Assembly (NCBI GenBank): GCA_028583605.1
Contig: CM053326.1
Coordinates: forward strand, 12,362,587 to 12,426,586
DNA: 64,000 bases
Origin: Dastarcus helophoroides
Lineage: Eukaryota > Arthropoda > Insecta > Coleoptera > Bothrideridae
Reading direction: 5' to 3'
The notes under the pieces are model-generated. The model searched no databases. It saw only the letters and a program-made list of their open reading frames with translations, and was not told the DNA's origin. Position 1 is the first letter of the stretch, and every line of letters starts with the position of its first letter. Below are positions 1 through 64,000 of the stretch, piece by piece. The position numbers and the translations under genes were made by a program.

Positions 1-919
1 ATGAACAAATAGTATATCATATCGCTACATACATCGTATTCAACATTTCCAAACACTGCTTTCTTTGAAAATTTCTATCTTTATTTAAAAATTTAGATCG
101 TTTTTGAACGAATTCAATCAACATTTTTAGATATTCAGATTCTAACAGATCCAAATTTAAAAAAAAAATCTAAAATTATGGAATTTCGAAAAAAGTGTGA
201 AATGTTGAGAAAAAAACCTCGAAATTCCGTCGGTTGAAAATTCGAAATTTTCCAAAGAAAACCAATTTTAGGAAAAAGTCGCTTTTTAGAATAAAATTGT
301 TTGTTTGAAAAAAAAATCGAAAACCTCAAAAAAGACGAATTTTGAACAAAAATTTCGAGAAAACAATAAAAATTCGCCACAGAAAGTTAAATTTTGAAAA
401 ATATAGTACAATTTTTAGAATACTTGTCAATGAAAAAGACGAATTTTGAACAAAAAAATCGATTTTTTTTCATTTTCATTTTCCAGCAAACGACGAATTT
501 TAAGGAAGAAAATCCAAATTTCCGAAAACAAATTTCGGAAAAGAAAAAGATCGATATTTAAAAATCAAAATTTCGAAAAAAAAGACCAATTTTGAAAAAT
601 TCGGTATAAAATTGGCATAAATATTGAACACCGAATTTTGTTCCGTAAATATTAAATACCGAGATAAATACGAAAATTTCGAAAATCAGTTTTGATGCTA
701 GCAGGTAGAAAATTTCAAAAATGTTACGAAAATTAACGTACTTTCGAGAAAAGTATTGGAACTGAGAAAGGAAATCTAAAGAGGAAGTCAAATTTTAAGA
801 AAAAATTAAAATTTTACGAATAAAAGCAAAATTAAAAAATGACAAATTTAAAAAATCTAAAAATTGCGGAGTTCCGAGAAAAAATTGAAATTTTGTCCTA
901 AAAACTCAAATTTTGAAAA
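1..919 (+). repeat. degenerate A-rich short tandem array (~19-20 bp unit)
   Basis: The stretch is an array of loosely conserved units of about 19-20 bp whose recurring core is close to AAAAAGTCGAAATTTTGAG. Units are highly diverged, with A-runs of varying length. Open frames here are rich in Phe, Lys, Asn and Ile only because of composition, so I call no genes. The array runs off the left edge and resumes at 2847 after the element at 924-2842, which therefore inserted into it. The same array type recurs at 8040-11100, 22010-24620, 29520-31000, 32510-36170 and 38045-40360. Confidence 0.8.
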
Positions 920-1225
920 TATACAAGGTGAAAGAAATGGGGCAACGCTAAAGTGGAGATACTACACACCAAAATATTACGATTGAGCTCAACATGCCTC
1001 ATACTAATGTCGCTGGTCTAAGAGATACAGGGCCTTCAAAATTTAAATTTTATTCTGAAATTTCTCAATAGCTGAGACAGTTTTGATGCTATAAACCTAA
1101 TATTTAAAAATTTTATGTTTCTTGGTGTAAGAATTATGAATTTTTGGTTTATTTTGACTTTGCCCCTAGAGGGCGCTAGTTTCACATTATTATTTAAATA
1201 AATTAGAGCATGAGATAATATGCCT

Positions 1226-1752
1226 TGTATATACGAATATATACAAGTTTATTAGATGCAACTGAAATATAATTTCATAAGAATCTAATCAAAACTACAC
1301 TTGCAATTGCAAAGTTCACGTAGACGAGGCAAAGCTTGTATCACGGGTTGCTTCGCAACATTCATAGATACAAACGTCCTCGGCGTGACTTTACTTTCAT
1401 CTAGTTTTGACAAATGACCAATTAAATGTTCTGTAATTAAACAGTTAAACGTGCCTAAAATTGAAAATATGTATATTTTCATATTATGTATATTTTTTTA
1501 ATATTTTCAATTTTAAGCACGTTTAACTGTTTAATTATAGAACATTTAATTGGTCATTTGTCAAAACTAGATGAAAGTAAAGTCACGCCGATGACATTTG
1601 TATCTATGGATGTTGCGAAGCAACCCGTGATACAAGCTTTGCCTCATCTTCGTGAACTTTGCAATTGCAGTCTAATTTTCATTAGATTCTAATGAAATTA
1701 GATTTCAATTGCATAGTAATAAACTTGTATATATTCGTATATTCAAGGTTTA
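1226..1752. repeat. nested palindrome with ~250-bp arms
   Basis: The left arm (about 1226-1480) and right arm (about 1486-1752) are inverted copies meeting near 1483. Both outer ends carry a CTTGTATATA-type block and both inner ends the ATTTTCAATTTTA block. Because the arms mirror each other, the same ~50-residue open frame (containing IGHLSKLDESKVTP) appears on both strands. I do not recognise it and do not call it a gene. The inner end of each arm matches the sequence that follows the hammerhead ribozyme at 1963. Confidence 0.75.
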
Positions 1753-2035
1753 TTATTTCAGCAGAGAAGAATCCTTCAATTAGCACGAGCGAAAAAGTTT
1801 GCGTAATAAACAGGTAAAAGTCAGTTACAAGTCACAATGGGGGTTTACTCTCTTGGATACTTATACGACTCACTAACAGCTTTAAATTGGAAGTGTATAC
1901 AACCACCGTACCATGCTGATGAGACCAAGGAAGGTCGAAATTAGTCTATGGTTGCGGTTGTACATATTTTCAATTTTAAGCACGTTTAACTGTTTAAGTA
2001 CAGAGCATTTAATTGGGCACTTGTCAAATTAGAGC
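1501..2035 (+). repeat. direct repeat with 463-bp period spanning the hammerhead
   Basis: The ~70-bp block beginning ATATTTTCAATTTTAAGCAC at 1501 recurs at 1964 with few changes, a spacing of 463 bp. The second copy lies directly after the hammerhead motif, so the layout is body, ribozyme, start of next body. This is what a tandem ribozyme-bearing satellite or a multimeric retrozyme leaves behind. The first copy lacks the upstream ribozyme because the palindrome junction replaces it. Confidence 0.7.
1898..1962 (+). ncRNA. type I hammerhead ribozyme
   Basis: All core elements are present in order. Outer stem I is TACAACC (1898-1904) with GGTTGTA (1956-1962). Inner stem I is ACCATG (1910-1915) with TATGGT (1947-1952), including one G-U pair. 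The core CTGATGA is at 1916-1922. Stem II is GACC (1923-1926) and GGTC (1933-1936) around loop AAGGAA. GAAA is at 1937-1940. A minimal stem III (A-U then U-G around UA, 1940-1945) leads to GTC, with cleavage predicted after C1946. The internal loop in stem I is where natural hammerheads make loop contacts. Self-cleavage would cut a transcript of the repeat into unit-length RNA. Hammerheads of this type occur in cave-cricket satellite DNA, schistosome SINEs and Penelope-like elements. Confidence 0.85.
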
Positions 2036-2846
2036 ATATTTTTTTATTGAGTTATGCTTAAAACAAGTAAATTTAATGAAAGAATAATTAATTCTACAAA
2101 AAAAAAAGGTATTCTTGTTTAGGTCTTCTAAATTTATTGGTTTATTTGCATTTAATCGGTTCAGTGTATTTTGTTATGTTTTTTTATTTACAAAATATGC
2201 AAAGATACGGAGAATTACTGAGATCCACAGTGAATAACAATAATAATTATTGGTAATGGAGACAGTGACAATCTTCAAATCCAATGTTGAAAGTGACTAC
2301 CACTTACTTCAATAAATTTTAAATTTCACTTTTTTAAATGTCAAAATCAAAATTTCCTTGTTATTTGAAATGTATTTGCGGCTTCCTGGATTATTTACCG
2401 CAACTCCTAAAGAGAATTTAATCCTTCCTGATAAAGTAAATTTTTCAAATTTAAAAAAATATAGCGCCTTAAAAAAATCATAAATAAATACACTAGAACA
2501 TTTAAATGCAAATATCTCAAAAACCAATAGATTTAGACAACTTAAACAGGAGTACCTTCTCTTTGTTAAATTCATTGTTCTTTTATATTCTCTATTCATT
2601 TTAGGTATAACTCAACAGACAAAAAATATATTTTAATTTAATTATTCAAAAATTTCAATTTTTATATTTATAGCATCAAAACTTTCTCAATTATTGAGAA
2701 ATATTAAAATAAAATTTATATTTTGAACACCCCGTATCTCGTAAACCAGCGACTTTGGTATAAGGCATGTTGAGCTCAATTATAATATTTTCGTGGCTAG
2801 TATTTCCAGTTTAGTGTTCGCCTATCTTTTCTACACACCCTGTATA

Positions 2847-3540
2847 TCTATAAAAAATAAAAGAATTTCGAAAAATCCAAATATTGAGAAAAAAATGAAT
2901 TCTGAGGAATAAAATTGAGTTTAGCAAAAACAAAAATGAAGTATGAAAAATATCGAGAAAAAGATAAAAATTAGGAGAAAAAGATCATCATTTCAAGGAA
3001 AAAGTTGAAATTTAGTAGAAATTCAAAATCTCAGAGACTACAATTTTGTAAAATTTTGGAAAAAATGGATAAATTTTGAGAAAAAGTCCAAATTTTTCGA
3101 TTCAGTATTTTTCTTGACCGCTAAGTCAGATAAATAATAACATTTTGAGAAACAAGTTGGAACTTTTAAGGAACTTGAATTTAAAAACAAATCTCGAAAA
3201 TCTTGAAATTTGCAAAGAAAATTTGCTAGGCAAAAATTTACAAATTCCAGAAAAAATTCCAAAAGATAAACCAAATTTTGAGGAAAAAGCAAATTTTGAT
3301 AAACAAGTCGAAATTTGCAGAAATGAGTATTTTAAAAAAGTGCAAATTTCAACAAAGGACTTTGAAAAACAGAAATGTTGAAGAAGAAAAAAGGAAACAT
3401 TTCGTGATAAAAATTGGATATTTTAAGAAGTAATTTTATTAAGAAAGAAGTCGCATTTTAATAAGAAATTTGAAATGTTAAAATAAAAGATAAATTTTGT
3501 AAAGAAAGCAAAATTTTGAAGAAAAAATCGTACGCTTTAG
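2847..3540 (+). repeat. A-rich short tandem array, continuation
   Basis: Same degenerate unit and orientation as 1-919, on the far side of the inserted element. It fades near 3540, where a short less AT-biased stretch begins. Confidence 0.75.
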
Positions 3541-3904
3541 ATGAACATAAATTTTCGATCGACTGCTTTAACCAAGGAGAGTAAACGTCCCACCCAGTGC
3601 TTAGTAATACTTCAATCCTTAAGTAACCATCGAAAAATATTATAAATATAGCGAAAATATGCATCATCATTGGATTTTAGGTGAAATATGTAGTAATCAG
3701 TGAAAATGGGTTAAATATGCATTTGCATATGCAAATATGGTCTCCAATCATAAGTATGTATGTCGTGCCAAACCATAGGTAAGAAATATTTATTTGGTAG
3801 ATCTTGGCAACGAAAGAAAAGGGGCCTCGCCGACGCGAATTTGCCCACGTCTATATTAGTTCACGCTACGCCACTGGATGTCTCATACGATATATTAACT
3901 AAAA
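3541..3904. other. intergenic, no gene seen
   Basis: Mixed-composition DNA with no coding signal, tRNA or inverted repeat that I can support. A block near 3590 (AAACGTCCCACCC) recurs near 40406 next to another A-rich array, so it may be a shared array border. Confidence 0.4.
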
Positions 3905-4135
3905 CTTGATTTTTTTGGAGCCCAAATTAAATCTCTATTTTATTATAAATATTGTCTAATTATTGGCTAACGGTATTTATGTGGGTCGTTGCGAACAAAC
4001 GCTGTGCAAAATTTCAAATTTCCTGGTTGCATAGTTTTCGAGGTAAACCTCTTTGAGACAGACGGATCAACCGACACGAAAGTGAGAAGGGTTCCGTTTT
4101 TTCTTTTTGAGGTACAGAACCGTAACAATTAATCA
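3905..4135 (+). mobile_element. RTE-like non-LTR retrotransposon 3' tail
   Basis: The segment has the layout I recall from 3' ends of insect RTE-type retrotransposons. A CAAATTTC block is followed by a GAGACAGACGGA stretch, then GGGTTCCGTTTTTTC and GAGGTACAGAACC, which are imperfect inverted complements able to form a terminal hairpin. No reverse-transcriptase coding sequence is attached, so it would be a severely 5'-truncated insertion. The assignment rests on memory of similar tails and is tentative. Confidence 0.4.
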
Positions 4136-4561
4136 GTGTTAGTTAAATTTCTAAATTCTCCATAAAAAAGTATTCTAATGATATGTTCATTGCAACAGAC
4201 AAGTTTTTTATATTCTTTTACTGAAGTCAAGAAGCATTGATTTCGTTTCTGATTTTATTTTTGCATATTTTTCAGTATACTACCATAAAATACGCAACCA
4301 CGCCCTATTTTACCAACATTATGGCTCTTCAAATAAGCAAGGATTCAATGGATAGGGATAAAAAAATTGGCATCCTGAATAGGTGAGTACTTCATTTTAT
4401 GCAATAAATATGCAGATTCCAGGGTAAAATTTTTCTCGACCTTGACTTGCATTCTTATGTGGAATTATAACTTATAAATATAACTCAATTATAACTCATC
4501 GTAAATAAAATGCCTCCAAAGTTATTGCTCGAAATAATTTTAAATTTTCTTTCTGTTATTA

Positions 4562-4822
4562 ATACTTTTTTTTGTTTGGTGGAATGGACTGGTCCTTGGT
4601 TATCTTCAAAAATTTAATTGCAAATCTTGTCCCCTGAAACCAAAAAGGATTAAAAACACAACAACTGTTGCTTAAACACGTTTCGATAGCCAAGCTATCA
4701 TTTTTAGGGAGATCTCTGAAGATGATAGATTGGCTATCGAAACGCATTAGAGCAACATTTGTTGTGTCTTTGAATCTTTCTTGGTTTCGTGGGACAAGAT
4801 TTGAATTTCAATTCCTTTTTAT
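4562..4822. mobile_element. palindromic hammerhead-bearing retroposon (family 1), copy 1
   Basis: This is a palindrome. The left arm runs from a T-tract and GGTGGAATGGACTGGTCC through CTTGTCCCCTGAAACC; the right arm returns through TCTTTCTTGGTTTCG to GGGACAAGATTTG. Relatives lie at 6401, 11275, 28515, 39392 and 56829. The T-tract (a poly(A) tail on the other strand) and target duplications at other copies indicate RNA-mediated insertion. There is no open frame. The centre contains the hammerhead-like motif listed next. Confidence 0.75.
4713..4751 (+). ncRNA. hammerhead-like motif in family 1, copy 1
   Basis: Stem I is TCT (4713-4715) with AGA (4749-4751). The core CTGAAGA (4716-4722) fits CUGANGA. 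Stem II is GATAG (4724-4728) with CTATC (4734-4738). GAAA (4739-4742) is followed by a very short stem III ending TT at 4747-4748. The copy at 6408 has GACAG/CTGTC in stem II, so the paired C-G has become U-A, a compensating change. Stem III is down to one pair here. Minimal stem III is known in Penelope-associated hammerheads that work as dimers; activity is not established. Confidence 0.5.
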
Positions 4823-6397
4823 TTATTGCATTGAAAAAAGTAACAACATGCTAGTACCATATATTTATGAATTAATATTTACTGTTTCATTGACTTTAAG
4901 AATGCTTAGGCTAGAACCAAATTAAGTTTTTTATATAAAATATACTAATTCAACTTAGGGAAATCATTAAAATGGTAATGGAGTAGTGGAGTAATGGAGT
5001 AATTAATAAATATTTCAAATATTATTGACGTTATATTGATGTTGGTGGATCTTAGAAGTTAAGTATTTTAAATTATAAAAAAGTTTTTAATAAATGTCCA
5101 AGAAAAGAATATCTTCTTAACATGAGCACTTATAGCCTATATAATTAGCACATGTACTTGTGGTTAATCTGATTGACAGCTCCTTAATTTTTTAGTGTTC
5201 TTGCCTAATAATTCTTTCTTCTCGGTCCTAAGTGCTAGAGAGATTGGAAGTCGAACCTAAGGGTTAATTTAAATGTAGGGCAGTTTCTAGACTAAACAAG
5301 AGGCAGACGTCTGTCTGGCTTGGGGATGTTCTGCGTGGCTAAAACGGTCTTCGCCTGATGGTTTCAATCTGTCACTACATCCACACCCCCGCGGCTCCAC
5401 ACCGCACAGACCCTTTCGGACCATTCGTTTAAGAGGCGCACACATGCTTATAATATTGAAATCGACGTATGAGTTTTCTTAAGAGCCAGAACCTTTACCC
5501 AAGGACACAACTTTATGTATAAAATGTCTCGCATTTTTCTGTTATTAAAGTAGATTTAACCGAGCTAAGTTTTCTAATGTTAATATGAAAGGTGTGGTAA
5601 AACTAAAATAAATTAAACTAAGGAACTACAGCAATTAATCTAAATTTAAATCATCGCAGAAATTAGTTGAACTTGAATTTGTGATTGATTTATTTTCTGT
5701 AAAACTGGCCAGCAGTTAGCAGCAAAAGAAGGGTTAAAATAAACTTGGCAATTTGATGAACATAATAAATTAACTGATTTGTATAAAATGAAAGATGTCC
5801 TTTCTTGTTGTTAATTTGTTGAACTTTGCACGAAAGTCATATTTCACAATAGTTAGGCCACTCGAATGCACTGCTGCCAACCCTATAGTTTAACTGTAGA
5901 TTTATAGTTTTTTAGAAGTCATTCTAGTTTTTAGTTTAATGCTAAAAATCTTAAGTTTTTTTTTAACTACACTGTGTTTCAAGATAAAACACGAAAGACG
6001 GATTTCTTTTTTATTTAAGAGTTTATGAGAAAAAGTCATAATTTATCAAAATATCTGCTTGATCTTAAATCACCGAAAATGACATTTTTTTGAAATTTTT
6101 TGTTCACAGGGTTCAATTATTTAAGAATTTAAAAAAATGGCAAAAATGAAATCTTATTATTTTTGGCGTTATCAAAAATTGTTATTCTCTGTAATTTCTT
6201 TGCGAACTATTCATATTTATATGGAGTTTTATTGGCTTTTTCTTCGCCAGTCACTCCTTTCACACTTCTAAATTTCAATACCTTCTATTAAGGAATGGCA
6301 ATCTGTTATAGATTGCCGCAAACAGCGATTGCGTTGGATCTTGGTTTGTCAATCACTGTTTGTGACCCAACACTGAAAAACACTTAAAACTATATTA
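4823..6397. other. no recognisable gene; short GC-rich patch
   Basis: No coding frame, RNA gene or inverted-repeat element is supportable. The patch at about 5290-5450 is clearly richer in G and C than its surroundings (it includes CACACCCCCGCGGCTCCAC), but I cannot assign it. Confidence 0.4.
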
Positions 6398-6400
6398 AAG

Positions 6401-6515
6401 TATCTCTCTGAACATGACAGCTTGGCTGTCGAAACGCGTTAGGGCAACCTTTTTTATGTTTTTTAATCTTTCTTGGTTTCAGGGGACAAGTTCTCTATTT
6501 CGATCCTTGGGTTAT
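6401..6515 (+). mobile_element. family 1 retroposon, right-half fragment
   Basis: Only one arm is present, starting near the family centre and running through TCTTTCTTGGTTTCAGGGG. The hammerhead-like centre keeps stem II GACAGC (6416-6421) and GCTGTC (6425-6430), GAAAC (6431-6435) and GCGTT. The core reads CTGAACA (6408-6414), so the invariant G8 is C and this copy should not cleave. Confidence 0.7.
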
Positions 6516-7159
6516 TAGAAATTGAAGGTAAAAAAAATTTTGATCTATTTTCTGGCTTATTGCCTGGATGACATGTGGCTTTTGCGCGGAGCAAGTAAAG
6601 CATATGACGGGGTGAAATATTTTGTTAAGCCGACACTAAATCATTACTCAAAAATAACATAATCAAAAAAGAAAATAAAATCGGATATACAAAGAACGCA
6701 AATACCAAATCATGGAACCTGTATATGTCACTTGTCAGTTCGAGAGCCCATCAGCATTGACATTCCTCCGGCGTTAAAGCCAATAGATCCGAGGCGAATG
6801 CTGTATGTATATGACCTATGTTTTCACCATTTTTTTATGAAGCATAAATCTTTCAATTTTTCCTTACAACCAGAAACCGGATTTTAAGGACAATCAAATA
6901 AAGTAAAAAGGTGAGTAAAATGTTAATTTAGGCAAGAACGAACGGCTAAAGAAGGCATTAAAAAGGCAAAATATTCTAAAAAAAAGGCATTAAAAGGTCA
7001 AAACCACAATTAAGAAGAAAAACGTTTGAACATTACTTTTTCTCCAGATACAAATTAAATATCTCTTCAAGGAAATATATACTGATAACTTAAAAAGTTT
7101 TTCTGCATATCAGCGTTTTCCAAACTTTTTTTGTCATTGCCTGGTAATTTTTATGTTTC
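6516..7159. other. no recognisable gene
   Basis: Nothing coding or structural is supportable. Composition is AT-rich with a mildly GC-richer patch at about 6570-6830. Confidence 0.35.
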
Positions 7160-7167
7160 TTCGTGAC

Positions 7168-8006
7168 TAGAGAATTTGATCCCGGGATCCCAAAAATCGG
7201 GATCCCAAATATCGGGTTCCCGGGATCCCGACCGCTTTTCAGTCCGAAAATTTTCTAGATTAAATTTTTCTGACCCCGGGATTTTCGGGATTGACAAACT
7301 TAAAATAAAAATGTAAAATAGAGAGCACATAGCGAAACGCCCAGTGCCAGTGCTCTCAATAAAATTACTTGCCTGTCTTTAATATAAAATACAAAGTTTT
7401 ATTCCAAGCAAGTACCATATATTAACCCACCGAAGTTAGCTATGCATGGTTGAAAAAAAAAGCATTTTCTATTTTTAAATAAAAAGTTTTGGGATTAAAG
7501 TGTTGTTAGTTCTCACATCACATTTTCGTAATTCCAATTGCAATGTTTACTATTAACTTAGTTTTATTTATATTTAATAGAAATGCAACTGGTTACATTA
7601 TTTTTAAACACTATTTTGCTTTTTGATAGGGTACTAGGGAGTTACATGAGAGTCATTGGTTTATATTAAGAGGGAACTTTAAGTTTAACTTTGTTACCAT
7701 AGCCTTACATACTTAAAGGTTTTCTCAATTTATAAAACTTTAAAGAAATGTCGAAAAAGTATAACTTTACATAAAGAGTGATTACCTAGAAAAAAAAAAG
7801 AAAATGCATTGGTTTTTGTTTAAATTTTGATTACGTTGATTGGTGTCTAAATTTTAATTTGTTAATTAAAAAGCTGACTTCTATAAAATTTCCTTCTCCT
7901 TTATTAGTAACCCTCAATACCGAAATAATCCCAGGATCCCAGGATTGACCAAATATAATCCCGAAATCCCGGTATTAGAAATAAGGACCTGGGATCGAAT
8001 TCCCTA
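7168..8006. mobile_element. hAT-type MITE with perfect 8-bp target duplication
   Basis: The 8-bp direct repeat TTCGTGAC flanks the element exactly (7160-7167 and 8007-8014), the hallmark of hAT insertion. Terminal inverted repeats are TAGAGAATTTGATCCCGGG on the left and the complement of TAGGGAATTCGATCCCAGG on the right. Both subterminal regions are packed with GGGATCCC/CCCGGGAT palindromes, in contrast with an AT-rich interior. No transposase frame is present, so it would need an hAT transposase in trans. Confidence 0.8.
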
Positions 8007-8039
8007 TTCGTGACCCATTAAAAGATTTATTAACTATCG

Positions 8040-11000
8040 TTTGAATTTTCGATCTGAAAAAGAAAAGACAAAATTTTGACTTCTAAAATAAGGTATATAA
8101 ATATAGACCTTATTTTGAGGTTAGAAGTCAAAATTTCGTTTTTTCTCTTTAGAATTTTTTAATTTTCTTTTCTCATAATTTTGACTTTAATTCCAAAATT
8201 TTGTTTTGAAATCCCGAGTATGATTGATCTTAAAACTGGATTTTTTCTCCAGGCTGAGTGTCCCTTAAAATTTCTGTAATTTCTGATACTTTTTCGAGTA
8301 CATGTTATTCTTTATATTTTTCTAAAAAGTCGATGTTAAAATAGGGACTTTTTTTCTCAAAATTTCTGTCAAAATCTTCCTATTTAAATGTCAAAGTCAA
8401 AATGTCATTAAAAATATGTAATGTTCTTTATTATAGCTTAAACATATTAAATGGTAAAGCTGCCTTTCAAAAGATTTCCAATTTAACTTTCCAATTTTTG
8501 ATGCTTAACGTAAAATTTTGTTTTTTTTTAATTAGACTTTTTTTCTAAATATTTCGACTTTAAAAATCCTAATGTTCTTATCCAGTTTTTTTGTTAATGC
8601 GAAAGTAAAGATATTCATTTTCTTTTTATGTTCGTCCAATGCAAAGGTTTAATTTTTTTTGCAGAAGTTCCTCTATAAACTCAAACTTGTCTTTTTCCTA
8701 AAACCAATTTAAGCTAGAATTTTTCTCAATATAGACTTTCGACGATTTTATAAAAACTTTTAATGAATTGTAAAAGATTTTTAAACCTAAGATATCTACT
8801 TTAAAATAGAAATTGAGACTCTTTTCTTGAAATTTAGAAATTGGAAGTTATAATGGGGTTTTTGTTTTTCTAGAACCTTCCATCATTTATTCATGGAAGA
8901 CTCTTTATTGGTCAAATAAATTTTATTTGATGTTTATGCGACATAAAAAATTAAATATTTCTAAACTGGGTCGCAGAAATGCTAAATAAAATTAAATAAC
9001 TTCCATCATTTCTCTCAAAAATTCCATTAAAAAGGGAAATGTCAAAATAGGAGTTTAAAACGTGAAATTCTAACGTTTTTATTTTGAATCCAATATTTTA
9101 CTTCATGTTTTTTTTCAATTTGTTTAACATTTCTTCGGCCCAGTTTGGAAATATTTAAATTTTTATTTTTATTTTTTTTTACCATGAGGAATTTTACTTC
9201 ATATCAATACTCCAAATTGAAATATTTAATTTTTAATTTCTGTAATTTTAAGCCAGCATCTTTGAGAAAAATATCAAAACATGAAATTTTCAAAAATTAG
9301 TACTTTTTAAAGAAAGTCAAAATTGCGAAAAAAAATGGAAGTCGTCAATATAAATTATACTTTTATAAAAAATCCAAATTTTGATAAAATGGTTGGGATT
9401 TTTTAAATTAGTCAAAATATTAAAAAAGAATAGAAAACTTGAAAAAAGTAAAAATTCTAGAAATAAAAGTAAATATTTTGAAGTGTCAACATTTTCAGAA
9501 AAAGGTGAAATTTGGAAAACGTTGAAATTCTGAAAAAGTCAAACTTTTAAAAAAGGCCGCAATTACCAGAAAAAAAAATTAGTAATGTAAAAAAGTCGAA
9601 ATGAAGGAAAAAAAAATAGAATTTATTGAAGACAATAATTGCAAAAAGTGAATTTCGAGAAAGCCAAAATATACAAAAAAAAGTCGAATTCCTCTGGGTA
9701 AATTTTCAAAGAACTGAAAATTATGATAATAATTAAATTTTGATAAAAATGAAAATTTGAAAAAAAAAATGAAATCATCGAAATAGAAATGTTAAATTTT
9801 TTAAAAATTACAAAGAAGTCAAAATTTCGAGGAACAGTGGAAAATTTGAAGTCAAAATTTAGAAAAAAAATTATAATGTTGATAAAAATGGGAACTTGAA
9901 AAAAGTGGAAATTTTGAAAAGTATTTTTTTAATGAATCGAATGTTAAAATTTTGATAAAAGGGTGAAAATTTGAAATCAAAATAATTTTCACAAAAAATA
10001 GAAATGATGGAAATTTTCAACTCTCGAAATTTCAAAAATCATATTTTCATAAAAATCGAATTCTTCAGAAAAAAATAAAAATAACGTCAGGAAGTCACCA
10101 TTTCAAGAAAACGTATACATATTTACGAAAAAGTCCACCTTCCTGAAAAAAGTCGAAATTTTCATTAAAAAACCATTTAAAATATTTTCAAAAGCTACAA
10201 AAAAAGTCGAAATTTTGAGACAAAGTATGAAATTTAGAAAATAACTCTAATTTTTCAAAAATAAAATAAAAATTTATAGAAAGAGTCAAAATTTTGAGTC
10301 AAACATTTCAAAATAAATAAAATAAAATTTTCAAAAAAATTCGAAATTTTAAAAAGAGATTAAAAATTTCAAAATAAGTAAAAAGCCTGCAAAAAAGTGA
10401 AAATTTCGAAATATTTGTAGAAATTTTCATAATAAGCAAAATTTTAAGGAAAAGCCAACATTTTGAAAAAGAAATAGAAGTTTTGAAAGGAAGTCTAAAT
10501 TTCAAAAAATGAAAATATTAAATGTTGAAATTTCAAAGGAGTCGGAATTTTCAACAAAAAAACTGCTTGAAAATTTTGTAAAAAGTCGTTTTATTCTAAA
10601 TACGAAATTTTCAAAAAATGGAATTCTTTTAAAAAGTTTTTTATAGTTAAAATGTTTGATAAGACAGGTTTCCAGTCAGGCAAAAGTTTAAAAAAAAATC
10701 AGAATATCAAAAACAGAAGAAAAATAAAATTTTTGCTAAAATCATAAAATATCAATTATGTAAAAAAAGTCGACATGTTCAACAACAAAAAATCAAAATG
10801 TAAAAAAAAAATCATTTAAGAAATCAATTTTTTAAACAAAGTTAAAATTAAAAAAAATATCGAAAATTTGCAAACAAAAACTTGATATACTTATAGTTCG
10901 AAAACGCCGTCTGTTAAACCAAGGCGTAATAGTGCGGCACGTCGTCAAGGTGTTGGAATTTAAATTTCGAAAACAAACCATAATTTCTACGAGTATAAAA

Positions 11001-11100
11001 ATTTTCTGACAAAAAAATACGAAAAAATCTAAATTTATTAACAAAAATTAAATAAAATTTGTATGATATTTTAAAATTACACTTACAGCGTTAGAAAAGG
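8040..11100. repeat. A-rich short tandem array with a strand switch
   Basis: From about 8100 to 9250 the unit reads in the T-rich orientation; from about 9280 onward it reads in the A-rich orientation, giving a kilobase-scale head-to-head arrangement. A tight palindrome (about 8068-8152) lies near the left end, with AAAATTTTGACTTCTAAAAT answered by its complement. A less AT-rich insert at 10885-10960 interrupts the array. Open frames here are compositional. Confidence 0.7.
8968..9160. repeat. inverted pair of CCCAGTTTGGAAATATTT-type blocks
   Basis: AAATATTTCTAAACTGGG (about 8968) is answered by CCCAGTTTGGAAATATTT (about 9138) in opposite orientation, close to where the array changes strand. 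Related blocks occur near 11712 and 24280, also at or near array junctions. Confidence 0.55.
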
Positions 11101-11274
11101 CACTAAAAATTTTGTCTCTTATTCTCATAAATTTTATGAATATAATTGAACAATAGGAGGGAATTGTCCTGCGTCACAATATCTAGCAAAATTTTAAAGG
11201 GGCAGAATGGGTCATATTTGTCAATTGTAATTAAATTACATTTCTTGGGAATTTGCTTCAAGCTTCTTATGATG

Positions 11275-11450
11275 TTTTTTTTTTTGGTGGAACAGACTGG
11301 TCCTTGATTATCTTCAAAAATTAAAATAAAAATCTTGTCCCCTGAAACCAAGAAAGATAAAAAAGATTAAAAAAACAGAGCACGAGCAACTTCTGTTGTG
11401 TTTTTTAATCTTTCTTTGTTTCGGGGGACAAGATTTGTTTTTCAATTTTC
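11275..11450. mobile_element. family 1 retroposon, centre-deleted copy
   Basis: The palindromic arms are present (GGTGGAACAGACTGGTCC with CTTGTCCCCTGAAACC, then TCTTTCTTTGTTTCGGGGG), but the central hammerhead-like segment is missing. The left side has a T-tract after ATGATG (11269-11274), and ATGATG recurs at 11453-11458, giving a probable but short target duplication. Confidence 0.7.
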
Positions 11451-11458
11451 TGATGATG

Positions 11459-13428
11459 GATTGAATTTCCATAGAAAAGGATAAATAGTCACGAAAATAT
11501 TTGTAAATAGACGCAAATTATGTATAAAAAGGTAAAACACAAGCGAAATTGAAATTTACGCAATAATGCATGAAAAACGCCGAAAAGGGTAAAAAGATAG
11601 GATTTCAGCTAAAATCCGGTCTCTACTTATAACGAATATGAATACATAATAGATTGAGAAATATGCTTTAGTTCCTAAATGATTCATTGTAGAATTCATG
11701 AATTGATACTTTCTAAACTGGGCCGAATATTTCGCTCATGGAGGCCCTAAAATTAAGTTTACATTTACTCTTTAAATTTAAAAGATAATAAAAAGGAAAA
11801 TATAATATAGTAAAGACTCACGAAATTACTATTAAGAACTGAAACTTTTCAAAATTATATATTCTGCTGAATACCAAAATAAAAATAATGATGGAGAAAT
11901 TGACCATATGTCAAGAACCTTAGGATATTGATTGGTACTTTGACGCCCATAATGACTACCTGTTTTTTCCATGCAACCATTTATTGAAAGTTTTGTACCA
12001 GCATTTATAGCTAACGGGCTCCGAGAAGTGGTCAGTTGTGTTTAAATGTAAACATTTTGACAACTGCGATAATAACAACGTAACGAATCGAATCTGAAAG
12101 TTACAGGGGAGTTTAAATATTTTATTGGGGTGACCGTTAATTTTTCAAAACTTTCCCTGTCAGTACTTCTATATCACAAATTTTAATTTATAGAAACAAA
12201 AAGTATATATACATCTAAAGTACTCTAGAACTATTTAAGTGGCAATATAAGAATATTTTCCGAATTCAGATGTTAGCGTTTTGTTTAATATGAAGCGATA
12301 ACAGACCCTCAAGATTTATTTGATTGGGTGGAGCAGGCAAATCTTAAGAACACACATTCTTCCGTTGAAATTTGAGTAAATATGTGAAGGAAATGAAGTA
12401 GACTGAAGGGATCATCGGTCAAGGTTTCAGCTTCGGCCTGCAGCACCCCAAGCACAGTTATGTATCGCGCCTTCCTTCCACCCCACGTCCCCTTAAGGGT
12501 GGCCGGTGTTTATTGCCTGCCAAACGGATACACTGACCGCAAACCATGTAAAACCTGTCACAACAAACCGATGTCCGGTATTGTAGGCGATCGACGGAAA
12601 TGTAAGGTGTAATTCTGCAGATAATACCTGCAACACGAAACAGCGCGTAGGGCCTTTATTTCTTTTACAATAAAAGATAAGAGGCATGTTAGGGGATTCA
12701 ATCTTAACTAAAGAATTACATTGTGCAAAATGTTTTTATTGTATGTTATTGTAAGATATCATGTTTTACTTCGAAATAAAACTCAAATAAATTCTCAGAA
12801 GTATATTCCAGTTACAGTGAAATTACTTAAAGGATAAAAACTTAATTTTATAAATAAATATTTTTGCTTTTTTTTGTTCTTATTTCGCGAGTGACAAATT
12901 CAAAATTTTATTATATCTTTTCCACACTACAGTTATCATGTATTTTTATTTTTTCCGAATGGTCCAGTCAATATATACAAGATACATCTTAAGGTCTACC
13001 GAAGTTTGGCTAAAGCTCACCCTTGTAAGAATAAAGTAAAAAAAGTAAAAATATTTGCATCCCACCAGTCGCTCTCGTTCAAACAATAACTTTTGGAAAA
13101 TATTAACTGTTCGACGTTTTTTAAGAAGAATAACAAATCAATTCTCTAGCCAAAGTTAGACAATTTTCATTTTTCAATAGCATTGCAGTGACTTGGTTAT
13201 GACTCACAATCAGAATTGTTCAAATTCTGAAGTAAAATATCTTGCCAGTCACAATGGAGTGACCAAGAATGAAAAGAGAAAAGTATGTTTAACTGAATAT
13301 GTCATCTATACCAGCAACGAAATTCGTCTGAAAGTGATTTCGTTTTGCGTTTCACTTTTATTTCGGAGCAGTTTCGTTGTTGATATGAATCACATTGTGA
13401 GCTTGTGTCGCGATTTTTTATTTAACAT
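11459..13428. other. no recognisable gene; GC-richer patch 12420-12690
   Basis: Mostly AT-rich unique-looking DNA. The patch at 12420-12690 has balanced composition and an open minus-strand frame of 64 codons (12493-12687) that I do not recognise; it may be a transposon relic. An open plus-strand frame at 13193-13435 also lacks recognisable similarity and ends at the hAT insertion site. Confidence 0.35.
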
Positions 13429-13533
13429 AGAATAACTAAGGTGACCAACTATTTTTTGTTCAAAAAGAGTACCCTTTGCAAGTATTTCATAGGTGAAAAA
13501 AAGAAGAAAAAACGATAAAAACTTTATTTTCTT

Positions 13534-15401
13534 TTAAAAACATATTTTTCTTCGGAAAGGATTTTTTTTTGCTAAATGAGGATGTTCGTCTAATAATGTA
13601 GCCAGATCCGAACAACTTTCATTTTGCATATTAAATTTGACTGTTAAGACGGCAGAAAATGTTTTTTCAGAAAGTTGCGACTTCTCACTGCTCCAATAAT
13701 CATTCCCTAGTGAAAATACCCTTTCAACAGCAGCATTAGCGCCTGGACAACATAAGGAAATTTCTATTAAAACTTTAAAATTTTCATGTGGGATACGTTC
13801 TACTCTAAAATGCCGAAAGATTTCTACCCTTCTTTTGTAAAGTTCTATTTTCTCATCGTTCCATTTCTTCCATTTTTCTTCATTTAAATATAAATTTACT
13901 CTTCGAATTTCTTCAAAGAGAAAATTGTCATTAATAACAATATCTTTTACTTCCTTCATTACAAATTCGACTGCTGAAGAAACTTCTTTCCATTCAATTT
14001 TACTATTTAGAAGGGTCCATTTGAAACAATTTAATGCTCTAAAGTTCACTATCCAGTCTTCGATATATTCATAGCAAATTTTATAAAATTGTTCAACTTC
14101 TTTTAAAAATTCATTTTTTATTCCGGGATTGGAATTTTCCAAAACGGTCAGTTTATTCATTAGAATTAGTGGTAAAAATCCATCATTAAATCTTGATTTA
14201 CATTGCAGTATGAAATCGTTTAATACAAACTTCTGTTGCTGAAATTTTATCTCCTTCAGTTTGTAGAGTAATTTTATGAAACAACGACGCCTGACTGTGA
14301 ATAAAATAAAGCATAACTTCTGACATATCGTTTTGAAAGAATTTCTTCAAAATTGTACGACATTTGTCAAGGCTTAAAAAATATGAACGTAGTGGATCAT
14401 ATAACTGCAAAACGCGTTCTAATGCTGGAGGTAAAGCAAGCCATCTGACTTTGGAATAACCAAGCAGTTTTTTGTATTGAACACCAGCCTCTTCACAATT
14501 TTTTTTCAAACTTGCTACCCGTATTGTAAACCGATTGAAATATAAATATATATTTGTAATAATTACTTCCACACCTACTGGCATTGAACTTGATGCTGTA
14601 TTGATGGCATTTGAGATAATGTGAAGCATTGCAACCAATTCACAAAATATTTCGCTTCAGAAGATCTTGTAATTTTGTGTACACATTATTGACACATTTA
14701 CGGGTGCGTCCTCCAAAATTAGTATTTGTGTTATCAGCGGAGAGCGCCAAAATTTTCTTATTCAAATTGTTATCTGTTATAACTCGAAATAAGTGATTAG
14801 ACAAAATGTCTGATGTTTCCCCTTCGATTGATTCCAAATTTAAAATCTTGATTTGAATACCTTTCCTAATATCGAAATACCTTACTAAAATTGAATAAAG
14901 TTTTATTTCATTGTAATTCGATGCCGTCTGATAGAATAGATATGATACAGAATCCAGATTTTCTCATAGCATTTTCTTGCAGTATTCATTAAATACGCTG
15001 GTTACGATAGACTCAAATTTTGTTCGCACACAAGAAAATTTTTCGTCACAACATTTTTTAAATAATTTAGTAGTGCAGCCCATGCTGCGAAAACTTTGAT
15101 TATGGATTATTGTGTGAAAAGCGAAAGTACCCTCCATAACTGCCAATTTTTTTTCATTAGCTCCAAAAGTATTCCCTTTAAAAAATGTTGTCAGTTTGGA
15201 TGTTGACGCTGCTGTGTCATGAGACGTTTTATGTACTTTAGTTTCAATGTATGCCGTTATTGCACTACGTCCATGAATTGCAATTGAAAATTCCCTATTG
15301 CAGATTGTGCATTTAACCAAGGAGTCATCATTTCGATTTTTAACTACAATGAACGGAAGCTCTTTTTTTAAATTTTCGTTTAAACGATTTTTCCTTTTTT
15401 G
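13534..15401 (-). pseudogene. hAT transposase pseudogene
   Basis: It is read from 15401 leftward, starting after an in-frame TAA at 15402-15404. The N-terminus has a BED-type zinc finger: C-x2-C in VKCTICNREF, then HGRSAITAYIETKVHK, where the first zinc-ligand His appears replaced by Tyr. An in-frame TGA lies at 14964-14966, and the same frame continues as NYNEIKLYSILVRYF and SADNTNTNFGG, the segment carrying the first catalytic Asp. A frameshift near 14640 interrupts the GCNASH segment, followed by GYSKVRWLALPPALERVL. A second frameshift lies between about 14160 and 14198. The C-terminus holds the hAT dimerisation domain (PGANAAVERVFSLGNDYW). With one stop and two frameshifts it cannot make a full protein. 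I am confident of the superfamily, not of the subfamily. Confidence 0.9.
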
Positions 15402-15884
15402 TTATCGCTCAGATTTGAATTAATAATCTAAAAATTATATTAGTAATATATTTTTTATTTTGATTTTAAATAAATATTATAATCTGATATTATTTAAATA
15501 AAATGAAAATGAAACTATAATATTAATACTTACATGCAACTTCACCTTCACTAGATAAATAAAATAAAATTTTATTTATTTTGTACACCTCAAATCTTGT
15601 TAACTTGAACAAAAAGTACGAAATTGTTGGTTTTCTCTAACCTCAAATTAATTAAACAGAAAGGGAATTCCCATAAAACTTTGTCCGTACATACTACGCA
15701 TGCGTCAAGACTGTCAAGCATGCCGTACATACTGCACATCAAAGATCAGCCTGGGGATTACGTACATAAATATTGGAGAGATAGATATATCCATCTCTTT
15801 TCACAAATGTAATTTTACGTTGTTAGAAAAAGAGGTCTGTAGTATCTATCTATCTATCTCTCCAGGTACATAATACGGCCTCTC

Positions 15885-16035
15885 AAATGTGCGGGAAACG
15901 GCAGCCATATGTGCGCGCGAAATTCAAATAACTGTCAAACTCGTGTCTGGTGTTTGCCCTGTCCTCTGACGTGCCGGAAACAGCACGCAATATGCGCGCG
16001 TGAAATTAAAATCACTGTCAAAATAATTTTAAATA
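15885..16035. repeat. ~75-bp tandem duplication inside the hAT leader
   Basis: Two adjacent diverged copies share CGGGAAACGGCA/CGGAAACAGCA, TGCGCGCG, and AATAACTGTCAAA/AATCACTGTCAAA. They lie between the transposase start and the right terminus, so they may belong to the element's promoter or leader. Just inside, GGAGAGATAGATA (about 15775) and TATCTATCTCTCC (about 15850) form an inverted pair. Confidence 0.55.
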
Positions 16036-16208
16036 TTTAATTAATAAAATTGAAATAAAATAATCTAAAAAAATGACTTAGAAATACAAATGAGTATAAA
16101 ATTTATACAAATGAGTACTTTCAGAGTACAGGATTTGAAAAGAGTACGGTTTGCGAAAAAAGAGTACAAAACTCAGTAAATGAGTATAGTTGGTCACCTT
16201 AGAATAAC

Positions 16209-17551
16209 ACAGAATATTTTCTCTACTGTTGTCATTAGCACACCTAATTACTCTGCTCTTCTGCATTGATTTTTGAAGAAGTCCCTGGGATAATGAGCAT
16301 AAGATCGAACACTTTTGAAACATTTGTCTTTATACTCTTAACTTTTCTACTAGAAGTTTTTATTAAATATTGTTTTCCCAGAGTAGAAAGAATAAATGTT
16401 GAAAGAAAGGATCATAACAATTGCACGCTACTACCATTGATGGTGGTTCGCTCTAATATTGATGAGGAATGCCAAAAATTCGAATTTTCACCGTACAACT
16501 AGGTTATATCTCGTAATTTTGCTTCAAATCAGTTACAATGTAGATTTTTGGATAGAGAATGGCTTTCTGTAGCTACATTGCCATGGACTCTAAACTCGCC
16601 AATGAAATGCAGATCGCAAATCTTGACCACTTTTTGAGATTATTGTTTCTGTCGATTTACAATCCATCAGAAGAGAAGCATTAATTTTGAAGATCATTGG
16701 TCAAATTGTTTAAATTTAATTAAAGAATTATCTATTTTCTTAGGGAATAATCAAACTTGGGGATATATTTATAGCTTTCATACATATTATAGCTTATGAT
16801 CTTCGCAACAACAGGGTGAAAGAATAAATCGCAACAGACTTTCGCATTAAATGATTTTTTTTCTCTTATAGTTCATTATTCATTATTTAAAAATCTGTAT
16901 AAAAATAATGCTGATGAAACAATGACACATATGCCAAAACTGACATGTCAGGACAATTTTAATTATCACTATCATTTATTGTTTAAACTATCATCGTCCA
17001 AGAACAATCACCAACGCTGATATTTATTAATTTGAAATGGGTGAAGCGCTAGAAACTAAACTATACCCCAAATGCAAGCAAAAGATACCGAAATTACATA
17101 TATTGTAATAATTGTAATGGAAATGGAAGCTGCACAAATTCGCGTTCTGACTTTTAATTGACAATTTTGTCCTTAAATTCTTGGAGAAAGTTCAGATGCT
17201 TAAACTACCTAACAAACCATTTTTATTTTCAACAACCAATGATATAGGATGCGAAATATGATGAGGAAGATTTTTTGTAAAACACATGTTTTATTCAGTG
17301 GGATGTTTATTTATCAATACAATTTTGAGAGAAAAATAGACATGTTGAATTCGAAGAGAAATTTTTCGGCTTTTTTCTGGAAAAGTTTGGAGTCTAATAA
17401 AAAATTTCCAATTTAAGGTTGAAAAAAAAAATCGAAACCGGAAACCATCATCAAACAAATTCGCGCGTTTCACCTTTTTGGTTTTACCAACGATTTTGAA
17501 ATTTAATCAGTGAAACTATCTTATGTATGGCACATTTATATTCCTGTTTTT
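16209..17551. other. no recognisable gene
   Basis: AT-rich DNA beyond the hAT element. A 78-codon open plus frame at 16266-16502 has a hydrophobic stretch but no similarity I recognise, and I do not call it. Confidence 0.35.
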
Positions 17552-20080
17552 TTTTTTATGTTCAATCCACTCGCAAATGATAATCCTATTATGACTTCAA
17601 AGCACCGTGAGTAGGATGCGCAAACAAGGATAGATGGCGATGAAGCGCCTTCTTAAACTAGCATAGGTTGTACTTTTTGGGGAAAATTCAATTTGGTAAT
17701 AAGTTCCATAGCTTGAAAGTTCTGTAGAAAAAACAGTCTCCGTGGACAGAAGTCCTCACCATGTCAAGCTAGACCGTACAGGAATTTGATGTCTCCGACT
17801 TTATGTATGCCTCAAAAATCTCCCATGAAAGTACTTGTAGAAAAGAGTTAAATCACCAAGCCATCCAGCCTGTGCTCTAGTGTTTCGAGAGAATCGGTTA
17901 AACTCTCGTCATTAATTAGGCAAATCGCTCTTCTTCGGATCGAATCCAAATAAGCTAAAATGTGCTTTGCGGCTGAACTCCAAACATGAGAACATTATTC
18001 CAGTATTGGCCTAACTTGAGCTTTGTATAGTGTGAGTAGCTGATGAGATATCTGGATATCAAATGACATAGTCCAGGAGGAAGATCATAGGGTGTTAATT
18101 TGGCGAGAAGAGATCGAAGCCAGACTCTGTCGAAGGCCTTTGAGATATCCAATGCCACAAGACTAGCCTCACCGTGTTTTTCCATAGCTGAGTTAGAAAT
18201 ATAAGTAACAATATGCCAGTAGATCGCCAGTGGAACGTTGTTGTCTAAAACCGTATTGCCTGTCGGAGATGATTCTATTCCTCTCCAGATATTTAAGAAT
18301 ATCGATGTAATTAACCTTTTTCATTACTTTAGGTATAACGGGCACAAAAGATATAGGGCGATATTGTGAGCCAGATTTCTTTTTCTCTTTTGGGGATAGA
18401 CTGCACCCTAGCAGATTTCCAGAAGTTAGGGAATACACCTTTGTTGTAAGAGAGTGGAACAATTTGCTTAGGACAGAAGACAACTTTGGAGCTCCCTTTA
18501 TAAGAACAATAGCGACGATAACATCCAGGCAGGAAGTTTTGGATGTCTCGAGCCGGAGAAGAATCTTACTGTTCGTTGTCTGAAAACAACTTCAGGTATC
18601 GAAGAGCCAATCTTAGGCAGAATAAGAGGTTTTGCGTTTCCAGAATCAAGGTTGGAATTTTCAATAAACATTAAGGCTAACATGTCATCCTTTTCCTTGG
18701 AGGTAGTAATATTATTGCTATTTTCCTTGGAAGTAGTCGCAATGGTATTGTTGTCATCGAGTAAAGTTGGAAAATTTGTAGATATAAAATTCTTTCTAAT
18801 CGACTTTGCAAATCCCCAAAAGGACCTGGAACCGTCCGGATAGTTGATAAGCCTCTGGCGCATTTTACGATCGAAAACACTTTTTGTCTCGTCAATAACC
18901 TGTCTATAAAAATTTCGTGCATTTACAAAAGTGGTTCGAGTCCCGACTCGGGGATTATTTCTCCAACGACGATTTGCACGATTTTTGCAGGAGACAGCCC
19001 GAGCACATTTTTTGCTGAACCAAAATTTACTGGTGGTAGACTTCTTTTGGGAATGAGGAATTAAGCATTCCATACCAATCAGGATAGTTTCAGTGATGGA
19101 TTTGGTGACTGTGGAAGGATTGCCTGAGTTAAAACAGACTTCTTGCCAAGGGAAAGATGCAAATGAGATCTCCGAATTCGTTCCATTTTGAAGATTTAAA
19201 GTTCAAACTCTACGGAGCTGTATTTGAGAAAGAGTTGGTATATGAAGCGAGCGAGAGGCTGCTACAAGCTTGTGATCGGAATTTCCAAGCGGTGATGTCA
19301 CAGTCGTTGTATACGAATTTGGAGAATTTGTAAGGAAAAGGTCAAGTAGATTAGGTTGATGGGTATCTACATTAGGAATTCTTGTGGGTTCCTCAACCAA
19401 TTGCGATAGTCCATAAGTGATGGCGAAAGCCTCTGCTACACTTCCCGCGTTGGTCAGTTCAGGAAGAAAACCTTAACCGGGGATGTTGTGTACTTTGAAG
19501 TCATCGAGAAAGACGACCTCAACTTTTGGATAATTCGTCTGTAGGTGATCGAAGGTTACTGAGAGAAAAGAGAAAAGCTGTCTGTATGAGGGGTCGTTTG
19601 AAGGCAGATAAAGTAAACAAATGAATATTACGTCGCTTTTGGAGCAGAATTTCAGACAAATCACATCATGATCAGCAGATTCCAGTGCTTCTTCTCGTTG
19701 ACAGGATTGGTCTCTTTGCGTAAAAGCACAAATTCCCCTCTTGGGTCAAAACTTTGTGTACAAGTCGCAGTTAGGGAAGAGCAAATGGACCGTATTGATG
19801 GATGGAGAGACTTGGGTTTCTGTCAGAGACAGCACAAGGGTTCTTTCATTTTGAAGGTGTTGATCAGCCGAGCTTAGATTTGAGTTTAGCCCTCGAATGT
19901 TACAGAACATTCGAGTTTTGAATGAATTTTGAATAAATTATTTGAAAGAGACTTGCCCTGCTGCACATTCAAAATGTTCCGTTAATTTTAGATTCCCTCG
20001 CACACCGTCCACCCGGACATCCGAATGGAAGGGTAGTTTACGTCCGGGTTTTTTTGCACAAAGAGAATCCATCATCTTTA
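17552..20080 (-). pseudogene. non-LTR retrotransposon ORF2 relic (Jockey/CR1-like), copy 1
   Basis: Read right to left. A leader frame begins near 20077 (MMDSLCAKKPGRK). The endonuclease domain starts at FCNIRGLNSNL (about 19910), has the LVLSLTETQV motif and ends with GNSDHKLV (about 19270). A linker with FWFSKKCARAVSCKNRA follows, then the reverse-transcriptase fingers (QYGFRQQRSTGDLLAY) and palm motif A (ALDISKAFDRVW). After motif A the frame jumps to the C-terminal LYKAQVRP region (about 18025), so RT motifs B to E, including the catalytic YADD, are deleted. Several frameshifts and stops follow. The 3' end has TTTGCGAGT and an A-tract (T-run at about 17548-17558). Related copies lie at 41931 and 48674. 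The element would insert by target-primed reverse transcription. Confidence 0.85.
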
Positions 20081-21846
20081 TTTTTTTAAATTACAAGAAA
20101 AATTCAGAGATAAAAAAAGAAGCGAAATGGACTATATAATTTTCTAAACTATGTCTACTACTTACCGACAATAGATGTCGAATTCTATTTTTCACGATTA
20201 TTGACACAATAATGTTAAGTTTCTATGGATTGCATCAGGTATTAAAATGGCTATTAATTTCCAATATACTCTATCACAAAAGCTGCAACCTAATAACCTT
20301 TTATATATTTCTTTAGAAACTGCGAAATTTAATTCAATCCCTGACCGCTATTCTCCGGCAATCTGAAATCTCTCACGCTATATAAAAAAGCAAAAAAGTA
20401 CCTGAGACTACTTGAATCAATAGATCCTACGGTCATCTTTGTCCTCGGGGTCCAGATTTTTTATGAGCACAAAGGTAGGCGCTTTTTTAGATGGTATCGT
20501 AAGTTGCCCTATGTACAGTTAGTCCGATATCTGATACCACCCCTGGTAGTATAATGGTATTTAGATCTCCTTTTTAGATTTCTTAGTTTTTTCAAGTGCA
20601 TAATGACGTGACGAACAATACCTCCCTTTGTTGGATTTTATTTAATTGTTATTCGAATTGGCATGTGTTAAGGTCATTTATGAAGTCTAATTTTAAATAA
20701 TCGACTGCTTGCTGGGCATTCTCAACCTTAACAGCAGAATGGGCAATGGTATATTTGACGTAATTTTGAAGCGAAAAAGAAATTGGGTAGTGGCACCAGT
20801 AACTGTCATTATTGGGCCTACATCCAACTTATTACTGATATCGAAAAAACTGGATGCATTTTTTTAATACCATCAATTCCTAAGAGGATGATTACTTTCT
20901 TTGCTAGTGAAACTAACAACTCGTTTTTGGCCAAAATTATTTTTTTTAATAAAAATACTTTTATTATTCAATGTCATTTGACCATTAAGTGTCATAGGCG
21001 TGTTTTGCAATAACCTAGTAATTGTCATCAGTCAAAGTTAAACAATATGGAGATTTATTAATTGTTTGAAAATACATGAAAATGTTCCCAAGGTACATGT
21101 ATATTCTCAAATACGTAGAATGTGTATTTATGTTTGACTTTTAATATTTTTATGTCTTTTATTTTAATTTTTCGAGCTCTTTCAGCTCTCTTGTTTTTTG
21201 TCCTGTTATTTTTATACTGTCTTTTCTTTTATCTTGAAAAATATAATTTTCACTCCTTCTTTATTGCTGTTTTGAGGTTTTAGCCAAAATAACGATCGAT
21301 GAAAATGTGGAAAGGTTTTCCAGCCAGTTGGAATTATCCTCATTTCCTTGCATATTTCTATCAGGATTTATGCTGAATTTTAATAAGCTTTTATACTGAA
21401 TAGAGGTATCACATAATAATTTGTATTTGGATATTTATAGGTATTAGGTATGTTGTTTTAATATTTCCGGTCGTGGTAATTGTTTTTTACTTAAAGAATT
21501 TTTAGACACTGATATCTAAAACGAATATCGATTCTTAAGATGTGATTGTGCTTCTTTCATAAGTCGATTTTTTCGTTACTTTATTTTTGTAAGTGTTCTA
21601 ATATCTCCACCTCCAAAGAGAAATTCGCATGCTTATGAATGAAATAGAAATGTCAGTTTAAAAATAATTGGAGCATTTTTTTTTTGTTTGTTGCCAATGT
21701 CCTCCTGAGTTTACTATAATTCACAGAATTGTCAGTATAATATTTTTTTTAGGTGAAAACCCTTTCGTATAATATTTGAAATCCATTTGACTGTTTTGTC
21801 TTTTTAGTTTTTTCGAAAACTTTAAATTTAAGTGCTGCCCTGAAAT
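20081..21846. other. no recognisable gene
   Basis: AT-rich intergenic DNA. A 76-codon open frame at 20783-21013 is not recognisable. I see no RNA gene, array or inverted-repeat element here. Confidence 0.35.
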
Positions 21847-22009
21847 CAGGGCTAAATCACAGCTTCGAACCGGAACTGAACCGAAAACCGGAAACCGAAA
21901 AAAAAAACATTATTTTCGTCGGAATGAAAATCGGAACGAAACCCGAAAAAATATCGGTTTATTTCGGTTCATTAAATTTATGTACTTATAACAATTATCT
22001 TGCCCTTAA

Positions 22010-23377
22010 GTTTGGAATTTTTTCTTAGAAATTTCAATTTCTTTTTCAAAATTTTACACAAATCCGTGCAACTTTGATCTCAAAACTAAGAGTTGACTTT
22101 TAGTCTCTCATTTCCATTTAAAAATCAGATTAGAAACTAGCAATTTTCACATTTTCTAGAGAATATTGACTTTATTATAAAAATTTCAAACCAAATTAAA
22201 ATTTTAACTTGCATGTTTTTTCAAATTTTCGAGATTTTTCAACTTTTATCTAGAAAGTTACTCAAAATATTTATTTTTTCTCTTAAAATTTCGAGTTTAA
22301 AACAAAAAAAATATCCTCTGTTGTAATTTTAAAATAAAGCAGTAGCGTGTTTTTAATTCAAGGTAAGGAAACAGGGCTTTCCTTACACTTTTATTTGCAA
22401 ATTCAAGCTTTTCTGGAAATTTGAACTTTTTTTAGAAAACTCCACATTTACTTCTTTCCGTAAACTTAGATTTTCCTTTGCTAATTTGATATCTCCATTT
22501 TTTGAAGCTTATTAGTCAAATTTTCGATTTTTCTTCAATTTTTTTTCAAATTCCATCTTTTTTAGTATATCAATTTTTTTCGAAATCCCAACTTTAAATT
22601 CTTATAATTTTATACACTGCCGACTTCCTAAAACTTCCTAAAATTCCAAGATATGTTTTTGTTCTTAAAATTTTAACTGAAATCTTGGTATTTCAAATTT
22701 AACCTTACAATTTTTAAATTGCATGTACAAATTTCAGGAAAAATACAACATTATATTCCAAATTAAAGCTGGGATCTTGAAATTGGGGTCGAAATTTTTA
22801 GAGTAAATGGCGACATCTTAGAAAATGTCTAATTTAAACTTCCAACGATTTTGTTTACGCTAAAATAGTAATTTTTATTCTGGAAACTTTGATCTTTTTC
22901 TCAAGATTTCCGCCTTAAAATTGCGATATTTTTTTTCAGATTGTTTAGAATTTAGAAGTCGAAATTGTGTGTTTTTTAAATATTAATTGTTTTCGCGAAA
23001 CTTCCGGTATAAACTCGAAAGTTCGGGCCCTTTGCTTCTTGTGTCCAAAATCGATTTTCAAAATGTTAAATCTCTTCAGGAACTTTTTAGCTGCAGCTAA
23101 AATTTTTCCTAAAATTTCGACTTTAAAATTGAAATTCGCGTTTTTATCAGAAAATTTGTCGTTGATTTTGAAATTTCAATTTTTCTTTAAAACATTGATG
23201 TTAAGAAATAACTGAAATTGATTTTTTGTGTATTTTTTATTTCTACGCTTGAAATATACATTTCAATTAAACATTTCGAATTTTTGCTAAAAATATTAAC
23301 AGAAATTATATTTCAAACGCAAAAGTGCTATTTTGAATTTGAATATTTCATGTTATTTTTCATCCAAATATATCTAA

Positions 23378-23431
<54 letters not shown>

Positions 23432-24620
23432 AAATTTAAAGCAAAAAATTAACATTCTTGGAAAAAGTCTAAATTTTGAGGAAAAACTAATTAAATTTAT
23501 AATTAAATTTTTTCAAAATTAATCTCAGTTTCAAGTCCTTAAAAGTTCGAGCTTCCGAGGTAAAAGTTGAAAATTCCAAACTGGAACTTATAGTCTGAGT
23601 CTTAACTCAGAATTTCGAGAAAAATGTCTAAAATTAAAGAATAAAAGTCGACATCTCGATAAAAACGGTTATACTTACTAGGGAAAAATTAAATTTTATT
23701 TTGTCGAAATTTTAGAAAAAAAAATAATAAAAGGTACATACAAATTTGAAACTTCAAAAGAAAAAAGTTAAAATATCGAAAGAAGGTAAATACACTAACC
23801 AAAACCTTCTGAATTTTTTTTTTAAATTTTAAAGTTTTCAGCAACATTTTCAGAAAAAAATTGAATATTTGGGTTTAGAGTCAATATTTCTAAATTAAGG
23901 TATAAATTTTAAACATTCTGTTAAATTTTGAAGTTCTTTTTTCGAAATTTTAACTATTTTATCAAAATCTCAATTTAAAACTTTTCATTTTATATTTTTT
24001 GGTTTTTTTCATTTTCATTTATTTTTTTAAATTGATCTTTTTGATCCAAAGTTCAAAAAACCAAAGTCAAAACTGCAAAAATCAGTTCTGTTAGAAAAAG
24101 CGAATCAAAGTCAAAACATCACTAAAAAACCAAAATTGTGAAAGCAAAGTCTCTCACATTTTCAATTTTATTCGCCAAATTTTCTATATTCCAGGACATT
24201 TTAACTCTTAAGTATATAACTTAAGATTTGTATGAAAATTGCGAATTTAAACCTAAATTTAACATTTTTGCTACCCAGTTTGGAAATATTTAACGCGGAA
24301 ATGTTAAATAAAAATAATAATGATAATGTTTTCAATCAATAAGAGTCTGCAATAAAGAATAATTTAAATTTAAAATTTCTAAACCCGAAAATACGATTTA
24401 GTTTTACATAAAGTTCAGGGTTTTCTTGAAATTTGAACTCAAACTGAACTCAAATTCAGGGTTTCAGCTTGAAATTTTTTAACTTGAATAATAAAAAATA
24501 TTTTCCTTTTTTTTAAGGCAAGATCGGAGCAGTTACATGTTGTTATATTAAAAAAAAGACCAAAAAATTACTAAATTATGTTCGCAAATCAATTTTTAAT
24601 TCGAAAAACTTTTGAAAAAT
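22010..24620. repeat. A-rich array filling element A, with strand switch
   Basis: Units run in the T-rich orientation from about 22010 to 23380 and in the A-rich orientation from about 23440 to 24270. The turn coincides with an (AT)n tract. A CCCAGTTTGGAAATATTT block lies at about 24280. Open frames here are compositional. Confidence 0.7.
23382..23429. repeat. (AT)n microsatellite
   Basis: About 24 perfect AT dinucleotides, located where the surrounding array switches orientation. An alternating AT tract of this length can extrude as a cruciform. Confidence 0.95.
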
Positions 24621-24768
24621 CAAAAAAATGAGTCACCCGGAGCTGAATCGAAAACCGAAAAAAACCGTTATTTTTGTCGGAACGAAAATGGGAACTGAAC
24701 CGATATAAATCTTTTGTTGGAACGAAAACCGAAAACCGGAACGAAAAAAATAATGGTTCGAAGCCCTG

Positions 24769-25849
24769 CTTTAAATGTTTTATTAGTCCTTGAACGTATC
24801 ATCCATTGTTTGCAGTCTTCAGTTGAAACCAAAATTGACTTCTCCGTATATTAAAACAAAAATGGTTACTAGATCTACTACTAATAGTCAGTTATCCATA
24901 TTGTGACAACTACTGGATTATCTTAGTTTTTTTGTGTGCGGTAATTGTCACAATTACATTTTTCCTAACCAAAATCTAATTACAAACCTAAAAACATTTT
25001 AATTCAAAGTCTATCAAACATACTTTATTTTCATAAAAAACTCCATTTATTACAATAAAAACTGCTGAAATGTAAGCTAAATTAGTTCAACCTACCTTAA
25101 CAAATTCGCTAACAATCATGACAAAATATTTCAGTCAGGGAATCGATGTACTGTTTTGTTTGGCAATGCATCTGTATGGGCTACTACAGTTAAAAACTTC
25201 ATTTAAGATTTTTGCAAATACATATGGGAACTGATTAAGATCGTAAAAGAATTAAAATAACGAAGCTTTATCTTATTTTTCTTTCCAATTGATGACATTT
25301 ACTTACCCTAATATCTAAGTGTTGTGAGAAGTGGATACAAATAATATACTTTCGGGCTACTAAGTTCAGCAAGCATCAGAATAAATACACAAAATGAAAT
25401 AATTTTGAAAACACTACTGCCTTAGTCTTATTGTGGTTAAAAATTATATTATTAGCGTGGTAAGATAAAAATTTTTTATTCAATTTTCGCCAGATATTTA
25501 AGAAAGCATGTAATTTCCAATTTTTGCATGATACGTTGCGATTGTGTTGGGGTCCATTTCAATATTCAATTGAAGAGGTTACAGCGAAAAGGGTATAAGT
25601 ACATCTTATCAAGTTTTGAGAAATTGGTTCTCAAAGTTTATTGCTTTTTTAAAATGTTGTAATAACGGCACACGTTTTTAGTAAAATGAATTATATGAAA
25701 CGATAACGTATAATTTTATTAATAAAATCATTATATTCGAAAAGAGCATAATTTTGTAAAAAAATCGAATTTGAAGTACTTATACCCATTTTGCACAAAT
25801 ATATTTAATATATTTATTCACTTCAATGATTATATTTTTAAAACACGAC
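24769..25849. other. no recognisable gene
   Basis: AT-rich DNA between element A and the degraded minus-strand gene. I see no supported coding or RNA feature. Confidence 0.35.
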
Positions 25850-27065
25850 AGTTGTACCAAAAAATATGTATTGGCAAAAAAATAACAAACTGTCATGGTT
25901 CATAGTCAGAACTTATGTCATCGTCATCGATTTCGATTTCGTTGTCGGACTCTTCATGATCCCCTCGAGTGCTGCTAGGTTCAGGTCTCAATGTTCCTTT
26001 TCTTCCTGTTGTTTTACTTTTGGGAAATTTGGGATCTTCCTCATGTTCATGTTTGTGTAAAATAATTGGCCCACTAGAGGTATATTATCTAAAAGACTCT
26101 GCAGATTTTTCCATTTTTTAAATTTAATTGGAACTAAACTTCTATGCAGCTGTGAAAAATGTATTGTCAAACAAATAAGATGGATGTCCAGTAGAACTTG
26201 ATCCAGATATACATTTCAAAAATGGATAAAGATCAGCCAAGATTGGTTTAAATTCAAAGAAAAACGAATCGAATTCTTGCTCATATCTAAAGTGGGTTAT
26301 TTCTTTAAACTTAATAAGTCTTCCTTCTGTATCTTTTTTGGATCTTTTATTAATTGATTTACCTTTTTAAAAGAATAGAACATTTCTTGGGTCTTGGGCA
26401 CTATACATTTTTTGCAGGAACCAGTAAAAACTTCTCTCCAATTCTCGATAATAAAAACTTGGGGATTCTTTTTTTTTGCACTTTTCAATTCTAGCCAAAT
26501 CCCTATCGCACTCCAGTGGCCAGGCTCCAAAAACTTATGATGTACTTCTTTTAGGTGGGTGGCTTATAATGACTCTTGTGTTTTGAAAACATCTTTATAC
26601 GGGAAATGACAGAGTTTCTAACATTTTCATCAATTTTATGTATATACTCGGAATTTTTTTCCGTTTATCAGTTTCATATATACCTAATCTATCAGTTTTT
26701 GCACACACTGCAGTAAAGCGGCTATTAGTAATGTCAAACATTTTTCGGAAAAAACTCTTTACGTACATGCTTATTCATTAATATTATTTTTGTTTCGAAA
26801 TGTCTGCCTTTTTGAGATGCTTGCTTCCTTCTAGCAACTTCTTCTTTTTTAATATAAGATGACAAATGCGCTGTCTGTAAATCAGAACAGGGTATCTTAT
26901 AAAATTTTTCAAATAATACTTGTCTATCAGCCCCAGAAATTTTCTCCTTACATTTGCACCTACACACATGATTAAAAATCCTTAACTGTTTACTTGGATG
27001 TACCTTTGTGTCCTACGTACAATTTCCCTTCTGTTCGTAATCTCTTCTTTTCATTTCTTTTCCAT
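25850..27065 (-). pseudogene. degraded multicopy insect protein, DUF7869-like
   Basis: Read leftward in several frames. The N-terminal segment WKRNEKKRLRTEGKLYVG is followed by a Cys-rich start (CRCKCKEKISGADRQ) and EKFYKIPCSDLQTAHLSSYI. Next come VRKEFFRKMFDITNSRF, then a DENVRNSVISRIKMF segment with SKHKSHY, then EPGHWSAIGIWLE. Near the C-terminus, VPIKFKKWKNLQSLLDNIP resembles the terminal block that precedes the final FY motif in this family. I recall this order from a large uncharacterised arthropod family annotated with DUF7869 and dispersed like a transposon. At least three frameshifts and several stops make it non-functional. The biochemical role of the family is unknown to me. Confidence 0.55.
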
Positions 27066-28503
27066 TTACTGATATGCTGCCTTCTCTCTGCTCTCTTCTC
27101 TGCTCTTCGCTTTCAATGATACAAACTAAATTTTATTGAGTTTATATAGATGATTTGTTTTAGCACACCAAAAAAAATTAAACACGGGTTAACAATTCGA
27201 TATTGATATAAACACAACCCAAGTATGACACATGTATTTTTGAATTATTAGACGACTGTTGAGTGCAAAACCTGTACAACTGATCTTATACCCTTTTTAC
27301 GCCATGACGCTAGTACACTTACACCCTTTTTACTCGAAACGAATGCAGGTTTAAGTTTCGGTATTTACAAATATCTCAACAAACAAGAAAATGTAACTTA
27401 TACCCTTTTTGCTTTAACCCGTTCAATTATAGTTTTTACTAATTGCTATTCCTAGAAATCTGCTATGTCAAGTTAGTTTTCACTAAACATTGATAATTGT
27501 CATTATCGATAGTACTGATTTGTCTATTAGAAAAATATCGATAGTTCTTAACCATGGTTTCATATATCAGTTTTCTAACGAAAAACAAATTTGTTTATAA
27601 ATAAAAATAAAAAAAATAAAGTAATAACACTAATAAACAAAACTAGAAAACACAAATGCGTTTGTATCGATTATTATTAATCTGATCCGAAATGTTTAAA
27701 AGTAGCGTTAGTTATCTACGCAATTTACAATTTGTTAAAATAAAGGTTACCACTTCATTTCTAATCCCTTCTCAAAGAGCAACTGTACATTCGGTCGGAC
27801 GACGGCGATGGGGAGGGTGGTGCTTGAAAATTGCCCCCATTTAGATTTGCGCCTGATTCATTCCTTGATTATCCTGTAAAATGAACAGTTACTTGTATCA
27901 ATAAGACGTTTAAATTCTTCTAATAAATCACTTTAGCCGTGGTAGCGTTTAAAAATATAACATAACCCTCTCCGAGTGAAGCAAGTCTAGACCACGGATG
28001 TCCAGCGTTACCGCACATGTAGACATCTTGAAGATGTTCTTAACACACGTCCACATGTGTTCGACCCTCCAGGATACGTCGTGAGATCCCTATGTTCCTG
28101 GTCGCATGGTCGAATGTCGTGGGACCGTGACAAACATGTGCCAGCTATATTTATACTAGATGTGACCGACCAGTATTTTTACAGTTCTACAAAAACTTCA
28201 TGTAAACAATTCATCACTTCACATATTGTATATGTTGGTTGTCTGTGTGGAATTTTGCCGAAATGACTAACTTTATTTGTTGCTTATTCGTTCTTGAAAT
28301 TAATGTTTACGTGGGTTGTAATGAGAATCAGCTAGATCCCTTTACGGAAACTATTTCACGTATTAACGCAAACTTGAATTCCTGACGACCAAAGCGCCAA
28401 CAGGAGACATTTTAAAATATTTCTTATATTATACTATTTGTTCTAGAAGAACGAGATAGATAAATGCAACACACATTATTTGGAAATACGAGTTTATCAT
28501 ATC
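27066..28503. other. no recognisable gene; GC-richer patches
   Basis: Patches at about 27790-27850 and 27970-28140 have balanced base composition and a 69-codon open frame (28057-28266) without recognisable similarity. I see no tRNA-like fold or inverted-repeat element. Confidence 0.35.
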
Positions 28504-28514
28504 GCATATTTTAT

Positions 28515-28752
28515 TATTTTTTTTTTTGGTGTAACGGACTAGTCCTTGGTTATCTTTAAAAAATGAAATACAAATCTTGTCCCCTGAAATCAAGAAAGAT
28601 TAAAAAAACAATGAAGGTTGCTCTAACGCGTTTCGATAGCCAAGTATCTCTCTGAAGATGACAGCTTGGCTAACGAAAAGCGTTGGAGCAACCTTTGTCG
28701 TGTTTTTTAATCTTTCTTGCTTTCAGGGGAAAAGATTTGTATTTCAATGTTT
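28515..28752. mobile_element. family 1 retroposon, full-length copy with 11-bp target duplication
   Basis: GCATATTTTAT flanks the copy on both sides (28504-28514 and 28753-28763). It starts with a T-tract and GGTGTAACGGACTAGTCC, passes a palindromic centre, and returns to CAGGGGAAAAGATTTG. The plus-strand centre keeps CTGAAGA (28652-28658) and part of stem II, but the second stem II strand has changed to GCTAAC and GAAA is followed by AGC, so this copy is probably inactive. The target duplication and oligo-T end indicate retroposition. Confidence 0.85.
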
Positions 28753-28763
28753 GCATATTTTAT

Positions 28764-29073
28764 AGATTTTGGGTTTTAAATATATTTTTTTAAATTATTG
28801 TTACCTTTTACAACTGCGTTAAATTCATTTTCTAGGAGTATATTATTGATCTAAATATTATTGCAATAAGGCTCTGGATGAGGTTTCAAATATTTGTTTC
28901 TGCTATTATTGTACAATAATGGATTAGTTTTTACATTAGTTTTTACATTTCGTCTCCGATTGCTTCTGTGAGCTTTTATGAGTTCGCAAAGTCAAAAAAA
29001 AACATTTTTGTAGCTACAAAATCCGTTACAAAATATACTTTCAGAAACTATAGGTAAAAAAAAAAATAAAATC
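28764..29073. other. no recognisable gene
   Basis: Short AT-rich interval between the family 1 copy and solo LTR 1, with nothing supportable. Confidence 0.35.
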
Positions 29074-29146
29074 ATATTGTAATGTAATGTAAATAGATGG
29101 AATAGAATTTAGAATAGAATTGTAGAATTTAGTAAATAAAACAAGT

Positions 29147-29258
29147 TTCTAGAAGGATTTGATAAGGGGAAAGCGGCCGCGATAACGAAACAAACGGCAG
29201 ATAAGCGTTCCAGAAATTTCGGCAAACGATAAGCCTTATCTGCCGAAAAGTTCTAGAA
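29147..29258 (+). promoter_or_regulatory. cluster of heat-shock-element-like motifs in LTR 1
   Basis: Three sites match the heat-shock factor pattern of alternating GAA/TTC units: TTCTAGAA (29147-29154), the three-unit TTCCAGAAATTTC (29208-29220), and TTCTAGAA (29251-29258). The last ends 15 bp before the TATA box. All three are retained in solo LTR 2. HSF binding is inferred from the motifs only. Confidence 0.55.
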
Positions 29259-29273
29259 GCCGGGAGCCAAAAC

Positions 29274-29307
29274 TATAAAAGGCGGTCAGCTTTCCCTCGA
29301 GTCAGTC
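29274..29307 (+). promoter_or_regulatory. LTR 1 core promoter (TATA box and initiator)
   Basis: TATAAAAGG (29274-29282) is followed at the expected ~28 bp by TCAGTC (29302-29307), the arthropod initiator consensus TCAKTY. Transcription should start at about 29303-29304, defining the U3/R boundary. Confidence 0.75.
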
Positions 29308-29519
29308 AGTTAGAGTTAGTGTAATTAGTGGGTTAGTAGAAGTCAATAATAAGTGAGTTAATTGTTCAATTGTGGTGATCCAAGTTGAGTTCAGTAATAA
29401 AGTGGGTACAATCCATCACGTGTAATCAATCGAACCGATAAGCCCAACAATATTCTTTATTGTAATCATCCAAGGCACAAGAGTTAAATGCAGTTCTTTT
29501 AGATCATTTGACCCTCACA

Positions 29520-31000
29520 TTTAAAAAAACAGTTTGCAATCCTATTCTAAATCCAAACTTTCTGTTTTTTTTTTCAAACTTTTCTATTAAATGTTGGAAT
29601 TTTGAGAGTAATTGCAAACATTTTTTTCTCAATATTTCGATATTAATTCCAAATTTTGGTTTATAAACTCAAGATTTCGACTTTTGTTTTGAATTTAGGT
29701 TTAGGTTAATCTTCATTTCTTCCCCCATTTTCTTTAAAACGAAAATGTCTAATTTCGATTAAAAAACTGTAAATTCGTGGAAAAAAGTACTTTTTTTAAG
29801 TTTGGAGTTTAAATTTCAAATTGTACATACAAATATTAGGAGAGCATTTTAAGTGAAATGATGAAGTTAAGGCAAAAACTTTAAATTCGTTGAAATACTT
29901 CAAATTTTAACCTTTAATTTTGGAATAAAAAGAAACATTTTTAGAAGAAGAAAAACATTAGAACTTCGATTGAAAAACCAAAATGATAGGAAAAAAGTAA
30001 AAAAAAAGTCAAATCATAGACAAAAACTTCAAATAATATAAATATTTCTTGAAATTTTGAACTGAAAATTAATATTTTTGATAGCAAAAACATAAGATCC
30101 GGCTTTGAACAATGACCTATAGTCGCCCAAAAGTCAAAATTTCGAGAAAAACATAAGGTTTTAAAATAAAAAATCCGATGGGAAAGTCGAAATTATAATT
30201 CCGGTGAACACTATAAGTCTAAGCTATACTATATACTATAACTATAAGTCTAGTATTCTAAGAAAATGTCGAATTTTCGAGGAAAGTTCGAAATTTTTAG
30301 TACAATTTTACGATTAAATTGACACCAAAAATAACAAGAAAATGTCGATTTCAAATGAAGCGAAATTGTTTAATGAAAGAAAAAACCAAAAAGTTTAATT
30401 GGGAAATGTTATGAAAATAAGTAAAAATTTTGAAACTTTGAAAAAAAATTGCCTAATTCGCCGTTGGTTGTGAAAATATTTATTTTCCTTAAAATTAACC
30501 TATGATAATTGTAGTAATATTTTGAAAGTTTAAGATTTATAATTTAGAAGCACATCAAATACATAATGTATCAAAATAAACGTAAACATAAGTAATCAGA
30601 TTAAATTTGAACAAATTATAACACAAACCTCTGAATATGAATGGTACAATTTATGATTAATTTTGTACCCATAAATTATCTAATCGAATCTGTGAGTTGT
30701 ATAAACTAGAAGTTTTTTTTTAGTCAATTGTTTTCGAGTAAAGGATTCGAAATTTTAGGACACTTTCAAAAATTTAAATTGACCATTTAGGTATTAGAAA
30801 AAAGGTAGAAATTTCAATTTTTTCTCAATATTTAACTCTTAAAACTTATTACACATGAAGTGTTGAATGTTTTAACATCAATTGAGTTTAAAATGTGTTT
30901 AATTTTTTCTGTATTGTCAGTTTAAACTCAAAATTTCGATCTTTTCTTCAACTTTGTGCTCCAAATTCAGACTTTTTTTCAAATAAAATAAGGATTTCCT
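29520..31000. repeat. A-rich short tandem array with orientation changes
   Basis: Same degenerate unit as at the left end of the window. T-rich orientation dominates at about 29520-29750 and again after about 30830, with A-rich orientation between. I identify no bounding inverted repeats for this block. Confidence 0.65.
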
Positions 31001-31605
31001 TAATTCTTGGTAAAGTAGATCGTTTCTTATTTTGGACTGTGAGAAAAGAAATATTTTATCTTTAACGGATAATATTCAAAAACATAATTATAGATATAAT
31101 CTTTTAGAGTGATTCGACCTTAAAATATATATTTTACTCAAATATGTATTTCACTCACAACTGTACCTAAAAAATGAAGGATGCACGCTAAAGTAGATTC
31201 CCAAAGTGAGTTACATCAACCTCTAGGGGTCTATTGAGATTTGAATGTGATTTGCGGTACTAAGAAAATAAAATTGGGCTTACACGAGATGTAAATGGGA
31301 TTCTTTTAAGTCTTAAGTGGAAGAATCGAATGTCATATTGCAAGAAAAACTAATGGAAATAAGAAGAAATAAGAAGAAGTCTAGTACAGTCAAGGAAAAG
31401 TTAACAGCAATAATAGCTTCAGAAAAAATTATCGCAAAATTATTTCCTCTTGTTTTCATCTTCGTACTTCCAAGCTGGTACGTCGAGGCTAATTGAAACC
31501 CAGAACTCAAATGAAAGAAAAAAAAAATCATAATTTTCTCAAAAATAAGCAAAATAATTAAACCAATGTTATTCCACGTCCTGGGACACACACTGCATAC
31601 GCACA
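31001..31605. other. no recognisable gene
   Basis: AT-rich DNA with a 97-codon minus-strand open frame (31313-31606) that I do not recognise and that lacks coding character. Confidence 0.35.
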
Positions 31606-31607
31606 AG

Positions 31608-31668
31608 AAAATCTTCTTCCGGGATTGGACCGTGTCACAGAACTACTAAAAGTGTTCTGGTCTAATGT
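31608..31668 (-). mobile_element. family 2 retroposon fragment
   Basis: The block CTTCTTCCGGGATTGGACC through AACTACTAAAAGTGTTC matches the ends of the family 2 copies at 34846 and 58703. Only one end is present; the hammerhead-like part is missing. Confidence 0.6.
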
Positions 31669-31771
31669 TTACGAAAAACCAAAAAATAGATAAGATGCAA
31701 GTTTTCTTGATGCATTTACCCATTGCGTCCATGCCGCATTTTTAGTAGTATACATTTCTTTTCAAAAATAG

Positions 31772-32161
31772 AAAAACATGAAAATATCAACAAATAAGAC
31801 TAAGACTATGGCTTCCTTAGGTAAATACTTAGTCAAAACAAAAATAGTTGTAAATAATACAGTATTGGAGTAGGTTAAACATTTTAAATATTTAGATTGC
31901 GATGTATCGTATGATCGAAATCATGACATAGAAGAAAAACATAATAAATTCACTCATATTTGCGGAACTATTGGTAGAACAATAAAAAATAAAACAAGAA
32001 AAGATACGCAAATAAAATTTTATAAGACGATAGCTGTCCCAACCCCCTTATATGGTAGCGAAACATGGACAACGACAAAAAAAGAACACAGTTCTGGATA
32101 GAATAAGAAATAGAGATATAAGATCAGTGTTAAACATCTTTGATATAAACGATAAAATAAC
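31772..32161 (+). pseudogene. non-LTR retrotransposon C-terminal relic, 5' part
   Basis: A plus-strand frame carries KISTNKTKTMASLGK, an in-frame stop, then HFKYLDCDVSYD, FTHICGTIGRTIKNKTRKD and PLYGSETW. This order is typical of the region C-terminal to the reverse-transcriptase palm in RTE-type and related endonuclease-bearing elements. A small deletion or frameshift near 32085 precedes RNRDIRSVLNIFDINDKI. The frame is cut at 32161 by hAT-like element B and resumes at 36341, and TSD-aware joining keeps the reading frame. The copy has lost the catalytic palm. Confidence 0.7.
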
Positions 32162-32357
32162 CAGGGCTTCGAACTAAACCGAAAACCACAAACCGAAAAA
32201 AAAGCCTTATTTCTGTCAGAACGAAAACCCGAACTGAACCGAAATCGGTTTATTTGGGTTCAGTGCAGATTCAAAAGTCCACGGTTGACAAAACCTCCCC
32301 ACGTCAATTTCAACTTTATATTGAAAGTCTCGAATTACAACCCAATATTTTCTCTCG

Positions 32358-32471
<114 letters not shown>

Positions 32472-34845
32472 GTATTGTTCACGAGTCTTTTTGTCTTTTT
32501 GAAACTTAGACTTTTTTTATTAAAATTTTGTTTATTTATTTTTATTTTGTCCCATAAAGGTCAACTTTAAATTTAAAATTTGGAATTTTTCTTAAAATAT
32601 TGACGTTTATTTTTAAACATTTCGACATTTACTATTAACATTTGAATCAAAATTAGGTAGAATTTTTGTAAAATAAATTTCAAATATTTTCTTCAATTTC
32701 ACCTTTTTTCTCAAAATTCTGGGTTTACAATTTTAATTTTTTCCTTTTGTTTCAATCGTTCTAAACAACTGATGCCTCATCCGCAGCTCGCGAGCCACAT
32801 ATGGCTTGCAGTAATTTTTGATGTGACCTGAGGTGCCTGTGACGAAAAGAGGCGTCCTATTTTATTTAGCAAACTTATGTTTTCAGACTAAAATCAAATT
32901 TTTTAAAAAAAGTCAAAATTTCAATTTTAAAATCCGAAAAAATAAAAAAAATGTCTTTAACGTCAAAAATTGAAGACAAAGGTTAAAAAATGTTAAAAAA
33001 TATTTTTATTTTAATGAATCCAATTGTCAGAGTTTAAATCAAATACAAAATTTTGAAAAAAAAACGTTTAAACAGAAAAACTGCAAATGTATAGGTGGAA
33101 TTTTAAAAAGTATAATTTTTAACTTTAAATGAAAAATGTTATGCAAATCTTTGAAAAGATAAATAACTTTTAAAATAAAAATATTCTTGAATTTTTAATT
33201 ATAAAACTGAAACACAGAATTTTGAGAAAACATCCAAATTTTGAAAAAAAAACTAAAATTCATTCACAAGAATTCAGTTCTAACACGGAATTTCGAGAAA
33301 AACGTCCAAATTTAAGTTTAAATTCGAAATTTTAAGAAAAAAGTTTAAACCTTGAGATGAAGGTTAACATTTTGAGATCAAAACACAAAATTTCCAAAAG
33401 AAAGTCTAGATTTCAAGTTTCGTAGCATAATTTTAGAGAAAAATATTAATGTTTAAATCTGAACTCAGAATTTCCAGAAGAAACTCTCCCAAGAAAATCT
33501 TAAAATTTCTGTCTTATCTCGAATTTTGAGAATAAAGTAAAAAATTCGATGAAATGGTTAAATTGTCAAATTCGAATTTGTATCGAAATTTTTGAGAAAA
33601 ATAATAAGATTCAAGTTTGAATTCCGAATTTTTAGAAGAAACTCTCCTAAGGAAATCTTACAATTTGGGCCTTATAATCGAATTTTGAGATTAAGGTAAA
33701 AAACTCGATGAAATGGCTAAAATGCCAAATTAAATTTTTGTGAAAGGTTTTTCCTTAATAAATAGCACTTTTTTGGAAATAAATTTCGACTTTAATCTTA
33801 AAATGTTAAACCTAACCACTACATTTGGAGAAGCTCAAAATTGATAAAAACAAATTTCAAGTCAAGGAAAGATTATCAGAAAAATTTGAATATTTTAAGA
33901 GAAACTAGAAATTAAAAATTTTTTTTTACTATAAACTTTCGAGTTTGTAAATGTTAAGTTTAAACATAAAAATTCGATAAGTTTCCAAAAATTTCAAGAT
34001 TAAAATCAAAATTTTGAATTTTTTAAATAAATAATGTTTTTATTTTGATACAAACTTTCTAAGAATCCTGAATTTTCTCAAGATTTTTGTTTAAAATTAA
34101 TTATTTTTATAATTTGGAAGTTTACCCACGTTATCCGTAGCTTTAAATTTTTAAAATCGAAAATAGCAAAGATTCTTCAAATCTTTGGTTTTTATTCAAA
34201 CTACGAGTTCTCTGTCAAAATGTTTAGTTTGAAATTTAAATTCTTACTTTTTTTTTAAATTCCAACTTCAGAATCAAAATATCAACTTTATTTCTACTTT
34301 AATTTCAAACTGTCGAGTTTTCTCGAAATTGTGAGTTTTAAGGTTAAAATTCGAAAAAAAAGAAAGAAAACATTTCACCTTAATTAAAAAATTTTAACTT
34401 TAATCGATAAATTTCGATCTTCATTACTTAGGAGATTTGACATTAAAACTTTTGGTAAAAATGAACTTAAAAGTTTATGAAACTTTTTTATCAATTTCCG
34501 AATTTAAAAATGCTAACCCGAAATTTTAATAAAATTTGGAATTCTTCAACATTTTCTTAAAAATTCAAAGTTTCTAGAAAAATGGAAATCTCATTAGTTA
34601 TTGAATTTTAATCTTTGACAAACGTTTTTCGCTTTTAATCACAATTTGACCATTTCAAAAAACGATGACCGTTTTCTCTTTAAATTAAGGCTATTTTTAT
34701 TTTAAAGAAATTAAAATTTCATATTGGATTCATTAGAACATAATAAAATTTCAAAAATAACTTTGAAATATTTGCTCCAAATTTACTGAAAACTTGAAAA
34801 TGTCTAAAAAGAATTCGAAAATTTGATAAAAGGTAGTAAAGAGAG

Positions 34846-35273
34846 TACAGGATATACTTCTTCCGGAATTGGGCCGTGTCAAAGAACTACTAAAAGTGTT
34901 TGACGTTTCGCCCACCATCGTAGGGGGCTTCTTTAGGAACCAAGAAACAATAAATGAAAAATAAAATACAAGGAAATATACAAAAAGAAAAATGAAAAAA
35001 GCTAATTTGAAAACATCAGAGCACGGTAACTCAGCATGTCCACCATACCAGAGGCGAAACTCTTCTGAATTGAAAATTGGTACAGAAGATAAGAAAGTTT
35101 AGACAGAAGAGCACGGTAACTCAGCATGTCCACAATACCAGAGGCGAAACTCTTCCTGAGAAGAGTTACGACGGTAGGCGAAGCGTCGAACACTTTTAGT
35201 GGTTCTTTGACACGGTCCAATCTCTGAAGAAGAATATCCTGTATTGATTATGGCCGTGAAAGCCTTCGTTATC
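34846..35273. mobile_element. palindromic retroposon (family 2) with 13-bp target duplication
   Basis: GTAGTAAAGAGAG (34833-34845) and GTAGTAAACAGAG (35274-35286) flank the copy with one mismatch. Both ends carry inverted copies of the block containing ACTTTTAGT and GACACGG. A ~48-bp unit containing CTCAGCATGTCC and AGGCGAAACTCTTC is directly repeated inside (about 35020 and 35112). The right end has GGCCGTGAAAGCCTTCG. The family also occurs at 58703 and, truncated, at 31608. It encodes no protein. The layout suggests a Penelope-like or retrozyme-like non-autonomous element. Confidence 0.75.
34897..34941 (-). ncRNA. hammerhead-like motif, family 2 copy (decayed)
   Basis: On the minus strand, CTAAAGA (complement of 34930-34936) is followed by a GCCC...GGGC stem, GAAAC and GTC. 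Compared with CUGANGA, the third core position is A rather than G. Stem I is weakened relative to the copy at 58929. It is probably not catalytic. Confidence 0.35.
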
Positions 35274-36340
35274 GTAGTAAACAGAGATTCAACTATTTTT
35301 CGAAATGTTTACATTTTGCTTAAAATTTTACATTCAAATTGCATTTTTTTTAAATTTCGACTTAGACATGAAATGTGGTTTTTTTAAATCATTACTTGTT
35401 TGATATTTACGCAGTAATCTCTTAATTCAAATGTTTAAAAGACTCATAATTACTAGAAATAGTTGAAATCTTGAGGAATTTTTATTGTTGAAAGAATTAA
35501 GAGAACTATGATCACTGATTGAATCAAAATTTTAGTTCCTAGAACGGTGCAATTGTTTCCCCTAAATTTGAATGATTTCCTCGAAATATTGAATCGAAAC
35601 ACGAGATTAAAAAAAATGTCAAGTTTTAACCCACACAAGTAGTCAAAATTTTAAAAAAAACTCTAAATTTTTGCTTCTAAAGATTTCATTTTAATCATAA
35701 ATATTTGACTTTCAACTTGATTGTTCGAGTATCTTAGCATAAGTCGAAATTTTACAACTTGATCCTTTTTTTCTAAATTTTGAATTTGTTTTGTAAAATT
35801 TTAAAATTGTTATTTCCTTTTCTTGAAAATTTTACTTCGAATTCAGATGAAGACGTTTTTTTTTTATAAATGTTAACTCCGCTTTATATATTACTTTTCT
35901 AAACATTTTATGTTTAAACTTTAAAAGTGTTAAAATTATTTCTAAATAGTTTAACTCAAAATGTTGAAATCTAAAGTTTTTAATTTTAAAATCTACTTAT
36001 TCTAAAAGTTATAGTACAAGTTTACAGTTTCTACATTTTCTAAAAAAAATTGACTTTGCACTCGAAATTTCAACCTAAATCGAAATTCTAAATTTTGAGT
36101 TTTTTCCTAAATTTCATATCCTTTTTTGAAATTTGGACTTTTGTTTCGAGATTACTCGAAATATTTTCTTCCTTCTAAATAAAAAATTAAAAATGAGTCA
36201 CTCGGAGTTGAACCAAAAACCGAAAACCGGAAAAAACCCTTAATTTTGTCGAAGTGAAAACCGGAACTAAACCTATATAATTTTTTTCCGGAACGAAAAC
36301 CGGAACGAAAATAATAGCGGTTCGAAGCCCTGAAAATAAC

Positions 36341-36478
36341 AGAAAATAAAATTAAGTGGAAAAAACATGTAGAACGAATGAATGAAAAAAAGTTGCCTGC
36401 CAAAGCAAAACTTTATAGATGTTTTGGAAGAAGAAGTATTGGTAAACCAAGAAAAAGATGGGTATCGTAACAGGAAAT
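36341..36478 (+). pseudogene. non-LTR retrotransposon C-terminal relic, 3' part
   Basis: It continues the frame cut by element B: TENKIKWKKHVERMNEKK then GRRSIGKPRKRW, which is the C-terminal block of this retrotransposon type. A stop follows at about 36469, and the reading decays beyond. Confidence 0.7.
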
Positions 36479-38044
36479 AATGCCTAAAACGTGAAGTGAA
36501 GAAGAAAAAAGAAAAAAAACCAAAATTGGTGGTGAAGCCAAAAGTGCACACCACGGCAATTGAATTTATGTAAACTTTCTAAAAAAAGCAGAATACTCAT
36601 CTTTAAGCTGAACATACGAACATACAAATTTATCTAAATTACGTTCTTCAATAATAAAATTTAAACTATTTGAATAATCATCCTCAAGATCCATAGGGTT
36701 CTACTCTGATAAATTCCGAAGTCGAAAAATCAGTTAAGAATTGCGACCTGCAGCGTGGTAACATACACACGCTGACTGCTGGTTTTCAATGAGGGATTTT
36801 GGAGTTGTCAGCAATTAAAAAATGGATCAAATAGCTATATTACAACAGATTTAGTGCAAAATTTTATGACAAAAAATCGTGTTTTTTGGCATTTTACGAT
36901 AATAGAGATACGGTCGAGGTATGCATTATATAAAGCATTATTCCAAGTACTGCAATAATCTAAGAAGATAAAGGATACGGGAAAAATTAATAAAAACGGG
37001 TAAGCTCTTTCTAGTTTATTGCTACAAGGAGAATGTAGCACAAAGGTGTATGTTACATCGGAACCCAAACTAGTGTGGTGCCTCTGGCTAAACGGGACTG
37101 GCTGGCAATAGAAATCAGGCCGGAGGTCACATTCGCGGGGCAAATCTTCTCTGTATTTTGCAATGCTATGGGAACATTACGCCTGTGCCGGTCAAGTGTC
37201 ATACATAATGTTCTTTAAAGGCCTTCAAGTTCGATAGATTTCTCAATAAGTTACCTTTACTTCGTCATAAAATTGTAATGTATATAGCTGTTGATTAGCA
37301 GAATAGTTGGCAATATTTTTTCTTTACTATACTGAGATGAAATTATATGCGCAAAGTAATATAAATGGCGGTACTTTGAAATAATAATATTAATTACCTT
37401 TATTAGATATGATTATACAAATCGAATGGTTCTTAAAATTACAAATATGATGTTGGTGAAGTGTTTCAGAATTTAATAACTCTAAAAACATAATTAATTG
37501 AATTCTGTTTAAACTTTGCTTTGAAATAAAGTGTGAGGAGAAAATAAGCTTAGAGATGCCAGAAGATAGAAACATGATATTGTACAATTTCAATGTCTGA
37601 CCAAATATGCGTGATTGCTCGTAAATTAATTCTTCAAAATTAATCACTACTTTCGATGGTTAAAAATTCAAATTTTGTTCCTTGCATTTCTCTACAATTT
37701 CTTGAATACAACACTTGTGTGATTAAAATGTTTTATATTTTAATAGCCAGAAAGCAGTAGGGATGTCCTGTCTATTTTTAAATACATGAAAAAAAAACAG
37801 TTTTAAAAATATTGTGCAGCATGAAAAGGTTCTATCCGTAAAAATAGTACTAGAATTAGGCAAACAAATTAAATTAATTAGACAAGAAAAACCATTAAAT
37901 GCTGTCCTGAATCATTAATTAGCATGAGCATGGGCAGGATTTCCCTCAAGGGGTGGGGGGCAACCATCATTCTGAAAAATTCTTGGGCAAAAAAAGCTTT
38001 CGGCTGAATAATGTGTATTTTCACTTACAAACTACATGTATTTC
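36479..38044. other. no recognisable gene; GC-richer patch 36720-37200
   Basis: The patch includes an open minus frame (36835-37143, 102 codons) starting MPRECDLRPDFYCQP that I do not recognise. Its balanced composition stands out and could mark an unrecognised element or LTR fragment. The rest is AT-rich with nothing supportable. Confidence 0.35.
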
Positions 38045-38271
38045 CAGATTGAAGTCAAAATTTCTAAAAAGAGACAAACTTTAAGAGAAAACCTTTCGGA
38101 GAACTTTAAGAAATGTCGAGGAAGTGGAAATGTCAAAAAAGACGAAATTTCCAAAAGTCAGTTTCTGTGAAAACAGATTAAAACTTTCAAAAATATTTTA
38201 CAACTTTTACTTTATTAGGTGTTGTCTGTTCAGTACAAAAACCAAGAGTTAAACGCGTATCGTACAGGAAC

Positions 38272-38474
38272 TAGGGTTGCTACCTCTCCAGGTTTAACTC
38301 GGAATCTTCGGGCTTCAGGAGTTATCTCTGGACTAGTTTTTGTCAACTAACACAAAGTTTTAAACAACCTACATGAGGACCTTTTTTTGATTAACAATTT
38401 TTCTTGAAGGACAAACCCCATTTTTCATATTTGTTAATCTTCGTATAATGTAACCGCGAAAGGTGGCAACCCTA
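38272..38474. mobile_element. 203-bp hAT-type MITE
   Basis: Terminal inverted repeats are TAGGGTTGCTACCT and AGGTGGCAACCCTA. The flanking octamers are ACAGGAAC (38264-38271) and ACTGGAAC (38475-38482), matching at 7 of 8. The element has no coding content. Confidence 0.7.
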
Positions 38475-38482
38475 ACTGGAAC

Positions 38483-40360
38483 CGACGTACGACTAAAGTT
38501 AGTAGGTTAAACTTTAAGCATCGTCTTCGGTTAGGCTGAAATTGATAAAAGGTCTCTCAATTTCACACTGATCTATTCTGTCTTGTTAGTTACGTGGTTA
38601 AAATTGTATTGTACCTTATTATGAAAACTACCTATATCCTAACATTTGGGGGAGGCCACCGTAAAGACTTTATGGCCACCAATGTTCTCTAGCAAAAAAG
38701 GGCAAGCTGACCGATGGTTTATTGATTTTCATGGGAAAGAAGGAATTATCCCATCTTGGCCCTAGATTCCAAGAGCATTAGTGACCATGACATAAATTTA
38801 CTAATTTTAGAAACTGAATCTGCATCTTGCAATCCTAAACATTGTCATATTCTTGAAATTTACAAGAAATCTTTTTCTCTAAATTTTCTAAAAATATTAT
38901 TTTTATATAAAATTTCTATTAAAATTTTGATTCAATTTTAACAAAAATAAACGAATTTTATGAAAAGTCGAAATCTTCAGAAAAAATTCAATTCTAAATG
39001 GAAATTGTTCAAAAATATATCGAACTTTGGGATAAAAGTTAAAATTATACGGAATCAATAAAAATATATAAGTTAATCAAAAAAGCCCACTTCAAAAAAA
39101 ATTCACGACTTTTGAAAACTACCTTGCAATTTCGAGAGAAAATACAATTTTACGAGGAAAATTAAAGTTTTGCGAATAAATAGTAATTTCTAAAGTATTT
39201 GGAAAAAAATGTTTGGAAAAGTCCAAACATTTTCAAAGCCATATTAAAAATAAAAACTTAACCTTTCTTAAACACTCAAAAAATGTCTAGAATTCGAAAA
39301 AAGTCAAAAATTTTCATTTTTATGAAAAGACACAACTTTCAGAAAAAATTGAATTTTGAGAAAGAAATATCAAAATATCCTAAAACATTGTCGAAACGCG
39401 TTAGAGCAACCTTTGTTGTGTTTTTTAATCTTCCTTGTTTTCAGGGGATAAGTTCTGTATTTCAATTTTCCTAAAACATTGTTCACAAAATTTAACATTT
39501 TAAAATTTTGAGGAAGAGGCGAATTTTATGAAAATGACCATTTAAAAATAAGTCGAAAATTCGAAAAAAGGTAAATTTTGAGGAAGAGGCGAATTTTATG
39601 AAAATGACTATTTAAAAAAAAGTCAAAATTTGGAGAAAAAAAAAGAATTTACCAGGAAAAAGGAGAACTGAGACCTTTCTAGAAATATCAAATATGAGCT
39701 TTTAAAAAAATAATAAAAATATCCTGAAAAAGTCAAACTTTAAGAAACCAGTCAAAAAAAGATTGAAATTTCTACAAAAAGCTAAAATGTTGTGTCGGAA
39801 TTGAAAAAAAAACGAACTTTTGAGAAAACTTTGAAATGGGCAAAAAATTCCAAATTTTCTAGAGAGAATCAAATGTTAAAAATAAGTCAAAATTTTAAAG
39901 AAAATGGTCAAAGCTCCGAGAAGAAAACGAAATTAGAAAATGATCGAAAATGCAGGAAAGGATCCAAATTTTGAGATTTTATTGAAATTAAGAAGAAAAG
40001 CATATTTTAAGAAAAAACCGAAATTTAAAAAAATCGAAATTTCTTGGGTGAATAAACAAGCTAAAATTTGCAGGATTTAAAAAAAGTCAAAATTTTTAGA
40101 CAATGTTTAATTTCGAGAAATGGCGAAATATGGGAAAAAACGACGAACTCTTAAATAAAAATTCGAAATTTTGACAAAGTCATGTTTAATAAAAGAAGTC
40201 GAATTTTATGAATAATTGTGAAATTTCAAAAGAAAAAGACAAATATTTTTTAAAAAATACGAAATTTTGAGAAAAACGCCTAAATTTCAAAAAAAAATTC
40301 GAAGACCGAATGAATTTTGAAAAAGAAAAGAAAATTTTTGAAAAAAGTCCTCGAGTTCAA
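38483..40360 (+). repeat. A-rich short tandem array
   Basis: After a short mixed stretch to about 38880, units in the A-rich orientation continue to about 40360. The segment GTAAATTTTGAGGAAGAGGC at 39570 repeats the one near 39510, a local ~65-bp duplication. A 77-bp retroposon fragment interrupts the array (39392-39468). Confidence 0.65.
39392..39468 (+). mobile_element. family 1 retroposon, 5'-truncated insertion with 14-bp target duplication
   Basis: TCCTAAAACATTGT occurs exactly on both sides (39378-39391 and 39469-39482). The insert begins CGAAACGCGTTAGAGC, inside the hammerhead-like core, and runs to the family end near TTTCAATTT. A duplication this long with 5' truncation is typical of target-primed reverse transcription. 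Confidence 0.85.
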
Positions 40361-41431
40361 TACATATAAATTTTTGGTTTGCAGCATAAACCAGTGGGGG
40401 CGCAAACGTCCCACCCTGCTTTATTCTAGCTGCGCCTAGGTTAATTAGCACAAAATTTTCATTTGGGTTAGTAACCCAACTTTTCTCACTAATCTACTGT
40501 GAACATCTTCTGTGCTATTATGTTCGTTGCATATTATAAATAGCCCTCTTAAGTTTAGAAATATCCGAACATTGTAACCAATTATTTTCTTCTATGGATA
40601 GTATTCTAAAGATCGTACGGCATAATTTGGAAGGAGCAATAAACTATCGTCTTCTGCTTTTTTTTGGCATGAAACATGAAGCAAATGTTTTTGTTTTTTT
40701 TTAATCTGCAGCTTGTTTATGGGTTCCGTCCTTTCTGGATTTTGGTATATTTTCATCAGTGGTAATAATACCGTGAGTATATAAAGTATTCTCATCTATT
40801 GTGCGACGATCATTTTTTGTTGTTGTTTTTGTATGTTCCTTATTTGATTAGTATCATTTACAAACAAGTAAACAAACATTACCTTCAAAAGATTGTTTCA
40901 TTGATTTGTTTTTACAGTGGAAGAAAAATCTTTTATTCCTGAATCCTACTTTCGAAACACAGAAAAAAGCCATAGCAAATGGATCCCTCTTATTCTTTAC
41001 TGTACTTCAAAATTGTTATGTCAAACATAAATGTAAAGGTGACGTCTATGAATCAAATAAAATATATACGTGAATATATCAAAAAATGGCAGCAACACAG
41101 TAGATGGGAAAACTTTTTATACATTACTGATAGATATTTTACCAGTGCAACTTTTCACTGTACTATTTTTACTCGTAGATTTTAGATTTCCTTTGTTATA
41201 ATATTTATAATTACCCACAAGCATTGGTTTTTTTCTGCCAAGTACTTTCTATCACTTTAATTTTCGAATTCATATTTGCATAATCAACAATGAACAGATA
41301 AAATTATAAATATGGGGATTAACTTAAACTTAAGCTACTTTTCCTTGCCAACAGCAAAGAAAATATAATTTTAGAGGAGGTAAAGGCTTTAGAGGGGGCT
41401 AAGGTTAGGATTAATTTCTGACAAAATGAAT
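40361..41431. other. no recognisable gene
   Basis: A short GC-richer stretch at about 40390-40440 marks the end of the array. Open frames of 67-68 codons lie at 40592-40795 and 40979-41185 but have no similarity I know. Confidence 0.35.
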
Positions 41432-41609
41432 AAGTAGTGTACCTAGGAGAGTTCTGGACCACAAAAAGGAGGGAAATTCAAATTATGACGCATGCGCAAT
41501 AGACTCCAGATAATATGACACTTCCGAGGTATTAAACTTTAAGGCAATAGGATACTTTCAAGGTTATAGTCCAAGTTAAATAACATTCCCAGAATAAGAA
41601 GTCGTACAA

Positions 41610-41925
41610 CTTTATGGTTTGAGTTGTACAACAACTTGTTTAACAGTTGGTTTGACTTGTCTAGCGGTTGGTTTGAGTTGTACAATTACTTGTCTAATAG
41701 TTGTTTTGACTTCTCTAGCAGTTGGTTTGAGTTATACAACTTAAACCAACTGTCAAACCAATTGTCAAAATAACTCCGAGACAAGTCAAATCAACTGTTA
41801 GACAAGTAGTTGTACAACTCAAACCAACTGCTAGACAAGTCAAACCAACTGTTAGACAAGTAGTTGTACAACTTAAACCAACTGCTAGACAAGTCAAACC
41901 AATTGTTAGACAAATAGTTGTACAA
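41610..41925. repeat. hyper-palindromic minisatellite
   Basis: Short units such as GTTTGAGTTGTACAA and TTGTCTAACAGTTGG run in one orientation up to about 41735. Their complements (CAACTCAAACCAACTG, TAGACAAGTAG) then run on to 41925. The two halves form a large inverted repeat of small tandem repeats, able to fold into many alternative hairpins. A 60-codon open minus frame made of Thr/Gly/Leu/Cys repeats is a by-product. Confidence 0.85.
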
Positions 41926-41930
41926 TAACG

Positions 41931-42618
41931 GACGGTAAAATCCTTCCGATGGGATCTAATATATATCTCCTAGGAGTGAATACGAGCACTAACTTCTCTT
42001 GGGACGATCATGTGCGCGCCATTGCCAAATCCGCCTCTCAGAAGCTAGGCTTTCTTTTAAGAGCTAAAAAGTACTTCACATCTCATCAGCTATTAAGACT
42101 ATACAAAGCTCAAGTTAGGCCAACACTAGAATACTGTTCTCATGTTTGGAGTTTAGCCCCAAAACACACGTTAGCTCTCTTGAATTCAATTCAAAGAAGA
42201 GCGATTCACCTAACTGATGACGAGAGTCTGACCGATTCTCTCGAAACGCTAGAGCACAGGCGTATGGTTGGTGACTTGTCTCTTTTCTACAAGTACTATC
42301 ATGGAAGATGCTCGCAGAAACTAATAGGATTAATCCCCCCAAGGGCAAGCTTGTTGAGGCGTACTAGACAATCGGAGACAAATTCCTGTGGGGTCCATCT
42401 TGACACAGCGAGGACTTCTGTCTACGGAGACTCTTTTTTCTATAGAACTTCCAAGTTATGGAACTTGTTACCGAAAGGAATTTTCCCCAAAAATTACAAC
42501 CAATCCTTGTTTAAGAAGGCGGTTCATCGCCATCTATCCTTGTTTCCGCATTCTACTCGCAGTGATTTGAAAGCATAATGGGGTTACCCTTTGCGAGTAA
42601 ATTAAACTTAAAAAAAAA
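41931..42618 (+). pseudogene. non-LTR retrotransposon 3' end (copy 2), 209-codon open frame
   Basis: A 5'-truncated copy of the family at 17552 and 48674. The open frame 41949-42578 covers the region after the RT palm: LGVNTSTNFSWDDHVRAIAK, LYKAQVRPTLEYCSHVW, a DESLTDSLETLEHRR block and the terminal LWNLLPKGIFPKNYNQSLF. It has no catalytic residues and presumably no function alone. The 3' UTR ends TTTGCGAGTAAATTAAAC, then an A-tract near 42610. It is the best-preserved copy of this region in the window. Its start coincides with the minisatellite end. Confidence 0.85.
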
Positions 42619-42707
42619 GTGTCATATTACCTGGAGTCTACTGCGCATGCGTCATAATTTAAATTTCCCGCCTTTTGTGGTCCGCAACTCTCTTAGGTAC
42701 ACTACTT

Positions 42708-43050
42708 GCATAGTTTCCAAGATAGGTAATTAGTAAATCTCTTTATCATAAGCCCCCTGTCAAGGGCCACACCCGGCCCAATTTATATAGTTCTGAATGG
42801 GTTGGGGTAGTTGCGTCCGAAGTTGCTTATTTACTGTCTGGAGTAGCGCCAATTGCGTCCTGCGATCTGGTAAGGAGTTAGGTCGATTGCGTCCTGTTTA
42901 CCTGTTCTCCAATAGTTAGCTCATCAGGAAATGCCAATTTGCACTAATTGAGTAATTAGGTAGAGGGTGAAGTTATCCTTATTCGTATACAGAGAGAGCA
43001 AGAAGTTAGTAAGAGGTCAGTTGTTTTAAAAACACCAAGTGTGATACAAT
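42708..43050. other. no gene; repeated GCGTCC words
   Basis: A mildly GC-rich spacer in which TTGCGTCC recurs three times (about 42810, 42851 and 42888). It may be the leader of the MULE relic that follows. Confidence 0.35.
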
Positions 43051-44260
43051 ATGGAAATTATTTTAAGTAAAAAGGGTAGAAATATTTTGGAGGTGGAAAG
43101 ATATAAGTTTCGTTTGCACAAACACTTGGCAAATGAAATCGAACGTTGGGCTTGCTATACAAAAACGTGCACCACATTCTTAAAGCTCAACAAAAATCAA
43201 GAAGTTGTACTGAAAGCTTCTCCACACAACCATCCAAAGGGGACAAAAAACAAAATCCAGCGACAACGGTTAAACAATTGCTTAAAGCGCAAAGCTACGG
43301 AGTATATATGTGCAAGACCTACTAAGTTAATTCAATCAACTTTAAAGGAGGGTGATAAGTAGAGTTAACGAAAACTGATTTAGCGTAGTATGCAGAAAGC
43401 ACGAGCTGCTCTCCATGGTACACTGCCTAAATCGATGAAAGAAACTCTAGCTAGTGATAATGAATGACAAAGAGAACAATATTTTGGGATTCTCAACGAA
43501 GAAAAACTTGCAAGTGTTGTGTCGTGAAAGTAACATCTATGTGAATGGCACCTTTAAAAGTTACCCAAAGTACTTCTACCAACTCTTTACTTTCCACGCC
43601 ATGCGATTCCTATGTGCCGCTTGTATATTTTGTACTTCCCAACAAAACTACAGAAACTCATATAAAATGCTTTCATTATGTGGTGAACAGCTGCTTGTAG
43701 GAAGGTGTTGCATTTTCGCCAGAAAAACTATTTATGGACTTTGAGAGATCGATTCATATCGCGGCTCAATCAGTTCTCTTACAAACAAGTATCAGGGGAT
43801 GTCGTTTCCATTTGGGGCAAAGCTGGTGCAGAAAAATTTAGTTCCTGGGGCTTTCAAAGGAATACCGCAGCAAATTAGAGATGGGAAATTTTATGAAATC
43901 CTTCTTTGGCGTTCCATTTGTTAAATCCGAACAAGTGTCTGAAGTTTTTATGGATTATATTATGGTTATTCTCCCTGCAGATGAGAAAGCAACGCAATTT
44001 TGCGATTATCTGTTAGAAACGTTTTTGTCTGAGGATGTAATTTTTCCTCCTTCATCCTTCATTTTTAGTGGCCAATTTTAAAAACCGCTATGGTCAATGA
44101 CGCACTAGGAAAAGCATTATTAAGATCACAATACGACTAAAATGAGCACAAGTACTATTGTGCTGAAAGTATATACATACATTGCCTAATACCCAATGGA
44201 ACATCCTTTAGTAAATCTACGAAATTATTTGCCTACAATTCTGAGTGTGTTGCTCCAGTT
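43051..44260 (+). pseudogene. MULE transposase pseudogene with FLYWCH zinc finger
   Basis: The N-terminal 103-codon frame (43051-43362) holds a FLYWCH-type finger: YKFRLHKHL, then RWACYTKTCTTFLKL, ending in HNHP. The next segment (KARAALHGTLPKSMKE, about 43390) is in another frame. The transposase core includes IYVNGTFKSYPKYFYQLF, where the family usually has DGTF; the first catalytic Asp is Asn. It continues after a frameshift as DSYVPLVYFVLPNKTTETH, then FMDFERSIHIAAQ with the second acidic residue, and GCRFHLGQSW. A further open block (43881-44081) matches the DYLLETFLSEDVIFPPSSF region. At least three frameshifts and several stops kill it. I found no terminal inverted repeats or 9-bp duplication. 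Confidence 0.75.
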
Positions 44261-46218
44261 AAATGATTACCTTTGAATAATGAGGGTTCCCTCAAATCTC
44301 CCTCTACAACTAAGACATATCGAAACCATAAAATGTGAGCACAATATAAATGTAAAAACTTTTTTTAGGCAAATCTTTTGCATATTATGTAAATTTTGCA
44401 TCATGTCATTCAATGAAGGCGTCTTCTTTTATAAAAGCCAAGACAACGCTCAACCATTGTCAATTGTTTAATTTTTTAACGCCAATAAATGTACTTTCGA
44501 CGCCTACTTGTGGTGTACAATGTCCGGACCATAATAGGTATTGAGCGTCTGCCGAAGGATTCATAAACACAATTCTCTTCAACTCTTACTTAGACGTGCA
44601 GCATTAAGGAAATAGTGCTCAATTTGAAGATATCGGTGCTGGCAAATGAAGGAGTGACTGCAGATGAAGTTCGAGATCACATTAGCATTGAATGCCATGA
44701 CGTCATGGGGGCGAGCCGGGTCACTATTGTCCGAAGAGCAAAGAGTAACGCGGAACACGATTATTCTTTTATTTAACAGACCAACGCACGATTACCATGT
44801 CCTAGTCAATCTTACGTTCTTATGTGTAAGCACATTGAACGTAAAGCCCACTCAATATGCTGAATATTATTGAAAATAAATCGCCAAGTAATGGTATTGT
44901 TCTTTTTATGCATACCTAATTATCGTCAAATAATAATTATCACGAATTTGACCGCAATTGCGCTTGTACCAACCTTTCTTATTGTAATGCACCAACTGAT
45001 GGTAAATAGATTCTAGCAAATCATGCATATAACATCCTAATTCTGATGTTATTACATTAAATAATGCCTTTTCATTTGTCAACCAGAAAATTCCAAAATC
45101 GGTTGCCTTAGAATTTTGTTTAAAAAGTTATAGATATTCGAGGAATGTTATTGCAAAAGGCCACAAATCCATTTTGACCGTTTTTGTATTAAGCATGGAT
45201 TTAGGTCCACATAGCTGGTTACTACAACATACGATCGTATTTTTTGACTAAATTCAACAAATCACCGTTTTATAAGACTCTGAAGTTCAAGTTCATATTC
45301 TACGAGAAACCTCAACAAATCCTTGGTGGAAAATTGATAAACTTTTATGGAACAAAACTAAACAAAACCCCTATTTTGTAATGATTTAAATTATTTAAAA
45401 TAAACGAAATGCAACAAATCCAGGTGTACAATGTGAAAGATTTAGAAAAGAATGTACTAAGAAAAGTAACGGGAATTAAGACTTATAAGAGAATTATTAT
45501 TGAAAAGAGGGTCGAGATGACGGTAATGTAAAAATGATATTCTAATTTTCGGTTTGAAACTGAAACAAAAGTATTTGAACATCCTTTGAAATGTGGCAAA
45601 TTTCTGATTACTTTTAATTGGAAAGAGTATCCTTTAGGTCAAAATGTACCAACAAAAAAACTCGAAAATTTGGAGAAACTATTAAAGGCAAATTTTAATG
45701 GTGACTGACAGGCCGATCCTGACTTGCAATACTATAAAAAAATAACTAGAAGAATATGAAAACTTGTTGGAAGGTGAAAATGAAGGGGGAGACCAAGAAG
45801 AAGAAATATAGTATGAGCCTAATAGAGAAAGATTCCGTCATTCATATATAATTTTGTTTCATCACTTTGTATTTTTTATATCGTTGTTTCAAGTTAGAAT
45901 GTTATTAAACAAAAGTTAGCAAATCCCATGTGTGTAACTTCATAAGTAACAAACCCGAAACTTTAAAGCAAAACTTAAAAAATCCATTATAAAAAGGTGA
46001 TTTTTTCCCGAACTGTTGGACAAAAAAGTTTGATAACAAACTTAATAATTTGTAATTTTTTGTATAATTTATCCATATCTTGGCGAAGGTATTTTTTTAG
46101 TTTTAATGGGTCTAATAGTTTTTACTGCTTCTTGTAGAGTTAATGCGAATGGATTTGTTGCATTTTGCAATAAAACTCCTTATTTATTAAATAATGCTTT
46201 ATGCTTTTGCTGCATATA
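44261..46218. other. mostly unrecognised; faint coding relic at 45410-45790
   Basis: At 45410-45790 a plus-strand frame reads IQVYNVKDLEKNVLRKV, later HPLKCGKFLITFNWKEYPLG and VPTKKLENLEKLLKANF, with stops between. The order faintly recalls the C-terminal part of the DUF7869-like family at 25850, but I cannot confirm it. Other open frames (44280-44471, 44664-44873) are not recognisable. Confidence 0.3.
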
Positions 46219-47572
46219 CAGGCTGGACCATAAGTAATGGTACACAGAGCAATGGTGGATTTTTCAAATAAAAATAATGTGATTTAGCTACATTTACCTT
46301 ATACCAAAAGTTACTATTAACAGAGATGCAGGGTGTAAAGTTAAAAAAAAATCAATTTTTCCGTATAACTATGGAATGAATTGTAATATAGGCACGAAAT
46401 TTGAAACAAGGGGGTTTCTTAAGTCGACAAACTCTAATTTGATATCATATAAGCAATAGCTGATAGGAGGCGCCACCTGCGCTATCCTGCATAATTCTAA
46501 ATCATCATAACTTTTTTGTGCACCCAAGTATATTAATTTTAAATGGGTTATTTTATTTCCCCATATTTTTTACGTAAAAAAGCTGAACTTTCTAAAAGTT
46601 AATACGAGCAACTGTTTCCAAGATATTTGCCTTTAAAGCTTGACCTGCCTTGGTTTTAAATTACCAAGATATTAAATTTTCGAAGTAGGCTTGAAATAAA
46701 AGTAATCATAGGACAGCTTTAAAAGCTATTTATATCAAATATTACTTTGCTGATAATATTTTTACCTAAATTTCGAAAATCTCAATGAAGAAAATCCAAA
46801 AAATTAAGACGCAATTTATTTTCTAACATAGGGATATGAGATATGATATCCAAGTCCAACAGGAAAATTTTCATAATCTGTGTGGTCAAAGTAAATATTT
46901 AAAAATGAATTTCAATAAAAGACAGCTAGATTTTTAATTGTTTACAATCCCTTTACATGAAAAAAGTCATTTCTCACATATTTATTTTTGAAAATGAATT
47001 TTGTTTTGGTATTTTATTTAAATTTGCTTAAAAGATTTAAAAAATATGTGTAATAATGGCAGTAGAATAATATTTGCTATAAACTATTTTAGAGTTAGTT
47101 TTATTACTTTTATTTTAAAACCTACTGGGAAAAATTCACATTTACATAACTTAAAATAAACGTACTGCAAATTTTGAAGGCAAATATCTTGAAAACGGTT
47201 GCTTGTATCAACATTTAGAAAGTAAACCTTTTTTACGTAGAAAATGTAGGTAAATAAAAATATCTATTTAAAATTAGTTATAATGTTTTAGAATAATACA
47301 AGGTAGCGCAGGTGGCGACCCCTATGAGTTACTGGCAATCTGTTAGCAAATTAAAATTTTTTGACCAAAGAAACCCCCCTATGTCAAATTTCTTGTCTAT
47401 AGTGAAATGTGTTCATCAGTTATGCGAAAAAATCACAATTTTTTTTCAACTTTGACACCCTGTATCTCCGTTAATATCAACTTTTGGTATAAGGTAAATG
47501 TGGCTAAATCACGTTATTTTTATACGAAAAATCTACTCTTGCTCTATGTACCATTACTTGTGGTCCAACCTG
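46219..47572. mobile_element. fold-back element flanked by TATA
   Basis: Ends are CAGGCTGGACCATAAGTAAT and ATTACTTGTGGTCCAACCTG, flanked by TATA (46215-46218 and 47573-47576). The inverted repeat continues inward for several hundred bases: GGAGGCGCCACCTGCGCTA on the left is answered by TAGCGCAGGTGGCGACCCC on the right. Nearly the whole 1354-bp element can therefore fold back. No transposase is present. The end sequence and flanks resemble those at 924-2842 and 53437-55075. Confidence 0.8.
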
Positions 47573-47576
47573 TATA

Positions 47577-48099
47577 AACCGAGTATATTTAAAACAAATC
47601 AATCAATTTTTTCCCAAATTTGATTACATTGATAACTCTATCGACCTAAAATATTTTCAACCGCGCGGTGACCTTATCAGATGTAAATAAACTTAATAAC
47701 TTCTGCGATCTACGTTATTTTAAAAATATTACCCTTATTCTTGATTTATTTTGGTATTCACTTTTGAGTAACTTTTGTTGATACCTTTCTATATTTATTT
47801 TGATTTTCTCGAACCTTTTTTAATGCACTATGTTCCAAAAGTACTGAGATAGCAAAACGTCTGGAATGATAATTAGTTCTGGTACAATTCAGACATTCCC
47901 AAGAAAATTAATTCATTTCATAATTTTTGACGTACAAACAAATGCTCACATTTACCCGTCCTACTCTGCACAAGATCTCCCCATTTTTATGTTAAATTTT
48001 ACCAATAAGAGATACCTACACCCAAAGAACCATTGTATTTTGGGAAAAAGGGATAATATACCTATCTCTGTAAAGTATCTCTGAGTTTAGCTGGGATGG
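47577..48099. other. no recognisable gene
   Basis: AT-rich DNA with a 72-codon open frame (47866-48084) without recognisable similarity. Confidence 0.35.
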
Positions 48100-48440
48100 A
48101 ATTTACACCTGGAAACACAAAGGAATAAACCACACCACTATGTAGGCATGTAAAAAGGCCACGGGTAAAAACTGGGGCTTCGTTAAAAAGCCTAATTAAG
48201 ATCTGCTACAGGGCTTATGTGCACAACACCAACAGAAGCTCTAGTGGTACCGATTAATACACCTCCTCTAGATAAAGTTATAAAGTTAGAGGCCCAAATG
48301 ACGGCCTACAGACTTTCCCGCATTCCCAATGAATTACGATTGGGGCAACATTTATACGATTCTGAACTCAGATAAAAACTTGGAAAACCCAGAAACCGTG
48401 GTAGGCCAAAGAAATGTCGTTCATTATCACAGAAATATGA
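48100..48440 (+). pseudogene. non-LTR retrotransposon C-terminal fragment (R1/I-like)
   Basis: Across two frames the segment reads GHG then KTGASLKSLIKICYRAYV and TTPTEALVVPINTPPLDKVI, followed by KLEAQMTAYRLSRIPNE. Insect R1/I/LOA-type polyproteins have this order after the RT domain (a TTPT-ALE-LL-PPL block, then AEA-AYRL). It is a different lineage from the copies at 17552 and 48674. Stops and frameshifts are frequent. Confidence 0.5.
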
Positions 48441-48673
48441 GTCATTCGAGAGCTCTTGAAATTAACATAACACCACGTCGCTTAGTCTATATCTACACAA
48501 ATAGCCAAATAGCCGTGCAGTATTAAGGCTCCTATTTCAACCTCAGTGTGGGACTTAACAAATTTTGGAGCAGTCAACAATGTCGCACTTGCTTGGATGC
48601 TCAAGTTTAGCAACACACAGCAAAGAAGTAGCCCTGGAGCAGGCAAGAAGGGGCACTGCGAAAGTTCCCAATG

Positions 48674-51095
48674 AAGTTGAGGAACCCACAAGAATTCCTG
48701 ATGTAGTTACTTATCAACCTAACCTACCCGACCTTTTCCTTACAAATTCACCAAATTCGTATAAAATCTCTGTGACATCACCGCTTGGAAATTCGAATCA
48801 CAAGCTTGTAGCAGCCTCTCGCTCGCTTCATATACCATCTCCTTTCTAGACGCAGTCCCGTAGCGTTTGGCACTTTAACTCTGCAAGCTGGGAAGAATTA
48901 AGAGACTTCTTTGCATCTTTTTCATGGCAGGAAGCCTGCTTTAACTCAAACAACCCTTCCTTAGGAAATCTTGGTTGAGTATGCAGGCTGTCTCCTGCAA
49001 AAATCGCGCATATCTTCGTTGGCGAAATAATCCCTCAGTCGAGACTCGGACCATATTTGTAGATACACGAAATTCTTGTAAACAGGTTATTGATGAGGCA
49101 AAAAGTGATTTCGATCGTAAAATGCGTCAGAGGCTTATCAACTCTCCGAACGGTTTCAGGTCCTTTTGGAAATTTGCAAAGTCGATTTAAAAGAATTTTA
49201 CACCTACAAATTTTCTACCTTTACTCAATGAAAATAGCAATATTATTAATACTTTCAAGAAAAAGGCTGACACGTTAGCCTCAATTTTTGCTGAAAATTC
49301 CAATCTTGATTTTCGAAACGCAAAACATTCTATTCTTCCTAAGGATGGCACTTCGATGGCTGAAGTTAACTTCAGACAACACACAGTCAGGAAGATTCTC
49401 CTTGAGCTCGACATCTTTAAAGCTTCTGGCCTTAATGGCATTCCTACTATTGTTCTTAAGAAGTGCGCCCCAGAGTTGATTTCTGTTCTAAGCAAAGTGT
49501 TCATACTCTCTTACAACAAAGGTGTATTCCCAAACATCTGGAAATCTGCTAGTGTGCAGCCTGTTCCTAAAAAGGGAAAAAGGAATCTGGCTAACAACTA
49601 TCGCCCTATATCTTTGTTACTCGTTATATCTAAAATGATGGAAGAGGTTATCAACACCGAGATTCTCAAATATCTGAAGAAAAATAGAATCATCTCCGAC
49701 AGGCAATACGGTTTTAGACAACAACTTTCCACTGGCGATCTATTGGCATATGTTACTCATACCTGCAACTCAGCTATGGAAAAACACGGTGAGACTAGAA
49801 TTGTGGCACTGGATATCTCAAAGGCTTTCGACAGTGTCTGGCACTGATCTCTCCTAGCCAAATTAACATCTTATGGACTTCCTCCTGGAGTTTGTCATGT
49901 GATATCCAATTTTTTTGCTGACAGATCTCTTCAGGTCGTCGTCGATGGCATTTCATCCTAGCCCCTTGCGATTAACGCAGGGGTGCCTTAGGGGTCTGTT
50001 CTATCTCCTACTCTATTTCTGTTACACAGAAATGATCTCTTAGCTTCAACTTCTGATCCTATATACAGTTACGCAGATGAAAGTAACCTTGTGTCATCTT
50101 TTTTCTCCGACAAACCATTATCTCTCGCTGCTTCAAATCGATTAAGGGAACAGAAGATACAGACGATTAATCGGGATCTCAAAATTATTCTGGAATGGGG
50201 TAAGAACAATTTGGTCGAATTCAACGCTTCAAAAACTGAGGCCGGGGTTTTCTCTAAGAAAACATCAAGGGATAATGCAATAAATATACTAATGGATGGT
50301 AAAATCCTTTAGATGGAATCTAATCTATGTATCCTATTCAACGCTTCAAAAACTCAGGCCGGGGTTTTCTCTAACAAAACATCAAGAGATAATGCAACAA
50401 ACATACTAATGGATGGTGAAATCCTTTCGATGGGATCTAATCTATCTATCCTAGGAGTGAATGCGAGCATTAACTTCCGTTGGGACGATCATGTGCACGC
50501 CATTGCCAAATCCGCCTCTCAGAAGCTAGGCTTTCTTTTAAAGCTAAAAAGTACTTCACATCTCACCAGATATTCATACTATACAAAGCTCAAGTTAGGC
50601 CAACACTAGAATACTTGTTCTTATGTTTGGGTTCAGCCCCAAAACACACTTTAGCTTTCTTGGATTCAATTCAAAGAAAATCGATTCTCCTAATTGATGA
50701 CGAGAGTCAGACCGATTCTCTCGAAACACTAGAGCACGTGCGTATGGTTGGTGACTTGTCTTTTTTCTACAAGTACTATCATGGAAGATGCTCGCAGAAA
50801 CTAATAGGATTGATCCTCCCAAGGGCAAGATTCTTGAGGCTTACTAGACAGTCGGAGACAGAAAATTCCTGTGCGGTCTATCTTGACACATTGAAGACTT
50901 CTGTCTGCGGAGATTTTTTTTCTGTAGAACTTCCAACTTATGGAACCTGTTACCGAGAGGAAGTTTCCCCAAAAATTACAACCTATCCTTGTTTAAGAAA
51001 GCGGTTCATCGCCATCTATCCTTGTTTCCGCATCCTACTCGCAGTGCTTTGAAAGCATAATGGGGTTACCCTTTGCGAGTGAATTTAACTTAAAA
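48674..51095 (+). pseudogene. non-LTR retrotransposon ORF2 relic (Jockey/CR1-like), copy 3
   Basis: The copy is 5'-truncated within the endonuclease domain (VEEPTRIPDV, then SPLGNSNHKLV). It continues through the linker (VSCKNRAYLRWRNNP) and RT fingers (NNYRPISLLLVISKMMEE, YGFRQQLSTGDLLAY) to palm motif A (ALDISKAFDSVWH, about 49810-49847), where a stop follows. Motif C at about 50068 reads YADE instead of YADD, so a catalytic Asp is lost. A 117-bp tandem duplication (50221-50454) disrupts the region after it. The C-terminal block LYKAQVRPTLEY to the DESQTDSLETLEHVR segment lies at 50560-50720, with frameshifts. The 3' UTR ends TTTGCGAGTGAATTTAAC and a short A-tract. Compared with copy 1 it keeps the palm but lacks most of the endonuclease. 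Confidence 0.85.
50221..50454 (+). repeat. 117-bp tandem duplication inside retrotransposon copy 3
   Basis: The block starting TCAACGCTTCAAAAACT occurs at 50221 and again at 50338 with few differences. The other two copies have it once or not at all, so the duplication happened after this insertion. Confidence 0.85.
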
Positions 51096-51270
51096 AAACA
51101 GATCGTAAGTGTAGTATGTAGGTAAAAACATCGTATTAATAAACAACATCCAAGGGGCTCATTTGATATGTTGGAACAATGTAACCACTTGTAGGCAAGC
51201 AAGACTGCTGATGGACAAACTCTTGCACACAAAAGCTGAAGAACATGTTGCATTGAATAAAAGCAGTCTA

Positions 51271-52378
51271 ACAAGGAAAGGTCGCGAAGTGTCCGGCGCC
51301 GATTTTGCTAATTTTTGGATATGTTTTAGAGGACTAAAATCTAAGAGACACGTATTTTTTTTTATCGGCTGATAAAAGGTTATAAGGGTAGTTTTACCCC
51401 CTCAAAGTTGGGGCAAAAAATGCAGATTTTGCTGTTTCTCACATACCAAAAATGATATTTGAGTCGTTTTTTTTTCCAAAAGTTTTCTTTTGACGAGAAA
51501 TAAAAGAAAAACATTTTTTCAAAATTTTCCCACCCCCTCATGGGGACAAACTACCTCATTTAGAAGTTTTTTAAGCATAAAAATGGTAATTACGTCAGCA
51601 AAATTTTGAAAAAAGTAAATGTTATTTTATGCACCAAAACTAATTTTACCTGTTTTTGGATTTTGTCGAAAAAAAATTTTTTGGGGGGTAAACACCACTT
51701 ACACGAATACGTATATGATAGGATGTATTTTTATTATTTTTGTTTTATTTTTTTTTCTGAAGGGATTTCATAAGGGATAATTTACCCCTATCAGGAGGGG
51801 TGGGGTTAAAAGAATTTAGTAAACTTTTCTTTTGGTGTACATAGATAGTAGAGGGATCATAATAATCTCGAATTTTCCAGTTTTTTAAGTAGGTAGCTCA
51901 CCATCCCATAAGGGAAAAGTGGAGGTTAGGGATGAGGGGTCACCGAAAAAATCTTAAAAACATTATTTTTTTAGTTCCTCGTCGAAATATTTCGTTTCAG
52001 AAAAAATAAAACAAAAATCATAAAAATACATCCTATCATATACGTATTCGTGTAAGTGGTGTTTACCCCCCAAAAAAATATTGTTCGACAAAATCCAAAA
52101 ACAGATAAAATTAGTTTTGGTGCATAAAATAACATATATTTTTTTCAAAATTTTGCTGACGTAATTACCATTTTAATGATTAAAAAACTTCTAAATGGGG
52201 TAGTTTGCCCCCATGAGGGGGGTGGGAAAATTTTGAAAAACTTTTTTTCTTTTATTTCTCGTTAAAGCAAAACTTTTGGAAAAAGAAACCACTCGAATAT
52301 CATTTTTGGTATGTGAGAAACAGCAAAATCTGCATTTTTTGTCCCAACTTTGACGGACACTTCGAGACCTTTCCTTGT
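51271..52378. mobile_element. fold-back element, ~420-bp arms
   Basis: The left arm begins ACAAGGAAAGGTCGCGAAGT and the right arm ends ACTTCGAGACCTTTCCTTGT. Inner blocks such as ACACGAATACGTATATGATA and GCTGACGTAATTACCATTTT confirm pairing over most of the length, around a ~180-bp centre (about 51780-51960). The left arm has an extra ~105 bp (about 51300-51405) that the right arm lacks. No protein and no clear target duplication are seen. Confidence 0.8.
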
Positions 52379-53436
52379 AAGTAAAACACTTGCTCTGCTT
52401 ACAGGACCTGGAAGCTTTAAAGGAATCTCGTTAAACTCAACTAGTAAGAAAGCAACGGATGACAACTGTATGGGACTGAAAGAGGAACAAGTTTACACAT
52501 TGTGTGTGCTTGTTTAAACCTTGCCAAATACAGAAATATTCAAGATACAAGATATTCTGGCAAATGAATTTTAATACTAGAAGTCCTGGAAAGAATGAGT
52601 GTAAGACTGTAAAGGCCGCGATATACAGAGATGACCGGAAGTATGGAATAAAATTCAAATCTTTTGAATGAGTTAATTTTCTCTAAAACGCCAAGATACA
52701 TTAACTGATTTAACTTTTACCATCTTCTGGTCACATAATAATTAATTTTTCTTCGACCCCTTAATCCCTAGCTATCCCTTCTTTTTTTCTCAAATTGAAA
52801 CAGGGAAACATAAAACTTGTTTATTTGATATGGCTGGATTCGGTTTTCTATAAGTTTTTCAAGAAGACCCTCATGCCTGGTGTTTTCCTTTGAAAAAAAA
52901 AAAAAATAGAAGTAGCTGGGGGTTAGGGTCTTAAAGGAAAATTGGTTATTTTATAACCGAAAGATGGGACAAAAATAAAGATCACTTAACGTGTTTAAAG
53001 AAAATTAATTCATTTAAAAGATATGAATTTTATTCCGTACTTCTGGCCATCCTTGTATAATACTGACTGAGACTCAAACAAACTTGTGAAAGTTGCATAG
53101 AAAAAATTTTAAAAATATAATAAAATAAAATAAAGCTTAATCGATCCCTATATAGTGGAAGATTTACCTAAGGTTAAAATAATTTTTAATATAGCGGACA
53201 ATGTTTGTGGAGACATCATGCCGTTTTGTTTATAACACATGTCTTGTATATTTATCAGCAAGTATTTCATTAAGAATTTATAAACTCTATCAGCAATAAA
53301 TAAAAAGAAAACCCTTTTTTTATAAAACCACAAGTTCCGAAGTTTGCTGGTTTATTTGAGCAGGTTTTGTTTTAGAGTATCATCTGCGAGGTAAAAGTTA
53401 ATATAATATTAACATATTTTGTCCTCTATTTATGTA
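52379..53436. other. no recognisable gene
   Basis: AT-rich DNA. Short open frames (52437-52658, 53148-53333) have no recognised similarity. Confidence 0.35.
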
Positions 53437-53719
53437 AAGGGTGACAATTCGAAAAGTAGCAATCGAGAATATCTCTTAGACAAAAATCGCTATCAACAAG
53501 ATCTGAAACACACATCGGGGATTGGAGGGGGAAGCAAAATGAAGTACTTTTTGGATCACCTTGCCTCATCCCTTAGGGGATAGCCGCCCCAATATATTTT
53601 TTTAAATATGAACCTACCTTGTTTGGCACATTGTTGAAAAGCTCGTTGCTTTCTCTTTACAGTCTTATAGCAAAATCTTAAATCGTGCAATTAGTTTTTG
53701 CAATATCGATGTTTAAATT

Positions 53720-54183
53720 GTAGCAGACAGCGGATACCGAGAGGGTACGTTATGGTAAATGAATGAGTAGAGTTGAGAGTAGTGGTGGCGATGGCTCCGT
53801 GGTTAGAGGAGCCTGGCCTGTAACGTGAGGGTCCTGGGTCCTGGGTTCGACTCCCAGTCGCTGATCACATATTTTTAACTCTACTACAGTTTCAGAAGTG
53901 GGATTAGGGATCCACCTGACAGCATAGCATTTATGTTTATGTATTATGTTTACCGAGGTGTCGGATTACGGCCGACAGCCGAGGAAGGCTGTGTTGTCAG
54001 GAATGGGCGAGTTGTAGCAGACAGCGGATAACGAGAGGGTACCGTTATGTAAAATGAAGGAGTAGAGTTGAGAGTAGTGGTGGCGATGGCTTCGTGGTTA
54101 AAGCAGCCTAGAATGTAACGTGACGGTCCTGGGTCCTGGGTTCGACTCCCAGACGCTGATTACATGTTTTTAAATCTACTACA
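53720..54183 (+). repeat. tRNA-derived SINE-like repeat, two copies 294 bp apart
   Basis: Two copies start GTAGCAGACAGCGGATA at 53720 and 54014. Each has RNA polymerase III promoter boxes: A-box-like TGGCTCCGTGG (53792-53802) and TGGCTTCGTGG (54087-54097), and perfect B boxes GGTTCGACTCC (53844-53854 and 54139-54149). The T arm CTGGGTTCGACTCCCAG folds cleanly and GCTC/GAGC supports a D arm in the first copy. The anticodon arm is not convincing, so these are tRNA-derived repeats rather than tRNA genes. Unit ends carry TGTAG-AGA and TCTACTACA, a short inverted pair. Confidence 0.7.
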
Positions 54184-54643
54184 AAATTAAGCAACACTTT
54201 AGAAAACTAATAACTTTGATTCTCTTAGGCAAAAAAATTGTGTCATAAAAGTTTTAAATACACATCGGAGAAACCAAAGAATGTGTTTTTTGACTCATTT
54301 TTCCACCCATCTCGTCATAGAGGCTACCCGCCCCTATTAATTCTTCTAAATTAAAAACCACTTCCTGTAATACCGCGTCGGAAAGGTTTGTCAGCTTCTC
54401 CAGGTCTGTAAAAAGAAATAAAAAACCTTTCCAACTACGTATAATACAAGGTGATATTTAAAAAAAAAACGCATTTATTTGGTTTTGCTGATGTGCGTTT
54501 TAGGATTTTTATGTGAAATTTTTTTTCTGTAAAGATAGTTAAAATCACTAGTTTTCAAAAAATGTTGCTTGCACTAAGGGGCGAGGAAGGGAGAATCAAA
54601 AAGTACTTCATTTTGGTTCCCCCTCCAATTCCCCGATATGTAT

Positions 54644-55000
54644 TGTTGCGGTCTTATCGGTTCGAATGATTATTACGCTGTGAATTATAACCACTTTATT
54701 TCTAAACTGAACTCGGAACACTACAACTGCAATTCACTAACACTGGTTATTGACTTTCAACTACTAATTCACTAATTAACTACACTGACTTCTTCTAACT
54801 GACTCGAGGAAATGGCGACCGCCTTATATAGTTTTCGCTACCGGGTTCTAGAAAAATTCAGCCGATAAGGCTTATCGTTTGCCGAAATTTCTGGAACGCT
54901 TATCTCCCGTTTGCCTCATTATCGCGGCCGCATTCCCTTATCAGATCTTTCTAGAAAATTTTCTTACATACTTAAATTCTATAATTTACATTTCGTTACA
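54644..55000 (-). mobile_element. solo LTR 2 of the same LTR retrotransposon family
   Basis: Read on the minus strand it starts TGTAACGAAATG and ends ACCGCAACA, flanked by the 4-bp duplication GTAT (54640-54643 and 55001-55004). It aligns with LTR 1 throughout, including the TATA region (complement of 54823-54830), the CTCGAGTCAGT initiator zone and three heat-shock-like motifs. It lies in the right arm of the fold-back element at 53437-55075, so it is the younger insertion. Confidence 0.85.
54846..54956 (-). promoter_or_regulatory. heat-shock-element-like cluster in LTR 2
   Basis: TTCTAGAA (54949-54956), the three-unit site (complement GAAATTTCTGGAA, 54884-54896) and TTCTAGAA (54846-54853) keep the order and spacing seen in LTR 1. 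Flanking bases differ between the two LTRs, which suggests, weakly with two copies, that these motifs are constrained. Confidence 0.55.
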
Positions 55001-55075
55001 GTATTTTAGTTTGTAATGATAGCATTTTTTGTCTAGGAGATATTCTCGAATGCTACTTTTCAACATTTCACCCTG

Positions 55076-55495
55076 TATATGTAGGTACAATATAATTTTG
55101 CTTTTTAGATTGTTATTGTCGACTGTTTAAAATTTACTCCATTTATTTCAACATTAAGACGGTACCAAACTGATCCAGAGAAGTTTATATCAAATGAAAA
55201 TTTCCTTTAAAGAAGACTTAATTGTTATTGATTCCATTATGTATAGAAACTACAGTTTTTTACTTATTCTGATAAGACTTGGGCTGTGTTTAAAGGGAAA
55301 CTAAAATATCAGTGATACAATAGTAGACTGGGAGACTAGGCTACTTATCCTTCCAATTTTCCTTATATGTAATATGCCAGTTACCACTCTCCAGGGTCTC
55401 CTCCACCCTGAGTACTGCAGTAGCGTAGCAAATTAAAATTAACCATTTGGATAGCTTTCCAATCTTCCGGTATTCATAAGACAAAAGTTTATTTT
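55076..55495. other. no recognisable gene
   Basis: A 61-codon minus frame (55341-55526) starting MLRYPFYEDTQNK is open but not recognised; it overlaps the start of the duplication that follows. Confidence 0.3.
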
Positions 55496-56252
55496 GGGTA
55501 TCTTCGTAAAAGGGGTATCTAAGCATATTTGAGTATTTCTTTCTACAAAAGAAACAACCAATACAAGTGAAATAATACGAGCAACTTGGTATGTATAATA
55601 TAAATGTTTGTATAACTTTTGTCGTGTTAAGAAAGATTTTTTATTTTATTACTTTCCTGCAAAATAATTTAAAAAAACCAGGTCAAAACCGAACGAAAAA
55701 GAAAAAAAAGAAAAGATAGAAACTTTTTTCATTGGGATTTAAAGACGTATTTATTAGATGTTACTTAGAAAGCTAACAAAAATATTAGTAATTAATTGTA
55801 TAGTGGTGATATAAGTAAATACCTAACAATTTAAATTAGTTTTACTTGAGAAAATTAAATGTGTTAAGGACTACAGTTTATTTTGTGTATCTTCGTAAAA
55901 GGGCTATCTAAGCATGTTTGAGTATTTCTTTCTACAAAAGAAACAACTAATACAAGTGAAATAATACGAGCAACTTGGTATGTATAATATAAATGTTTGT
56001 ATAACTTATGTTGTGTTAAGAAAGATTTTATATTTTATTACCTTTCTGCAAAATGACTAAAAAAACCAGGTCAAAACCGAACGAAAAAGAAAAAAAAGAA
56101 AAGATAGAAACATTTTCATTGGGACGTACTTATTAGATGTTCCTTAGAATGCTAACAAAAATATTAGTAATTAATTGTATATTGGTGTTATAAGTATATA
56201 TACCTAACAATTTGAATTAGTTTTACTTGACAAAATTAAATCTGTTAAGGAT
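55496..56252. repeat. 379-bp tandem duplication
   Basis: Two adjacent copies (55496-55874 and 55875-about 56252) share long blocks such as ATCTTCGTAAAAGGG, AATAATACGAGCAACTTGG and AACCAGGTCAAAACCGAACG. Divergence is limited to point changes and small indels. No open frame spans the unit. Confidence 0.85.
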
Positions 56253-56820
56253 TTTATCATACGTTTGCATTCGATGGTTTTACGTCTTGAGCTTATAAAG
56301 ATTATATTACATAGTATCTAGAAAAGCGAATTTCTGCCTCAAGCTAAATACATTACAATACATATCTCAAACCATCACTGGATTACTTGCAACAATTGTA
56401 ACTTTTATAGTAAACAATGGCAATCTTGTTATTGGTAATCTAGCTTATCTATGGCAAATTGTTTCGAAGGTTGTAGCAAAATTAGTTACCTTAGAAGTAA
56501 ACACTTAGACACTTACAATAATTTAATTCTTGGTAATGTCGAATCTGTGACAACAAAATATTAGATTGCGGAAAATTTGTGAGAGTTTCATTTTTACATG
56601 ACAAAGGATAAAACATATTTTCTTAAAACAGTGTTTTTGCCTCATAATGATTTGAAGATGTAATTTATATCAAAGGGCAATTTTATGGATACTATTTTCA
56701 TGAATGCTTCTTTAGGACACTTTAAAATAGAAACAATCATAGGTATTGCTTTATATGTATGCAGGGTGTCCTAAGCCATAATTTTATTAATTTTAAACAT
56801 GTCCCTATTTAGTAAAGTCG
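56253..56820. other. no recognisable gene
   Basis: AT-rich DNA. A TATGCAGGGTGTCC block at about 56758 resembles the ends of the TATA-flanked elements but has no partner that I can pair confidently. Confidence 0.3.
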
Positions 56821-56828
56821 TAGAATTT

Positions 56829-57062
56829 GAAAAATTGAAATACAGTACGTGTCCCGTAAAACCAAGAAAGATTAAAAAACACAACAAACGTTGATCTAAC
56901 GCGTTTCGGCAGCCAAACTGTTATCTTCAGAGAGATACTGGCAGTCGAAACGCGTTAGAGCAAGTTTGTTCTGTTTTTTAATCTTTCTTGGTTTCAGGGG
57001 ACAAGTTCTGTATTTCAATTTTTGAAGATAACCAAGAACCAGTCCGTTCCACAAAAAAAAAA
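56829..57062. mobile_element. family 1 retroposon, full-length copy with 8-bp target duplication
   Basis: TAGAATTT flanks the copy (56821-56828 and 57063-57070). It ends CCGTTCCAC followed by a run of about ten A, a poly(A)-like tail. The hammerhead-like core is best kept on the minus strand: CTGAAGA (complement of 56924-56930), stem I AGAG (56931-56934) against ATCT (56894-56897), and GAAAC plus GCGTT (complement of 56898-56907). Stem II has only three clean pairs here. The opposite arm has lost the CUGANGA box. Confidence 0.8.
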
Positions 57063-57070
57063 TAGAATTT

Positions 57071-57609
57071 CAAAAGAAAATATTATTCAGCCATTTAAAA
57101 GGCGGACCACTCAACCGATAAATCTCTCTAATAGCTCTAAAAAAAGTTCCTTAAGCAGCAATATTTACAAGTCTATAGGTTAACTGACGCTTATTACGTT
57201 ATCACTCACCTGGTACGTTCATGAGGCAGATTGAATAGAGCCAATAAAGCTAACTAAAACAATAAAGTTTTACGTATTTTTTATGATATCATTATTTCTG
57301 TGGTTTCAGGGTAAAACTGCTTAAGTCAACTTTTTGAGAAAATGGGCTTATGCCACTGCTGCATGTTAAACTTCACGCCTCTGGGGCTACGAAATATTTT
57401 AAGTGCTCCGTCTATGAAATAAAAGAAATCCATACATGCATTCTTAATTTTTTATTATTTATTAAAATACCAGCAAATTTTCTTTTGGCAATATCTCAAA
57501 TATTTCCATATATATGAAATTTTTTTGCAATGAATACTTCTTTAGGCGCGCTAAGCGACTAAAGATAGTGGAAAAAATTATGGTATTGCCACATATATGC
57601 AGTCACCTA
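57071..57609. other. no recognisable gene
   Basis: AT-rich interval before the pogo element, with no supportable feature. Confidence 0.35.
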
Positions 57610-58702
57610 TAGAGTAAAGTACCCCAAATTTAACCCCCTAAATTTTTCTACCTTATTAAACTCTTAGCGCCACCTGCGTTAAGCAGCTGAATCTATGTGT
57701 GTAGATGAAGTAAGCTCAGCAATGTTTTAATAATTTCCGTCAGAATTCAGCAATTTTCCGCCTGTGTGTGTTGGGGATAGTTTTCGCATAAAACTTGATC
57801 TAAGTCTCTAAGAGAATTTTGATATTCTGTTAAAGGAAGGAACATTTTTATAATTGTCACTAAAATTGCCCTAGTTTTTTGCGCTAGTTTTTTGCGAGTA
57901 TTTAAAATTTATGTATTTAGAAACGTAAGGTTATAATATGTATTTTATTGACAGTTTCCCAATTTGAACCATAAACGCTTGCCTAAATTGAACCTCAAAT
58001 TAGACAACTTTTGTCTGCTTTACAAGCTTCCAAATGGTCTGGTCCTTTTTGCAAATGTCAAAAGAGGAAAATTAGGAAAAATGGTCGGCGTCAGATTAGG
58101 AACTAGCGCTAATAGCGTACAATGAGGGGAAAATAGGTCTAAATAAATGCAGTAACGATTATGGAATACCTAAATCGACGTTACTTCGGCATATTCGAGA
58201 GTCAAACAAGGTAGCCAAAAGTTGTATTAAATTATTGGGCAGGAACCCTATTTTCAATACTACTTTAGAAGAATTGTTGTCGAACCATATTATTAAACTC
58301 TCAGAATCTCTTTTCCGACTCACTGTAAAATATGATCGAATTCTTACTTAGATGCTCTGTTACTGGCACGAGAAAATGAAATTGTTATGGTGCAGTTGCC
58401 AGGTCATACGGCGCATCGTCTGTAACCATTTGACCGTTCTTTTTTCAAACCAATGGAGGTGTATTACACCCAAGCATTGGAAAAATTGTTAAGGACTAAT
58501 CTTGAACAGAGAGTGTAACAGTAGCAAGTGGCTTCATTATTAAATGAAGCTTATGGAAAGACGGCAACGAGAGAAAATGCCATTAATGGATTTAGGGCAT
58601 CTGGAGTATTGCCAGTAGATAGATATGTTTTTCAAGATTCGGATTTTGCTGGATCCGTAGTTCTTAAGCCTGAACCAAATAAAGTTCAAAATAATGGCGA
58701 AC

Positions 58703-59060
58703 TTCTTCAGAAGAGTTTCGCCTCTGGTATGGTCGACATATTAAGTTAACGTCCTCTTCTGTCTAAACTTTCTTATTCTTTGTACCAATTTTCAATTGAG
58801 AAGAGTTTCGCCTCTGTTATGGTGAACATACTGAGTTACCGTGCTCTGATGTTATGAAATTGGCCTTTTCATTCTTTCATTTTTGCATATTCCCTCATAT
58901 TTCTCCTTTCATTTATTTTTCTTTTCTTTGTTCCTAAAGAAGCCCCCTACGATGGTGGGCGAAACGTCGAACACTTTTAGTAGTTCTTTGACACGGAACC
59001 AATCCCCGAAGAAGTATATCCTATACAGACTCTGGCCGTGGAAGCCTTCGTTATCATATC
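58703..59060 (+). mobile_element. family 2 retroposon inserted in the pogo transposase
   Basis: It shares with the copy at 34846 the directly repeated GAAGAGTTTCGCCTCTG unit (58713 and 58799), the GAAGCCCCCTACGATGG block, and the terminal GGCCGTGGAAGCCTTCG. It splits the pogo coding sequence between its C-terminal DDE region and the LTSSPYK block. I could not settle the target duplication here. Confidence 0.7.
58929..58973 (+). ncRNA. hammerhead-like motif, family 2
   Basis: Stem I is TGTTC (58929-58933) with GAACA (58969-58973), all five pairs intact. The box is CTAAAGA (58934-58940), one base from CUGANGA. Stem II is GCCC (58942-58945) with GGGC (58957-58960). GAAAC (58961-58965) is followed directly by GTC (58966-58968), so stem III is minimal. 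The layout is right, but the A in place of invariant G5 predicts loss of cleavage unless another copy carries the G. Confidence 0.45.
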
Positions 59061-59881
59061 CTAACGATAATATTCCATTAGTACTAAAAAAAATCAAACA
59101 GAAATTGTTTAACACATCTTTCTATGTATGTTGCCAAAACCTGATCAGAAACCTGAGCATCAATATTCTCCGCCAGTTTACTGGAAATTGCCCCATTACC
59201 TAAATGTGTCGAAGCTGCATCTTTAAAGAAAAGCAGCAAAGCCTTCGGTATTCAGAAAGCAGCAGAACTCACTAGTAGTCCCTACAAAAGTTTGAGAAAA
59301 AAATCGGACTAAAGTAGCAACGACAGGTGACGAGCAACGTTGATATTTTAAGGAATGTGAAAAGGAAGAAGTTCAGAATATCATTCGATGTGTAAAGTGC
59401 AAATCGTGGTTTCATTGCAAATGCGTAAAAGTGAGTTTGTTCAAGAAGTTATTTGTCAGGCATGTGTGTAAAACCACTTGAGTTTTTAGTTTATTTTTGT
59501 TTTTCAGTGCTGGTTTTTTTTAAATTTATTATTAGCATGTATGTATATTGTTTGTATATTAGTTCCCTTTCCTGGTATTTCTATTTTTAAATAAAAATTT
59601 AACTGTCTTTCGAAAGTACCTACTTATAATTTTTATAAGTAGTTTCAATTTGAGGAACTAGTGGTTCAAATTTGGCAACCAGTATCTTATATTGAACCAT
59701 TTGCACCCTTCAAAAAAAATTTTTTTACTTCGGAAGAATTATATTCCGAGGGTTCATAAGGATGCAGTAGATAACCAAAAGTGTAATTCAAATATTAGGG
59801 GCATATACAATATTACAATCATACATTTACAAAACTACAAGCATTTTTCTAAAAAATGGTTCAATTTGGGGCACTTGATCC

Positions 59882-62687
59882 TATCGTTATTGCGTTACCG
59901 AAAAGCTCTCTTTGAACTATTAATTGATTGCCTTACCACTGCACCACTGAATTTAAATTGAATATGCCAAAATGTGTATACTATAATTGGGTAAGTTTTG
60001 ATTTAATTTGATTACTATTTTTTATCTCTCCGTAGGTGAAAATTGTAGATGGAAAAGCGCTGGTAAAATTCTGGCAGGCCGGTAGGCGTCAATTTGAAAT
60101 ACGTCCTCCAAAAAAATAAGCGAGGCAATAAAGACAAGGTAGGAGAACCTACAATATAATATCTCTACTCATCTACTTGCAAATGACTTATTACTTTTAT
60201 TACCTACTCTACTACCAACTCATTAATGTTTTTGTTTACATTTTTTATCTGTCAATTTTGGAGGTTTTTTTTTCTATTATAAAATTGCTTTATCTTTGAA
60301 ATTGAGATCTGGTACAAGTGACAATTAGAATCAAAAGTGAGCAAAATTTCGATTATAGAGAACAAAATTTCAAGAAGAATTAATAACAACTTGAAGAATT
60401 TTTCATTCTTATTTTACGATCGAAGTTCAATGTATCCTTTTCATGTTGCTGAGTGAACTATTTCTTTATTCATAAAAGTTGCGTGGAAAGCTGCCTGTGA
60501 AGCATTTGTTGATATATACATAAAGTAAGATTGTTTTGATATATTTAAATTTTTAAAGTTAACTAGTTCTACATATTTTGCATATCGACTCATCCAACGA
60601 GCACTGTAGTAACTCATTATGGGTAGTATTGAGATAATTCAAATAAAAGTGTTTACATCATCACAGAAAATCAGTACACTGGAAACATAGTTTTTTGAAA
60701 TATCTTGAAATTTACTACGCAAATATAAAATTTAAATACTGTGACGGGTTTTTTAATTTGCAGCAATTTAAAATAGACAAGATCAAAGACTAGATCGTAT
60801 ACAAATATAAAATATATAAAAACAGGAAATAATAATTTGAATTTACAAAATATGAAATTTTTATTTTTGATATTACAATTTAAAATTTAAAAAAAAATTA
60901 CTGTTATATCATAGTTTAAAGTCTTCACTTCTGTTCTCCATAACTGCCCATTTTTTTTTAATTTTGTTCTGGAAAGTTTCAGTCAAAACTCAAGTTTTTA
61001 CAATTTTCTAAAATTTTTACTTTAAAATTAAAATCTCGACATTTTGCTTGAAAGGATTTAATTTTGTTCAAAATTTCTCATTTTTTGCAGACATTTCAAG
61101 TTTAATGTCTAGGGCAAATATAGCTACAAAGCTAATGTTATCAGAGGAATTTGTTAAAAAGGAAAATTGATTATAGCCCAATACCACTCCGCCCAATAAA
61201 TATGTTTGTTTTTGAATCATAAAATAATATACTTGTACAAATATTATTTAAAACTGAAAAATGCAACCAAAATCTAGGTTTTCTAAAATTTAAGGAAATC
61301 ATTGAAAATTTGTAATAAGTAGCTTCATTCTTTTTTATGAATCGGCATTAATTTCCTTTCCACGAAAATTGTAGCTGTTCATCTGCATAACATGTTTCAT
61401 AAAATAGAAATTCGTGTAAGCACGAGTCAAACGTTTACGTTACGAGAGGTAATTTGCCCATAGGTCACAACCATCACTTGCTACACAGACCAAGCTTATA
61501 ATAATGTTACATGCATAATATTTTGCAGCTCATAAAGACATGAGTACGAACAAGCAGGATACTTCAATTAGGCGTAAAATAAAAACTTTCGTATACGATA
61601 TTGTACAGTTACTCGGTAAATAAAAAGGTCGGTTTAATTGTTTATTATTTATGCACGTGGTATGCTATAAATTTATGCATCATTACAAGATGAAGATGGA
61701 CAAATAAATGATTTCTATTATTATGCTGATAAGTATTTGTCTTGTAACTGTAATTTTAGGTGGCAGAGGTATCAGTTATCATACATAACCATTTCAACCG
61801 GTTTCCGCAATGATACAAAGCTACTGTCCTATTAATTTACAACCTAAAACAATTTTATTGCACGTTACCTATGGCTGCCTTAAAGTATTACTAATTAAAC
61901 GCATTATATTTTGAAAGTTCATTGAAATTCCTAGACAACGCTGCTAATTTGTGTTTGTAGTTGGAGCCAATCTTATGAATTGTTGCGTTAAGGATTGATG
62001 CAAAAAAATAAAATGGAAATCTTTAGTCGGCGTTTAAAAGCGAAATACTGCATCATCACGATTTAATTATTTACAACCAACACAAATGCATAAATAAAAA
62101 GACAATTTCTAATAGCGCACAGCCATCGATTAGTAATACAAAACAGGAGTGTATCGGGTCATGACTATGACTGCAAGTTTGCAATGGTTATTATTATCAG
62201 CACCGACAGTTGGATATACAACACAATGCTATTAATTATAGGTAAGGTAATACGTCGATGGTCCGACAGTTTGACACGTGACCCCGTCTATAAGTTAGTA
62301 ATAGCAAAAGACACCTTTGACATCACCACATCTAACACCTCGACGTTATCCAGACGTATATGCAGCAGAGTTTTTGATAAAATATCCACACAAATTACTA
62401 CGGTGGCGTTTCCGCATCATTGTTCAACTCTTTTGTCTGCATACTTCCTTGAGTCACTCAAGGTATGCTGTTAAAATATAAAAATTCCACCAATTAAAAA
62501 CACTTCAGCATTATGAACACTTCAAAATATCAAATAACACAGGTCTACAGTGGTTTTGGTGTCTGAAAGATTAAAACCATTTTAAAATATGCTCCTTGTA
62601 TATAAACGGTACATAGACTATTGAAAATGTATGTATAGTTTTCGAAATAAAATAGGTGTCGAAAAACACGATTATTTCATATTTTTC
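59882..62687. other. no recognisable gene
   Basis: Mostly AT-rich. A short A-rich array remnant lies at about 60830-61100. A 96-codon open plus frame (62184-62474) and an 89-codon frame (59692-59961, overlapping the pogo right end) have no similarity I know. I see no tRNA-like or other RNA feature. Confidence 0.35.
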
Positions 62688-62888
62688 ACTCTTTATTACA
62701 TCACTAAACTTAAAGCAAGCTTCCTTTTTTATCTTTTTCACGTGAGTTTCCTTCATACCCTCGGGCATAATACTCTGGGAGTAATCAACTATCATGTCTT
62801 CATCCCATCCACTCTGGTACCTTTCCTCCATGTTTTTTAGGTTCTGATAAAATTGCTCCCATTTTCTCGCACGAAACTTTGAAATTGC
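62688..62888 (-). pseudogene. fragment of a multicopy arthropod protein (ERFHQ-type)
   Basis: The minus-strand reading RARKWEQFYQNLKNMEERYQ, then WDEDMIVDYSQSI and HVKKIKKEA, resembles the C-terminal block of a dispersed uncharacterised arthropod family. There I recall a GERFHQ segment followed by MEERYQG-W and DYCW. It is open from the right but no upstream part is identifiable. The assignment rests on recall of the motif order only. Confidence 0.35.
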
Positions 62889-64000
62889 CTATAAAAGATT
62901 TCCAATGGTTTGGCTGATAGTTCAGTAGTTCAAAAAAACCAATGTTTAATAAAAGACCACCAAGATAATTACAAAAAATATCACTTTATGTACAAAATGA
63001 AAGCAGTATTTTTCTTGAGAACGATAACATGCAATTTTAGTAGATAGAGAAGCTAAATTACCTTTTTTGAGACTTGATGGTAATTTTTCCTATCTTTTTT
63101 CTAAGGGTGGATAAAGATCAGTTAAAACATCTTATATAAAAAGCATGGGTTTTGACTGCGTACCTATATTCAAAATGATCACTCTTTTCGCCAATACAAG
63201 TTAAGCTATCGACAGATTCTATATCTGAAAGATCAGATAAGCCACGAAATGTTGAAACAGGGAACTTTTGAATCAGGTTTTTTACCAGAAACTAAATCGA
63301 GGTGGGTCATGTTTTGAGTTAATACCATGTACTTTGACTAATGTTATTATTAATTTGAAAAAAATAGTTGCAATACACTATTATATGTGATGGAAAAATA
63401 TTTAGAGTAAAATCTATTTTTATTATTATTCCTCTTATCCTCGATTTAAGTGCCGATTACGAGTTTTTGTGTAGCGCAGATCTAAAACGCTTGTTGTTTT
63501 GATGTTTTGTTGTAGTTGGCGATTTAACTGGCACTGTAGTATAAAGTAAGTATATCGGACATAAGAAGATCATGGCACACTCCTTATTTTTTCTTTATTT
63601 ATGAAGATAAAATCTTCAAATTTGCTTTACTGAAGGGTTAATTTTTGACATGAAAATGACATTTCTACTACTGCTATTTTCCTTAAAACTGACACTATCT
63701 TTTAATTTTTAAATGGAATACTGAAATTTTCACAATTTTCTGAATACAATGTATATAAAGATAAGTGATTTTTAAAGAATTGTAAAATTTTTGGTTCTAT
63801 ATATTATTACATTTTAGAATCTTCACAAGTTTGTGAATACGATGCATATAAAGAAAAGTAATTTTTAAAGAATTGAAAAATTTTTGGGTTCCATTTTCTT
63901 TAACCTAGGAGACGATGCTCATTATTATTAACTCTAATCTATCTAATCTGATTTTCATCTAATCTAATTCTAATGAAACACATCAAGGCTACAAAAATCG
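62889..64000. other. no recognisable gene
   Basis: AT-rich DNA to the right edge. Two short related blocks (about 63720-63790 and 63815-63885) share AATTTTT, ATACGATG/ATACAATG and AAAGTAATTTTTAAAGAATT-type sequence, an imperfect local direct repeat. Confidence 0.4.

Follow-up and report, generated by a model that had tools for sequence, protein, structure and literature searches.

The closest described systems to the locus reported here are the PLEs and the animal non-LTR retrozymes, both summarized from extracts of the papers cited. On AT-rich DNA the purified Anolis PLE favours ATT, and both strands are cut and extended; it starts RT within an AC-rich stem loop 111–118 nt into the ORF, using a template that needs the first 172 nt of the ORF (PMC11167929). 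The hammerhead of this element overlaps the ORF start, with its cut 26 nt past the start codon; it was dispensable for insertion in vitro and cleaved only with the protein present (PMC11167929). In rotifer (Adineta vaga) PLEs, direct and inverted pLTRs lie head to head, one of them carries a tail, and the TSDs measure 8–10 bp (PMC3846280). The hammerheads of PLEs are characterized as minimal forms without helix III or tertiary contacts (PMC6155905, PMC7761336). Animal non-LTR retrozymes are tandem units of 150–450 bp with type I hammerheads, low GC and TSDs of >4 bp, and the authors describing them consider PLEs strong candidates for mobilizing them (PMC7229834). Both the role of the hammerhead in PLEs and the enzyme that spreads animal hammerhead repeats are left open in the extracts of PMC11167929, PMC7229834 and PMC7761336.

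The window, meaning the whole stretch of 64 000 nucleotides of Dastarcus helophoroides DNA that was analysed, carries a hammerhead motif that had been noticed in a first-pass annotation. The motif was found to lie in a retroelement copy of 814 bp (1212–2025), bounded by the exact 12-bp TSD AAATTAGAGCAT. This enclosing element, its TSD, the overlap with an ORF and the repeat family described below go beyond what that annotation saw. The features of the locus are as follows.

1200–1211, no strand: left copy of the TSD AAATTAGAGCAT, exact 12-bp repeat
1212–1470, minus strand: inverted (head-to-head) arm, with its outer end at initiation site 2 (unit ~260)
1471–1500, no strand: AT-rich junction between the arms, a 30-nt spacer
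1501–1963, plus strand: repeat unit with the ribozyme at its end, 463 bp here (tandem copies elsewhere are spaced 466 bp)
1554–1574, plus strand: weak predicted hairpin whose loop, UCAAAAC, is initiation site 1 (from the fold and end mapping)
1756–1766, plus strand: region of initiation site 2 (unit 256–266), from the ends of copies
1898–1962, plus strand: hammerhead ribozyme motif (from the descriptor, Rfam score, fold and family copies)
1916–1922, 1937–1940 and 1945–1946: hammerhead core blocks, with the predicted cut after 1946
1913–2025, plus strand: start of a relic open frame, overlapping the ribozyme, with ATG at 1913 and a second in-frame ATG at 1919
1964–2025, plus strand: tail of 62 bp, a second copy of the unit start, ending at initiation site 1
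2026–2037, no strand: right copy of the TSD AAATTAGAGCAT, exact 12-bp repeat

Every conserved nucleotide claimed in the first-pass annotation was located, with CUGAUGA at 1916–1922, GAAA at 1937–1940 and GUC at 1944–1946, the last within UUAGUC (1941–1946). Stem II is formed by GACC/GGUC (1923–1926/1933–1936), and the whole of GACC-AAGGAA-GGUC spans 1923–1936. Stem I was also as proposed, consisting of a core-proximal inner helix of 6 bp (1910–1915/1947–1952) and an outer helix of 7 bp (1898–1904/1956–1962) past a 5 × 3 internal loop, and in the predicted fold extra pairing prolongs it outwards. Stem III had been given as two pairs and was reduced on inspection to one closable pair, A1940–U1945; a U1941–G1944 pair would leave a loop of 2 nt. 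Between two strands, AUUAGU and AUUAGU could form six pairs, two of them G-U. The motif has the complete conserved core, stems I and II and the A15.1–U16.1 pair, and is classed as type I on these features. Its earlier description as a type I sequence of the kind with a short stem III, associated with retrotransposons, is supported. Self-cutting by the ribozyme after GUC is predicted from the sequence.

The motif scored 22.7 bits against the Rfam type I covariance model (RF00163, Hammerhead_1), the check suggested in the first-pass annotation, and this is under the gathering score of 34; no Rfam family was above its gathering score anywhere in the window. When the whole window was scanned by E-value, the top entry of the hammerhead clan was HH9 (RF02275, Hammerhead_HH9; 21.6 bits, E 0.9). 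The core and the order of the helices are common to the window motif and to both RF00163 and RF02275, but the motif is below both gathering cut-offs and its stem III is nearly missing. When the window was shuffled by dinucleotides 2500 times, a descriptor requiring the core, stem II (4/4) and the inner helix of stem I (6/6) had 15 matches, and three if an outer helix of ≥6 bp was required as well; a looser hammerhead descriptor matched in 35 of 400 shuffles. The motif is real as a sequence; taken by itself, its origin by chance is unlikely but not impossible, and context is needed. This question is settled by the repeat family.

The MFE predicted for the window monomer was −24.9 kcal/mol, with the core CUGAU paired with AUUAG; in the same model, which has no tertiary contacts, the hammerhead pairing reached −17.0 kcal/mol. 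RNAfold favoured folds that trap the core. Because the predicted monomer folds trap the core, the label of a natural fast-cleaving arrangement is unsupported, and the published PLE hammerheads, as minimal variants, do not favour it either. Matches to miRNA models at 1439–1721 correspond to the foldback arms and their junction, and those at 1878–1982 and 1880–1974 to the extended stem I; all were far below cut-off and were set aside.

ATG 1913 lies within stem I of the ribozyme, and the frame crosses the ribozyme and resumes in the unit at 1501; read from 1913 to 1963 and then from 1501 onwards, the relic frame has 80 codons to the first stop. The predicted cut is 34 nt past ATG 1913 and 28 nt past ATG 1919. 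In the window copy, each arm extends as far as the 3′ base of stem I (1471–1500 and 1961–1964), 14–17 nt past the predicted cut. Junctions vary at other loci, and a 5′ end defined by the ribozyme is not claimed. The insertion is contained in an older host element (920–2846) with terminal inverted repeats of ~175 bp (941–1114/2648–2822, 83%), and a second, diverged foldback is found at 2039–2623.

Other repeats were observed across the window. Broken transposase-like ORFs occupy the minus strand at 13534–15401; by eye we take these to be hAT-like, and the only Pfam match was a weak one to DUF577 in one ORF. For the 270-aa ORF in this region, identity was 77% to a Galleria mellonella protein, over 22% of the ORF length, and 90% to an unnamed protein, over 54%. 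LINE-type reverse-transcriptase fragments (RVT_1) are located at 17955–18591 (minus strand) and 49191–49847 (plus strand), the latter with named protein relatives from Pararge, Callosobruchus, Phaedon, Armadillidium, Mythimna and Galleria. Two ORFs on the plus strand (41910–42578 and 50474–51052) are LINE-like by eye and 91% alike over ~695 bp of DNA, with no Pfam match. A dispersed, partly self-complementary repeat occurs at 4559–4817, 6398–6508, 28511–28762, 39389–39469 and 56821–57069, and some of its copies draw miRNA-model matches below cut-off. The first-pass annotation had placed the motif in an insect-type repeat; the genome is arthropod-like, and the named relatives of two window ORFs, from moths or butterflies, beetles and woodlice, are compatible with an insect but are not proof of one.

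A search of the genome (538.9 Mb, 50 contigs) for the ribozyme sequence, as had been advised, revealed an abundant family. At the DNA level there were at least 43 genome matches to the ribozyme arm (1761–2028; 40 of 1940 candidates scored), and at the protein level there were at least 150 matches to the 73-aa ORF start (150 of 3972 candidates scored). The frame was open over 72–73 codons with no internal stop in 150/150 scored copies; it was 89 aa long in most of these and 138 aa in the longest, and no long ORF was present among the 150. Tandem copies are spaced exactly 466 bp apart and the head-to-head arrangement is frequent. Complete ribozyme copies number 39, that of the window and 38 in the loci retrieved, and ACUAGU, a perfect palindrome, is found in 36 of the 39 (the window has AUUAGU). 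Two ribozymes could share this palindrome as a 6-bp stem III, which fits cleavage as a dimer. Stem II is GGCC/GGCC in most family copies. The common variable core position is N7 (33 U and 21 C of 54), and ATG 1919 is absent in the N7=C copies (21/54).

Within-family base-pair covariation was no better than in shuffles. Variation in the core was found in 2 of 648 cells, compared with 136 of 9510 elsewhere (Fisher p 0.013), and core-specific constraint was dropped after column resampling, in which 3808 of 20 000 sets had as few variant types and 2475 as few cells. Changes at the three codon positions of the ORF numbered 84, 85 and 77 across 110 segments, with no bias, and coding selection on the relic ORF is not claimed, the codon positions being alike; three of the four sites that distinguish the tail from both arms are synonymous. 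Nothing matching the 73-aa peptide of the ORF start was found in Pfam or PDB, nor in the protein collection, where the peptide shared too few words with any entry. The phage collection gave no match, and the viral contigs contained neither a relative of the ORF peptide nor the exact hammerhead pattern.

A second hammerhead family is represented by locus L001, the sole genome match to RF00163 at E ≤ 0.001 (32.6 bits, below cut-off; 73 of 91 202 candidates scored), while in the control none of 14 genomes had a match. L001 is a head-to-head insertion with the 11-bp TSD TTTGAAAAATC. A related repeat near 24611 of the window holds its empty site. The window copy of that repeat (23426–24753), which is the empty site of L001, is ~83% like the host repeat of L001 (L001 86–1800). 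The core is kept in L001 except at N7, with a different loop II and a palindromic ACCGGU at stem III. Relative to the window family, stem II changes from G-C to A-U and from C-G to U-A and stem I from U-A to A-U, making three compensatory double changes in a comparison of only two families. A second, inverted ribozyme copy in L001 has lost the CUGANGA box, and the ends of the insertion are 61 and 204 nt past the predicted cut, again at two different sites.

Exact TSDs of 10–14 bp were identified in 22 of the 39 loci selected by DNA. Exact TSDs of ≥10 bp flank 18 of the first 30 loci, compared with 3 of 870 mismatched pairs of left and right flanks; one of the 18 is of low complexity (AAAAAAAAAT), and the other 12 of the first 30 have no TSD of ≥10 bp. 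Exact TSDs were also found in 4 of 9 further loci. The right ends of the 39 loci fell at unit 63–72 (site 1) in 30, at unit 259–271 (site 2) in seven and elsewhere in two. After correction for the TSD, site 1 corresponds to unit 59–67 in 14 loci, which is ORF nt 110–118 from ATG 1913, and site 2 to unit 256–265 in four loci, which is ORF nt 307–316; ~196 nt separate the two. When one copy was folded, site 1 formed the loop, UCAAAAC, of a 7-bp hairpin, a weak structure that 32 of 200 shuffles folded equally well. The 5′ truncation of the copies is variable and their arms are unequal in length, while the 3′ ends are fixed at the two sites.

All 25 classifiable head-to-head loci had site 1 at one outer end and site 2 at the other (13/13, 3/3 and 9/9 new loci), in two similarity-ranked, non-random samples, neither of which would exclude same-site pairs. 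The samples came from different queries, a DNA arm tolerating either site and a protein stretch favouring site 2 at both ends. In this tally, L022, L057 and L062 have an end at neither site, and L044, L052 and L068 repeat L034, L051 and L006, respectively. The end sites are observed, and their pairing is a new regularity in the sampled loci; presumably one site is used on each target strand. The rule was not found stated in the extracts of PLE literature examined (PMC11167929, PMC3846280), and the papers listed for Penelope with twin priming do not, by their titles, concern it. It agrees with the published tail, which is borne by one inverted pLTR. Twin priming as known from LINE-1, taken alone, leaves an arm overlap of up to 260 bp and the two fixed end sites unexplained. 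One locus (L036, 438–2706) is a single insertion with a 12-bp TSD and multimeric arms on both sides, of about two and three units, which suggests a multimeric or circular template.

It is highly probable, in our judgement, that the hammerhead belongs to an abundant 466-bp repeat that has PLE-like ends and, in the copies scored, no RT gene of its own, which is likely to have been copied in trans by the RT/endonuclease of a PLE. In its anatomy the family agrees with target-primed reverse transcription of the PLE type at every structural point tested. The hammerhead overlaps the ORF start and has its predicted cut 34 or 28 nt downstream of an ATG, compared with ~26 nt in a PLE, the TSD-corrected 3′ ends fall at ORF nt 110–118 (14 site-1 loci with a TSD), compared with an internal RT start at 111–118 nt in a PLE, and the inverted copies are head to head, with a one-sided tail and TSDs. 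PLEs are further recognized by a single ORF with a telomerase-like RT and a GIY-YIG endonuclease, which was absent from the 150 scored copies, the ORF start having no Pfam match; for this reason the family is filed as a non-autonomous PLE-type repeat and not as a PLE. Since every ORF in the scored copies is too short to encode an RT or endonuclease, mobilization of the family is likely to occur in trans.

A possible sequence of events can be proposed. The unit retains the parts that a PLE template would be expected to require, namely the hammerhead, the overlapping ORF start and the first ~240 nt of the ORF, now a relic. Tandem copies would be transcribed into multimer RNA, which the hammerheads would cut after …GUC, probably by pairing into dimers at the palindrome ACUAGU. 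The RNA would then be bound by a PLE protein, which would nick both strands of an AT-rich target DNA, and the nicked strands would prime RT internally, at site 1 (ORF nt 110–118) on one strand and at site 2 (ORF nt ~307–316) on the other. The cDNAs would extend 5′-ward across one or more units and then join head to head; alternatively, one side would be lost, giving a 5′-truncated copy. A bolder version is that the two-site rule is obligate, each head-to-head insertion being assembled from two reverse transcriptions whose internal start sites always differ, one on each target strand, as though a dimer of the PLE protein offered site 1 to one of the nicked strands and site 2 to its partner, and that the 466-bp repeat is a PLE-derived retrozyme linking both classes of hammerhead retroelement; on this proposal we regard the case for and against as evenly balanced.

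The AT-rich tandem units of 466 bp, the TSDs of >4 bp and the lack of a long ORF match descriptions of animal non-LTR retrozymes (extract of PMC7229834), and the window also contains fragments of LINE RTs; a retrozyme independent of PLEs, its circular RNA copied by a LINE-type enzyme, is nevertheless unlikely to account for a hammerhead that has no real helix III and overlaps an ORF start, for 3′ ends at the published PLE initiation position (PMC11167929), or for head-to-head copies with two fixed end sites, which fit PLE descriptions (PMC3846280). A foldback DNA transposon or satellite, with no RNA step and an incidental hammerhead-like sequence, is very improbable: it would not be expected to show TSDs varying from 10 to 14 bp, variable 5′ truncation, 3′ ends fixed at two sites and unequal arms, although the long inverted repeats, the tandem arrays and the position of the insertion within an element having terminal inverted repeats are as such an element would have them. 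That the motif resembles a hammerhead by chance and has no ribozyme function is scarcely credible, for while the Rfam score is below cut-off, three of 2500 shuffled windows match the descriptor as well, the monomer fold traps the core and core conservation is not significant, the loci retrieved hold 38 further complete copies, L001 keeps the core (N7 apart) with stems changed on both sides, and the motif is located at an ORF start, as in PLEs.

In this family, a short natural template with a hammerhead and ORF start is available in many copies whose ends can be read, and a hammerhead tandem repeat is tied to an initiation position of the PLE type. The two-site rule (25/25) is a sharp rule for the origin of both insertion ends and is testable with purified PLE protein.

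The family may be compared with the known systems as they are described in the extracts of the papers cited. Short, AT-rich tandem repeats of type I, dimers to multimers and TSDs of >4 bp are shared with the animal non-LTR retrozymes (PMC7229834), and the low-GC type I units agree with that class, their 466 bp being slightly above its range of 150–450 bp. Most retrozyme hammerheads are canonical, with helix III, whereas the window motif has one closable stem III pair; the extract of PMC7229834 mentions no relic ORF start. Circular RNA has been shown for animal retrozymes (PMC7229834); the window family was analysed here as DNA. The type I dimers of newt and axolotl are similar in having a one-pair helix III, with a palindromic tetraloop cap and low monomer activity, but they belong to a different repeat and loop 1–loop 2 contacts are reported for them (PMC7229834). 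In comparison with PLEs, the window family is without a long ORF in the scored copies and its unit is only 466 bp. Its sites are ~196 nt apart, compared with a published inter-site tail of 30–40 bp; its TSDs are 10–14 bp, compared with 8–10 bp in rotifer PLEs (PMC3846280); and its ends point to two sites, whereas for the PLE of PMC11167929 no difference in start site between the strands was observed. AT-rich targets and tandem copies are common to PLEs and the window family. With Poseidon_Ac (PAc) the family shares a hammerhead over the ORF start and 3′ ends at ~111–118 nt of the ORF (PMC11167929), and with Pen2a of Adineta vaga it shares head-to-head arms, a one-sided tail on the inverted copy and TSDs (PMC3846280).
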